From Catenaria anguillulae PL171 (taxonomy: Eukaryota; Blastocladiomycota; Blastocladiomycetes; Blastocladiales; Catenariaceae), in assembly GCA_002102555.1 (NCBI GenBank), contig MCFL01000001.1, positions 372,001-436,000 of the forward strand: a DNA stretch of 64,000 bases, in the 5' to 3' direction. A program made the position numbers and the translations under genes. The notes beneath the pieces were generated by a model. The model did not search any database. It saw only the letters and a list, made by a program, of their open reading frames with translations, and was not told where the DNA came from. Below, in pieces: positions 1 to 64,000 of this stretch (the stretch's first letter is position 1; each line of letters opens with the position of its first letter).

Positions 1-579
1 AGACCTGACTTGTCTGGTTGCTTGCCATGGTGATGGGCGACGATATAGGCCATTTCAAGAGCGGTCCTCTGGCATACAATGGGATGAATGCTTGGCAGGC
101 GGGATCCAGGTGAGGAGCGAGAGCTTTCGCGTCAATCAAGAAAGCGTGAAGCCTTCTCCCATTGCCCACAAGCTCACGTGGAGAACAATATCATCACGTG
201 CAAATGGTCGGATGGGCCGTTTGTGACTTTGTCATGGGCTAGCGAAAGGTCAAGGCAAATGCTCAATGGGCTATCGACGATGGCCTAGGTGAAGATCATG
301 AAGGTAATGCTTAGCGACCCAATAAGTGCGTGCGGACAGGCAACACGGAACGGGCTGGACGCGTTCGACTGCCGTGGAGCAGTGTAGAAGTGACTCATGT
401 CATCAGGTGTGTTGAGTGAGGAAAGTGAGGACGGAAAGCGGATGCAACAAAAGACATGTTGGCAGACGTTTCAGGAGAATAAATGGATGGCAATTAGACA
501 AAGAGCATACAAAATACACCAAAGAGAAAACATGGCTTGAAACAAAAAGTCGTGGAGGGAAAAAGCAAGGCGGACGACG
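1..579. other. no gene recognised at left edge
   Basis: Only short open frames are present and none has a recognisable motif or convincing codon usage. The stretch lies downstream of the minus-strand SANT-like gene that ends at 580 and probably contains its 3' untranslated region. Confidence 0.5.
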
Positions 580-1862
580 TCACACATCATCCATGAGTTC
601 GTCCTCCTCTTCGTCGTCTTGAGCCTCGGACATGTGCGCATCCTCCCAGGAATCCGCCTGCAACCCAAGTGCCGATGCTCCTGCACCGCCACCGCGGCTC
701 ACGGGCGTGGTCGCGCCGGACGACATTCCGACCACCTCACTCCCATCCACGTCCGCATCTGCCTCGTCCTCGCGAATCTCGCTCACATCACCGACATCCA
801 CGGCCGACTCGGCCTTGTCCGCTGCGGCCGCCTCCTCGCCCAACAACTTCTTCTCGGGCAACCGCGGCAGGCCACTGCGCTCGCGTTTTGCGCGCTCATT
901 GGCCCACTTGTTTGCCAAATGCTTGACTTCGAATCGCTTGAATGTTTGCGTAATGGACCCCTCGGGCCCGTGCAAGCTCATGATTTTGGCAAAATTGCGG
1001 CCATTCTCGAGCACTTGCTGCTGCAAATACGCCCACTCGGCGTCGCTCCAGCGAATCAAGGCGGTGCGTGGGCCGCGCGCCTTTTTCGTGACCTCGCCGG
1101 GACCGAGCGTGGATCCGCCCGCAGGCGATGTGTGCGACGACGACGAGGGTGACGACTTGAACGAGGGCTTGTTGAGAATGGTCCCCGCACTCAGCGAGCC
1201 CTTTGGCTTAGGTCCGGTTTGCGGCCGGGCTTCTTCTTGCCAGTGCTAGCGGCGGCACCCTGGTCATTGTCAATATCGTCGCTGCCACTATGCGACCCGG
1301 CACCATCTGCATCGTCGTGCATGCTGTGCATATTGTGCATACCTGCCCCGCCAGCAGCTTGCATGCGAATGTGCTGGTCGTACTCGTCGAGCTCTTGCTC
1401 GTCAATCCCGTTGAGCTTGGCCAGGTGGCGCACGGCTGCAGCCGTGAGCGTTTGTTCCTGTTTGCCCTCGGCAGCGTTGAAGACGACCGTCAAGTGCTGG
1501 ACAATGGTGGCGACCTTGGCACGATCCGATTCGGCAATTCTGCCCGGCTGCAGCGAGTTGGTGAGCCGCAGGTACTCAAACAGGGCGCGCGCAGAGTCGT
1601 GGAGCATGTCGATGATGGCCGATACCGGTGAAGAGGGAATGCCTGAGGCGGTGAGTGGGGCTGGCGTCAGCCCGACAGCGGCAATGGCGGCAGCAGAGAC
1701 TGCGGCTGCAGGCGAAGTCGACGACGACGAGGTCGATGTCGAAGCTGACGATGGGTTCGAGGACGAGGGCATGGGCGGGGCGCCAAAGACGAGGTGGGTC
1801 CTGGAAGCGGTGCTCGCGGTGGCACCTGCACCTTGGGGCGGCTGCTTGGTAGGGGTGTTCAT
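580..1862 (-). CDS. SANT/Myb-like nuclear protein with an apparent 1-nt frame break
   Basis: Two minus-strand frames join into one protein of about 427 residues if one base is restored near 1211-1217. The N-terminal part (1862-1215) is Ser/Ala/Thr-rich, then carries a helical stretch and a His/Met/Asp-rich segment ending in the basic motif KKKPGRKP. In the second frame this continues as PKPKG, giving an AT-hook-like tract. Near residues 268-320 is a SANT/Myb-like helix set (IRWSDAEW, then GRNFAKI and LHGPEGSI), and the tail is acidic. The same block occurs in the gene at 8490-10034, so the two are paralogues. SANT domains bind DNA or histone tails, so a chromatin or telomere-type role is only an inference. 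The break could be an assembly error or real inactivation. Confidence 0.65.
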
Positions 1863-2508
1863 CGTGATTCAATCAACTGGCAGTTGGAAGCTGTTGGAGA
1901 AAGGGCGTGAGAATTGATGTCGATGGGCAAGTGAATGAGTACGTAAGTGTTGAGCGAGCGAGTGGATAAGAATGAGAGCGTTTGGGTGAGGGCAAGGAAG
2001 GACAGCAAGAGCGAGCGTACACAATCAGATGTAGTCAGGGGTTGGGATAATGTGGGAAAAAAAATAGGTCAGAGTATCCTTGGTCGTAGAGTACGCACGT
2101 ACAGAGGGGGAGCGTGGGCGGCGAGTATGCCAGAGCGGGTGGTGTGGCCATTTTGAAGATTCCTGATTACGTTTGCGTGTTTGGTTGCGGTTACGCCAAC
2201 ATTGGTGAGATTTGCCTTTGGTGTCGACGATTCGATTTGGATCCTCAGGTGTGCAGAGTCTGTGCGCAATTATTGCATCCACCAATATCTCTTTACTGGC
2301 TCGTGTTGTGTGTCAAGGCGACGTTTGTTCTGGAACGCAATCGGGGCACGAGCCACCTTCTGCACGATTTCCGTAGCCCTTCTGCGACACATCACACACG
2401 CACACAGTTTTCCATACATTTTTCATCTTGAGTGGGAATCAAAGTACCGCCCAGTGTATGCGGACAGGAGAAGACGGTTACATAAGTCGTCACATCCCCT
2501 CCAGTCAA
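1863..2508. other. intergenic region between two minus-strand genes
   Basis: This holds the upstream region of the SANT-like gene starting at 1862 and the 3' flank of the large gene ending at 2509. No motif-bearing open frame was seen. Confidence 0.5.
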
Positions 2509-5500
2509 TCATTTCACACCACCTCCATTCGCTCCACCACCACCTGCACCACTCCTTCCATCCTTGCGCTTGTCGTGCTTGCGTTTTTCAACCACCTTTC
2601 CTCCATCGCCGCCTGCACTTGTACTCACGTTCCCATTCTTGCCACTCAACTCAGTGAATGCGCTGCACGCCTCTTGCCAAACCTGCTTCTTGTGGTTCAT
2701 GCGCACGCGCGCCAACCTGCGCGCCTCCTCTTTCTTCGTCTGCTCGGCACGATCCGACTGCTGTGCATCCGTGTCGGCCGCCTCGTGCTCATCTTCTGGC
2801 TGCTGGTGGTGGAGACGACGGCGCATAGCAGCAGCGCCTCCAGGGCTCTTGAGTGGCGATGACGGCGACATTGGCTGATGACGGGCAGATGACGGAGAAG
2901 TCAAGGCAGATGCAGACGCGGGTGACAGCATGGCCGACGAACGATGAGCAGCGGCGCCACCGACGCCCGTGCTCCGCCTTCCAAGCGGTATGGGCGGTGG
3001 CGGCGGCTGATGAACCAAGCTATTGGCACGAGTTGGCGGCGGGACGGCCGATTTGGCTGATTTCAATGGGCTAGCTGGCACGGTGCCGCTGCCATGTACA
3101 GACGAGGTTGTGGACGACAGCGACGAGGTGGATCCCGCGCGCTTCATGAAACGCATATTGGGCGGAATGCTGGCCATGCCGTCCTCTTCGCCGTCAGGGT
3201 TCATGTCACCAGGCACAGGCGTCTTTGGGCGAGGCAAAGGATGGATCTTGTTGCGTGACTCAGATGGGCGCTTTTGCTGAACTAAGGACGACGACGACGA
3301 TGACGAGGCAGAGGATCGAGAATCAGTGGTGCTACTGCTCTTGTTGGGAGGCGTCGTCGTGCGAATCAACGGGATGGCATGTGAAGGTGCTTTCGAGGGC
3401 TTGTCGCCAATCGAATGCTGAGCCGCTTTTGCTGGTGGCCGCGTCGTACCGGCGGGCGAAGAGTGCTTGGGTGGCGCCGGCGCTTGGCTGATTCCCAGAA
3501 TGGCAAATAGCCCACCACCACCGCTGCCGGAAGGAGCATTCTTTTTGGCTGCCGAATCTGCAGATGCACGGGAAGAACGCGAAACCGAGGTGGTCACAGA
3601 AACAGAGTGGGCTGGCTGCGGTTTTCTGGGATGCGGTCGCGTGGACGCAGGTGGATTTGCAGCCATAGAATCCGGTCGGCGAGCTGAGTGATGATTGTGT
3701 TCCTGCATGTTGTTGGTCGGGCGATCATGCCTATGGCCGCGCGGGTCCGATGCATGAGAAGGGCGTTTCTCGGGGCCTGGGCCCTTCCCTTTGTGTGGAG
3801 CGGGTGGAACAGGTGCAGTTGGTGGTCTGGCTGGCGGTGGGAGAGCTACTCTGGGTCTAGGCGGTGGCGGCGACTTGAGGTTGATGGGGCGCTTGGGCTG
3901 CAAAGAGACGGACTGATTTTGCGAGTTGGGTGGTGCCGACGTTGCCGTTGCCGTTGATGGTGGCGACATGCTCGAGGGAACAGAGAAGGGCTTGTTAATG
4001 AGCGCGGACGCGTCGGTCGGTTGTTGCACACTCGAGTCGTCGGTCAGTTGGTGCAAACCCACGTTGACTGGTATCGTCGCCGCATCACCGCTACCCTCTT
4101 GCTTGTCGAGTGACGACACGACCAATTCCACATCCTCCATCACCACGTCCCCATCCTGATCGTACTTGACATCCGACAAGTCCATGGCCGGCGAAATCGC
4201 AACCTCGGCAGCCTTGTCGGCGTGCATGTCGACAAGTTTGCGGCTTGAGAGGGCGTTGGTGGGCGACTGCGACGGCGGAATACGCGATTCGAATAATGGC
4301 ACGGGCGGCGGTGACGGAATCGCATCCACATCAATGAGCTCGGGAGACGCACATTGCGGGGCCGAAAGCAGCTGATTGGACTTTGCTTGGCCAGTGTCCA
4401 ACGCGACCACGTTGCCTTGAGTACGCTCTCGTTGATGCCCCATGTTGTTATCGGCCATTTCATTCGGGTCGAATACGGTCGCATCCGAGTCGATGAAGCC
4501 GGCCTTGGGTTGGTCCAGCAGACAGTGTACTTCAAGTGAATGATCTGGATCGGCCGTGGCGCTTGGTTCCTGTGGGTCAACGTCCATATCGGCACCTGGG
4601 TCAGCCGCGGGATCCGGGTCGACTTCGGTCGTATCCGACTCAACCGATCCAGCCTTGGGTCGCTCCACAGTGGCATGCGAAATCGCCGCACGATCGGGTG
4701 TCACTGGGTCGGTGAGCGGTGTCGAAATCCTCTGTAATGTCAAGATAGGATCTGATTCCGAGTCGAGCCTCGTCTCGTCGGGCTGTTCCACTAACCCGGC
4801 ATGTCCGGACACCAACTCATCTTGATTCTCTGACCCGCCCACGTCCACGACATCTTGCCGCATCTCCAACATATCCTTGGCCACACCAGCCAACTGCGGC
4901 ACCTTCGGGGCCAATCTCAACACCGGTTCCCCTTCCGACTCCAACGACAACTCGCTCGCGGGCGTCGCGACCGAACCGATACTTGACGGCGCTCGTACTG
5001 AGCGGATTTCTGGATCACTAACGCCATGCTGATCCGCCGTTAAACTTTCATGTGCGGGCATCACGGCCGCGGCTGTTGCCAGCGACTGAATGCCCATTGC
5101 GGCCGCCAACGAATTCTTGCCCATGCTCGCCGGCGCGCCGGGCCGGGCGTTTGTACCGGCGGACGAACCGGGCGGCGGCGGCAATAGCCGCGCAAGAGCG
5201 TCGAGATCGGTCGTGACTGTGGATGGGGTCATGGTGGGCGACGATGGGCGTTGGCAGACTTCGAGGAGAAGGTCGCGCAGCATGGCTTGTTGGTCGGGGT
5301 CGAGCGCGGTCGGCGAGAGTGGTGGGTGGGCCGACGCGGGCGGTTGGGCAGTCGTAGGGGGAGTGGAAAAGTAGTCGGGTTGTGGTGGAAAGTTGGGTGA
5401 GATGGGCGAGGTTGTGGTCGAGAATGCGTGTGCTGTGGATGGGGTGGGTGTCGGGGTTGCGGATGTATTCATGCTCACAAAGTAGGGTGGCGCCGTGGCG

Positions 5501-8076
5501 AATGAAGGGATGGTGAGTGGCGGGAGGCTTGCTGCTGCCGATGCTGGGAGAACTGTCGAAGTGGAAGTTGTCATTGGATCGCGATGCGACGGCATTGTGA
5601 CGTGAGACACCGCCGGGTGCTGCGGTTGTGGCCGTTGATGATGTTGCGGCACGTTCCGCTGAGTCGGTGCCATGTTTTGCTGATACTCACGGCGTCGCTG
5701 TTCGTGATGTGATGGAATTGGAAACACGGCGAGCTGGTGGGATTGGATCCGGCCGGCCGCATTGGGATCTGAGTGTGTACGCATCGGAGCAAACCGAGAT
5801 TGCTGTGACCCAATGTGTGCGGGAGGAGGAGGAGGTGGTGTTGCTGGAGCACTGAACTGATGCTGGTGATGCTGCTGCTGTGTGAACGCTTGCTGAGCAG
5901 CATGTTGCTGCAGAAAACGTTGGTGCTGGCGAGAGATAGCATCTCGGTTCATGTTTCGGCCCGATACCACTGATGAAGCCGCGGCGTGGACGTGGGGAAT
6001 CGCGCGGTGAAGTTGTTGTTGTTGCTGCTGTTGCTCTGGTACCAAGGAGTGGGATTGTTGATGCTGCTCAGAGACATAATGCCCTTGGACAACATGTCCT
6101 GGTGGCACCAGTATATGATAACCGGACAATGATGTATGCTGGGATTGCTGCTGCTGCTGCTGATGGTATTGCTGATGAGCCGCATGTTGGAACTTGGCTG
6201 AATCAGTTCGCACAGTCACGTTTGCTGGCGATAGGTTCACAAAATTGGCATGAATGTGTGAATGGGACAAAAGCCAGTGCTCTTGCGCAAGCGCTTGCTG
6301 TTGCTGTTGCTGTTGCACTTGTTGCTGCTTCAGAAACTCTGCGTGAAGAAGATGCTGTTGCTGGTACACTTGCCGGTGAATCTGCTCTTGAACATTGGCA
6401 GCAACGCTGGCGTGGTCGACGAGATATGAATCCGAAAAGTGAGCAGCGGGTGGTGGCGGAGGTCGTGTTGGCGGGGTCCGGACCCGATCAAGGTCTTGCA
6501 GTTGCAACGGAGGCGTGGCCGAATGTCGGGGCGGGTCAGTTGGCTGTGCCAGTCGAACCGGGTCGTGATGTCTTTGAAGAGCGATGGTGGGCGGCGACAA
6601 GCGGAATTGGTCGCCATTGGTTGCATGCATCATTTCTGACGACTGTTGCTGCCGCAGGTTCTCGATAAGCGGCTCGAGGGACTGGAGCGAATACTGTGGC
6701 GAGCCGGTGCGCTGCACTTTTGAAGGAGGCTCACGGTCACTGGGCGTGAAAGAGTGATGGGTATTGTTGGTTGTCGGAGTGTGACGAGAACGCTTCTTGG
6801 TGGATGTACTCGATACGGACTGCGGGGAAGACAAAGGGGAGGGACGGCACAGCCGGGACAGATTCATGAGCACACGACAGGAAGGAAAGCTCAAGACAGG
6901 TAGGCATCGACTAGAAATGACATACTGCGGCAATAAAGGGTATAGTACCGGACAAGGTGTGTGGCGAGGGAACGGCGACTTGACGCTGGCTCGACGCATT
7001 TCCAGTGACTGGTGATGGATCAACAGCGTGCGAGTGTGTCTGCCTGTCATGCGGCGAGATGAAACACAAGAGATCAGCATGAAGGAGGGCCGCGATGTAG
7101 CACGTGGGAGGACGCACGTCGGCAAGGGTGGAAATGAGACACCGCTCTTTGCGCCAAAGTTCGGTGAAGAGGGAGCAGATTGGGAGCCAAATGGTCGCTT
7201 CGCGGAGGCTGAAGTCATGTTCGCAGTACCACCAAGTGGATGATCTTGCGGCGCGACCGATGTCGCAAATTTGGGTGCAGAGGCCGCGGAACCCGTTGGC
7301 GCATACGACCCGGTGGAAATTTGCAACAAACATCGCCCCAAAAGGTCGAGGCGCCGGCAGTCGTGGGCAGTTAGATGCGCACGGAAGCCCGAGCGTAGGA
7401 AGCGAACCAGATTCCTGCACATGTCTTCCAAGCTGGAAATGAAGGTGGTTGCCGGATTGACATTTGAAATCATCCATTGGTGAATGACTCGACCGCCGTG
7501 ACTCTCGTCATCCAGGTTGTCGTCGTGATCGGAAAAGTCGGGTGTGAACCGCCCACTTGCTTCGAGGGATTTGGCCGATACGCTAATGACGGTTGTTTTG
7601 GGAGGGACTGGGTTTTCGAGCGGGTTTCGGGGCGCGCTCACGCCAAAGAGCAGGTGGCGAGTGGAAACGGGAGGCATATCCGACGACGGCTGATTTTGGC
7701 GTCGGCATTGACGCTGAGGCGGAGGCGTCAGGACGACGACCGACGCGACAGAGGACGTATCGGAAAGATCATTCATAAGTTCATCGTCCTTTTCGATCGA
7801 AATTTGATTGATGGGAGCGTTCCCATCGTCCGGATGTTGGTGGTGGGTCGATGTTGTGTCGGATGATGTAGTCCGAGACGGCGGATCCTGCGAGGGTAGT
7901 GGCAAGATGTATGCACCATGACCACTGTGGAAAGAAAAGTCCTGGGAACGAGGCCGTGATATGGAGGAAGGGTGCATTTTTCCGCGGCCGTTCCCGTTGT
8001 GTGGCAGTGGGTCCAAAAGGGCAGGAGGTTTGAGGAGAGCGGAAGGCAAGTGCAGAATGGGTGGCGATGGCGGCAA
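2509..8076 (-). CDS. very large Gln/Pro/Ser-rich low-complexity protein
   Basis: A minus-strand frame stays open for nearly 5.6 kb. Two probable introns (7009-7142, GTGTCT to CACCAG, and 6820-6925, GTATGT to CCGCAG) keep frame and remove segments with poor codon usage, leaving about 1,775 residues. The only ordered-looking part is near residues 210-260, a helix containing SLEDMCRNLVRFL. The rest has several polyglutamine runs, long Pro/Ser/Thr stretches, an internal duplication around PKAGSVESD and PKAGFIDSD, and a basic charged C-terminal helix with EEARRLARVRMNHKKQ. No catalytic domain is visible. Such composition is common in transcriptional co-regulators and scaffolds, but function is unassigned. 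It sits between two SANT-like paralogues and is divergent from the second one. Confidence 0.75.
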   Translation of the reverse strand: MPPSPPILHLPSALLKPPALLDPLPHNGNGRGKMHPSSISRPRSQDFSFHSGHGAYILPLPSQDPPSRTTSSDTTSTHHQHPDDGNAPINQISIEKDDELMNDLSDTSSVASVVVLTPPPQRQCRRQNQPSSDMPPVSTRHLLFGVSAPRNPLENPVPPKTTVISVSAKSLEASGRFTPDFSDHDDNLDDESHGGRVIHQWMISNVNPATTFISSLEDMCRNLVRFLRSGFRAHLTAHDCRRLDLLGRCLLQISTGSYAPTGSAASAPKFATSVAPQDHPLGGTANMTSASAKRPFGSQSAPSSPNFGAKSGVSFPPLPTCVLPRATSRPSFMLISCVSSRRMTGRHTRTLLIHHQSLEMRRASVKSPFPRHTPCPVLYPLLPQYVISSRCLPVLSFPSCRVLMNLSRLCRPSPLSSPQSVSSTSTKKRSRHTPTTNNTHHSFTPSDREPPSKVQRTGSPQYSLQSLEPLIENLRQQQSSEMMHATNGDQFRLSPPTIALQRHHDPVRLAQPTDPPRHSATPPLQLQDLDRVRTPPTRPPPPPAAHFSDSYLVDHASVAANVQEQIHRQVYQQQHLLHAEFLKQQQVQQQQQQQALAQEHWLLSHSHIHANFVNLSPANVTVRTDSAKFQHAAHQQYHQQQQQQSQHTSLSGYHILVPPGHVVQGHYVSEQHQQSHSLVPEQQQQQQQLHRAIPHVHAAASSVVSGRNMNRDAISRQHQRFLQQHAAQQAFTQQQHHQHQFSAPATPPPPPPAHIGSQQSRFAPMRTHSDPNAAGRIQSHQLAVFPIPSHHEQRRREYQQNMAPTQRNVPQHHQRPQPQHPAVSHVTMPSHRDPMTTSTSTVLPASAAASLPPLTIPSFATAPPYFVSMNTSATPTPTPSTAHAFSTTTSPISPNFPPQPDYFSTPPTTAQPPASAHPPLSPTALDPDQQAMLRDLLLEVCQRPSSPTMTPSTVTTDLDALARLLPPPPGSSAGTNARPGAPASMGKNSLAAAMGIQSLATAAAVMPAHESLTADQHGVSDPEIRSVRAPSSIGSVATPASELSLESEGEPVLRLAPKVPQLAGVAKDMLEMRQDVVDVGGSENQDELVSGHAGLVEQPDETRLDSESDPILTLQRISTPLTDPVTPDRAAISHATVERPKAGSVESDTTEVDPDPAADPGADMDVDPQEPSATADPDHSLEVHCLLDQPKAGFIDSDATVFDPNEMADNNMGHQRERTQGNVVALDTGQAKSNQLLSAPQCASPELIDVDAIPSPPPVPLFESRIPPSQSPTNALSSRKLVDMHADKAAEVAISPAMDLSDVKYDQDGDVVMEDVELVVSSLDKQEGSGDAATIPVNVGLHQLTDDSSVQQPTDASALINKPFSVPSSMSPPSTATATSAPPNSQNQSVSLQPKRPINLKSPPPPRPRVALPPPARPPTAPVPPAPHKGKGPGPEKRPSHASDPRGHRHDRPTNNMQEHNHHSARRPDSMAANPPASTRPHPRKPQPAHSVSVTTSVSRSSRASADSAAKKNAPSGSGGGGLFAILGISQAPAPPKHSSPAGTTRPPAKAAQHSIGDKPSKAPSHAIPLIRTTTPPNKSSSTTDSRSSASSSSSSSLVQQKRPSESRNKIHPLPRPKTPVPGDMNPDGEEDGMASIPPNMRFMKRAGSTSSLSSTTSSVHGSGTVPASPLKSAKSAVPPPTRANSLVHQPPPPPIPLGRRSTGVGGAAAHRSSAMLSPASASALTSPSSARHQPMSPSSPLKSPGGAAAMRRRLHHQQPEDEHEAADTDAQQSDRAEQTKKEEARRLARVRMNHKKQVWQEACSAFTELSGKNGNVSTSAGGDGGKVVEKRKHDKRKDGRSGAGGGGANGGGVK
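5863..6380. repeat. cluster of CAG/CTG-type triplet runs encoding polyglutamine
   Basis: Runs of CTG/TTG triplets on the plus strand (for example near 5865-5900, 6010-6035, 6148-6175 and 6293-6330) read as polyglutamine on the minus strand inside the 2509-8076 gene. They are interspersed with His and Ala codons. Such runs are prone to length change. Confidence 0.8.
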
Positions 8077-8489
8077 TCAGGGGATTGGACCGAAACAGTG
8101 GGAGATGGGTGCGCGCGTGACGAAAAGCGATTGCATTGGGTGAGATGATGGGAATGAATGTTTGGATTCATGGTCTCGTCGGGTGTATGCACTTTTATTT
8201 GACCTATTCGGCTTTGAGCTTGCGAGGCGCTGCTGATCCACTCTCTCCCGACACGTGACTGCACACGTGATTTCAACCAGACACGTGACTAGAGAACGGA
8301 TATCCGTACGAGGCAATCCCTCAGGCACAATCAATCGACAGGCAAGCTTGAAGCTCTTGGGTTGAATAAGTATGCGTGCAGCCGCCATGCAATCGCATTC
8401 CACACCGGTCCATTTGATTCCAACTGAAGCAACCTTCCAACTTGAAACGCGTCCGCACTTGGTTCCTACACATATTTATCATTATCAAG
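8077..8489. promoter_or_regulatory. divergent promoter region
   Basis: 413 bp separate the minus-strand start at 8076 from the plus-strand start at 8490, so the two genes share a bidirectional upstream region. CACGTG occurs at three places (8252, 8264 and 8282). A T-rich stretch (catatttatcatt) lies immediately before the 8490 start. Confidence 0.5.
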
Positions 8490-10034
8490 ATGCTGCATTC
8501 GCCACCATGCTCGTCCTCATCCATGCCAGCTTCCCAGTCCGAGCTTCCCGCATTCCTCCGGCCGGCATCTTCGACCACTTCTGACAACCAAAAGCATGCG
8601 CACTCCTCATGGCTCCACTCTGCGCTACTTCCGCCAAGTGCCCTGTTCAACTCGACCAGTTCCCACCACCGGATTCATGTCAACGTCACGCCATCCTCCT
8701 TCCCACGACCGCACCATGACAGTAACATCCCATTTCACGATTCCACGCAGGACCGCGTATTACCCGGGTCTCCCATCCTGGCATTTTATGCCGACAGCGA
8801 GGCTGGCAACGGCACGGATGACGCAGCAACCATGGATGTTGACTGCGACGACGATGACGACGATGATGACGACGACTTTGACCATGACGACCAAAGCAAC
8901 GAAACAGGTCATCTTCCGCTTTGCTCGTTCATTCTGCGCACCGTTCGCCAAGAGTCCCAGGACATGCTACCGACCCAAGGACCAGCAATTGATAAGTCTG
9001 CACCACTGGTAACTCTTGATTTGGTCAATGAACTGCTCCAATCGCCACCGCCGAAGATTGTTGGTGGCCAAGCCATGGATCCAACCAAGACACCGCTTGC
9101 GGCGACCCCGCCAGCGTCACGCCCACCATTCGTCCCCGGTGTTTCCGCACCGCCGTGTCTCGGATGGCCATCCGCGCGCGCCGATTCGTCATTCTCTGAC
9201 ACATTCAGTGCGCCAACCATCAACCCGCCTACGTCACCCACCAACGTATCATCTCCGCCGGCGCTCCCGCAAACCCGGTCATTCCCATCCACAAGCAGCG
9301 CCCTGTACATGCCTTACCTGCAGCCTATCAGCCACATGTACTCGAAAGGTTACGCTCCGTCGGCCGCAGTTTCCGCATACACGTCCATACATCAACTGCC
9401 CTCATTGTCATCAGCTGTATCCCCCGCGACTGTCGACAGCAACTACACATTGCCACCGCTCTCACCCCCTCGTGCAACTGCATCCGCCCCCAAACCGACA
9501 TCCCGCTCGCCCGACTCGCCGGCATTTGCAGACAATCCCTACGCCCAAACCGTTACATCGACCGTGACTAATGCAACACCTCGCGACCGATCCGCCACTG
9601 CTGTGCGGCGGTGGACAGACCTCGAGTACTCGACGCTTGAACGGGCCATGGTGACGTTTGGGCGCAACTGGAAACTGATTGATCGCATGCACGGACAGAA
9701 CGGTGTCGTGGACCAGATTCTTGCCCGGTTCACACCAAGTCATTTATCCAGCAAGTCCTCCTATGAGGTATGCCGCAAACGACAGCTGCTCAAGATGACA
9801 GACGAGCAGATTGGAATCATGGCGACCGCGTGCAAGGGCAGGCAAATGTCGATGCGGCAGGAAAGAGAGGTGGTTGCACGGTATATTCAGGAGGTGACTG
9901 AAGAAAGGCGGCAGGCCGCGGAAATGTTGAAAGCTGAGGAGAAGGAGCGCCACAGATTGGCTGGCGGCGCACGGGCAAGTGCAGCCGAGGCTCTCCGGTC
10001 CGTGGTCAGATCCTCTTCCCAGATTCCTGCGTAA
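8490..10034 (+). CDS. SANT/Myb-like nuclear protein, paralogue of the gene at 580-1862
   Basis: An uninterrupted plus-strand frame of 514 residues from the ATG at 8490; an in-frame ATG exists at 8442, but 8490 directly precedes the first conserved-looking residues. It has a Ser/Pro-rich N-terminus, a pure Asp run near 8848-8880, a long disordered Pro/Ser/Thr middle, and a SANT/Myb-like block around residues 370-425 (RRWTDLEYSTLERAM, GRNWKLIDRMHG). The block aligns with that of the 580-1862 gene: RW-S/T-D, GRN and HG-x-x-G are shared. A charged C-terminal helix (EVTEERRQAAEMLKAEEKER) may be a coiled coil. A nuclear DNA- or chromatin-binding role is inferred only from the SANT-like fold. Confidence 0.8.
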   Translation: MLHSPPCSSSSMPASQSELPAFLRPASSTTSDNQKHAHSSWLHSALLPPSALFNSTSSHHRIHVNVTPSSFPRPHHDSNIPFHDSTQDRVLPGSPILAFYADSEAGNGTDDAATMDVDCDDDDDDDDDDFDHDDQSNETGHLPLCSFILRTVRQESQDMLPTQGPAIDKSAPLVTLDLVNELLQSPPPKIVGGQAMDPTKTPLAATPPASRPPFVPGVSAPPCLGWPSARADSSFSDTFSAPTINPPTSPTNVSSPPALPQTRSFPSTSSALYMPYLQPISHMYSKGYAPSAAVSAYTSIHQLPSLSSAVSPATVDSNYTLPPLSPPRATASAPKPTSRSPDSPAFADNPYAQTVTSTVTNATPRDRSATAVRRWTDLEYSTLERAMVTFGRNWKLIDRMHGQNGVVDQILARFTPSHLSSKSSYEVCRKRQLLKMTDEQIGIMATACKGRQMSMRQEREVVARYIQEVTEERRQAAEMLKAEEKERHRLAGGARASAAEALRSVVRSSSQIPA

Positions 10035-10191
10035 TGCACTTGATTTCGCTTCTTTTCCCGACACGTCCATTTCCGCAGGTTCGAACTTTTTCTGTTGTCT
10101 CCCACTCGCAACTACCAAATGCATACGCGGTTTTGCCAACCAGTCTGTATGCTGTTCTTGAGTCTATCCCGCAAAGATGGAATATCTCGCA

Positions 10192-12000
10192 TTACATTAC
10201 TGACATCAAATGACTGTTGTTATTCCGTTGACCAAGCGACTCATTCGGGGAGTCTGTCGAAGTCCCGGTTCCCTCAACTGTCGAACTGGACGGTTTCAAT
10301 GATTGAAGCGTCCGCGGAAACAAGAGTTCCATGAGCGCTCGACGAAGGCGCCGTTCCTGGAGCACTGCGACAATCGGATCAAGGACCATGCCCAAGAACA
10401 AGAAGGCAGTTGTCGCTGCCACGACCCACGACATGTCTTGTTAGTCACGCATCCACGGAGCGAGAGCCACATTGAGATGACGATGGGATGCGTACCAGTG
10501 CCAAGTACAATGTCGACCCGCTGCTTTTGCATGTAAGAGTTGTAGCAGGCAATCCACATGGCGGTAAACTGTGCATGAGACAATGCTCAGTGAATGAATC
10601 ACCGAAAGGTCGGTTGGAACTTAGTAGCAGACGGGCGCACCAAGAAGCTACGTATAGACGCATGGGATGGGCAAAGCGGATCCGAGATCCGAGTGGGTCA
10701 GGACGGAGCGCCAGGAGAAGAACGCAAGTGGAGCATATGGCGCACCATGCAATAAACACTGAAAGAGCGCCACGGATGAAAAACTGTCGCTGGATCTTGG
10801 CCTCTCTGCTTTTCTCGGCCAGTTTTTTCTTGCCGATAGCTGTCGAAGCCCCAGAAAGCATGTGCGAACAAGATCAGCACTCGCACACTTATCAGTTTCT
10901 TCGGCCGGTGCATTTTTCTGAACGTACCAGTCGCCTTGGGTCGAAAGCTCACCAGGCGGCCACGAGCTGAATTTGGAGAATCTGGTGTGCCGGGAATGTT
11001 CTTGTCACTCGAACCGTTCCTATTGTTTTGCTGGGGTTGGTCGTCACGCTCGTCCTGCTGCGCAAACGTCTTTGTTTGCCCTCGAGCGTCTGCACTCTTG
11101 CGCCGCTGATTCCCACGGCCCAGCGTCCACCAGAGCCGAGCAATGATGACCGAGTAGGCAAGCGCAAGCGTGGCAAATGTCGCAGCAGCCAAAGTCAGGT
11201 TGATGACGGCTGGCCAATCGGCCCATGCAGTCGAGTAACAAAACTCACTGTAGGTGAACAGCAGGAGAGTTCTTAACATGGGCCAAATTGTCCGCTGGGG
11301 TCGTTCGAGCGCAAAAGCACACACGTACCCTCCTTGACTGTAAACGGCCCTCCATGGTGGAATGAATTGAAACACAGCCCAGAGCCCAGAAAAAACATAA
11401 ATGGATGCAATCACCATAGTGGACTGCTCGGCGCGAAATCGCTTGAAGAAGAGGATGGTAATGAACTGTTCGAATGCGAGGACACAGAGGTAACAGAGAA
11501 TGACCACCACAAAAAAGTGGTTCATGACCGCATGAGCCAGGCAATTGAGCTGATGGAGCACACGGGTATGATGGAGCCAAGTGAGCCTACCGGTACACGC
11601 TTGTGCAAACAGATATAGGCCAGCAGATGTACCTCAGACCACTCGTCTGACACTTGTACAATCATGCGGACAACGGCTTGCCCTACCCCATACAAACATC
11701 GGGAAATGCTTTCGTCGGCCAAGAATGAGGAGTGGACAGTTACCAACTTATTCAAAGCCAAACGGTAAGCCACTGCAATGCGACAAACCTCAATGTAAAG
11801 AACAGGCGGCTTGCCGCACTCGACATGAGCTCGGCGTACAGCTTGTTGTGAGTCAGGGTCCCGTAAATCACAAGTCCATTGAGCACACTCTGGAGCAAAT
11901 TGAGAAGGATAATAATCATATTCCACAAGCGGCAATGTGGTCGATCGTAAGCCGTTGCGTCCCACTCAGACATAGATTGCCAAATGTCCATCTCATTCAT
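10192..12000 (-). CDS. rhodopsin-like seven-helix receptor (candidate GPCR), copy A
   Basis: Seven exons keep frame throughout: 12000-11789, 11708-11633, 11549-11329, 11247-10928, 10839-10652, 10568-10496 and 10415-10192, giving 437 residues. All introns are 80-88 bp. Seven hydrophobic helices are visible. Class-A GPCR landmarks appear in degenerate form: an Asn in helix 1 (LNGLVIYG), EQF where E/DRY would end helix 3 (AFEQFITI), and DPIV near the end of helix 7 (GMVLDPIVAVLQE) where NPxxY is usual, followed by a basic helix-8-like RLRRAL. The third cytoplasmic loop is long, charged and Gln-rich. It is a tandem partner of the 12357-14057 gene. Ligand unknown; the receptor assignment is from topology and these motifs. 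Confidence 0.75.
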
Positions 12001-12356
12001 GTCAGCAGGTTCATGAGTGGAAATCTGAGTACTTCGTTTTTTCCTGTTTATTTTGTGATCAAGTATTGAGGAGCGCTTGGAAGGGTAGCTCAGTTCTGTT
12101 TTTCAGTTGCTGAAACATAAGGGGACATCGTGTTCAATCCACGTTAGTCACAGATCGGGTCCGCTGACAACATGTTTGCACCTGCTGTCAGGCTGAACTG
12201 GCCAACAGTATGCGTTATATGTATGTAGCACGTCGCGCTGCAGCTCTCCCCATGTTCATCATGTCCTGACTTGACGCCTGCACGCCTCGCATGCCTGGTT
12301 CACAGCACATATTGCACAATTTCGAGGGAGAGGAGGATTTAGTTTCATCAAGCGGT
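12001..12356. other. spacer between tandem receptor genes
   Basis: 356 bp containing the upstream region of receptor A and the 3' flank of receptor B. No gene is seen. Confidence 0.5.
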
Positions 12357-14057
12357 TCACATAACCGACATTAAATGATTATTTTGAATGCGCTGAGACG
12401 AAGAAACACTCTGGGAATCCGTTGGCGTTCCCAAACTCATGGAAGAACTTGACGGCTTGTGGAGCTTTGACCCGCGAGCAAACATTACCTCCTTGAAAGC
12501 GCGTCGTAACCGGGGCTCTTGGACCGTGGCCACGATCGGATCGAGTACCATTCCAATGAAGAGACAGCTGGTGGTGGCTACGTATCGACAGTTATTTGAT
12601 TTGTGCGGCCATGAATGTGAGATGCAAGGTCGCAATTGGGAAGATTGACGGGACAAGAAACGGGGGGCATGCCTGTGCCATAGAACACATCCACCTGCTT
12701 CTTTTGCGTGTACACAGTAAAGCAGGCCACCCACATGACGCCAAACTGTTGAGGATTGCGAGGCATTTGTGAGAAAGAATTGGAATATGGAGCAACTTAC
12801 GTGCGCGTACCAAAACACTGAAGAGGGCAAGCGTGTGCGGTTCCAGGTGAGCCAAGGTGTTCAAGGATCAAGGAAGCACACATGGCCGCACCAGGCGGTC
12901 ATCACTGACAGAGCACCGCGGATAATAAACTGTCGCTGTATTTTGGCTTCTCTGCTCTTTTCTGCGGATTTTTTGTGCGGACCTATTTTTTGGTGACGCG
13001 GCGAGCAGGTTAATGTGAGCTACTCGTCTGCGTGAACTGAATGTCAATGGCGCGCATCACAGAATCGTCCAGATTGACTCACCTGTGAGTTTCGGTCGAC
13101 CGTCCTGCGAACGATTTCGAGAATTTGAGACAGAAGCAAGAAGCTTTCCATCAGAGCTGTGGCCGGCAGAAGGCTGCTGTTGTTGATCGTAAGTCACATC
13201 GTAGTCGTCTCGATTGAGAAATGTTTTTGTTGGTCCAGTGTCCTGTGCTCGCTGGCGACGATGATTCCCCCGACCAAGTGTCCAAGACAGGCGTGCAATG
13301 ATGACCGCGTATGCGACGGCAAGCGTGACAATCATCCCCAGGGCTAGTGTCAGATTAATGAGGGCCGGCCAATCGGCCCAGGCAGTCGAGTAGCAAAAGT
13401 CGCTACACGCATGCATGGCGCATTAGGGAGGCGTGATCCGAAATCATGGTGGACAGAGTTGCATACCCGCCTGCACTGTACATGGGCCGCCAGGGAGGCA
13501 GTAGCTGAAACGTGGTCCACAGTCCGGAGACGATGTAAATGGTGGCAGTGACCCAATTAGCATGTTCAGCGTGAAAGCGCCTTAGGTAGAGAATGGTGAC
13601 ACCTTGCTCAAATGCAAGGACGCCCAAGAACATGATGATGACAACAATAAAAAAGTGGTTGATGGCTGCATGCGCCAAGCAAGTTAGCTGGCACAAAGTA
13701 TGCGAATCGCGGGCCATGATGAGCTGCAGGCTAACAGGTCGGGATTATGAATGGGAGAAATGCACGAACATATGCCCATTCATTCTGAACATGCAAAGCC
13801 GTGCGCACAACCATCTGACTAATGCCATACAAACATCGACCAATGCTCATGGTAAAAAATAAACGACTCGAGGCGTTTGATATCAGTTCAGCGTAGAGCC
13901 TGTTGTGTGCCAATGTCCCATAAATCACGAGCCCATTGAGGAGACATTGAGCCAGATTGAGCACGAGGTACACCAGGTTCCAGCTATGGCCGTGGGGTTT
14001 GTCATACGAGGACGGATTCCATGACGTCATGGATTGCCAAGTGTCAATTTCATTCAT
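12357..14057 (-). CDS. rhodopsin-like seven-helix receptor, copy B (possibly disabled)
   Basis: This is a paralogue of the 10192-12000 gene, with the same order of helices. Exons by comparison: 14057-13770, 13687-13467, 13402-13083, 12982 to about 12801, 12745-12673 and 12577-12357. Exons two and three match their counterparts exactly in length (221 and 320 nt). Conserved landmarks include AFEQGVTI after helix 3 and GMVLDPIVATVQE in helix 7. Exon one here is continuous where copy A has an intron. Within exon four the frame meets TGA at 12861-12863, inside the helix-6 region where copy A reads on. The last intron would start GC rather than GT. Either splicing differs here, the assembly has an indel, or this copy is a pseudogene. 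Confidence 0.6.
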
Positions 14058-15623
14058 TGTTTCCTGGAGAGAATGTATCCATTATCTCCCGACTCTTATT
14101 CAAGATGCTCTGTGTTGTGAGCGTTCTGGTCTGTCGCGACCGATCGACGGCCCGGTCCTTGGAAGACGCGTTTTCCCCGATCGAGGTTAGCTCCATCCTT
14201 CCTGCGAACAGTCCAGTCCATCTGCGACGGGTTGTAACTTGTGTGAGGGCAAGCGACACGGTAAAATAACACTTCAACGGGTGATGATTTGTCGGAAGTA
14301 TGTCTGCGTGCGTCGTCTTGGAGCGCGAGCCGCGGCAGAAAGCGAATCAATGAGTTGTTCGACGGCTGATACCAAGAGTGATTTGCTTAAGTCGGGAGAG
14401 TCAAGGCGACAGGCACCATGGCCGACTGGATAGTGAGTTATACTAGCAAGGATGGGACGAAGGATCCGATGAGGCAGATGTCCGTTCCACTATTTCAGTG
14501 AAAAGTGACTTGGTAGTGCATTTTGAGAGCCAACAGCGATCATTGGCAGGCTTACAATTCCCTGCTTGAGGTCCTTGCGCGAGCCGTGACAGCCGCAGGA
14601 CTGAAATGAGCCGGAGAGTATCTTGAGCTTTTGGTTCAAACAACGTGCTTGTCTTTCATCAATTACAGTCGGAGGGAGTATCCCCACTCGCTGCTTGCGA
14701 GGACGGCGATTGCAGATGATTCGGCCGTGCGAGATGGAGGCGCCACGCGATTGGCTGCAAGGCAACATCCACAATTCTCAACACTCACGGCGAGAAGGCA
14801 GCTGCAGTTCTGACAGAATCGGCATAGTCATGAAGTATCGACTGTTTTCTCTCATTTCCAGTCATTTTTTTTCACTTGAGGGAACTCTAGCGGAGTTGGC
14901 CCGTGCCATGATAGGTGACCGAGATCGTCGCTCCGCCACCCAACTTTCGGGTCGAAAAAGCGAAAACTTTTCAAGCTTCACCGTGAGCGCTTCAATTGAC
15001 ACAACCTACTCGTATTTAGGCTGTATGGAAAGCGCATGCTCGAATCTACATTCTAAGCCAGTAAAATTTTGGTGCCTGATAATTGGAATCTCTGGCAAAG
15101 GGCGCGAGAAGCGCGTGTGTTTCTGAGTCGAGGAGGCCGTTTTTTGTTCAAAACTGCGTCGGCCCCCCCGACCCGCTTCGCCCTCCCCGGCTGCCTTCAT
15201 CTCGACCTCGCTCTCTCGCTTCCACATTCACAGCTCGATATCTCGACTCTGGTCCGTTTCTCATGTTACGTCCTACAGCATTCGACTCTCCAGCACCGTT
15301 TTTGTCCGGTTCCGTTGCCAGCGTTCCCGCCCCGACGCCAAAAAAGCAACCCGCACACACTCGCTGTTGTTGATCACCCGACCTGGGCAATGGCCGGCGG
15401 CTCTTCTCGCTCTCGCCCCGTTTTATTCCCTCGATATCTCGCACTGTATACACATGTACCGTGCTCACCCACTTGCTTCTCGCCTTGCCCAATCCCTTGT
15501 TTCCCACAGCTCCAACAGCCGCTGCCACTCGCTCAGTCAAACACAAGACTGTTTGTTCATTCACCTCTGAACATTGAACTCTACAACTCCAAAACTCGAT
15601 CAAAGTTTTCTTCAACCATCACC
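14058..15623. other. long intergenic region upstream of the H1-like gene
   Basis: No supported gene in 1.57 kb. Open frames here have no motifs. The part from about 15150 to 15620 is strongly C- and T-rich on the plus strand, as often seen before highly expressed fungal genes, and probably holds the promoter and 5' leader of the gene starting at 15624. Confidence 0.5.
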
Positions 15624-16556
15624 ATGGCCGCCAAGTCAAAGACCGCATCCACGACCGCCGCAGCTGCGCCCAAGGCCGCCAAGAAGGCCACGTCGACTGC
15701 CGCGCCCAAAAAGGCTGCTGCCGCGACAGCCAAACCTGCCGCGTCGCGCAAGCGCAAGGCCACGACGTCGTCGGACGCTGCGGCCGCCGAACCCGCAGCA
15801 AAGAAGGCAAAGACGTCGGTGACCAAGGCGACTACGACCAAGAAGGCTGCTGGTGCTGCGGCCCCCAAGAAGGCGGCTGCAGCGACCAAGAAGGCGGGTG
15901 CAACTACAAAAAAGGCGGCTGCGTCGCCCAAGAAGCCCGCAACCAAGGCCGCAAAGGCCGACGCTAAGGCAAAGGCGACCAAGGCCGTGACTGCGCCGAC
16001 CAAGAAGGCGGCCACGGCAAAGAAGACCAAGGCCGAAGCGGCCGCGCCCAAGAAGGCTTCTGCGGCGACAAAGAAGAAGGGGACCACCACCACCACGACC
16101 AAAAAGGCGACCTCGACCAAGGCCAAGACGACAACGACCACCGCCACCAAGAAGAAGTCGTCGGGCAAGGCGTCGGCAAAGACAAAGGCTCGCGCCGAGG
16201 CGCTCAAGGAGTTGGAGGCGGCTGGCAAGGCAAAGGCCGAGGAACTCAAGGCCAAGGCTCACGCGGCACGGTTGGAGCGCGCGGCCAAGCGTGGTTTGCC
16301 GATCGAGTCGTCGGAAGACGAGGACGACGACGACGAGAGTGAGGCAGAGGCTGAGGCACCTAAGGCCAAGCCCGCGCCAAAGAAGAAGGAGCCCGCTGCA
16401 CCAAAGGTGGATACGAAGAAGGCCGCCGCGGCGCCCGCGCCTGAGGCGACCATCAAGTCGCCCACCACCTCGGCCAAAAAGGCCGCGGCCGGACCAAAGT
16501 CGCCCACATCGCCCGCCAAGTCCGCGGCAGCGGCTGGCGCGTCCACGAGTGCATGA
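15624..16556 (+). CDS. Lys/Ala-rich histone H1-like chromatin protein
   Basis: 310 residues from an ATG in good context (accATGg). The frame stays open further upstream, but the composition changes sharply at this ATG. The first 190 residues are almost entirely Lys, Ala, Thr and Pro with many AAPKKAA and TKKA units, typical of linker-histone tails. A short helix rich in Ala, Lys and Glu follows (about 190-220), then an acidic run of Glu and Asp, then a second basic tail with SPTSPAK motifs that resemble H1 kinase sites. I see no hydrophobic winged-helix globular domain, so this may be a tail-only linker-histone-like protein, as in some protists, or another nucleolar or chromatin protein of biased composition. 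Expected location is the nucleus. Confidence 0.65.
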   Translation: MAAKSKTASTTAAAAPKAAKKATSTAAPKKAAAATAKPAASRKRKATTSSDAAAAEPAAKKAKTSVTKATTTKKAAGAAAPKKAAAATKKAGATTKKAAASPKKPATKAAKADAKAKATKAVTAPTKKAATAKKTKAEAAAPKKASAATKKKGTTTTTTKKATSTKAKTTTTTATKKKSSGKASAKTKARAEALKELEAAGKAKAEELKAKAHAARLERAAKRGLPIESSEDEDDDDESEAEAEAPKAKPAPKKKEPAAPKVDTKKAAAAPAPEATIKSPTTSAKKAAAGPKSPTSPAKSAAAAGASTSA

Positions 16557-16997
16557 GCTGTGCGTGTATGTACGTCGCGAATGTTTGATGATCACCAGGC
16601 GCCGATTTTGTTTACCAGAATGTTTTCCGCTTACGACCCTCTCTGTCACCCTTCCTCCCAAAACTCACAACGAGCCGCAGCGTTTTCTTCTGCCTTTTTT
16701 TTCAAGTTCTTTTTTGATTTACCTTTGCTCGAGCTCATGTCCCTGGATCCCCCACGTAATTATTTATTTATTCTCTTACCTTATCCTTGTTCCATCTCGC
16801 CGCTTTCTTGCGTCTGCTTGCGTTCCCGCTCGCTCATGATGTTGCGATGTATGTACAGCGCGGTCAAGTTGTTTTGTCTGTCTGTGTTGAAGATTCGCAG
16901 TCTGTTTCCATTTGCGCCAAGGTCTCACACAAATACACTTTGACGTCTTCTTCTTTGCAAAATCATAAACACGAATTCATGTTGACAGACCAGCATA
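16557..16997. other. 3' flanks of convergent genes
   Basis: T-rich stretch between the ends of the H1-like gene and the minus-strand membrane protein. No gene seen. Confidence 0.5.
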
Positions 16998-17936
16998 TCA
17001 ATAGGTCCACTTTGCTCTTATCTCCCACTTGCCAGCACGACCGTTCCTTTCCAATTTCAAGTTGTCCCTCACCTTCACCAACCCATCAACGCCCACCGCC
17101 ATTCCCTTGCCACACAAGAGCATCCACGCAATCTGCCACACGCCCGTGTATGCACCCACGCACACCCTTGCCACTGCCACGACAATCATGGCCAACTGCA
17201 CGTACGACAGGGCATGGACAAACTGGACAAACACACGCACGTTTCTGCGTTCGAGGGCAACGAGTGGGATGCCGAATCCCAGGGCAAACGCCAGCGGGTA
17301 CGCGAGTGCCAGGACCAGGCGCTTGACAAACGAGTATGGCGGGCGGAGGCCGCCAACAAAGGTTGGCACGGGCAGGATGGTTGCGAGAAAGAGGTGTGTG
17401 AGCAGATAGAGCGGGGAGATTGTGTCGAGCGAAAGCAAAGTGGAATGCTGTTCGGGGTGTGAATGCCAGGACCCGTGCGACAACCTGGAAACGCGAGAAG
17501 ATGCGGAGCGGGTATGGGAATCATGACGGCCCAGTTGTGACACGATTGACGACCTCGACACGCTCGCTTCCGAGTAGGCTGGGCCAGGTCGGAGCATGCT
17601 TGTTTGCCGGTGGTTGCTGACGGGAGGAGGTGGACGCGGGCAGTCTTGCGAGAATGGCCATGAGGGCCATGGGAAGCGGCTTGGCGCCGCAGACAGCCTT
17701 GGATCATACGCAGCGCCTGGCCATTGCCTAGTCGACTCGTGTTGCGCGCGTGCTTGATTGGGAAGAGCGGGCCGATCAGCCCATTCGCGATTGTGACGGC
17801 GCTCGCGAGCAGCCCTGGCGGGCGGCCGTGCGCGTGGTGGGGGGATGAGCGCCGAGAGCGCGGAAGGGACGAGTGAGCGCCAGTCCATTGCATCTGGTGG
17901 CATGGCAATTGGTATGCGTTGCTTTGGATGTGTCAA
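16998..17936 (-). CDS. multi-pass membrane protein of unknown function
   Basis: A single minus-strand frame gives 312 residues. The C-terminal half is clearly coding and has at least four hydrophobic segments (starting near ISPLYLLTHLF, VKRLVLALAYPL, VFVQFVHALSYVQ and GVWQIAWMLLCGK), ending in a charged tail. The N-terminal half is Arg/Ser/Pro-rich, and in places the other two minus-strand frames show equally good codon usage, so an unrecognised intron in the 5' half (about 17400-17850) is quite possible. I recognise no family. Confidence 0.5.
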   Translation of the reverse strand: MTHPKQRIPIAMPPDAMDWRSLVPSALSALIPPPRARPPARAARERRHNREWADRPALPNQARAQHESTRQWPGAAYDPRLSAAPSRFPWPSWPFSQDCPRPPPPVSNHRQTSMLRPGPAYSEASVSRSSIVSQLGRHDSHTRSASSRVSRLSHGSWHSHPEQHSTLLSLDTISPLYLLTHLFLATILPVPTFVGGLRPPYSFVKRLVLALAYPLAFALGFGIPLVALERRNVRVFVQFVHALSYVQLAMIVVAVARVCVGAYTGVWQIAWMLLCGKGMAVGVDGLVKVRDNLKLERNGRAGKWEIRAKWTY

Positions 17937-18095
17937 TGTTGGTGTTTCGATGGGTTATTTGAAGTATGAGGTTAGGTTTAGGTTAGGTTAAATTCGGTTG
18001 TGGCATTATGGATATCAATCGATACACAGGTCAATGGACACATACTGAAGCACTCCCAAGCACTCGATGAAATCCTTGCGCCCGTCACCCGTGTC

Positions 18096-18296
18096 ATGAA
18101 TCCATCGTCCCGCCCGCGATCCAGCGCCCGCCCCGCCGCCAGGTCCACCTTCTCCTTCAACCATGCCCCATCCCGCACGTCCCCTCCACCCCCGCCAACG
18201 CTCGCCAGCATTTATGCCGCCGCCGGAACAGATCATGCCTTTGACCAAGACGATGACGAAGATGATGATGATGATGATGAGGACGATGAGGACGAT

Positions 18297-18329
<33 letters not shown>

Positions 18330-20681
18330 AACGACCTGGACGCCCACCGACGACACTCAAGCGGCACTCAGTCCAGCAGCAGTTCGGATCTCGAGTCGAC
18401 CACCTCGGAAGACCCGAACCAGCCGAGCGACAGCGAAAAAGACAATGACGAATACGATCCCGACACGGTCAAGAGCGAGTCCACCTCAGCCTTTGCCACG
18501 CTGGATGCCATTGTCACCCCACCACTTACCAGCACGGCCGCTCGAGACACGGTGCGCCAAGTCGGCAGTTTGCACGACTCGGTCCAAGTGGATCGGTACT
18601 CTGGGACACAGCTCAAGTTGATTCTGGAGATGGAGGGACCGTATCCGCAGTTTGCGCCCTTGAGGTGGCCAGCACCACGCATTCGCAGGACGCTTGCCCT
18701 GTACGTATTTGCTTTTTTTTTGTCGGGTGTGGTGCGCATGAATTTGACCTAGCCATGCGGCCTTAGATCTCGCACATACATGGACGATACACCATTTCTT
18801 TCCGACTCTGCCTCGGATGGGGACGACGAAGCCAGTCGGCCAAGCAACATGTGGCCGTGCCCAGATCCTGATTCAGATTCTGTTGACGAGTTCAACTCGT
18901 CCGACACCGAAACAGAGTCACTGGTTCAGCGCAAACGGCAGGCAGAGGTGCGCAAGCGGCAACGCAGCACCAGTTCAGCAACAAGGTCTTGGCAACAACC
19001 GATTGTCGAGCCGGCGTCAAAGCGACGGAAAACCATTGCTGGGGACCCGGCACGGCGGTCGGCATCTGCCGCGGCTAAAACCAGCGCACTTGACCTCCCG
19101 CCCACTACATCCGATACGACACCACAGCACCCGTTTCTGCGCCCAACATTTGACTTTTCGATGCACGCTGACCCGACAACGTCGTCGGACGCAGAGGCAA
19201 GCCATGCACCTACCTCGACCACGACTACGGGCGCTTCGTTCTTTTCACCGACCTCGCCTGCAATTCCCACCCACCGACCTGCGCCGCTCCCGTTCCTGCA
19301 TGGTGAATCACACCCGCCGACGGCCGTCCCAGGCATCCACCCGCTGCTTTCTGAAATCACGCACTACCTGCGCTCCAAAATGCACGCCCATTACCACGCC
19401 TCAGTCCTCGCCAACGATGCTGAAATGACTTGGCGGGCCATTGAATACATGAGCACACAAGTCGCGCGGACCGCCGTCGAGGCCGTGGCCAGCTTGGCCG
19501 GCTCCCGTGTGAGCGCAACCACGCCCAACAACAAGGACACGCGACACGAGCGCGGGCGGCGCAAGGCCATTGGGACATGGGCCCATGTGCTCAACACGCT
19601 CGAGGCGCAGCACGTGTATCCGGGAAGCGTGCTTGCTCAAGTCCGTGACCACATGTCACAGTCGGTTGCGCCCAGGATACCTGCGTCGGACGTGTCGAGT
19701 GCGCGCGAGCGACACTTGCTGCGCGCGCTTGAACTCGTCGAGGAACTCGCCGATGCCCTGCCCGCCGCCGAGTCGGTGACACAAGCTGCACTGGCCGATC
19801 GCATCAAGGCTCACGCCTCTGCCTCGAACGCGCGCCCGCATCCGCCGACCTCCAAGCCAGAACTGCGGCTGCTGCTCGCGCACCACGCGCCACCCACGGC
19901 CCGCGTAGCCTCGCTGGATCTCGTTGCGCTCATGAATGTGGCACTGGCCGGCAGCGGCACCCACGGCGACAAGCACGGTCAGATGGAGCCGCTCGCACAT
20001 TTGCCGCCCTTGCTCGTTGCGTGCATTCCAAAGCACAAGCAACGCGGGCATGGCGTTGCCGACAGGCAGTGGCAGGCAAGCCAATGGCTCGGGCGCCTGA
20101 CTCGCCCCACCACCGCCACCAAAACCAAAACCAAAGTCGAAACCGGGGATCATGAGCAGGCAGGGTGCGTGTGGTGCGGTCCTGCGCGCCCAGTGCACGC
20201 AGGCGAGCTGTGCGGGTCGTGCATTCAGCGGCGGGCCCACGTGGCGAGGATCGAGGGTGGCAGGGAGATGCTTGCGGATCGGCTTGTCACAAGGCAGTTG
20301 AATGCGCTCGCGACACCGGAGGGCGCGGCCGAGCCTGTGCGAGCGGGTAAGGCTCGCGAGTGGGCAGTGGCGGGCAATTTGGCAAGGGAGCCCGACAAGT
20401 GGTTTGAGGCATATGTGGAGAGGATGGAGGAGGACGAGGCGTTGGGAGCGGGATGGTGCTGTGTGTGTTGCGTGCCGCTCGTTGGGCAGAGGGAGGACCA
20501 GGGGGAGGAGGACGAGGCAAGGTGTGTCGAGGTGCAGGTTGGTGATGAAAAGGAGCGACAGGTGGTGGATGTGTGTGAGGCATGCTGGAAGCGGCGCGTT
20601 GGCGAGTGGCAGTCAGAGTCTGAGGCAGACGACATGGATGAGATGGATGCGATGGACGAGTCGAATGCGATGGATGGATGA
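18096..20681 (+). CDS. acidic protein with paired Cys-x2-Cys motifs, function unknown
   Basis: Two exons, 18096-18700 and 18767-20681, separated by a 66-bp intron (GTACGT to CCTTAG, phase 2), encode about 839 residues. The ATG at 18096 was preferred over one at 18000 because the Ser/Pro/Arg-rich disordered start begins there. An Asp/Glu run follows at residues 50-85. After a long Ser/Thr-rich region comes a mainly helical segment (residues 370-600). The C-terminal part holds four Cys pairs: CVWC and CGSC near 667-690, then CCVCC near 763 and CEAC near 803, spaced like two zinc-binding sites of the ribbon or treble-clef sort. The end is rich in Met and Asp. I recognise no family. Nuclear location is plausible from the composition. 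Confidence 0.7.
18244..18336 (+). repeat. GAT/GAC/GAG triplet tract encoding poly-Asp/Glu
   Basis: About 90 bp of nearly pure GAN triplets inside the 18096-20681 gene, translating to an uninterrupted acidic run. Confidence 0.85.
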
Positions 20682-20755
20682 TCGTGAGGATCACTTGTGA
20701 ATGCACTCTCAATGTATAACATTTACAATTAAGTCAGTTTTCAACTCTCAGCAAT

Positions 20756-22168
20756 ATGTCCTCCTCCAACAGGAATACGGTGCCATTGGACGAGGACGAA
20801 TACACTGCCGCCCTTTCGCGCATCATCAAGCGAGACTTCTTCCCGGACCTGGACCGCCTGCGCGCAGAGGCCCACTTTCTCGATGCCCTTGACTCGCACG
20901 ACCCTGCCCTCATTGCCCTGGCAAAGGACCGCCTCGATGCGACGTCTGCTCCCTCTGCCGCCATTGAGTCACAGTCACAGTCACGGCCACAGGCACTGGA
21001 CCAGTTTCTCGAAAAGTTCACCTCCGAAGACAATGCGTCCTTTGCCGAGCTGCTGGCCGACCACAATGCCCGTGTCCGGCAGCGGGCTCTCAAGTACTTT
21101 CCGCCGCCGGACCACCATGGCCCACAGCTCCTGCTCGAGGCTTCGGCTACGGCTACGGCTGCCCCAGTCTCGCCAGACAAGTCGCCTCCGCGCTTGCTTC
21201 AAGCTGCGGATGCTCCGTCAGTCTCTTCCACGTCCACTGACCTCGTTGCATCTTCCTCCCGCCAAGTCACAACATCCGTCACAACTGGCCCCGCTCGACC
21301 TCCAATCCACCTCATCCCGCTTCACGACCTCCTACCCAACGCCGACCACCGGCCCTCAGGCTCGGTCCCGACTTGGGCCTATAAACCTCACAATGCCCTC
21401 ATGTTTCCGCCCACATCCACCGTCACACAGCCCGTGCGCCGTCGAGGCACCACCAACTTGGCCGGCACTCGATTTCACACGCCGTCGCCGCTCACACAAC
21501 TCACCGACTCGATCGCATCCGCTTCCGCATCCACCACCCGCATGACTGCTCCCGCTCTCTCCGCACCAACAACAACGGCGGCTCCTTCCGATACTCCCTA
21601 CTCGCTCGTATCCATGACCCCGCGCCCTCACGGCGACGTCGCCAGCATGCCGCCCGCATTCACATGGGGCGCCATAGACGCCACCCCGGTTGCCGTGCGC
21701 GACACGCCGTCACGCAACGACGACCATCAGGCGGACGACCATCTTCTCACGCCTGGTCGGTATCGGATCCCCGACACGCCCGCGCGCGACATGTTGGCCA
21801 TGCGCATGGCCGCCTCGTCTTCCTCCTCAAAGTCTGGCGCATCGGCCACGCCACGCACCTCTGGCGCTGCCTCTGGATTGACGCCGCGGGCAATGGGGAC
21901 GGCCGTGGCCAAGGGCGATGTGGCGCGTAAGTTGTTGAGCCGCGCAGGCGGTATTGATAGCATGTTGAGGCACAGTTATTCAGGCAAGGTCAAGAAGAAG
22001 CAAGCTCCCAGTGATGCGGGATGGACCATGAGAAGCACACAGTCAGCAGCAGCGCCGGCGGGAATCGCAACGCCCTTTTCGTTTTCGCCCACGCCCCGGC
22101 GACCTGTACCGTCAGAGGACCATGGGGCTGCTAGAGGAGGAGCGTCGACGTCGACGCGCAATGTGTAA
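20756..22168 (+). CDS. ESS2: ESS2/DGCR14 (Es2) family spliceosome-associated protein
   Basis: Single exon, 470 residues. The N-terminus has the hallmark of the Es2/DGCR14 family: LDEDEYTAALSRIIKRDFFP followed by a helix with LRAEAHFLDAL. Next comes a conserved block (LDQFLEKFTSEDNASFAELL) and, further on, the short motif FTWGAIDATP and a TPGRYRIPDTP segment, all in the order seen in this family. ESS2 proteins join late spliceosomal complexes and influence splice-site use, working in the nucleus. The central part is Ser/Thr/Pro-rich and low complexity, as usual. It starts only 74 bp after the preceding gene ends on the same strand. The window's introns have an unusual 5' splice consensus, which makes a splicing factor here of some interest. 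Confidence 0.85.
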   Translation: MSSSNRNTVPLDEDEYTAALSRIIKRDFFPDLDRLRAEAHFLDALDSHDPALIALAKDRLDATSAPSAAIESQSQSRPQALDQFLEKFTSEDNASFAELLADHNARVRQRALKYFPPPDHHGPQLLLEASATATAAPVSPDKSPPRLLQAADAPSVSSTSTDLVASSSRQVTTSVTTGPARPPIHLIPLHDLLPNADHRPSGSVPTWAYKPHNALMFPPTSTVTQPVRRRGTTNLAGTRFHTPSPLTQLTDSIASASASTTRMTAPALSAPTTTAAPSDTPYSLVSMTPRPHGDVASMPPAFTWGAIDATPVAVRDTPSRNDDHQADDHLLTPGRYRIPDTPARDMLAMRMAASSSSSKSGASATPRTSGAASGLTPRAMGTAVAKGDVARKLLSRAGGIDSMLRHSYSGKVKKKQAPSDAGWTMRSTQSAAAPAGIATPFSFSPTPRRPVPSEDHGAARGGASTSTRNV

Positions 22169-22337
22169 CAGTGGACAAGACAAAATCTACATACCTGTTT
22201 TGACAACTGAACTTGAACGTATACACAAATGAAAACACATGCCAAACAACAAAACAAGGCGAAAAGGACAAAAAAAGATGGGTGAGATACAAGCAAAACA
22301 TGGAGCAAGCAACAACATTTCGAGGCGAGGGCATCCA

Positions 22338-24985
<2,648 letters not shown>

Positions 24986-25525
24986 CTTGAAGATTCAGTC
25001 GTCAGGACGTGCGCTTGGGACTCGAGAGGAGGCGAGGGACGTCGTTGATATGTTGAACAGTGGATACGAGGGCTCAAGTGGGCATCGATGTCATCTGCAC
25101 ATTTGGCTGTGATACGGTACGGTAAGATTGGAGGATTGGGCGTCGTCCTCACTTGACATCTCTCGTCTCTCGTCTCGCCTTTCTTCAGAGTATCGATGGA
25201 TCGACGAACGCCTGTGCTTGACACAGTTCATGCATCAAGTCGAACAACACGCACGACGCCTCACGCCACTCGAGGTTGGGTCATGGGACACATCACCGCG
25301 ACACTGTCATGTCACACCGAGCCTATCCCTACTCAAGCATCATTGGCCCCGACTTGAGCTCACAGCCCATGATGCAATCCCATTCATGCTCCTTGAAAGA
25401 GAAAAGTACAACGTAGGCTCGATCGACAACATGACATCAAGCAGCCAGGACAGAGGGGAAGAACAACATCAAGAGAAATGTACAAGCAGAGAACCAGAAA
25501 CGAAACACCCAAAACGAGGACAGAG
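24986..25525. other. intergenic region
   Basis: 540 bp between the kinase start and the end of the copper transporter. It contains the kinase promoter; no gene seen. Confidence 0.5.
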
Positions 25526-26392
25526 TCAATCGCAGCAGCTCTTGTCCAACCCAAATTGGGACCCCGGCATGCGGAATTGGTGGAAACCAGTTGCAGCACC
25601 AGCGACCGCTGCGAGAATGATCCAGCCGTTGCTGCAGCAGGTCAATCATTGTCAGCGACCATGAGAAAAGCCAAGCAGGACGGGCGACAAAAAAAGGGGA
25701 CGCACTAGGTCATGAAAATGAGCATCAAGAAGATGGACAAGAAGTAGGACGCAGCCATGAGGGCCGTGCGGTAGTACATTTGTGTGCGAGTCAGAGTGCT
25801 ACATGAGGAGGGATGAGGAAGTCAGCTCGTTCCAACCAAGGTGGCCACAAGCAAAGCCAAGAGGCAAAATGTACCCGGGACGGTTGACAGAGCGCACTGA
25901 AGCAGTACTCGCCGGCATATCGACGGCCACCGGCGTTGGCAACCCACCATCGTCGGTCAAACTGGATCCAGCCAACAAGGGCTCGTTGCCCTGCAGATGC
26001 GGCGACTCTGACCTGGGCCGCCTCCCACCTGCCGCAGAAGTACGCGACGCCAATGCAGCGGCTTTGGGGGAACTCGCCAAGTACTCGAGACGCGCGCGTT
26101 CGGCTTGAGTTCGCTCATACAGCATGGCCAAGGCAAACACGGCCAGCAGCGACAGGCAAAAGTCGAGGCCGGACATGACATGCCACCAGGAAAAGACGAC
26201 GGAGAAGTGTTGGGTGGCCCAATTCCATTGCATCATCATGGAGTGGTCCATGCCAGGCATGCTTCCAGAAGAGCCGCCGCTGCCGTGGTCCATGCCGGGC
26301 ATGCCAGGCATCGATTCGTGGGTACCCGCGAGGTCGGCGGCCGCAGAGGGCCGGTGGTGGCCGGCGTGGTTCATGTGTGCCGAGTGGTCCAT
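25526..26392 (-). CDS. Ctr-family high-affinity copper transporter
   Basis: Three exons (26392-25875, 25798-25706, 25631-25526) encode 238 residues. Introns are 76 bp (GTACAT to ATGTAG) and 74 bp (GTGCGT to CTGCAG). Without the second intron the protein would stop before its third helix. The extracellular N-terminus is rich in Met and His (MDHSAHMNHAGH, SMPGMPGMDH, HSMMMQWNW), the copper-collecting mets motifs of Ctr proteins. Helix 1 is near residues 58-90, a Ser/Pro-rich cytoplasmic loop follows, helix 2 has the pore MxxxM (MLIFM), and helix 3 has the packing GxxxG (GAATG). Ctr proteins act as trimers moving Cu(I) across the plasma or vacuolar membrane. A Cys-containing C-terminus (KSCCD) fits copper hand-off. 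Confidence 0.93.
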
Positions 26393-26672
26393 GGTTGGTG
26401 AGTCAAGTGTGGATTGGCCAACCTTCAGAGAGCGCTACTGGTGTCGAGAATGGTGTCGAGAGTGCAGCCGCTTAGCATCCACAGTCCTTCCACCAAAGCT
26501 TCCGCCGCGGCTTCGGCAAGGCTTCCTCGAATGCTCTCCATAAACTCCAATGTCAACAGATATTACAGGCCATTTGAATTGCCAAGAGCCCTACTCAACC
26601 AAGCTAACCACTCTGCGCATTGCGCTGGCCACTTGTGTGTGTCCGCAATCGTCAAAAAGTCAAAAGCAAAGA

Positions 26673-29600
26673 ATGCAATCCTGCCCGACCGTCAAGCGGC
26701 TGCCGCCCCTCGAGACTCTGGTGGGGCTCAAGGCGCTGATCACGGCCATCCCGCCCGCAACGGCCCAGCGGCTCGCCAGCCGTCGCCAAGCAGTCTCGGC
26801 CCTCGCCTTTGACAAGCTCGCTCTGACCAACGCAAACGCAGACACCATCACCGCAAAGTTCCCCTTCCACAGCAAGTTTGACCGCCACGCCCTCCTCCAC
26901 GCCATCGCCTCGTCCACACCGCCGCCCACGCTGCCCGGCCTCGACCCAGACTATGCCCATGAGCACCTGCTCGACCAGCACCTACTCATCCTCTACCTGC
27001 TCGCTCTCTCGCTCATCTGCGCAAACGAAACCTCCAGTTCGGACCACACCAGCAATCCCATCGTCACGGCCAAGCACCCTGTTCTGGACCAGTATTGCTC
27101 GGCTACGCTGCTCCCAACACACTACATTCACCAAGCCCTCGCCTGCTTGTACCTCGACTTGGGCTTGCTTGCTCAGTTTGACTATGCGTTCCCCTTTGCG
27201 CGCATCCAGGCCAATCCAGTCCTTTTCGAATACTTTGTGTGGGCGTTGGCCTTTGATGCCGGATTCCTTGATGCCCGCGACGGCTCCTTGATCTCGTGGG
27301 TCCAATTGGCCGCGGACGGGCAGAGCGGAAACGCCGCCGATCTCGAGGAAAAGGTTGTCGTGGCGAGGAACACGTTGGTCCTGTGCCATGCCCGCGGCGA
27401 GTTGCCGCCACAATTGACCATGTCGGTGTGTTTGACGTGGAATGTCAATGATGCTGTCAAGGCTGCCGTACGTCTCAACTCGTCTCTTACCTCCATGTTC
27501 ACATGAACTCACATGAACTCAAACATCCAGATCAATGATCCAGACAACAACATCACGCCTCTGCTCGCATTCATGTCTGCCAAGGACGCGTCCTCCCCCA
27601 TCCCCGGCCACCACCATCTCTCATTACTCACTAACAAGGCCCACTTTTTGCTCGCGCCCAAAAACGGCACGCAGCTGCGCAACGACCTTGTTTCTTGGTG
27701 CCTCTGCCACGTGCTCACCCCGCCAGGCAACGGCAAGAACGCCTTGATCCACGTCCCCGATCTCGTGTTCCACCTGTTTGCCAACACCATCGACTACCCG
27801 CGCGCCGTTTACACGCACTATCGCATCAAGCAGATCAAAAAACACAACAATGTGCCCGAGTCGCCCATGGACGCCGACCGCGAGATCAAGGTGAAGTTCG
27901 ATTTGATGGCCAAGATGCAAGTCACGCACGTGGCCGAGCTCAAAATGTTCATGGCACAGGGTGTCCCGGGGGAGCGCGCGTGGTTGATCCACGAAGGGCT
28001 CGAGCACTGCTTGTACACCAACGCCAACACGTCGGCAGCCAGTTCCGGAATGATTGGGTTGAAGTTGGCTGCGAGCATCAAGCGCGCCGCGCCCGTTGCA
28101 GAGTGGGCCAGGGCATCCACGCTCGAGTTGGACGAGCATCAAAAACCCATACCTGTCAGGGAGTCGAGCTCGAATGCGTCGGACGCGACGGTCGCATTGC
28201 CCGAGGCGCTGTTGCTCGGTGGGAGCATGGATACAGGCGACTTGATTCGGGATGCCCCCTTGGCGTCGCCCGAGCGCCCAGTCAAGAAAATTCGGAGCGC
28301 TGCGCCGCCCGTGAGTCCGATCCGTGGATCAATGCGTGGCAACAAGGAGCATCATCAAGCAGATGAAGCGGATATGCCGGAATCGGATGGAATGGATGTG
28401 GATGCAGATGCAGATGCGGAAGTGGGCCAAATTTCATTTGTCTACTCGGACCAAGTCATGGAACTGCAAACCAGCCAATCGCCCATTCGCAGTCCATTCT
28501 CGACTGTCGCCACCCCGGCACCCGTTGAACCCACACCCCGTCGTCCTGTGTCTGTGTCTGCTGCGTTCACGCCCACGACCATCACCTCAGCCTCAACTCC
28601 CAGTGGTCTCACCGCATCCCAAGTCTCGACTCCGACCGCAGCCTCAACGTCGTTGGTTCGTGACCCATTCACCCCAACCTTTGCCCTCCCACGCACGCCA
28701 TCGACATCGGCCAACGACCCGTCCACGACGCCGCCGTCGGTAGTGGCGCCCCACTCGATCCTGCACACGACGCCCAAACGCGACGGCACGCCGCGCACAC
28801 CCTCGTACTTTGCGCTGACGCCTGCGGATGCAGCCGCGGCCATCATGAGCCGTCGGTCGCGCAGGTCCAACCCAACATCTGCCACCGTGCCGCACCAGCA
28901 ACAAGGCGTGAGCCGTCCTGGGTCGCCCGGTGCGCAATCGCCTTCACGGTCGTCGCGCGTGTCTGCCCCGGCGGCTTCGCGTGCCGTGACACCCTTCAAG
29001 TCGCGTTTGTCGAATACGGCCACGGCTGCGGCCAGTGAGGCGGGCGAATCGAGTGTACCGCCGCCGGCGCTGACAACTGACGATGTCATCATGGCCACGT
29101 TTGCACATAACAAGGAGCACCAGGACTTGATTATGAACCAGCCGATCGCCGAGTCGAGTGCCGTTTGGGAAAACGAGCCCGCGGCCCCATCGTCACCACC
29201 CACCATGGACATTGACCGGCCAACGACACCTGAACCCGCACCAGCGGCGCCGCCTACGTCTGCCCCAGCCACCCCGTTCGACTCCGAACCCACCATTCGC
29301 GCGCCCGTCGATCTGCCAACGTTTGATTATGCGCAGTTCCACAAGGTACATGTGCACGGGTCTCCCGCGGCCGATACCCAGACATTGATCGAGACTGGCC
29401 AATCGGCCGTGGAGCGCGCCCAGGAAATGGTGCGCAAGTCGCAAGCCGCGGCCAATGCCCGTGCAGCAAGTCACGTGGTGCCCGAAACACCCATGGCACC
29501 GCGAGGAGTCGCCAGCGCAACGCCATCGACGGTCGGTTCTGACACCCTGACACCGGCCACACCTACGGTCCGGCCTGGACGTGTGCCCGAGCGCCAACAC

Positions 29601-30302
29601 CAAGCCGTTGACTCGCACGTGGCATCGACGCCCGAACACACGCGGCGCGTGCGCGATGCCGGGCACACGCCCGCGCCGCATCCGCGCGGGGCAAAGCCCG
29701 TGGCTGCGGCCGCAAATGCGCGCACGCCCTATGCCACCCAGCAAACGCCTAAGCGCACCACACGTGCCGCGGCGGCGGCTGCTGCGGCTGCCGCGTCTAC
29801 ACCAGCATCTCCCGGCCCGGCTCCGTACAACTTTAGGCACAAGCCCGTGGCCGCGACCGTGGCACCAGATGCACACGTGTCACCGGCACGGCCGGCCGTC
29901 ACTCGCCGCAATGTCAAGCGGACGGCAAGTCAAGTGGACACGAGCGCGGTCGTATCGCCTGCAAAGACGCCCAAGCGTACCGGCACGGCCGCGGCCGCGG
30001 CCGACACGACGCCAAAGCCCGCAGCCAATGCAAGGGGCACCCGGGTCGGGTTACGGTCGGCGGGCGCGACGAGTTTGACGGGAGAGGCTGCCGAGCAACA
30101 AGGTCCCGGATCGCCATCGTCGCGGGCCGCGGGCGCGGCTGGGGGCAGGGCAACTAGGCGCGCGACCTTGGGCGCCGCGGGGGCCGCGGTTGTGGCTGCA
30201 GTGGGATCAAGGAGGGCCACCTTGGGCCAGCAGCAAGAGGTGGGCGTGGGGGCGGCCGGGTCGCGGCCCAAGCGTGCGGCAACCGCCGGCAAGAAGAAGT
30301 GA
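26673..30302 (+). CDS. large protein with helical N-terminal half and Ala/Pro/Thr-rich basic tail
   Basis: Two exons joined by a 63-bp intron (27468-27530, GTACGT to ATCCAG, phase 0). From the ATG at 26673 the protein has 1,188 residues; an in-frame ATG at 26550 would add 41 weakly coding residues. The N-terminal 480 residues are mostly alpha-helical with hydrophobic patterns (HLLILYLLALSL, ALACLYLDLGLL, FEYFVWALAFDAGFLDA). This faintly recalls the ELYS/nuclear-pore helical domain, but I cannot confirm that. The rest is disordered, with many TP and SP sites and TPKR motifs, and it ends in basic Arg/Lys-Ala repeats (RPKRAATAGKKK), suggesting a chromatin- or nuclear-associated protein. Function not assigned. 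Confidence 0.7.
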
Positions 30303-30995
30303 TCAGAGCTTGGTGTGTCCGAGATTGTTCGTCCAGTCTCGAAAGGTTCATCGTCTTTTCGTGTTCAAGGATCACGATTTCTTTTCATCTTTAGTTATCA
30401 TATTTCTACACATTTACGTTGGTCGGGTACTGCCGAAAAAAAAGCCGTGGTTTCATCTGGATGGAGGCCGAGTCATCAAAATGAGCAACGGTTATGAATA
30501 GGTTTACTTAGTCGTAGAATGAAAAACGGGATGGCACCTCAAACGACAAGACCGGCGAGACCTTGTCAGAGAGGCGAACACGTTGGACACAAATAGAAAC
30601 GGAAAACAGCAGGCGGGGCAGGCAGTACTTATCATGAGCAAGGGTGGATGGGGATAGCTGGAAAGAGCCCGGATCAAGGAAACAAAAAAACAAAAGGGGG
30701 CGAGAGAAAATCACGCTCTACTCATCAAAGTTGGAAACATGTTTGACGACAACGGGATCACAGGCGCGCAAAGCGGGCGAAATGAGGGTGAGAGGGCAGA
30801 GCGAGCCGCAAAAGATTAAGTGAGAGGGGAGGGACCGAAGGAGAGCGAAGAGGAAGAGAAAAAAATGGATGGATCACAATCAACACGGGGGAATACGCTA
30901 AGCATCTGCCCCACGATCGACCACAACAAGAAAAGCAACGGCGACTCGCCCCATTGAATGAGCCCCAACTAACCCAACAATACGCAGTTACGCTA
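30303..30995. other. 3' flanks of convergent genes
   Basis: 693 bp between two convergent gene ends. It is A-rich on the plus strand toward 30850; no gene seen. Confidence 0.5.
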
Positions 30996-31613
30996 CTAGG
31001 CAATTGTACACGGACACGGTCCGCCCATGGGTCCATAGGGATCCTCCTTCTTATCGACGGTGCCCCACACGGATGGGACCAAGAAATCCTTTGTTGTCTT
31101 GACATACTTGATGAGCGACTGGGACGCGTCCGACACGGTCAAGCGGGGCATGTCAAGCTGCTCCTTGAGGCGGTTGTTGAGCTCGAGGAGCTTCTTGAGC
31201 TTGAGTTCCGACATGGTGGTAGTGAGGCGCGCGTGTGACGTGCGAAACGAGGTGCGTGCTGCGGTGGGCGAGGCAGCCGAAGTGAGGACCGTGGATAAAG
31301 TACTCGAGGGCGGCGGAGGCGGCGGCAGAGACGGTGAGACCGGTCCTTGCGGCGAGTAGCTGATGGACGACGCCGAGTCGGAGCGGAACGACGAGGCAGT
31401 GGGCGAGATTGGGCCTTGGCTGGACCGGTGGTACTTTGCGGCACCAGTGGCGTAAGTGTTGTCGACCGAGACGGACGAGGACAATGTGCTTCGAAGTGGC
31501 ACCGAGGCGGTTGCAGGTGGGGCTCGCGGTGGCGACGTGAATGAGGACGTGGGCGTTTGAGCTGCGGAGGCGGTCATTGCGAACGTGGATTTCGTCAGTC
31601 CGAGAATCGACAA
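30996..31613 (-). CDS. heterotrimeric G-protein gamma subunit with long N-terminal extension
   Basis: 205 residues. The last 72 (from [20 protein letters not shown]) are a classic fungal G-gamma: an amphipathic coiled-coil helix that pairs with G-beta, then [14 protein letters not shown], the signature VPSVWG, and KKEDPYGP. It ends in CPCTIA, a CaaX box (C-T-I-A) for prenylation with a nearby Cys suited to palmitoylation. The protein would act at the inner plasma membrane with G-beta, downstream of receptors. The preceding 133 residues are Ser/Thr/Pro-rich and disordered. Fungal G-gammas are usually about 70-110 residues, so translation may instead begin at the internal ATG at 31214, or the extension is real. 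Confidence 0.88.
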
Positions 31614-33042
31614 GAATGAACGGATCGTGTCGGCGACAATGACGAAAAGAGAGTGAAAGCGAGCAGTGAAAAATGGCTGGAATCACAAAGGGGTGGATGG
31701 TATGGTATGGAGAAGTCAACGAGGCCAAAGAGGCGCTCGGGCTTGGCTTGCCCAAATTGAAACGGCCTGCCCGCAATACCGCTCAACAATTCCAATGGCT
31801 GCTGGCTGGCACAGCGTGTGTGGCAGAAACAAGACTGCCACACGCCTCCGGTCTTCGCGGTCGACCTTGTGGACAATCATGCCGTCATCGCCGAGAATGC
31901 GTTGTGCGTTGCAGAGGCCACCGCCGGCCAGACAAGAGGGTGCGAATGGCAGACATGGTGGGGCGAGAGGTGAAGATTTGGACAATGGAGGCGAACCAAT
32001 CAAATGCCGAGAGCGAGGAGAAAGGCTGCGTCAAGGTTTGCAGAATACATGGGCAAATGATAAAACAATTGAAAGGAAACAGCACGCTGACCCGACCGCA
32101 AGATCACAGGGACAGGCGACAGGTGGTGGACAGCCGTCGCGCCACAAGCCTTGGCCCACCGTTTCATCACGAGATCGGCCATGCATGCGGACATGCGGAC
32201 GTGCGCTTGGCCATTGTCCACCACTCACTAAGGAGGAGAGGCGGGTCGATATGTCAATGCGGACTGCTGTTGTGAGGTCGCTTGAAGAGTCGGCCGTGAA
32301 GAAACAAAAGTGCACAAGCGTGGTACATCACAGTCGACAGAGACAGGGGAAAAAAGTGGAAGCACTGCTTAAAGCGGGTGATGGGAAAGCATTGCGAGGA
32401 GTCGCTAGCGACAAAAGCAATATGTACCTTGAGTGGATCAAATAGTTCACACAATCTTCCTACTAGAGTTGCTGACGTGTTTACCTCGCGTCCTTTTGTC
32501 GCTTGGCAAGGAACCGTTGCGTTGAGTTGGGAGGACGGGGGAGGATGGGCAGTGCGATCGGTCGAGAAACAGCAGAGAATGCGACGAGTTAGTTGTCGAT
32601 ACGACAATTGCCTCAAGTGTATGTCTGTGTATGATTCGAGTCTGCCAAGGTGGGAAAGTGGATGCTCTCCGACACGAGCTCATGCCAGCAAACGTTTGGG
32701 GGTGGGGAAGAACGCGAGCTTACGAGTGACGAATATGTGTTTGTCGGTTTGGAAGATACGGTGGCCGCTCCATGACAGACTCTAAAGTGAATGATTTAGA
32801 AAGCGAGTAAATATATCCGTTTCTCTCACCTGAACGAGATACCACCAGAGCGTTGGCCGTGATGAATTGCGAATGACTTATGCGGCTGGACCAAGTACAT
32901 AAAAGAGACGCGTCTGCATGTTGAGAAGCCAGTCACCGAAGAAGGAAGAGTGATTGGATCGGAAATCAATTAAAAAAAAAAAGAAAAAGAAAAGTATACT
33001 GCGCGACAACTGGATATTTGCAATTGAAAAACTGTTCAAGAA
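31614..33042. other. long intergenic region between divergent genes
   Basis: 1.43 kb between the minus-strand G-gamma start and the plus-strand serine incorporator start. Several open frames exist on both strands but none has a family motif or consistent codon usage. A short minus-strand frame starting near 31954 (MSAIRTLLSGRRWPLQR) looks like a mitochondrial targeting start but stops after 23 codons. An A-rich run (32970-32996) precedes the next gene. Confidence 0.45.
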
Positions 33043-34492
33043 ATGGAAGACCCAGAGTCGCCCTCTAGCCACCGTCGTCGCGCATGTCGGGCTTGCAGCA
33101 GCCGTCGATTGCTCCGATGGCTATGTTGCTCGATATCGCTCCGCCAGTCCATAGCCACCCGATTACTGTATTGTATGGGCTTCATCCTCGTTGGAATCTT
33201 TGCCGTATCGGCCAAGTACGCCCCGGCGCCGTTGGTGCAATGGGCCAAATCAGTTCACCCAATCACTGGCTCGACGAATTGTACAACTCGAGAGTGTCTC
33301 GCCATCATGTTTGTGTTTCGCATCATCTTGGCCAATGTCATGTACCACACCCTGCATATGGTGCTACTGGTCAAAGTCACCTCGACGAGCGATCCACGCT
33401 CCCATGTCCAAAACGCAGGCTGGTGGATCAAGGGCCTGTTGCTCCTGGGAATCATTGTCGCCATGTTTTTCGTGCCCGCCCAGCAGTTGGAACCGTTTCC
33501 AGTTGTCTCGTTTGTCTTCACAACATTGTTTCTGCTCATGCAAACATTCCTGCTCGTCGACTTTGCTCATTCCTGGGTGTGTTTGCTGGCCAAATTTTTG
33601 GTCTTCAGTCGCAGTGCTAACTGGTGGTGGTATACTTGGTCCGAAACAGGCGGAGCGGTGTCTCATCCGCTACGAAGAAACACAAGGCGTCTTCTGGAAA
33701 TTGGCCCTCATCACCGTCACAGTCTTTTGTTACGGCTTCACTATAGCTGGCATCACCTTGCTCTACGTTGCCATCACGCCAACGTCAGCAACCGTTGCCA
33801 TTCTGCGCGGTCCTTCGTGCTGGATCTCGTCCTTTTCCATCTCCACCTTCCTTATACTCAACCTGCTCCAAACATTTCTTTCCGTGCACCCAACCATCCG
33901 CAAACACAACTCGAAATCGGGACTGCTGCAATCCGCCATCATTGCCGTTTACACAACCTACCTGCTCGTCTCTGCCCTTGGTACCGACCCATTCCAATGC
34001 GGCGGATCTGTCGTGACCTCCATCGGCGGTGGCACAGCCCCAATGCCTGACACAAGTGCAGGCGGCGGGGGCGACCCAACACTTGTGCGCCTCGCTACCA
34101 TTGGCGGTGCCATCCTGTCACTGCTCGCCTTGTCCTACTCTGCATTCGGGACCGCTAGCACACAATTTTTCCTGGCACTCGCACCGTCCAACCCAAACCT
34201 CAGCAGTGGCAGTAGCAGCAGCTCTTCGCGGTCGACTGATGACGACGAGACGCAGCAGGTCAATTACTCGTATTCCTTCTTTCACTTTACGTTTGCGATT
34301 GCCAGCTTTTACTTGGGCGTGCTTGTCACGGACTGGATCACCTATGCATCCGACGAGGTGTTGGCACTCCCCGTCGCGCTCCGTTCCTTGGCACCAGTGT
34401 GGGTCAAGCTTGGGTCCGGATGGATGGTCATCATGTTATACTTGTGGACGCTCGTGGCACCGATTGTGTTGCCCAATCGGGACTTTTCATGA
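33043..34492 (+). CDS. TMS1: serine incorporator (SERINC/Tms1) family membrane protein
   Basis: Two exons, 33043-33576 and 33650-34492, with a 73-bp intron (GTGTGT to GAAACAG, likely branch GCTAAC), give 458 residues. Family blocks are intact: RLLYCMGFILVGIF, the Cys-containing lumenal loop with NCTTRECLA, a GWWIKGLLLLGIIVAMFF helix, FLLMQTFLLVDFAHSW and, across the splice, AERCLIRYEE. About ten hydrophobic helices follow. The C-terminal blocks YSYSFFHF, LVTDWITY and WMVIMLYLWTLVAPIVLP are typical. SERINC/Tms1 proteins are endomembrane and plasma-membrane proteins linked to serine-derived lipid supply and lipid scrambling; yeast Tms1 is vacuolar. A Ser-rich, acidic insert near residues 385-405 is a variable cytosolic loop. 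Confidence 0.92.
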
Positions 34493-34828
34493 AGGGATCT
34501 GGGTTGTATACGGAATGTGCTTCTGAAAAAAAATGATGTAGAGGGACTCCGAGATCCAAGAGCATGAACAAAGCAACAAGCGAGCTTGGGGGTACATACA
34601 AAAAGAGCGGTCGCACACGCAAAGTGTCGGAAACAAAAAGAAATGTAAAGATTGACAGAGAAGACACGAGGATGGATTAGAGTCCTTGGCCAAGAGATGG
34701 GGAAAAAAAGCGAAATGCATCAAAACAAGCACAGGTACGGAGTAGAACTGTGGAAATGTAGGGGAATCAAAGAAGTAGAAAGACCTGGCGACAATCCGAC
34801 GCGACAGACCTGCTGCCTCGTCGATAGG
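34493..34828. other. 3' flanks of convergent genes
   Basis: 336 bp between the serine incorporator and the peroxidase fusion, which converge. No gene seen. Confidence 0.5.
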
Positions 34829-37800
34829 CTACTGCCGCCGGTCCATGGACGACTGCCTGGGAATCGTCTCCTGTGGAAGGAAGAACCACTGGGGCTCGTT
34901 GTTGCGTGGATCCACGCGCACCGGCAGTGAGGGCGGAAGCGCGGCCGCGTACTCGGTCTCTGACATGAACTCGCCTCCTCCAGCTTCGCCGCCGCCATGG
35001 AAGAACGAGTCGCCGCCATCGTATCCGGCGCCGCCGGCACTTGGCGGTACTGCCGTCCGGCTCGATGACATGGAGCTAAAGGACGAGCTTGTGCTGTTGG
35101 CATCCGACGACTTGTACTGACCGGCTGGCGGAAGGGAATCAATGCGAGCAGGCCGGGTACCCGTGGTCGTAGTTGACGACGCACTGGACTTGTTACCCGA
35201 CTGCGACCCAGTGTACTTGATGGGCGTCCAGCTCCAATGCGGATTGACCAAGTAGGAATGCGCCGGCAGCGAAATCACATCGTCCTCGGGAACGCCCAAC
35301 TCGACCAGGGTCGTGTAGGTGAGCTGCATAAACTTTTCGGGCCCGCAAAGGACAACACGTTGCGACCGGCCCGATTCTCCTTGTTGGATCCACTTTTTGC
35401 GCTCGAGCAGCGAGGCAAGGAACTGGCGGTCCACGCGGCAAGTGTGGTATCGGACTTGGCCACCGTTGGCGGTTGCAGGGCTGGGTGCTTCGCGTGTCAG
35501 CACGTACTCGAGTGACAGCTGGTCCGGGTACGCGGCGCGCACGGCCTCGAGCATGTCGGTTCCAATAAGCGATGCAATATTCCTGGCCGCGTTGACCACC
35601 GTCACCTTGGCCTGCCTCCCGATCCACGGCGTGAGCTTTGACAAGTGAATGATGCCGTCTTGTGCAGTATCCGCATTTGTCGCAAACACCCACCCGTTCT
35701 GGAGGGGGTGACGCAAAAACACCTTGTGCGAACGCTTGACGGCCAGCTCGGACGCCTTGGTTGGAACGTTATCGGCCGCGGGTCGAAGCGAAAACGTGGT
35801 CTGCATGAAGTACCAGGACAACATTTGCAAGTGCGGCGTCATGCCACTGCCCACACCAATGCACAGCACCTCGTCCCAGCACCCATTGTGCATGGGCAAG
35901 GGCCGTTCAATGTTGATCAAGGGACTGCCGAACGGGCCACGAATCTTCCACTGTAACTCGCCCGGGCGCGTTTGCCGGAACACATTTGACATGACACCAT
36001 CGGGCAGGCACTTTGCAATCATGTCAAACACGGCCATGTTGCCCGAACACGGTGTGTAATAACGAGACACAAACTGGCCGCGGACACGCAACTGGAGCTC
36101 GATTGCTTGACCCGGAAACAGGAATAGTGGGTCCTCCTCGTAAAGCTCGTTGGGGAACAGGAGACAAAACTTGAGGCGGTAAACCTCGGCATCGGCGCCT
36201 GCACTCGACAAGAGTTCCTTGGACGTCAGCGCGTACCGGCGGTACTCGTCCTTGGTGAACTGGTTTTGGCAAGCAACATCGAGTTTGGCGACCACAAGCT
36301 TCTTGAGCTTGCCAATGGCCTCGGGAGAGTGGAAGTGTTGGTTGCGAGCACGCATAATCATCTTCCAATCCTCCTTGAGAATCCTCGGGTCGGCCTCAAC
36401 GTCGCGGTTGTAAATACCAGACGCATCCGACGGAGCCGCCGAAACCACAGACATGCGATTCATCACAGCACCATCTTGCTGCTGGCCGACACGCATCACG
36501 CTGACGCGATTATTGATGACGCCGCTCGAGCGTGAGCGCAAATCGGAACCATCGTGGCCTTCGTTGGTCAACTGGTTAGGACTCTTGCGAACGATACCGA
36601 GGCCGATAGCGTTGGAGTCATCACCATTGCCTAACATGATACTGGGCCCGCTCGACCGGCGGTTGCGGAGGACGCTGGCCGGTGGAGCCTCGTCAAAGTC
36701 AGGACGGTCAGCCCACGGCGTAAACAAGTCCATGTCGTAGCCAGAGTTGTTGAAAAAGTCGGACGAAATGTCGGTTCCGAGCACATTGTACAAGACAGCT
36801 TGACCACCAGGATGGTTGAAGATCCACGTTTCAATATCTGACATAGCAAAGGCGATGGTGCAAATGGGTAAGTGGCAGTGGCTCGAGCCAAAAGTGCAGA
36901 AAAGTACGTACCGTAGACGAATCCATTGCCAACAACCCACCGCTTCCCCTTGACTACCTCCTCATCCACGTCTCTCCACGACACGAGCGGCAAATCGTCA
37001 CGCTCAATCACAATCTGCTCGGCTGCGACCTGCTTGGTGTTGGCCTTTGTGATTCCCATGACATTGGCCCTCGGCAACGAGCCTGTACCACCGGCACCCT
37101 TGAGCTTGGCAGCATGCAAAATGCGCTTGGTCTCCATGACGCCAAAGAACATGAGCCAGAGCGACGCAACCACAAAGTATGCAATCCACCAGGGCATACC
37201 CAAACTACCCGATTGGTTTGTTGGATGGACGAGGTTGATGGCCAGTGGGATGTTGAAGACGGCGACGGCAAGAATGAAACGACCGAGGTTGTTGTGAACA
37301 AGCTTGATGTACTTGATCCACTTTGACCGGCTACCAAACAAGAGCCGGCGGAGATTGGTGAAACCGATCAAGAGCTGAAGCAGGATCAACGAGTACAGAC
37401 ACAGCCCTACGACTCCGTGCGCGCTGTTTCCGAGCTGGGTCACGGAAATGGAAAGGGCACCGGCAATAATGGCCATGAGCGTTGCCAAAACTTGAAGCCC
37501 GACATGGCCCATGACCCAACCTTCGCAAGTGCGCAAGTACCGAGCAATGGCGACAGCAAGCGGCATCAGAAAGCCAAATGCCGTAAACATCATGATCGCA
37601 TGCGCCAGCAGCACACCCGTAAGCTCAATGACCGATGCCCTTTGCGCCGAAGCGCCGGTGAAAAAGTTGACGGTCACAGTGCCACGATTGGACCCATGGA
37701 AAGTGATTTCGCGCGATCCGACAATCGAGTAGGACCAGATCATGGGCTGCTGGCCGTCCTTGCGAATCGCCACCCGCCCGCCAGGCGGCATGGTCTTTCG

Positions 37801-40338
37801 CCGAAACTCGATCTGGAATCCGTCACCTTGCAATGAGCGAGATGACACGACCGAAATCGGTGACGGGCCCGTGCGACCGGCTTGTGCCGCAACTACGGGG
37901 CGTGCGTACGCGCCCGTCGGCCGATACTCGGTGACTGAAATGTCGGATCCAAGCCGGCGGGCAATGTACATTTCGGTCGCCGACAACATGGACCCGCCGC
38001 CTAATCCAAACGCGCAATACCCAGCAAACTGGCACTGGATCATTACGCGCATGGTCTCGTCGGCCGACCCTTGGTTCTCAAACACCCACGAAAGGCGATA
38101 CCCCGGCGCCAACTCCATTGAGAATGGGAAACCTGGTGGCGCGTCGACGATCCTTACTCGCCCCGCATCGGGCACAACTTGCCACACATTGTCAGGAATG
38201 GTGATGGGCAGCTTGCCAAGCAACGTGTTGCGCATAATCACATCCCTCAAGCTTGTGTTCCGAATCTCTGCAAGCCGCTGCGGCGACAAGACGCCCGGAT
38301 TCTCAAACCAGAACCTGTCGCCGTCCCTGAGCGCCTTGAATTGCGTCACGACCGACCGCGTAAACAACGGGCCTAAATTTGTCTCGCGCATCTCGCGCGG
38401 CTCAATCAACCCGCCAACCAGTGCATCCACTTCGTTCACGTCCCGATACACGGCCGCCAGTCTGGGTCCAAACTCGGGGTTGATATCGTTGAACGTGGCA
38501 GGCACAGACAAGCCAAATGCGCGCCGAACCGCCGTGTACGAGGGGATTTGGTAGTCCTTGGCGCGAAACAAGTCAAAACAAAAGCCGTCCATGCCGCCCA
38601 GCCTGGGGCCGAACACGGTCGATCGCATGGGCTCGGCGTAAAACAGGTCCATTTCGTCCTGAACTTGTGTGGCCATGCCCGCAAAGAAGGGGCTGAGCCC
38701 AAGACTCATGATGAGATCGGTCCGGAAAAAGTTGGACGCAAGGTCGACTTGCACTGTGCGATTTGTGTTGCGGTCAATGTACGACAAGAAGGTTGGAATT
38801 TCCGAGTGGCCAAAACGGTACGCGACAGACGCAAAGAAGGCGTCAACGTCGGGGCGGACACGTGGGTCGTAGCGTTGATAAGGCTCGATGGGTTGCCCGA
38901 GAAGCAACGGCTGGAAAAGGTGGAGAATATTTCAGTCAGTGACTTTTCAGAACAACTACGTGGCGTGAAAGGAAGAGCGAGCATACAATGTACTCGTAGT
39001 AAGTGATGTGCTGGAGTAATGCAATCACGTGTGCCCTGGCTTGCTGGTACGCATCCTCGTCGCTGATTCCTGATTGCCGTTGGCGCAGCTCGCCCACGAA
39101 CCGGTTGTGTTCACGGAGGAAGAGCGTGTAGAGTGCCTGCGAGTATGGCGACGTGTTGCCGACAATGGATCCCAGGGCAAACAGCTGGTCTTGCCCAGGT
39201 GGCAGAGTAGATGTGGACGTGTTTGCACCATTTCGGTTCTAAATGCGCACAGACGCCTCATGTCAGCGCGAGGCATGGGAAAGGGGCACAGAAAAGGGTT
39301 GGAGAGGAACGTACCTCAGCTACGGTTGGAGGATATGTCCCTTCCGAGTTGGCAACCAAGCGCATGAGCGCTCCGTCACGCAGTGAGTTGGCCTGTTCGG
39401 TTGTGGCGCCGTACAACTGTCGTGCGGAAGCAAGCATATGCGCGTGAGCGGCCATCGTCGGACACACTTACAATAGTGAAGGAACGAGGCGTACGTGAGA
39501 GCCGTCAATGTATGATGTTGCAACGTTGATCGGAATCCGCTGTGGCCCTTGACCGGAAGCAATGGCGCTGTTGGATAGGAGAAATTAGAGTGAGATAAAC
39601 AGGAACAACAATCGCCTGAAAAGTGATGGAAGGTCAAACAGCGCACCGAAAGAAGGAGAAGTTGGACCCGGGTGGCAAGAAGCGGTCGCCTTCGGGCACG
39701 TTGACGGTCGCTCGGTCTGCAGGCGCCCGTGACGACGTGACATGGGCAATGTCGTGAATCAAAAACTCGCCCCAGCTTGTTGATGCACAGTGTCAGTCCA
39801 CGCTTCGCAATTGCACGTCGGGCGCTACAATACGGATACATGACAAGGGAACGTACAATGTATGCAAAACGGTCAACTGGCGGACGTTCTTGATGTCGCG
39901 CTCGGACCTGGCCAGTCCATTGGACAAGACGCGCAGGTTGGCGACGGCAGCAGCCGAGAAGTTGGCCGTTTGCGTGACCTGTGACCGGATGTAGGGCTGG
40001 TCGACAGTACCCCAGCGTGGATTTTGCAAGTTGTTGCCGCTGCCGTCAAACGAGCGGAACTCGCGTGTTCCGGATTGCGCGGCAACAGTGGCGAGAGTCA
40101 CAGCGAGCCCGAGGATGAAAAGCGACAGTGTGCGCCCACTGCTTGCACTTCCAAGTGGGAATACACTCGGCGGCGGTGGTGGCACGGCCGCGAGCGAGCT
40201 GCGTCGCCGCGCCCTGGCTCCGCTGCTCTCTGTGCTTGAAGAAGAGCGGTGAAGGAGGTCCATGGACGATCGCTTCGGCGAGGCATGGGCGTGTGGTGGC
40301 GATGGTGAAAACATTGTGCTGGAGGATACTGGTATCAT
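34829..40338 (-). CDS. animal-type heme peroxidase-DOMON-cytochrome b561-b5-FAD/NAD reductase fusion
   Basis: Seven exons (40338-39857, 39775-39647, 39567-39495, 39416-39315, 39238-38987, 38910-36912, 36837-34829) keep frame throughout and encode 1,681 residues. A Ser/Arg-rich start is followed by one hydrophobic segment (71-88, signal anchor). The animal-type heme peroxidase (about 92-560) has FDGSGNNLQNPRWG, distal His168 (WGEFLIHDIAH), YIDGSHLYG, LFLREHNR, ALLQHITYYEYI and proximal His381 (YRFGHSE). A DOMON-like beta domain (about 595-765) follows, then cytochrome b561 (775-942) with histidines 783, 815, 844 and 885. A cytochrome b5-like module (987-1045) keeps HPGG. A ferredoxin-reductase-type domain (1185-1610) has RYYTPCSG for FAD and GVGSGMTP plus VVLCGPEKF for NAD(P)H. 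The layout predicts cytosolic NAD(P)H oxidation, electron transfer through the membrane and an outward peroxidase. Confidence 0.9.
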
Positions 40339-40876
40339 GGTGACTGTGCTTGCATTGCGTTGATGGGTGATTGCAAAGAGAGAAGGGTGGTGTTTGCGGC
40401 TGCCTGGTGCTATGTATTGCCGATGGACTCGAGCGCAGAAGCAAAGAGCGAGCGAGTCGAATGTGTGGGGGGTCACACAGAACACTGACTGGAAAACTTG
40501 TTGGCAGACTGGATCCGAAAGTTGAAAGTCCGTGCCCAATGTTGAATGTCATTTCTGCGTCAATACAGGCGGAAAATATTAATCTTGATCGCTGACATTC
40601 ATGAACCCAATGCGATTGCTCGCCGCATTCATGAAGGCTCAAAGGCTCACCCAAGAAAACGCGCTCAGCCGATTGGGCTTGCCTCTCGGCCGGTCAGTGT
40701 CCAAAAAACGTCAGTCCACATCGTACGCGAAATTGATCTTTATCTGCCGAGTCTACATCTACCTCTTTACTTTAATTCATGCAAGTCCGGGCGAGATGGC
40801 GCCCATGGGTAAAGATGGTCAAGCAAACCAGGAGAGTATACACATAGGTAGTGTTTGTAAAATACAATAAAACAGA
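40339..40876. promoter_or_regulatory. upstream region of the peroxidase fusion
   Basis: 538 bp between the NOC2 stop and the peroxidase fusion start, both on the minus strand. It includes an AT-rich tract near 40565-40590. No gene seen. Confidence 0.45.
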
Positions 40877-43434
40877 CTAGTCCGAATCCACATCCATGTT
40901 GTCGTCCATGACAACCGACATGCCCTTGAGCTCCTTGAGGAAATCGTCGTCGCCCTCATCTCCTGCCGCCGACTGCCTCCGTCCCTTGCCCTTGCCCTTT
41001 GTCTTCTTGTCCTTACCCTTGCTGGCCACAGGCGCTGACTCCCGTGCCTCCTCCTCATCCGAATCCACGTCCATGTCCTCGTCCTCTCCTTGCTCTTCCT
41101 CATCGGCCGACGACTCATACTCGTCCTCGTCTTCCGATCCCGAGTCGTCCCTCCTTGCTTGCTTACCCTTCTTGCCCCGCTTCCCGCTCTCGTCGTCATC
41201 CCCGGCAGCCCCAAACGCATCGTAATCCTTGATGAACGACGCCTGCACTGCCTCCATGCGCTTGGCCTCAACCTTTTCCACACTGGCCGCAAACTTGCCC
41301 AAGGGCGTCTCGGCAACGGGATCCAACTGCGCCATGAACCTAGCCACGGCCGCCGTGTCGCAAGGCGCCACATCTGCAGCCTGCCGCTTGCCGCGAATAA
41401 ACTTGGCATTCTCGTCAATCTTGTCCAACAAGCCCTGCACTGTCTTTGACCAGTTGGCATCCTTTGTGGCCTTGACGTTGGCCTTGAGCGCCACCACAAC
41501 GGCAATGCTCAGCTCCGGGAACGCCACATGATTGGACAGCGCACCGAGGTACCGCAACAAGACCATGTGCACGGCGCCACGAATCGACTGTGCATACACG
41601 CGCGTGCCCGCATATTGCTTGGGACACTTGACATAGGCGGGCAAGTACAAGGGCTTGAGCGTTGACTTCTTTGCCTTTGCGTCCGTCGGGACCGCGTCCA
41701 AGATGGTGGCAAAGTAAGGCGCGAGCGGCACGTACACGCCACACACGCGCACCAGATCGGTGAGCGACTGCAGCAAGTGCAAGTGCAACGGGTGGTAGTG
41801 GGTCGTGGGCACCAGTCGAATCACGCCAAGCATGACTTGCACCAGCGGATACACGAGCTGCGTGAGCGGCGACGCCGACCCTTTGGGCGCATACGTCAAC
41901 AGTACATTGGCCCAGAACCGGATCGAGTGCACGTATTGCCACTGGTAAACTTGGCGGTACGCCTCCTTGGTCTTTGCGGCCATGGCCGACCGCAAGTGAA
42001 TGGCGAGCTGGCGAATGTAAATGAACGCATACTGATAACTCATGTCGGCATCCAACCCATACGCCTCCGCCGCACACCGCGTCAGCAGCGTGATGGTCGG
42101 CAACGTGTGCACCGTTGTGCGGCGTGACGACTTGACAAACATCATGTACGTGCCCTTGAGCGTCGGCTCAAGAAACTTTTTCGGATGCGTCGCGGCCAAG
42201 TCGCGAATGTGCGCAAACGCTTTGACGCGCAGCGCATCGTGCGTCGAGTTGCCCCAGGTCGCGAGCAACAGCCGGAAGTAGTCCTTGGACAGCTTTGGGT
42301 AGGGCAGGATGTAGACGACCGAGGCGTGCAGTTCTTGCAGGAGGTACTCGGTCATGGACGGTTCCGTCGTGTCCTTGAAGAGCTTGAGGGCGTTGGTCAT
42401 GAACACCTTGACCATGGCCGACACGCGCTTCCACTTGTTGCTGCTGGTCGGGCTACAAGGGCAGGTGAATCATGCGGGGATCAGATTTTAGGTTGCATGA
42501 AAGCTGGAGTTGTACAGGAAGGGACGTACTTGGAAGACTCGCCGAGAACGGTTTTGAGAAAGTGGGGAACGTGTTTGAATGCTAAAATGACCACCTTGCG
42601 GTGAATGGTGGCGGAGGGAATCACATAACCAGCCGACTTTGAGTCGGCATCCTGTTGGACCGAAGACCGGAACGCAACCACGAGCCGCTTGATGTTGTTT
42701 GGTGTCTCCTTCTGCAACCAGTGAGAAATGCATGTTGGTTAACGGAGTGCCCCACGTGGAACGTTTCGACAGGATATGCATGCACGCACCTCGGCCAGCT
42801 CTGCCTCCCACTTTGCCACCATGTCCTTATCCAACGTCTGTTTTTGCGGCGTTGCCTCCTCGATAAACTGAGTCTCTTGGTCATCAAACTCCTCCTCGAC
42901 CTCGTGATCCTCGTCGTCAAAGTCGAGCAGCGACTGGTCATTGTCAAGCAAGTACTGGTAAAACTCGGGCTGCGTCTGCTTGAGGCGTTCGAGATCTCGC
43001 TTGTGCACCGACGCCTCGTTCACCTCATCATCTTCATCCGAAGACACGGCCTCGTCGTCATCGTCGTCTTGGTCGCTTGCATCGCCGGCAGCATCTACAT
43101 CCATGTCCAACTCGGCGTCGTCGTCATCCGAGCCCGACGGCAAGTCGCCGTCATTCTCGTCGTCATCGACGTCATCGTCATCGTCTGACAGGGTTGGAAA
43201 CTGATCGAGATCATCGGCAGCCAAGCCAGCGTCGTCGTCATCAGAGCCATCCATGTCGGGTTCCGCCGCGAGGAATTCGTCGAGGGACATGGACTTGACG
43301 TTCTTGGCAGCTCCAGATTTGCCATTGGAAGCAGAAGCTGATTTTGGCGCTCCCTTGGGCTTGCTGGTAGCCGGTGCGGCGGCCGAGAATTTGCCGCCCT
43401 TGGACTTGTTATTGAACTTTCCACGGGGCGCCAT
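40877..43434 (-). CDS. NOC2: nucleolar complex protein 2 (Noc2), ribosome biogenesis
   Basis: Three exons (43434-42790, 42711-42530, 42452-40877) encode 800 residues. Introns are 78 bp (GTGCGT) and 77 bp (GTACGT). The N-terminus is basic, then strongly acidic, leading to QPEFYQYLLDNDQSLLDFDD, a recognisable Noc2 segment. The body is a HEAT-like helical array with family blocks such as PTITLLTRCAAEAYGLD, YQWQYVHSIRFWANVL, QLVYPLVQVMLGVIRL and YFATILDAV, and ends in an acidic Lys-containing tail. Noc2 pairs with Noc1 and later Noc3 on pre-60S particles and escorts them from nucleolus to nucleoplasm. The ATG at 43434 starts the basic segment MAPRGKFNNKSKGG. Confidence 0.93.
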
Positions 43435-44905
43435 GTTTGCGTATGTGCATAGATGGGTGAGTGGTATGAAGAGTCGCTTGCTGTGAGCAATTGCTTCGCT
43501 ATCCGTGCCGCTCGCTGGTCGGTGCTGGTCCAAAAAGAAGCTGACCTGGCATTGCATTCTGCATCAGGCAACAGCACGTGATGCGTTGATTGAACAGTAA
43601 CCACGCGTTTCTGTGGAATCTTTTCGCATCTCCCTCTCACCCCCCGCGTCCACGCATCGCAAAAAAGAGTCGTGCAATAGGTTTGGAGGCGCCAAGAGTG
43701 CCAATGCCAGCAGAGGAAATAGTGATTGATCTATGCTGCCTGCAATCACTTGAGCGAGGTCAACGGCTCAAATTGCGCCTTGAGCGAGCCGACGACTCAG
43801 AGATCCACAAATCGTGACACTGATCACATCTTTGGTGTTGGCGTCCAGGGGTGTTTTTCAGGGGTTTCTTGTCTCACCTAGAATTGTCCATCGATCAAAC
43901 CTTCTTCGGGCATTCTGGACAGCAAATTGACTTGGTTCTATAGCAAGTGAGACATGCCTTCGCGAGTATAGACAGGTCCACGAATCACGCTCTAGAGATT
44001 GCGTCCATCTTCCGCAACCCAGTCGCCATTCGTGAGCAGGGAAAATCCAGATCGCGTCACTTGAAGGGGTGGTCGAATGAATGGATGGGTGACGCGGCCG
44101 ATTGGCGTTGGCGCGAGGAAAGGGTGGGCGGCGGCGGTGGGAACTACTAGGTGGAGGCGAAGGGTTGGTTGGTGTTTTGATTTGAGCTGTTGCTGCTTTT
44201 TCCCAGGCAAAGTCACATTGTGACGGTGTGCAGCATCCGGCAGACACACGGGCACCTTCTGGGTGGATTCAAATTGTTGGCCATATTTACTGTTTTCGCT
44301 TTAGCGAGGATCGGGATCATATCGGCAGCCTGCTGCAACAACCAGTTGCCTGCCATGACGAGTGAATGTGCGGGCGAGCTCGTGGAATGAATCAGTCATG
44401 ATCGCTTTGAGTGTTGGGCTCTCCAGTGTCTGTCACAGACAGCGAGCAATACCAACCGCTGACCTCACCGCTACAAAGCTGCTCCCGTAGAGCGGATGCA
44501 AGACCCATCCTTTCCTCCTTGGTAACCTCGCCGGTGCGTTGTTCCTCCTGCCCTCAGCCTCCACCGACATTCTTGTTGAACTTTGAACCCTGGCGCGTTT
44601 GGCGGGTCGGGTCGGTGGTTTGTTCTTGACCCCAAGCAACGCAAAGCACACCAATTTTCCAAATCCAACGTTGTTCGACTCGGACGACTTTGCTTTGCAC
44701 GCGCCTCTGGTTCTGGTTCTGGCTCTGGCTCTGGCTCTGGAGGCAGTACAGAGAGCAGTCCAACGTCGAAGTCGGATCGTATTGGATCGGACGATGCAAT
44801 CTTAAATGATTCCATGATAGTTTAAACATCCTATTGGATCTCATTCGCAATCGTCGTCGCATTTCTCATCTCCGGTTTCCATGTGTACACTCGCAGCCCT
44901 CCATC
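43435..44905. other. long divergent intergenic region
   Basis: 1.47 kb between the NOC2 start (minus) and the start at 44906 (plus). No open frame has a motif. A GGCTCT-type hexamer run lies near 44707-44741. Confidence 0.5.
44707..44741. repeat. short (GGCTCT)n-like hexamer array
   Basis: About five to six imperfect GGTTCT/GGCTCT units in the upstream region of the gene at 44906. Confidence 0.7.
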
Positions 44906-47639
44906 ATGTATTCTCAATACCACCACCAACACCATCATCCGCACTTTGTCCATCACCAACCGGCGCCCCCGCCCGCGCCGTATCTTCAGCCGTACGCCCA
45001 CGTGTCGGCTCACGGGCCGCCTCATACGCACGCGCACGGCCACCTCTACATTGGTAGCCAAGCGCATGGCCACGCACCCACTCACAGCCACAGTGTCGTC
45101 GGAGGCGGGAGCCCGAGCGTTGGTGTCGGAGGCGGAGGTGGAGGCGTTTCGTCTTCGGCCAACATCCACTTCCATGGCGGCACCATCGATCCGCTGGTTG
45201 CGGCATGGATCTGGGCAGAAATTCATCTGTCACCGTTTGTGTTCCTGTCGTCGAGTGCCCTTCAGCACATGGTGGACTTGCAGCGGCCGGCTCTGGTGGA
45301 TTTGGCAGCCGCTTCAATCATGACCCCTGGCGCCCTATCAGGAGGTCCCTCTTTTGCCGCGCCTTGGAACTTTGGCGTGCAAAGCCAAAGCCAAAGCCAA
45401 AGCCAAAGCTCAAGCCAGGCCTATCCCGGCATCTCTTCGCTCTCGAGCTCCCCCTCCCCCTGTCCACCCTCGTCGTCGCTCTCCTCCTCGTGGACCTCGT
45501 GCACTTCAACCGCGTCTTCATCCTCTATCTCTTCGCGATCACCCGTCCTCGCGGTTGGCTCCACCTCCGCTTCCTCTACAGCTACTCGGCGCACGCCGAT
45601 GCCATTTCAAGCGTTTGCTGCCTCGGATCACTTGGCTCACCGCTCCTTTCACGCCACCAACACCCACAGTCAACAACCCGACAGCCTTGGTCAAGGCCAA
45701 GATGCGCCAAGGATCGATCGGTCGCCCACCTGGCGTGCCCGTGCTGCACTGTATCGGCAGTTCGCACAGCTATACCCAGACCACTTCAAGTCCCTTGTGG
45801 CTCCACCTCCAACAGCTTCCCAGGCAACCAGCAATCCGTACGCCTACGGGTACAGCAGCACCCCAGCGTACCATGATCTCGACAGCTACTTTGCCCCGCG
45901 GGCCTATGGTTCAGCTTTGTCCTCCTCGTCCCCGCCACGGTACCACGCGTCGACATCACCTGCCGCCATGTCCATGTCGCCGTATCTCGGCCACTGCTCG
46001 GCATCATATACGTGCGACCCAGATGCGCCCGACCCGCTACTCACCATGGTTGCCGCACGCATGATCCGGTCGCCCGTGTCTGCGCTGTTCCCATCCGACG
46101 GGTGGTCGCCTGCATACTTGTCGCCCTACTGGGCACGCAGCTTAAGGTCGTGCTCTGGCCTCATCACGAGCGTGCAAAAGATTGCCCTGGCAAAGGCCGT
46201 TTTTGATCACGAGGGCGACGTGTGTGGCGTCAAGTTGACAGTCAAGGGTCTTGTTCCAGACGGCGCCCCGGGCGCCACCGAGTTGGTGGCGACAGCCACG
46301 GTCACCACCACTGCTACGGCGGCAAGTGCAGCACGTGTGGTGACGACACCTGCGGCTGGTGGTGCGAGTGCAAAATCATCGACTCCAAAGAAACCAGCAA
46401 ATGCGTCAGCTGCCTGCTCGCCCAAGCCAGCCAAATCCCCGTCCTCTCCGAAAATCGCCCACGATACTGCGCACCCACTGCCTGCGTCCGCACTGACCCC
46501 AATCTTCACCCTGTGCCGCATTCTGGTCGGGCCGGGGCGTTACCCAGTCCACACCATCACCGACTGCTTTGCCTTTGTCTTGGGCGTCTCGCTTTCATCG
46601 GCCTGGCTCGCCCTCGCCCCGCTCCCGACCCTGCACCCACCCGCGACGCGCCCCGGCCAGCCCAAACTCAGCACGCTCGACCTGCTTGTTGCAAAGCTAG
46701 GCGGGTCGGGTGGTGGGCCTGCCATGGTCAGCGAGTGGCAATGCGAGATAAGCGCTGCGAGCATGGGCCACAGCGCATTCCTCAAGTCGTGCGGAGCAGG
46801 CGGAGCCACGTCGGCTGCAAGTCCCGTATCGGTGCGCGTGCTCCCTGGCGGCGCTGCGAGGTTGAGGGGCAAGTGGAATGCTAGACCTGTGCCGCCGCAT
46901 ACTGGCGAGTTTATGTTTGATGACATTCCGGGCATTCAAGAGTATATGCGCTGGGTCCGTTTTTTTTTAATACCTACTCTGCCACTCCACATCGTCATGT
47001 TTCTGTCGCACTTAACAGTTCCACCCCGTGCATTCACACTGCTCTGAACTGCAGGTCGCCGACCTCGTTGCCGAAGATGCCGCCGACCTCGTCGAAGCCA
47101 CTCGCACCTCGCTGCCCATCAACTCGCTCGCCGACCATCCTGACAAGGATGCTCTGGCGCTTGTTGAGCACGAGATTCGCGCCATGGCTGTCTCGCCCCA
47201 GTTGATTGCTCCGGCCGATCCGCCCGCTCCACACGCGCTTTTGGTTGGCCTCGACTGTTTTTCCATCTGGAAGCGCAATGCCGCGTGGACGCCGCTTCGC
47301 ATGCCCCTTGCTGCCGGTAGCAAGCCTGTCGGATACGGTCGAGAGCATCAAGCGGATCGGATGGCCACGTCGCCGCTCAAGAAAAAGAAGCGCGCAGATT
47401 CGGCCGTGTCCATGGGCGGCAGTTCAGGCAAGGGCACCGCGGATTGGCATTTGGCCGCCGCGCTGCATGCTCGTGGGCAGTTGGCCGATGAGGCGGTTGT
47501 TGAAGAGGCAGATGTGGGGCCGGCGGGTGGGCGAAACGGCCCATCGGCCGACGGGCGCAAGCTGCCAAAGCTTGGCTCAAAGGATGCGCACGCCGCCGCG
47601 TTGCCTGCGAAAAGGCCGCTGACTGTGTCGCCTGTATAG
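44906..47639 (+). CDS. His/Ser-rich protein of unknown function
   Basis: Two exons, 44906-46954 and 47055-47639, joined by a 100-bp intron (GTCCGT to ACTGCAG, phase 0), encode 877 residues. The ATG at 44906 begins MYSQYHHQHHHPHFVHHQ, which fits the downstream composition better than the in-frame ATG at 44834. The N-terminus is rich in His, Pro and Gly, followed by a short region with IDPLVAAWIWAEIHLSPFVF, a Gln/Ser run encoded by a CAAAGC hexamer array, and long Ser/Thr/Pro stretches. The most ordered part spans residues 345-660 and includes DPLLTMVAARMIRSPVSALF and PDGWSPAYLSPYWARSL, continuing into exon two (ALLVGLDCFSIWKRNAAW). The tail has a basic cluster (SPLKKKKR) like a nuclear localisation signal. 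No family recognised. Confidence 0.65.
45384..45413 (+). repeat. CAAAGC hexamer array encoding a Gln-Ser run
   Basis: Tandem CAAAGC units inside the 44906-47639 gene, translating to alternating Gln and Ser. Confidence 0.8.
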
Positions 47640-48316
47640 GCGTTTGACTCGTGCTTTGAAGTACATACAGGGTCCTGTCGATGAATTTGATTGACGATTG
47701 TTTTGCTTTCCATTGTTGTACATTTGTGTTATCTCTCTTACCCTTGTCTGTTTTGTTTTCGTCGGGACGAGTCCTCGACATGCTCTTCCTCATGTTCATA
47801 CCTCCTTTCGTTTTTCTTTTCTCTTTTTTTTTGGCCATCATGATAGGGCTGCCTTTTTCTCTACATGTTGCCATGCGCTGGGCAACTCATTCCCACGTTA
47901 CCTACCGATCTTTTTTTCTTCCGTCGTTTGATTTGAGGTATGCTTGTACCCAGATGCCTCCGAGTTTGGTCGCTGTACTTTTGTCCATTTCCAATCGTTT
48001 TGAGCTTCTTTCTCCATTTTTTTTTCTTTCTTTCTTCAAATCTACAGCAGTACCCCCCTTTTCGTGGTCACCATGGACCTTGCGACGGTGACAAACACTT
48101 CGTTTCTTGTTCTCTTCTTACCAGAACGGCCAAGTTTACGTTTCTTCATCTTCAGATCTCGATTCTTCTTCTTGACTGGACGTTGCAGGAATGTAAACTC
48201 ATTTCCGTTGTCAAGAAAAACCATGTGCATAAAGATTGAACAAGCAAATGAATACACAACAACCATCTTACGGGCCAATAGCTCCAACTCTCAAAAATGA
48301 CATAAGGGCCAGCGGC
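47640..48316. other. 3' flanks of convergent genes
   Basis: 677 bp, strongly T-rich on the plus strand (runs near 47700-48060), between convergent gene ends. No gene seen. Confidence 0.5.
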
Positions 48317-49642
48317 TCAGGCAATCGACAGACGCTTGAGTACCTCATCGAGGGCATCCCAGGCCACAATGCGGCCGTCCACGCCGCCCGTGACGTACTT
48401 TGACGGTCCAAACGGGCGAACGGACCTGTAAGCGCATAGAGCGGTCCTTGTCAGGCAACAATCGAGAAGCATTGCAAAAGACAACAGACATGAAAACATA
48501 CGTGATGGAGTTTTGATGCACCGTGGTCAAATCGGTATCTTGCGGGGTGGTTTGTGCACGCGAGTCCATTGCGCGAAACTTGGCGAGCGCAGAGTTTGTC
48601 GACGTGGACGAGGCCTTTTTGCCCTCGTCAATCTTGCCGGCGTACCGCCTGTAAATCGATATCGAAACAGTGAGTTTGAAGGCTTGGGGAAGCAGGGCAA
48701 GCGGTCAATACGAACCATCCGTTGACGTCGCCAACAAACAAGACGGGCGTGCAATCATGGCCAACGGCAACGACTTGCGCCTCGCTGATCCAGACTGCGC
48801 CGAGCAAGGGCAACAGCGGTGCCCTGACGGTGGCAACGACGTTTTGTTCCGGGTAAAACACATTCCAGCTGGAATCATGGCCCAAAAAGCCAACGGCATT
48901 GCCCGAGGGGGCAAACGCAACGTCATGAACCCACCCGCACGACTCGGTAGCGACATCGGCGCACACGGTGCCAAAGGGCAACCGCTCACCCCAAGGGTTT
49001 GGATCGGGCTTTGCATCGAGGCCCTTGATGTAGGCCGAAAATACGCGCGCGCGGTTATCGGCGCCGCCCACGGCCAGCAACACATTGTTCTTGTGCCAAT
49101 CGAGCGACAGCACCGTGGCGGCAATGGGCTTCTTGAGATGCTTTGACGACCACCAATCATTGTCCTTGTCAAAGTAGCACACGGACACGAGGTTGGCGCC
49201 CGACGCCACGGCAAACTTGTCTTCGTTGGGCGACCACTTGACGTGCGTGGCCGACCGGTTGATGCGCAGCATGACGAGCTCGGGCAGCCACGAGTTGGTG
49301 GCGGGATCGTACTCCCACACGTACCCATTGCGATCCTGCGAGCATGTGACGAGGCGGTTGGATTTGGGCGCCCAGTCAATGCCCGTGACCAGCTGGTTAT
49401 GCTTTGCGAGCGTGTGGGTGAGGGTGGGCGGCGTCGCGGGCGACGATGGGTCGATGGCGTAGATGTGGACGAGTTCCGAGTTGGGGCACACGGCAACCTC
49501 TGTTGGCAACGGCAACGTGGTGAGCTCGAGATAGGTACCTCACGCCACGCTCAAGGACTTTTTGCAAACAAAGCATACGCGTGCGGTCGGCGTTGAAGGC
49601 AAAGGCCGAGATGGGCGAGCCAATGTTGAGCAGCGACGTCAT
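48317..49642 (-). CDS. ARC40: ARPC1 (Arc40), WD-repeat subunit of the Arp2/3 complex
   Basis: Four exons (49642-49579, 49499-48716, 48648-48502, 48425-48317) give 367 residues, the usual ARPC1 length. Introns are 79, 67 and 76 bp, starting GTATGC, GTTCGT and GTATGT. Family features include the start MTSLLNIGSPISAFAFN leading into DRTQVAVCPNSELVHIY, VTGIDWAPKSNRLVTCSQDR, the ARPC1 block CYFDKDNDWWSSKHLKKPI, SLDWHKNNVLLAVGGADNRARVFSAYIKG, and the final blade VTGGVDGRIVAWD. ARPC1 is the seven-bladed propeller that contacts nucleation-promoting factors and the mother filament in branched actin nucleation. The gene is divergent from the peroxiredoxin with a 277-bp shared upstream region. Confidence 0.94.
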
Positions 49643-49919
49643 TTTCGTTGGATATTCATGGATCAATCAATACGCTATACCATCACGGCGGAAGTGGCAT
49701 GCCGCCGAAATCGATTCAAGTGTGGCGGCGTGCTTCTACATAAGGCCATGGTGATCCGCGTCCGATCGGCTTGGCAGCCAGAGCAAAAGGTTGATCGGCG
49801 GCCGGCCAGCCGAGGCTCAAGTGCGTTCTCGTTGTCGTCGACTGGTACAAGCGAGCCTTGCCGTGCATTTTCTGCTCTTGGCTCGTAGGCACATTGTCGC
49901 CCCGCATCAATTCTCCACA
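49643..49919. promoter_or_regulatory. short bidirectional promoter between ARPC1 and peroxiredoxin
   Basis: Only 277 bp separate the two divergent ATGs (49642 minus, 49920 plus), so both promoters must lie here. No specific factor site is claimed. Confidence 0.5.
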
Positions 49920-51029
49920 ATGTCCATGCTCCGCTCGACCGTCGCTCGCCTCGCCGGCCCTTGGCCTCGCGCTCCCTTGCTCTTTCGGCCACCGCGACTC
50001 GCCCGACCGCGTCCGCCGTCCTTGCCAAGACTGGCGCCTTTGCTCGTGCACGTACGTCTTTGGGCGTCTCTGTCGTGTCTGTGCCCAAAGGTTATGGCTG
50101 ATTTCTTGAAACCAATATGCAGACCACACGCTGCAAATCCAAAAGCCCGCCCCGGATTTCACGGCCCAGGCAGTCGTCAATGGCGAGTTCAAGACGGTCA
50201 AGTTGTCCGACTACAAGGGCAAGTTTGTCGTGCTCTTCTTTTACCCTCTCGACTTGTATGTCTCGCCGTCTTGGATTGTTTGCATTACTCTTTATATGTA
50301 CCTGTCTCTCACTCGCGCAAACCTGTGATCATGCAGCACTTTTGGTTCGTTTCTGAAGGGCTCAGACCGTCCCGAGCTGGCATCCAACTAATCCACAACG
50401 TACATGTGCATCACGGAACCTCGATAGTCTGCCCGACCGGTACGTTTTGTCGCCCGTATCTGCCGAACGCGTCGATTTTCTCATTCATTCATTCATTCTC
50501 TGCCTCACAGAAATCACGGCTTACAACGACCGTGCCGCCGACTTTGCCAAACTCAACACGCAGCTGCTCGCCTGCTCAGTAGACTCGCAGTTTTCCCACC
50601 TTGCTTGGGCGTCCATGCCGCGCAAACAAGGAGGACTTGGCAACCTGTCGATTCCGCTGATTTCCGATATCACAAAGAAGATTGCACGCGATTATGGCGT
50701 GTTGCTCGAGGATGCCGGCATTGCCCTACGCGGCACCTTTATCATTGACGACAAGGGCAGGCTCAGGCAAATCACAGTCAACGACTTGCCTGTTGGCAGG
50801 AACGTGGACGAGACCCTCCGGTTGGTGGAGGCCATTCAGTTCACCGACAAGCACGGTGAAGGTATGTGTTTTAGCTTGCATTCGCCCGACGATTGCGCTT
50901 CTTGGTTCGAACTCAAGAGCTGTGTGTATTGTACATATGACAGTTTGCCCCGCCGGTTGGTCAAAGGGCAAGGCCACCATGAAGGCGGATCCCAAGGGGT
51001 CGCAAGAGTACTTCAGCAAGAACGCCTAA
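49920..51029 (+). CDS. typical 2-Cys peroxiredoxin with N-terminal targeting-like extension
   Basis: Six exons: 49920-50051, 50123-50255, 50337-50344 (8 nt), 50428-50439 (12 nt), 50511-50861 and 50944-51029, about 240 residues. Joining the two microexons gives [17 protein letters not shown], the invariant active site with the peroxidatic Cys; its codon lies in the 12-nt exon. The fold start [15 protein letters not shown], the GGLG and C-terminal EYF motifs of over-oxidation-sensitive enzymes, and the resolving Cys in HGEVCPAGW are all present. The enzyme reduces H2O2 and organic peroxides using thioredoxin. Exon one encodes an Arg/Ala/Ser-rich leader like a mitochondrial presequence. Frame continuity between the ATG and exon two needs one extra base in exon one, so a 1-nt deletion (assembly or real) is suspected there. 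Confidence 0.9.
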
Positions 51030-51487
51030 GAAGAAAACAACATGAATGGATCAAAAGATTGTCCTCTGCTCGTGTGAAAGTTGTGTTTCAACTGCATGTC
51101 TTCTGTGTGCTGTGCCTTTCAATGAACAGCAAGTTACGCATGTATAGTGACAAATGTGAGCTTTTGTCGCGGCAAGTTTGACATCATGGCCACCAAGTCA
51201 GAGCTGCGGAGCGGCAATTTAGGCCATATTCATGCATTGATGGCTGTGGGCATGAACGCCGGCAAGACAAATGTGAGAATAACGGTGCATGTGAGACATG
51301 CTATCGAGGGTCAAGGCTACAGCAACTGCAAAGAAGATTTTCCAGTGCTCAGGCACAAATGGTGATCTCACGCAAGAAATACATGGCTCATGCATTGCGC
51401 GGTTAAAATTGCCGTATTCTATCAAAGTTACATGAAGCTATGACCGACTAGGACAGCTAACTGATAGTGTGCAATTCAACGGTCAGG
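51030..51487. other. 3' flanks of convergent genes
   Basis: 458 bp between the convergent peroxiredoxin and cysteine-synthase-like genes. No gene seen. Confidence 0.5.
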
Positions 51488-52953
51488 TTACAATCCCTCG
51501 ATGAACGACTTGTCAACCTGCCTCGGCTCCAAACCTTCATAACTCAAATACTCATCATTCCTACGTATGGACGTCAACAATCATGATGCTTAGCAGATGT
51601 TGATCGCCCGTATGAAATTGAATGTAAACCAACGTACCAAAACTTTGACAAGTGCCTCGTTCCAGAGTCGCACAACAGAGTGACGACCGTCTTTCCAGCA
51701 CCCAAGCGTTTTGCCACCCTGACTGCCGCCACCACATTGACAGCACTCGACGAACCGACAAACAAGCCCTCGTGCAACATGAGATACCTGGCCATATCCA
51801 CGGCCTCCTGATCCGTCACGCGCACGGCATCGTCCACAAACGGCAACGCCTTTGCAAAGTTGCTCGTCAATCGATTCAGCCCAATGCCCTCCACCACGGT
51901 ATCCACCTGATGCCTCCTGCGCGTGCCCTCGGCTTCAGTCGGCGCATACAGCACCCCAAATTTCACCTTGTTGAACAAGCCCGACCCTTGAGGATCCGCA
52001 AGCACGACTTGAATGTGGCGCCCTAACGCAGCTGCTGCGCGCTTGACACATCGTGCAACGCCCGCCAATGTGCCACCGGTACCTGCACCCATCACAAACG
52101 CATCCAGCCTCCTCCCGCCCTCGGTCTGCTCCACAATCTCTGGTCCCGTGGTCGCCAAATGCACTCGAACATTGTCCAAATTTTCAAACTGGTCGGCAAA
52201 CACACCATTCGCATCCTCCTGCGCCCTCCGTCTGGCCAAGTTGACGAAATGATTGGCGTCGATGATGGACACGGGCCGCACACGTTCGACCGTCGCGCCG
52301 AGTCGCTCGAGCATGTCGACCTTGTCACGTGCCACGTCGTCGGGCATCACAATGTGTGCGCGATACCCGAGGGCCCGGCACATGAGCGCGAGCGAAATGC
52401 CAGTGGACCCGACTGTGCCTTCATACACGGTGCCGCCTGGGCGCAGCAGGCCGCGAGAGGCGGCAGACCGGAGAATGGAGAGCGCCACGCGGTCTTTGGA
52501 TGAGCCGCCTGGATTGAGGTATTCCGCTTTGCCCTGTTGGTATGTATGCTTGCGCGTGCGGTAAGTACGCAAGGTTTGGAAAAAGAATTATGAGCGGCGG
52601 CGTACGTAGATGTCGCAGCCCGTCAGGTCAGACAGGGTGGTGAGGCGAATCAGCGGAGTGTTTCCCACAAGGTCGGCAACGCCGTTGTTGATGACATCGA
52701 GGCCTCTATGTGCTGGCAAGAGCGATGGCCGAGAGGGCAGCGAATCGTCATGGTTTTGCCTTGAAGGAGTGTGCAATGAGGATGAGGGCCAGCAATAGTA
52801 GAGGACTGCCGCGGAAGCGGCTGTGGCGACGGCAAGCGTTGCTGTCGAGTTGGCCTGGAGCCGGGTGCCGTCGAGGTGAGCCAACGAGGGCAATGGTGGG
52901 AGTTGCAGCCAAGGCAAGGAAGGGAGCTGGAAGCTGGGGATGTGCGACGTCAT
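51488..52953 (-). CDS. MCY1: membrane-anchored cysteine synthase-like PLP protein (Mcy1 type)
   Basis: Three exons (52953-52606, 52533-51638, 51560-51488) encode 438 residues. Introns are 72 bp (GTACGC) and 77 bp (GTACGT). A hydrophobic segment at about 38-54 (TLAVATAASAAVLYYCW) forms an N-terminal anchor. The fold-type II PLP core follows: DLVGNTPLIRL, the Schiff-base Lys near 129 (NPGGSSKDRVAL), the substrate loop EGTVGSTGISLALM, and the phosphate-binding GAGTGGTLAG. It ends WNDEYLSYEGLEPRQVD, a typical fungal 'cysteine synthase 2' tail. Yeast Mcy1 (YGR012W) has this layout and sits in the mitochondrial outer membrane; its catalytic role there is uncertain. The gene is divergent from HIS1. 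Confidence 0.9.
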
Positions 52954-53490
52954 ATCGGTTGATAGGCGTTAACGATGTATGAGCAGGTAGTAGACGAGTT
53001 GAGGATCACGTTGCGCAAGGTGTATGCATGGTATGAGCTTGGACTGGCCGAGATAACGGCCGGCGTAGTTGTCGGCGCGGCGCAGGAAAAAGTGCCGGGT
53101 CGATGCCGATCTTGACTGCCGAGTCGATCACGCAATGCCGCACACCTGCCGTGAAGGAAGAGACAGCCCTGGGTACCAGCCAGTCCGTGAGTCATGAGCC
53201 ATGCCGATTGATGACAAAATCATGGGCAAGCAGCCGTTTCTTGTGTTTTGGCCAGGGTTCCTGGGGTCGGTGGACATAGGGAAGCCGAAAAAGCTTCGAT
53301 ACCGCCGTGCCATCGACTCTTGAACCCCCTTGAATGGATCCAAGGCGTGCCGGACAGTCAAATAGGTACTTACATCGGCTGCGCTCCCTCCTTCTTTCTC
53401 TCAGCTCGGCTTAACGGTACCCGTCATTGTACGTCAATGAAGTAATTGCCATTTGGAAATCTCGACTCGTCGTGTTATACATACACCACC
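52954..53490. promoter_or_regulatory. bidirectional promoter of MCY1-like and HIS1 genes
   Basis: 537 bp between two divergent ATGs. It contains a perfect TGAGTCA element at 53188-53194. No gene seen. Confidence 0.6.
53188..53194. promoter_or_regulatory. candidate Gcn4-type site TGAGTCA
   Basis: TGAGTCA matches the palindromic core bound by the bZIP activator Gcn4/CpcA, which induces amino-acid biosynthesis genes during starvation in many fungi. It is about 300 bp upstream of HIS1 and 235 bp upstream of the MCY1-like start. The same heptamer also occurs by chance elsewhere in the window, for example near 22962 and 26399. Confidence 0.4.
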
Positions 53491-54463
53491 ATGTCCATGT
53501 TCAGCCCTGTACGTCGCTGCCCGCCTTTGGTCAGCTCGCAAGACACTGACTGCTCACCTCGTTGCGATCACAAACCACACGCAGGCCGACCTCTCCAACC
53601 GCCTGGTTCTTGCCATCCCGAAAAAGGGCCGGCTGTACGAAAAATCCCTCCAGCTTCTCGCTGGCGCCGACATCCAGTTCTACCGCAAGAACCGCCTCGA
53701 CATTGCCCTGTCGACCAACCTCGACGTTGCGCTCGTGTTCCTGCCCGCCTCGGACATTCCAAAGTTTGTGTCTGACGGAACCGTCGACCTGGGCATCACG
53801 GGTCAAGATGTCGTCAAGGAGGCACGCGCCGATGTGGACGAGGTGCTCGCGCTCGGCTTTGGCCAATGCGACCTATGCATCCAAGTCCCCGAGGCTTCGG
53901 GAATCACGGACCCAAAGCACCTCGTGGGCAAGCGCATTGTCACGTCGTTTGAAAACATTGCCGGCGAGTACTTTGCCGAGCTCGACAAGCAACAGGCGGC
54001 CACGAAAGAGACAACCGTGTCGTTTGTGTCGGGCAGTGTGGAAGCCGCATGTGCCTTGGGCCTTGCCGACGCGATCGTCGACCTGGTGGAATCGGGTGAA
54101 ACCATGCGTGCAGCTGGCCTCCAGCGCATTCACACGCTTGTCTCGTCACAAGCCGTGCTCATTGCAAACAAGCGCCGGTTGCACCCCGAGCTTGCCGCCA
54201 AAATCACGTCGCGTATCCGGGGTGTGATTCTAGCGGGCAAGTATGTCTACTGCAACTACAATGTGCCGCGGAGCAAGATTGACGAGGCTTTCAAGGTGAC
54301 GCCCGGCAGGAAGGCGCCCACGGTTGCACCGCTCGAGAATGGCGACTGGGTCGCTGTTTCCGTCATGGTCAAGAAGAGCGAGGTGGCGGAAAAGATGGAT
54401 CGGTTGGAAGAGTTGGGTGCCACCGACATTTTGGTGTTCAGTATCAGTAACTGTCGTGAGTGA
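53491..54463 (+). CDS. HIS1: ATP phosphoribosyltransferase, first step of histidine synthesis
   Basis: A tiny first exon (53491-53508, MSMFSP) is joined by a 76-bp intron (GTACGT to ACGCAG) to exon two (53585-54463), giving 298 residues, as in yeast His1. The mature start ADLSNRLVLAIPKKGRLYEKS matches the family. TGQDVV is an active-site loop, and SGSVEAACALGLADAIVDLV-ESGETM is the PRPP-binding region. The C-terminal regulatory domain (from about residue 215) ends with GATDILVFSISNCRE. The enzyme condenses ATP with PRPP to phosphoribosyl-ATP in the cytosol and is feedback-inhibited by histidine through that domain. Without the intron the gene could be misread as starting at 53453. Confidence 0.95.
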
Positions 54464-55566
54464 ATGTGTCGCTCAGCGGGAGTGTGTCTGTGTGTCTCTT
54501 GGTGGCATGATGGCCTTCGATTTATGGGAAATAATAAATTGAGTGTGATTCTGTTTGCTTTCCATACCATTTTCGACATTGTGTATGAGCCCTGGCACCA
54601 CCCTCGCACTCGCTTTGCCCTCTCCATCGCGTTCAAAGCTGCACGGACAGCTTCGGGTGTTGTGGGAACTGGCAAAGGCAAACGAAGCACACATTCAGTC
54701 AGCGTCCTTTGAGGTTTGAGGCATGGTGGGCCGGGATGGACAAATGACAAGTGTCGGATCGGAGGGTCAGAGAAGGAGCAGAGACACCCGATTGGGTCCC
54801 TGGCTGAAGCTGGGCGCAAAGAAGGTGTGGAAAATGAATTCGCCGTCATCCCATGGGCCCAAGTACAACAGGACAGGATATGCCTAACGACCATATCAAT
54901 GAATTCCAAGCTACACGGCAATGCACCATGAATCCTTCAATCGTCCTCCCCTTGCTATGTACTCCATGTACTCGCCTGTTCAATTGGCTCTACTGCTCGA
55001 GTCAAGTCGCGGCAGCCAGATTGAGAACCGGGCGTGCCCAGAAGACAGAAGATGCTTCTGTTCCAGACGTTTGTATGTCAAGGCTCGATTGGTCCGCCCT
55101 TGCTTGTGGCCATGGTCTGGCCTGTGCACCCATCCACGCTGACGGCAGTTGTAGTGTCGGCCACGAGGAAATTGCCCGTTTGCAGTGATCAGCGCTTTTG
55201 AGGGTGTTTTGATTAGGTTTTCGCCATTTTCTCATCCATCGAGGTTAACCTAAAAAATCATCAACACGATATTGGGCCAACCGTCGTGTCCTTTTGCTTG
55301 CCATAGTCACTCGTCGCATTTCACTCGTTGCATTACGGCCCATCCGTTGCTGGTGGTGGCCCTCCTACCTTGCATTCCCACGTCCCCGTCCGGCCGCGCT
55401 CCTCCCCCAAGCCCGGAACGGACACCCCCCCTTTCCCAGTTCCCACGCTTCCATCACTCGTTCCTTCCGTGCCCCCTTTGCACTTGATCCTTTCGCATTC
55501 CTCACCTTTTTGCAGTACTGCTCCAAACTCCCAAAAAAACAATTCAAAACTTCCATCAACGCCCAC
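54464..55566. other. intergenic region
   Basis: 1.1 kb with no motif-bearing open frame. The part from about 55270 to 55560 is C/T-rich on the plus strand, resembling the leader of the next gene. Confidence 0.5.
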
Positions 55567-58101
55567 ATGGCAATGAGCACGCAGTCTCCGATTCTTCGCA
55601 CTCAATCTTCGCAGTCTTCGCTGTCGAGTTGCTACTCGAACGTGTCGTCTTCATCGGCCAAATCACCCTCTTCTGGACCAGCAGCCGATCCGCCATCCGC
55701 GTCCACAATGGCGACTCCGCTTACCATTTCTCGGCCAACGACGCCCATCATGACACCGCCGCCGTCGTCCTGCTCTCCGCCTTCTCCTCGTCGGCAGCAA
55801 CTCTCGCAGCGGTGCTCATCGCCTCTTTTGTCGACGCGCGCCACCGATGACAATAATGTTCCACACCCGGCGCCATTTCACATACAACGGCCAGCAACCC
55901 CGCCCACGGATTCATCGAGCCGCAGTGGCGCAAGCGGAGCATCCTCATCGATTTATCCCATTGGTCGCCCTCTCGAGTCGAGTTCGAGCCATTATCTAGG
56001 TCCGTGAGGCGGCTCCCCCTTTTTTGTTTTTTCTCTTCTTCAGGTGATTTTGCAAATGCTGACCCCTTTGGATGATGGTTATGGTCCAACAGACAGCCAT
56101 CGTGACCCAATACTGTCGGCCGTTACATCCGCCAATTCTCCCTCGTCATACTTGATTACTGTCCCACGCACACCAGTCCGGCACATGACGACCCCACAAA
56201 GTGACCGCTTCATCACGTCCAGGCCGAAAAACAACATGTCTGCCGCCCGCATGCGCGCGGAAATGATGCTTCCACCGCCACTGAGTCCATCCAACACGTC
56301 GGCCCCACCAGAGTATTACCGCGACCCGATCCACGATCCGAACGGCCACTGGAGCCGCATGATGTTTACGCAAATGTTTGGTTCAGCGCCCACGGAATGT
56401 GCCACCCCAACATCATCCAGCGCATCACGCCGGCTTCCATTCACGCTTTCCACCTCCGACCGCGCCACTTCGTCTGCCTCGGGACACGACTACCCACCTC
56501 CAACCGTCTCCACAGCATTCGGCACACGATCGTCATCGCCAACACGCTCAGAATCCTCATCCACACTCGCTTCATCCCCGCTTTCGCGCCGGTCCAGTAC
56601 ACTCGCCACTGCCACGCGCCGTGCGCGGCCCGCACACTCGCGCACGTCGTCGCGCGGTGACGATCCGTTGTTGCGTTCGCCCATCGCCAAACGCGTCCAC
56701 CTTGACCTCGCCGCCTTGGTCGACGACAACAAGGACCCGCGTGCGCCACATCTCTTGGGCGGTGCCGGCACAGGTGCCAAGCCGCGGACACCCAGCACGC
56801 CATCGCGCCGCCCGCGGCTCATGTCATTGACGTCGTCCAACCCCAACCTGCATTATCTGGGTGGCGCAACACCCGTTGAAGTGGCGGGCCGGCCTCACGC
56901 GGGCGTGCTTGAGCCCGAAACACTTGCTGCAATTCGCGCGCAAACGGCAGCTGTGGCCGCTGTGCGCCGTCGCGCAGAGGCCATTCCCGACACGTGTTAC
57001 AAGATCTTGGATGCGCCGGGCATTGTGGATGATTTTTACTTGAATGTGCTTGATTGGTCGTATCGCAATGTGATTGCCGTTGGGCTCGGGTCCGCAGTGT
57101 ATATGTGGGATGCGGCAACGAGCGCCGTCACGTTGCTGACCGACTTGGCGCCGCTGGATTCGGTCGCGTCTGTCAAGTGGAACGGCAACGGCAAGTACTT
57201 GGCCGTGGGCACGAGTAAAGGGTTGGTACAACTGTGGGACGTCGAAAAGAAGGTCATGGTGCGCGAGTTTGGCCAGGGGCATCACGATCAGCGCGTCGGC
57301 GTGCTGTGCTGGTCCCGGGATCGACTGTTGAGCGGGTCAAAGGATCACCGGATATTTGAATGGGATCATCGCGCTCCGGGCACGCCCGCGTTGAGCTTGA
57401 ATGATCACCGAGGCGAGGTGACGGCCATCCAGTGGGCCGTAGACAACCAGTACTTGGCGAGCGGCGGCAACGACAACCGGTTACTGGTTTGGGATCCGCG
57501 GCGCGTTGGTTTGTTGCGTAACTCGTCCACGGCCGCAAGCAACACGAGTCCAGGAAGCCGCGCAAGCAATGGACCGTTGTATACCATGACAGATCACACG
57601 GCCGCCGTGCGCGCCGTGGCTTGGTCGCCGCACAACCCAGGCGTGCTTGCAAGTGGTGGCGGTACAAACGACAAGACGATTCGCTTGTGGAACCTGCGGT
57701 CGTCGCAGCCCACGCGCGCGTTCCAGATGGCCAATGTCGGGTCGCAGGTGTGCACGCTTGCGTGGTCACGGACAACACCGGGCGAGCTCGTGTCAACGCA
57801 CGGATTCAATGGCAATGCCATCGTGGTGTGGGATTCAAGGAACTTGGCGCCGCTCGCGACCTTGTCAGGGCATTCGTCCAGGGTCTTGTACATGAGCATG
57901 AGTCCGGACGGCACGTCGATTGTGACTGGGTCGGGAGATGAGTCGTTGCGGCTGTGGAAACTGTTTCCGCCGGCACCAGGTGCGGCGGTGGCAACTGGGC
58001 ATCGCAATGCAAGTGCGGCAGCGGGGCAAGAACCTGTCGTAAAGCGGTATCCGGCCGGGTCTTCCATGATGGCAAGTCGGGTGTTTGCGGCCCAACGGTG
58101 A
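55567..58101 (+). CDS. CDH1: Cdc20/Cdh1-family WD40 activator of the anaphase-promoting complex
   Basis: Exon one (55567-55999) and a long second exon joined most simply at 56093 (intron GTCCGT to CAACAG, 93 bp, phase 1) give 813 residues; a strong polypyrimidine acceptor at 56043 is an alternative. Ser/Thr/Pro-rich N-terminus, then a C-box-like motif DRFITSR near residue 182, the APC/C-docking element of Cdc20/Cdh1 proteins. From about residue 430 the family propeller begins: IPDTCYKILDAPGIVDDFYLN, VYMWDAATSAV, VQLWDVEKK, HRIFEWDHR, RLLVWDPRR, TIRLWNLRS, and SLRLWKL last. These proteins recruit D-box and KEN-box substrates for ubiquitylation at mitotic exit and G1. The protein ends FAAQR, so the usual terminal Ile-Arg tail is altered. 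Cdh1 rather than Cdc20 is my guess from the C-box. Confidence 0.87.
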
Positions 58102-59282
58102 TCCCCTTTTCTCTCTCGTTTATGCCTCTTGCGCACTCGATTTTTATTTATTTCGAAAGATTCCCTTCATGCTTGCGCACATACCTTGGGTCACCTCGAC
58201 TGCTGCTTCTTTTTCATTCCTTTGCCTGAACCGTCAAATCACTTGGTGTGGTTCCCAACCCATTGCTGCCTGCTCTCGTTTTGCATGCGTTTCGTTGACT
58301 CCAGCCGTCGCCTCCCTGCAACCGCGCCGATGTTCCTCATTCCTGCTTCTGACCCGGTTTCTCTCTGCGCATGCCGATCAGACACTTTTCATCATGACCT
58401 GACACCCTCTCTCCCCTCCCTCCCCACCCCAGTCAAACATCTGCCCTTGTCCCCGTCTTTGTTCGTGTATACCCACCCCTTCATTGCCCATTTGCCCTCT
58501 TCCTCCCCTGTTCAAGCCGCGTTGTCTCTGTTTCTCTTTGAGTCGTTGACACACGGCCGCCCTTTAGCCTGCAAGCACGTCATTCAGCTCGCTCGCCGTG
58601 GTCTGGTTGTTAATTGGCCCTCGGTGCATGCCTTAAGGTCTCTCTTTCATTCTTGTCGCTGCTGCAATTCCTGATCAACCAAAGACCAGTCAATACAGGT
58701 TACACTTGCTCACACTTGCGCTCGCGCCTTTTCACGCTGACCGACGACCACGCTGTGGTTGGATGAGTCAGCCGTGTAAAACACGAGACAGACGAGACGG
58801 TGGGTTGGTACATTGAAAGCCAGTGGCGCAGCGTGGAAGCAGAAACGACACACATTTCATACGGCGAAGTGGAAGACGAACATGTGACGATTTGAAATGA
58901 CTTTGTTTCTTTAACTTGTCATCATGGCCCGTATTTATACTGATGGGCGCAATTCACATGCACTGGATCGATTCGGCCGGCCAATGTGCCTTAATCTGGC
59001 CGGTCTGAGGCAATAAATATGCACGCAGGACCCGTAAACTGGTGAGAGGCTAAACCGCATGTCTCGCGGCCTCTCTCTCGTGCCTGCGTTAACGCAGTTG
59101 AATGCAAATACATTCCATGCTCCTCGACTTGCTATCCTGTACCCAAATGCATGCACTGCCCTGCTCTGTATCCTCCCGAATCGAACACCACCGTAATCCT
59201 ACTTTCCCCGCAGCTCCTCTCCGGAATCAGCTGGCGTGCTCAACGTTGTCAATGACACTCGATCTCGTCATCATTTCTGGTC
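58102..59282. other. intergenic region
   Basis: 1.18 kb without a recognisable gene. C/T-rich on the plus strand up to about 58670, then mixed sequence including an AT-rich patch near 58930-59030. Confidence 0.5.
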
Positions 59283-61036
59283 ATGTCTGCACTCAGCGAA
59301 AAGCCCAATAACGGATCGCCGCCCATCGCCCTGGGGCCCGTCTACTATCTCCGTAACCCGACGGCCAACCTCGCCCGCCTCTTTGCCGTCTCCGCGGACG
59401 TGCCCGTCACCAATCTGTGTGACCCCACCGACCCGCAAGAAGCTCTCGCGCAATGCCGGCGGCCGCTGCTCGTCAGCTCCAACACTCAACCCCAGCAACA
59501 GCTGTCGCCATACGCTCAATGTTTGTCGACAAAGTGTGCGCCGGAATGGCAGAGTGTGCTCGAGTTGGTCACGCGCGCGTCCAATTCCATCACGCCACTC
59601 AGTGCGTCAGACGTTCACGCTGGTGCGCCACTGCGGACATGGTCATTATGTGTTGCACACATCGAACGCGCAACTTAATTCCATTGTGGTGTTGTGTTGT
59701 AGGCACGCAGCTACACATGTGTGGCATTCGATCTTGCTCATCCGAGCTTACCATCCAGCTCAGTACCACCTGCGTACCATGGTCGGCATTGCCAGCCGGC
59801 ACGGCATTGGATCGGCCACCAGACCCCTTGGCCATGTCCGCTGACCTCGTGTCACGATACACTCAGGTCCTGTCACAACCCAATCGAATCGGGGCATGCT
59901 TGCCCTCGCTTCCAATCGGCTCACCTTGCTCCGGATCCTCATTCGCCTCCATGTTTGATCGGGACGGCCTGCTAGTGAACACGACCCTCCCGCAACCTTC
60001 GACAAATGGCAACGACGGTCTAATTCACCTTCCCGACTCGTTTCCCATTCCCACAACAAACCTCTCGGCCATGTACCGTATCCCGCCATCTCTCTTACGA
60101 ACCCCGTCACTCGCTGTTTGGGTCGATCGCAACACGCCCAATTTCAACGTGCCCGACAACACATTTTCGCTCTTTTTCTGCTCTCCAAGGGACAATACCA
60201 TCCAGCCGGCGATCCTTCCCGGCAGCTCATCAAGCTGCCTGTCGTCGACCAATACGTCCTGCGTCTTTACGTCATGTCTCCCCGCAACCTCGCAATGTGC
60301 CAACCCACCAGAGCTCATTAAGCGCCCGATCGCGCGCCCACCGCCTGCCACACGCTCGGGCTGGGACTTCAATCCGCTGTACATTATGCCGGGCGTGTTT
60401 CTCGTCGCAACGCTCATTTCCCTGTTTGCCTGGATTCAAAACAAGCGCATGATTCGATCAAAGAAAACACGAAGTATTCTGGACCGCGACCGTGCGCTCC
60501 GGCCTGCGGATCGGCGCATGCTCGACGTCTCGGCTGTGCAAGAGGCGGGTATGGTGGGCAGGCCCGGGGATGTTTTGCCGCGGTATGCGCACCATGGGTT
60601 TGATTTGCGGCCCGAGTGGCACCCGCCGAATGAGGAGGATTTGATCTATACAGAGGATGGCGTCGAGGTTGCTGAGGTTCGACCAGCGGACCAGGACGAG
60701 CAGCAGGAGCAGGCCTTGGCGGCTGCATACGATCGGCCGCCGGACGAGCCTGTGGATGCTGCCCAAGCTGTGGGTCGTGAGGAGAGAGAGCGGGCAGAGT
60801 TGGCCGCCTTGTATCTTGCAGGAGCAGGCGCGTCGGGTGGTGGAGCGAGAATTGGCATGAGCTCGTTCACTGCGTCGCCGCTGCCGCCACCCAATCAGGC
60901 AAGAACTAGGGTGGGGAGTCAAGGCGCTGAGGAGGGATCGAGCGGGGCCGCCGGGTCGTTGCAGGCACAGCAGTTCCGAAGGCAACGGTCGGGGATTTCA
61001 GCGCAGTTGGCTATGGGCCGTAGCGCTATCATTTAG
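59283..61036 (+). CDS. Cys-rich single-pass membrane protein of unknown function
   Basis: Two exons, 59283-59622 and 59703-61036, separated by an 80-bp intron (GTGCGC to TTGTAG, phase 1), give 557 residues. The first 335 residues contain many Cys (CDPTD, QCRRP, YAQCLSTKCAPEW, CGIRSCSSE, SSSSCLSSTNTSC, TSQCANPP), suggesting a disulfide-bonded outward domain. A hydrophobic helix (PLYIMPGVFLVATLISLFAW, about 340-361) is followed by basic stop-transfer residues and a 190-residue acidic, Gln/Ala-rich cytoplasmic tail. No signal peptide is visible at the chosen ATG, so an upstream exon may be missing. No family recognised; a cell-surface receptor or wall-sensing protein is one possibility. Confidence 0.65.
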
Positions 61037-61261
61037 AGATGTTTGCGGTCGGCACTGCCTGTTCCCCTTGGTATTTTTCGTTCAGTGCAAGTCTGTTCAC
61101 TGGGCCGCATGATCCATTCTTATACCAGTTTTGTCAATTATAATAGCCTCAGGCTGTCCGTTCAATCCCCTATTTATTTGAAAACGTATGACAAAAAGCG
61201 GTCCATCCGAGCGGGACCAGTTTCGTACGATATTTACAAGAAACGAATCGCGCCACAAGAT

Positions 61262-62040
61262 TTACTGTGCTCCCAAATCCACATCGTAGGTCTCAGTCGA
61301 TGTCACTTCCATGATGCGTTTCCTCCAATTCAACTCCACGTGCCTCGTTTCCGCCTGGCCCCTCGCTAGCCCTATCCTGTTGCGCGTCCTCGGGGCTACC
61401 ATGACCACCCTGCTCATCTGCTGCACCACCGCCAACCAAGTTGCCCGCAGGAACACCTCCCTCCACTCCCCCATCTGCGCCAAGATCGTCGCCGACAAAA
61501 TGCCCTGCTTGTACATGCTGCTCGCCAACCGCATCAACCGCAGGGTGTGAATCATGGTCCCAGGGCTCGTCGTCGCTGTCATCGAAATACGACATGATGA
61601 CTTCGGTTGTTGGCCCCCACTCATCAAGCACTGCAGGCGTCGGCGCCGAAATTGTCTCACCAGCAGCGAGCCGACTGCTGAGAGACCGAACTCGCGAGCG
61701 TGGACGTGAGCCCCAGCCATCTTCCTCTGAGTCGGACTCGAGATCTGAGTCGGACTTGTCGGAATCTGAATTGGGTTCAACGGCTTGATTTTCGAGTTGG
61801 GCCGATGCGCTCACGCTCGAGCGACGTATAGCCGACAGAGACTTCTTTGCAGCCGTTTGCGTTGGTGGCGGGCTAACAGCATCGGCAGAACTGTAAAAGT
61901 GCATGACAGGCGGGACGGAGCGATACTTGACGTTGATGACGAGCTTGCTGGACGTTTCTTTCGTGTCTTCCTTGAGGAGAGGCGCAGCAAATCGCGCTCC
62001 ACAAAGTTAAATACCAAGCGAGACTCGCGAGATGCCATGA
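61262..62040 (-). CDS. acidic Ser/Asp-rich protein, gene model unresolved
   Basis: Coding signal exists on the minus strand but switches frame twice. From about 61985 to 61590 one frame reads VINVKYRSVPPVMHFYSS, then a Ser/Asp/Glu run (NSDSDKSDSDLESDSEEDGW) and VIMSYFDDSDDEPW. From about 61580 to 61262 another frame has better codon usage and a helical look (MYKQGILSATILAQMGEW, FLRATWLAVVQQMSRV), ending at 61262. Upstream, MASRESRLVFNFVERDLLR (from 62040) is in that latter frame. No GT-AG introns of normal size bridge the switches, so indels in the assembly or a mis-guessed structure are likely. Function unknown. Confidence 0.35.
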
Positions 62041-62072
62041 TCCGCCTGAGAGGACGAGCAATCCCTTTCGAA

Positions 62073-62602
62073 TCAGGCACTAGCCTTCTTGGCCCGCTCG
62101 ACGAGGTGCTTCCTTGAAAGATGGAACGTTTTTTTTGTGGGAAACGACTCAATCGCAATATCCTACGGGGGAGGGGAGGCTCTCCTTCCCTGGCCCAGTG
62201 CGTCACCTCGACAGTGTTACCCTTGCACAGGCTTGTCCGTGCCTTGGCTGCGGCCAAAGTTTCCGCCGTAATGATCCAGGTGCCGTGATCGCATCTGAGT
62301 CGGACCCGGACTAATAGGAACTTGTGGCCGAGGCGGACGACGTCTCGCCGGTAAAAGACGATGGGTGGGCAGCGTCCCCGGCTTATGGCGGCGAGTGCTG
62401 GTGCGGCAGCGCTTGAAAATGATGTCCGCGCTAGGCGATCGCGCCGACTTGATTGCCGAGGTCGACAGAGCCGTTCGTTGGACATGGCCGGATAGGGTTG
62501 ATGCAATGTGCGGCCCCTGGTCGGCGAACTTGCGACCTGCTCAAACAGACGCATGACGAGCGGGCTCATGTCAGTGTCGGGCAAGGAAAGGGGCGACACC
62601 AC
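62073..62602 (-). CDS. possible small gene, model uncertain
   Basis: A minus-strand frame has decent codon usage around RRDVVRLGHKFLLVRVRL and IITAETLAAAKARTSL. A short GTGACG...CCGTAG segment (44 bp, about 62163-62206), if spliced, joins it in frame to DIAIESFPTKKTFHLSRKHL and a stop at 62073. The start is unknown; the ATG at 62602 or an upstream exon are options. No family recognised. Confidence 0.25.
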
Positions 62603-63217
62603 ACGCTCTGCAAGATCACACGTACCCCAACATGCTGTGCAGGGTCAGCACTGTCTCTGGCGCCATGGGAAGGGTTTGGCGGGCGGCTCTGCAGGGAGAT
62701 GTTGGGGATTCGGCGTGCCGTTGGTAAGGCGATGCACAGGGTCTCTTTTGCCCCGGCCCGGTCTCGGGCTGCTCGCATGCATGTGCGAGAGAGAGCCGCC
62801 AATTCGTTCATACTTATTTCTCATTGATCGTTCCCTTGACAGACTCCGGTCACACTCGATGTCTCGAGAGTCACGGAAGTGTCTTATACGGCAAGACATT
62901 CTCGACCTTGTCTTTGCCATTCGCCATCGTCCCTCGTACAAGCACTGTAACGACGAGGACAGGCAACGGACAAACAACTTGAACGCATTGTCACTCGCAC
63001 CATCACTGCAGACGACAGTACTTTCAGACAAGATGAAAGTCTATGAGATGTACTTGCATGGAATGATGTTACATAACCAGAGTAAACATGCGAATGGGAA
63101 ATTGAAAAGTATACAATGTTGGCAGCGTAGTGCAGGATGGGGAACAAGAGAGCCAAAGAGGTTGGAAGAATGATACAAATACAAATCGAAGATAACAGCT
63201 AAGTCGACATCAGTCGC
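62603..63217. other. intergenic or unresolved region
   Basis: No convincing gene. It may contain 5' exons of the minus-strand locus ending at 62073; for example, a GTACGT donor lies near 62623. Confidence 0.4.
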
Positions 63218-64000
63218 TTAGTAGAAGCTGTCGCCAGAGTACACTTGTTGCTGCTGCTGCTGTTCTTGCTGCACTTGCGGCTGCTCAGCACCCTTGGCAG
63301 AGTACTGGTCGGCAACAGTGGTGGGCTCGGCCGCGGCGGTGGCCGTAGCGCAGGGCGTGGTCGTGGGCGCGGCAGTCAACGAGGCAACGGCGGTCGTGGC
63401 AGGCACCTCCTCGTCACAGTCCTCCTCGTCGACGAGGTTGTTGGTCGGAACAGGCGCAGCGGTTTGCTCCTCCTCCTCGCAGTCCTCCTCGTCAGCAACC
63501 AAGTTGTTGGTGGGAACGGGCGCGGCAGTCTCCTCTTCCTCGCAATCTTCCTCCTCGTCGACAAGGTTGTTGGTAGGGACCGGAGCAGGCACCTCCTCTT
63601 CGCAATCTTCCTCATCGGCAACCAAGTTGTTGGTTGGGACTGGGGCAGGCGACTCGTCCTCCTCGCAGTCTTCTTCTTGCTCAACGGGCGTCGTGGGCAC
63701 AACCGGGGCACGCTCGCCAATCAAGTCGGCCGTGGGCACGGGCGCGGGCACCTCGTCTTCGCAGTCCTCCTCCTCATCGGCAACCAAATTGTTGGTGGGA
63801 ACCGGAGCGGGAGCCTCGTCTTCGCAGTCCTCTTCGTCATCGACCAAGTTGTTGGTGGGAACCGGAGCGGGCGTCTCTTCGTCCTCGCAATCCTCCTCAT
63901 CGTCGACAAGGTTGTTGGTAGGGACAGGAGCAATGGTCTCTTCGTCCTCGCAATCTTCTTCCTCATCAACCAAGTTGTTGGTCGGGACGGGCTCGATAAA
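63218..64000 (-). CDS. acidic, cysteine-bearing tandem-repeat protein (partial, cut by window edge)
   Basis: The frame is open from the right edge to a TAA at 63218-63220, so the N-terminus is outside the window. At least 260 residues are visible. About nine repeats of 19-24 residues carry an acidic core with one Cys (EEDCEDEE or EEDCEEE) followed by PAPVPTNNLV. One degenerate unit (VPTADLIGERAPVVPTTPVEQ) interrupts them. The C-terminus is Ala/Thr-rich, then Gln-rich, and ends VYSGDSFY. Each unit has a single Cys in an invariant place. Possible settings include a secreted or cell-wall protein or a metal-binding surface protein, but no signal peptide can be seen because the start is missing. 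Confidence 0.75.
   Translation of the reverse strand, partial: FIEPVPTNNLVDEEEDCEDEETIAPVPTNNLVDDEEDCEDEETPAPVPTNNLVDDEEDCEDEAPAPVPTNNLVADEEEDCEDEVPAPVPTADLIGERAPVVPTTPVEQEEDCEEDESPAPVPTNNLVADEEDCEEEVPAPVPTNNLVDEEEDCEEEETAAPVPTNNLVADEEDCEEEEQTAAPVPTNNLVDEEDCDEEVPATTAVASLTAAPTTTPCATATAAAEPTTVADQYSAKGAEQPQVQQEQQQQQQVYSGDSFY
63398..64000. repeat. tandem coding repeats of about 57-72 bp
   Basis: Plus-strand units repeat around accaagttgttggt (PTNNLV on the minus strand) alternating with gag/gac-rich codons around a TGC/TGT Cys codon. Copies differ mostly by synonymous changes and by inserted Glu or Thr codons, indicating unequal exchange with selection on the protein. Confidence 0.85.

Follow-up and report, generated by a model that had tools for sequence, protein, structure and literature searches.

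The gene analysed here lies in Catenaria anguillulae PL171 at 34829-40338 on the minus strand of the window, by which we mean the whole 64,000-nucleotide stretch of DNA that was analysed. Splicing of the reading frame joins seven exons into a 5,046-base coding sequence for 1,681 amino acids plus a stop. Each of the six introns (74-81 bp) runs from GT to AG, which agrees with the preliminary description of a single 1,681-residue frame with in-frame splice joins. Pfam finds on the spliced protein, in order, peroxidase, DOMON, b561, b5, FAD and NAD domains. The features are as follows.

34829..40338, minus strand: whole gene, from the spliced frame; alignments to relatives P0001 and P0002 cover 95% and 88% of the protein
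40338-39857, 39775-39647, 39567-39495, 39416-39315, 39238-38987, 38910-36912 and 36837-34829, minus strand: exons 1-7, from the spliced reading frame
40075..40131, minus strand: predicted hydrophobic signal peptide or signal anchor, residues 70-88 (hydropathy)
38221..40059, introns 1-5 included, minus strand: animal-type heme peroxidase domain, residues 94-576 (Pfam 370.7 bits; residue tables)
37639..38151, minus strand: DOMON, residues 600-770, with Met654 and His751 as predicted heme ligands (Pfam 23.3 bits; ligand conservation)
37114..37626, minus strand: cytochrome b561 core, residues 775-945 (Pfam 31.1 bits; hydropathy; ligand conservation)
36746..36978, intron 6 included, minus strand: first half of cytochrome b5, residues 991-1043, His1021 (Pfam 38.8 bits)
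36347..36745, minus strand: long low-complexity insertion in b5, about residues 1044-1176 (His spacing in 12 proteins including that of Catenaria)
36482..36673, minus strand: residues 1068-1131, part of the b5 insertion, omitted from the deposited model (alignment to P0008)
36275..36346, minus strand: second half of cytochrome b5, residues 1177-1200, His1182 (Cyt-b5 match with the insertion excised)
35870..36262, minus strand: FAD-binding lobe, residues 1205-1335, RYYTP (Pfam; b5-reductase fold)
35789..35869, minus strand: NAD(P)H lobe, initial segment, residues 1336-1362, with GVGSGMTP (alignment)
35603..35767, minus strand: SH3-like stretch, residues 1370-1424, interrupting the NAD(P)H lobe (Pfam SH3 in relatives; strands in the model)
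35240..35602, minus strand: NAD(P)H lobe, remaining segment, residues 1425-1545, with CGPEKF (NAD_binding_1 profile 24-106)
34868..34945, minus strand: conserved C-terminal motif within residues 1644-1669, PSLPVRVDPRNNEPQWFFLP (pattern in Blastocladiomycota)

The deposited model of the same locus (BCR44DRAFT_121657, P0008) begins only at Met736 and thus covers only the second half, as would be expected if two adjacent genes had been wrongly joined in our reading. However, exon 6 (residues 347-1012) is one open frame that leads out of the peroxidase, across DOMON and b561, and as far as b5, with no stop between the peroxidase and reductase halves, and Met736 falls within DOMON. Moreover, protein searches, in which the 8,000 best candidates were scored, found the same domain order in 11 further early-fungal proteins from several phyla, all of them predicted proteins. 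An annotation fusion, already doubted in the preliminary description, was therefore rejected, and we give the two-gene reading almost no credence. A search with the C-terminal half matched four proteins and, among its 8,000 best-scored candidates, found no peroxidase-free relative except the truncated P0008. The deposited model also omits residues 1068-1131 as an extra 192-base intron; the frame is kept with or without it. The true protein start is uncertain because Met1 lies about 70 residues ahead of the hydrophobic stretch at residues 70-88.

All six families expected from the letters of the DNA were listed by Pfam on the spliced protein: An_peroxidase (residues 94-576, 370.7 bits), Cytochrom_B561 (residues 783-904, 31.1 bits, cut-off 23), Cyt-b5 (residues 991-1043, 38.8 bits), FAD_binding_6 (residues 1246-1317, 37.8 bits), and, under their curated cut-offs of 32.7 and 22, DOMON (residues 617-740, 23.3 bits) and NAD_binding_1 (residues 1420-1518, profile 24-106, 20.6 bits). 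Among the eight Pfam families listed for the protein at E<=1, EF-hand is absent, and so is Ferric_reduct, with b561 there instead. Two structure models of moderate confidence (mean pLDDT 64.9 and 61.3) gave fold-search lists filled by reductase and peroxidase matches. The split of the b5 domain, the SH3-like stretch, the C-terminal motif and the multi-phylum occurrence of the architecture are additions to the preliminary description.

The residue tables place distal His168 and proximal His381 of the peroxidase domain where they had been claimed. The place of the distal Arg is taken by Val288, and two alignment columns, which we take to be those of the heme-ester acids, hold Ile and Thr; the thyroid peroxidase row likewise lacks the ester-site Asp. 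Among the comparison rows, chosen by similarity (120 of 294 matches), the full catalytic set of His, Arg and His is present in only one of 14 scorable family rows, that of Powellomyces, and in 104 of 111 other database rows, the remaining seven being partial. The proximal His is present in 14 of 15 family rows, and both His are kept in Catenaria and both Blastocladiella; Sorochytrium P0003 has none of the three residues, the proximal His included. As judged from these residues, the outer domain has ceased to be a peroxidase of the classical kind, and the comparison does not support the working outer peroxidase of the preliminary description. In Catenaria the domain probably still binds heme via His381. 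Some family members may still be peroxidases because both His persist in Catenaria and Blastocladiella and the set is complete in Powellomyces. The same residues are what would favor a working outer peroxidase fed H2O2 by its own reductase half, for example for wall or cyst cross-linking, but Val288 at the Arg place, the 13 incomplete rows among the 14 scorable ones and the missing proximal His of Sorochytrium P0003 make this improbable. The cyanobacterial TDX16 peroxidase and Dictyostelium PoxA share the fold and overall sequence of the Catenaria domain, but in the alignments neither has lost the catalytic Arg.

The b561 core is read from hydropathy as five transmembrane helices, with an outer His pair (His783/His844) and an inner one (His815/His885); the hydropathy prediction is consistent with the outward topology proposed earlier. 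The electron-path ligands are conserved across the family alignment, although P0011 is gapped at the first two b561 His. DOMON scores above the Pfam cut-off in relatives P0005, P0009, P0015 and P0018 and is unlisted by Pfam in P0004 (CDH-cyt alone, E 0.022), P0013 and P0016; b561 is unlisted in P0015. A four-His b561 core plus DOMON in the place of NOX, as had been suggested, is thus present by its ligands, with b561 above and DOMON below the cut-off in Catenaria.

When the insertion, mostly below pLDDT 50, is excised, the Cyt-b5 match spans profile positions 1-73 of 74 and rises to 50.1 bits. A b5 domain without a second His, suggested by Tyr/Phe after the first half, was rejected in view of this higher score and of an HxHS motif past the insertion. 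The FAD RxYT, GxGxxxP and CGP motifs are all present, as in a cytochrome b5 reductase-like module, and the structure-model search predicts a b5-reductase fold for the FAD/NAD lobes. Like NADH-cytochrome b5 reductase, Ncb5or and nitrate reductase, the protein has such lobes beside a b5 heme domain; it differs in the insert of about 130 residues that splits b5, the SH3-like stretch and the b561 membrane part.

The nearest comparison in layout is animal DUOX. It likewise combines a peroxidase-family domain, N-terminal and outside the cell, whose active site has decayed, with a transmembrane heme relay and a cytosolic FAD/NAD(P)H module. Its core is a NOX ferric reductase, whereas the Catenaria chain uses b561, DOMON and b5, has no EF-hand listed by Pfam and carries an SH3-like stretch within its NAD lobe. 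The DUOX-like layout built from different parts, as put forward in the preliminary description, is therefore upheld with respect to a peroxidase-family N-terminus and a b561 rather than Ferric_reduct core. The lost residues also differ: the DUOX row lacks both His and has the Arg, the reverse of the Catenaria protein. Common descent with the animal peroxidase-reductase fusion, the NOX core being swapped later, would explain the shared outside-inside layout and the presence of DUOX1 among the best solved-structure matches of the peroxidase domain. However, the core families differ, DUOX1 is a poorer match than either the cyanobacterial peroxidase or Dictyostelium PoxA, and 13 of the 15 family rows form one group with DUOX outside it in a quick peroxidase tree (64 rows, 45 of them from other rows; long branches for DUOX and Paraglomus), which gives no firm place to Powellomyces or Tetradesmus. 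We consider such descent very unlikely. DuoxA had no match in the genome, nor in the control genomes.

Taken together, we favor, with moderate confidence, a plasma-membrane NAD(P)H oxidoreductase that reached the DUOX layout by convergence, passes electrons outward through b5, b561 and DOMON, and carries an outer domain that is not a classical peroxidase. Electrons from cytosolic NAD(P)H would pass via FAD to the b5 heme (His1021/His1182), and from there to the inner and then the outer b561 heme. The DOMON heme (Met654/His751) would receive them next and reduce an acceptor outside the cell; the likeliest candidates are O2, with superoxide or H2O2 as the product, and ferric iron. The peroxidase domain on the outside would probably act as a cap, docking surface or product converter, and the SH3-like stretch and C-terminal motif are probably regulatory.

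The membrane part also resembles that of the CYBDOM proteins (HYP1, CRR, SDR2/FRRS1, CG8399), with an outer Met/His DOMON and a four-His b561. As described in excerpts of PMC10691727, these include ferric reductases, have no fused reductase or peroxidase, and take ascorbate as the proposed cytosolic donor; the Catenaria chain differs in its fused b5-FAD-NAD module. This resemblance would suit a reductase of metals, quinones or secreted enzymes whose peroxidase-like domain is a mere adhesion or docking module, as in peroxinectins. The same account would fit the CDH-cyt matches (an electron-donating cytochrome) below the Pfam cut-off in P0004, P0010, P0011, P0015 and P0018, and the b561 and b5-reductase parts at four or more loci of this genome (L019, L020, L022, L023), where An_peroxidase is matched only in the window gene. 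On the other hand, the peroxidase domain is fused across several phyla and 14 of 15 family rows retain its proximal His, which suggests heme and a role beyond a passive one; we regard this account as doubtful, though a serious possibility. The genome also holds ordinary ferric-reductase genes (15 Ferric_reduct matches), so the organism would not necessarily need a further oxidase.

The role of the decayed peroxidase domain in animal DUOX is called obscure in an excerpt of PMC4420034. The fungal family offers a natural comparison, as a second lineage in which a peroxidase domain was apparently joined to an unrelated membrane chain driven by NAD(P)H before peroxidase residues were lost. Powellomyces (intact, its place in the tree not firm), Catenaria (both His without the Arg) and Sorochytrium P0003 (none) may represent stages of decay. 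The chain is also a candidate enzyme by which early fungi could move electrons outward from NAD(P)H, and surveys keyed to the NOX core would presumably miss it. Among the open-licence literature matches listed, no paper names a peroxidase-DOMON-b561-b5-reductase chain; domain databases may list the architecture.

Naegleria NOX homologues have SH3 inside the NADPH-binding domain, a similar placement on a NOX core, and the excerpted text mentions no peroxidase, b561 or b5 (PMC3591440). In our family, SH3 scores above the Pfam cut-off at this place in P0012 and P0013 and below it in P0001-P0004 and P0011; it is unlisted in the Catenaria protein even at E<=10, and the structure model has strands in this stretch. 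What we take to be the canonical SH3 groove residues look mostly lost in Catenaria. Binding of the internal SH3 to the C-terminal PxxPx[R/H] motif was downgraded for this reason, because the tail motif is missing in chytrids with a clearer SH3, and because Sorochytrium P0003 carries His at the Arg position of the motif. A bolder reading is only tentative, and unlikely in its full form: fungi would have independently built a dual oxidase with a b561/b5-reductase chain for NOX, the captured peroxidase would have lost its chemistry, like its animal counterpart but via other residues, to become a cap shaping the outer electron output, and the SH3-like domain of the NAD lobe and the PxxPx[R/H] tail would form an in-chain switch. 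The pattern Px[LIM]Px[RH]xxPxxNxPxW[FY][FY]LP occurs in all five full-length Blastocladiomycota proteins, with His in place of Arg in Sorochytrium P0003, and related forms are found in the paralogues L019 and L020.

The seven exons of the minus-strand gene, placed as in the preliminary description, join cleanly from 40338 to 34829 into a single reading frame of 1,681 residues, and the six introns (74-81 bp) are GT-AG. On the spliced protein, Pfam recovered all six domains that had been proposed, in the same order: An_peroxidase, DOMON (under cut-off), Cytochrom_B561, Cyt-b5, FAD_binding_6 and NAD_binding_1 (slightly under cut-off). Alignment revealed that the deposited Catenaria model BCR44DRAFT_121657 (P0008, 882 aa) corresponds to residues 736-1681 minus 64 residues; it starts at Met736, inside DOMON, and lacks residues 1068-1131 as an additional 192-base intron. 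Because the deposited start cuts DOMON, the peroxidase half was overlooked in that model rather than demonstrated to be separate.

Nothing suggests a functional cluster with the flanking Serinc and Noc2 genes. At E≤0.001, Pfam gave no match in 5 of the 9 window frames scanned, some of which may be non-coding. The frame scan yielded:

33155-34492, plus strand, Serinc-family gene, flanking
40877-42469, minus strand, Noc2-family gene, flanking
22967-24994, minus strand, PH-PBD-kinase (PAK-like) reading frame
56008-58101, plus strand, CDC20/Fizzy WD40 reading frame
2509-8076, minus strand, 1,855-residue stop-to-stop frame, no Pfam match at E≤0.001

A whole-protein search returned 7 proteins among the 8,000 best candidates scored, with identities of 55% (Blastocladiella britannica), 58% (B. 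emersonii), 39% (Sorochytrium milnesiophthora) and 29% (Nowakowskiella JEL0407); its non-fungal matches were a Tetradesmus protein, hamster DUOX1 and rodent thyroid peroxidase. A separate protein search gave a second Sorochytrium protein (P0009), and an alignment search added, among 120 of 294 matches listed, Nowakowskiella JEL0078 (P0011 and partial P0010), Borealophlyctis, Rhizophlyctis, Powellomyces, Hyaloraphidium and Paraglomus. Counting proteins with both peroxidase and b5-reductase parts, at least 11 besides that of Catenaria combine them (P0001-P0004, P0009, P0011-P0013, P0015, P0016, P0018), which makes an annotation fusion very unlikely, in agreement with the earlier view. Pfam did not list DOMON for P0004, P0013 and P0016 or b561 for P0015; the ligand columns of these proteins are present in the alignments. 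The architecture is common to several phyla, namely Blastocladiomycota, Chytridiomycota, Monoblepharomycota and Glomeromycota, by taxonomy look-up except for Blastocladiella, Nowakowskiella and Borealophlyctis, whose phyla we presume. Database names among the matches listed include "heme peroxidase" and "DOMON domain-containing protein frrs1L", and no paper naming this chain was found in the open-licence literature searched. The protein of the green alga Tetradesmus obliquus (P0005) has peroxidase, DOMON and b561 without the reductase part, and its gene model lacks the N-terminal part of the peroxidase.

In sequence, the closest matches of the peroxidase domain are the TDX16 peroxidase of a cyanobacterium, PoxA of Dictyostelium and DUOX1, and a fold search with a structure model of P0010 gave the same three as best matches. 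The animal-type heme peroxidase first described stands as to domain and both the distal and proximal His, but the catalytic Arg is replaced by Val288. The columns of the two heme-binding acids, at sites we take to be those named in myeloperoxidase, hold Ile and Thr. Among 15 family rows, 14 are scorable (13 fungal and one metagenome protein; Tetradesmus lacks the N-terminal part), and His/Arg/His is complete only in Powellomyces (1/14). The set occurs in 104 of 111 other rows, picked by similarity from 120 of 294 matches listed and with bacteria as the few named ones; the remaining 7 are partial segments with gaps. Among four animal rows, thyroid peroxidase and one insect domain have the complete set, a second insect domain carries Ala instead of the proximal His, and hamster DUOX1 reads Ser/Arg/Ser. 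Set against the fungal pattern, the DUOX1 residues point to decay of the peroxidase site in DUOX as in the fungal family, with different residues lost. The peroxidase tree gathers 13 of 15 family rows in one group (SH-aLRT 87), which does not include Powellomyces, Tetradesmus or DUOX, none of them firmly placed.

Taken together, the chain most likely works as an NAD(P)H oxidoreductase across the membrane, similar to DUOX through convergence; its predicted outer acceptor is O2 or ferric iron, and its outer heme domain is probably non-classical. Its layout resembles DUOX, as first proposed, but the protein does not belong with the DUOX enzymes: Pfam gives b561 plus DOMON, and neither a NOX core nor EF-hands among the families listed at E≤1. 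The membrane part resembles CYBDOMs (DOMON plus cytochrome b561 proteins), and the cytosolic part b5 reductases.

Two parts of the chain are probably regulatory, an SH3-like stretch and a C-terminal tail motif. The SH3-like stretch sits between the GxGxxxP loop and the remainder of the NAD lobe. Pfam SH3 scores over cut-off in Borealophlyctis and Rhizophlyctis and under it in P0001-P0004 and P0011; it is not listed in the Catenaria protein or P0009, nor in the proteins of Powellomyces, Hyaloraphidium and Paraglomus; in these three, the NAD_binding_1 match runs unbroken from position 1 onward. The Rhizophlyctis stretch matches the SH3 of vinexin (4.3e-9) and of p47phox (3.1e-5). An SH3 within the NADPH domain of Naegleria NOX has been described (PMC3591440).

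Profile searches of the Catenaria genome found An_peroxidase only in the window gene, together with 15 Ferric_reduct matches. The b561 and b5 parts recur at no fewer than four other loci (L019, L020, L022, L023). Pfam also matches FAD in three of these, and at L024 it finds b5-FAD without b561. L020, L022, L023 and L024, with b561 and/or b5-FAD and no An_peroxidase match, constitute an expanded family. All five full-length Blastocladiomycota proteins carry the tail motif, Px[LIM]Px[RH]xxPxxNxPxW[FY][FY]LP; it is absent from the C-terminal ends of the seven other fungal proteins. Related forms occur in L019 and L020 and a looser one in L023, while inspection by eye showed none in L022. The L019 paralogue (C436:488000-496500, positions 4096-6699) has b561, b5 and the related tail motif; its NAD motif is degenerate (VAGMADAAL), and a very similar copy, partly viewed, lies on another contig (L006, C95).
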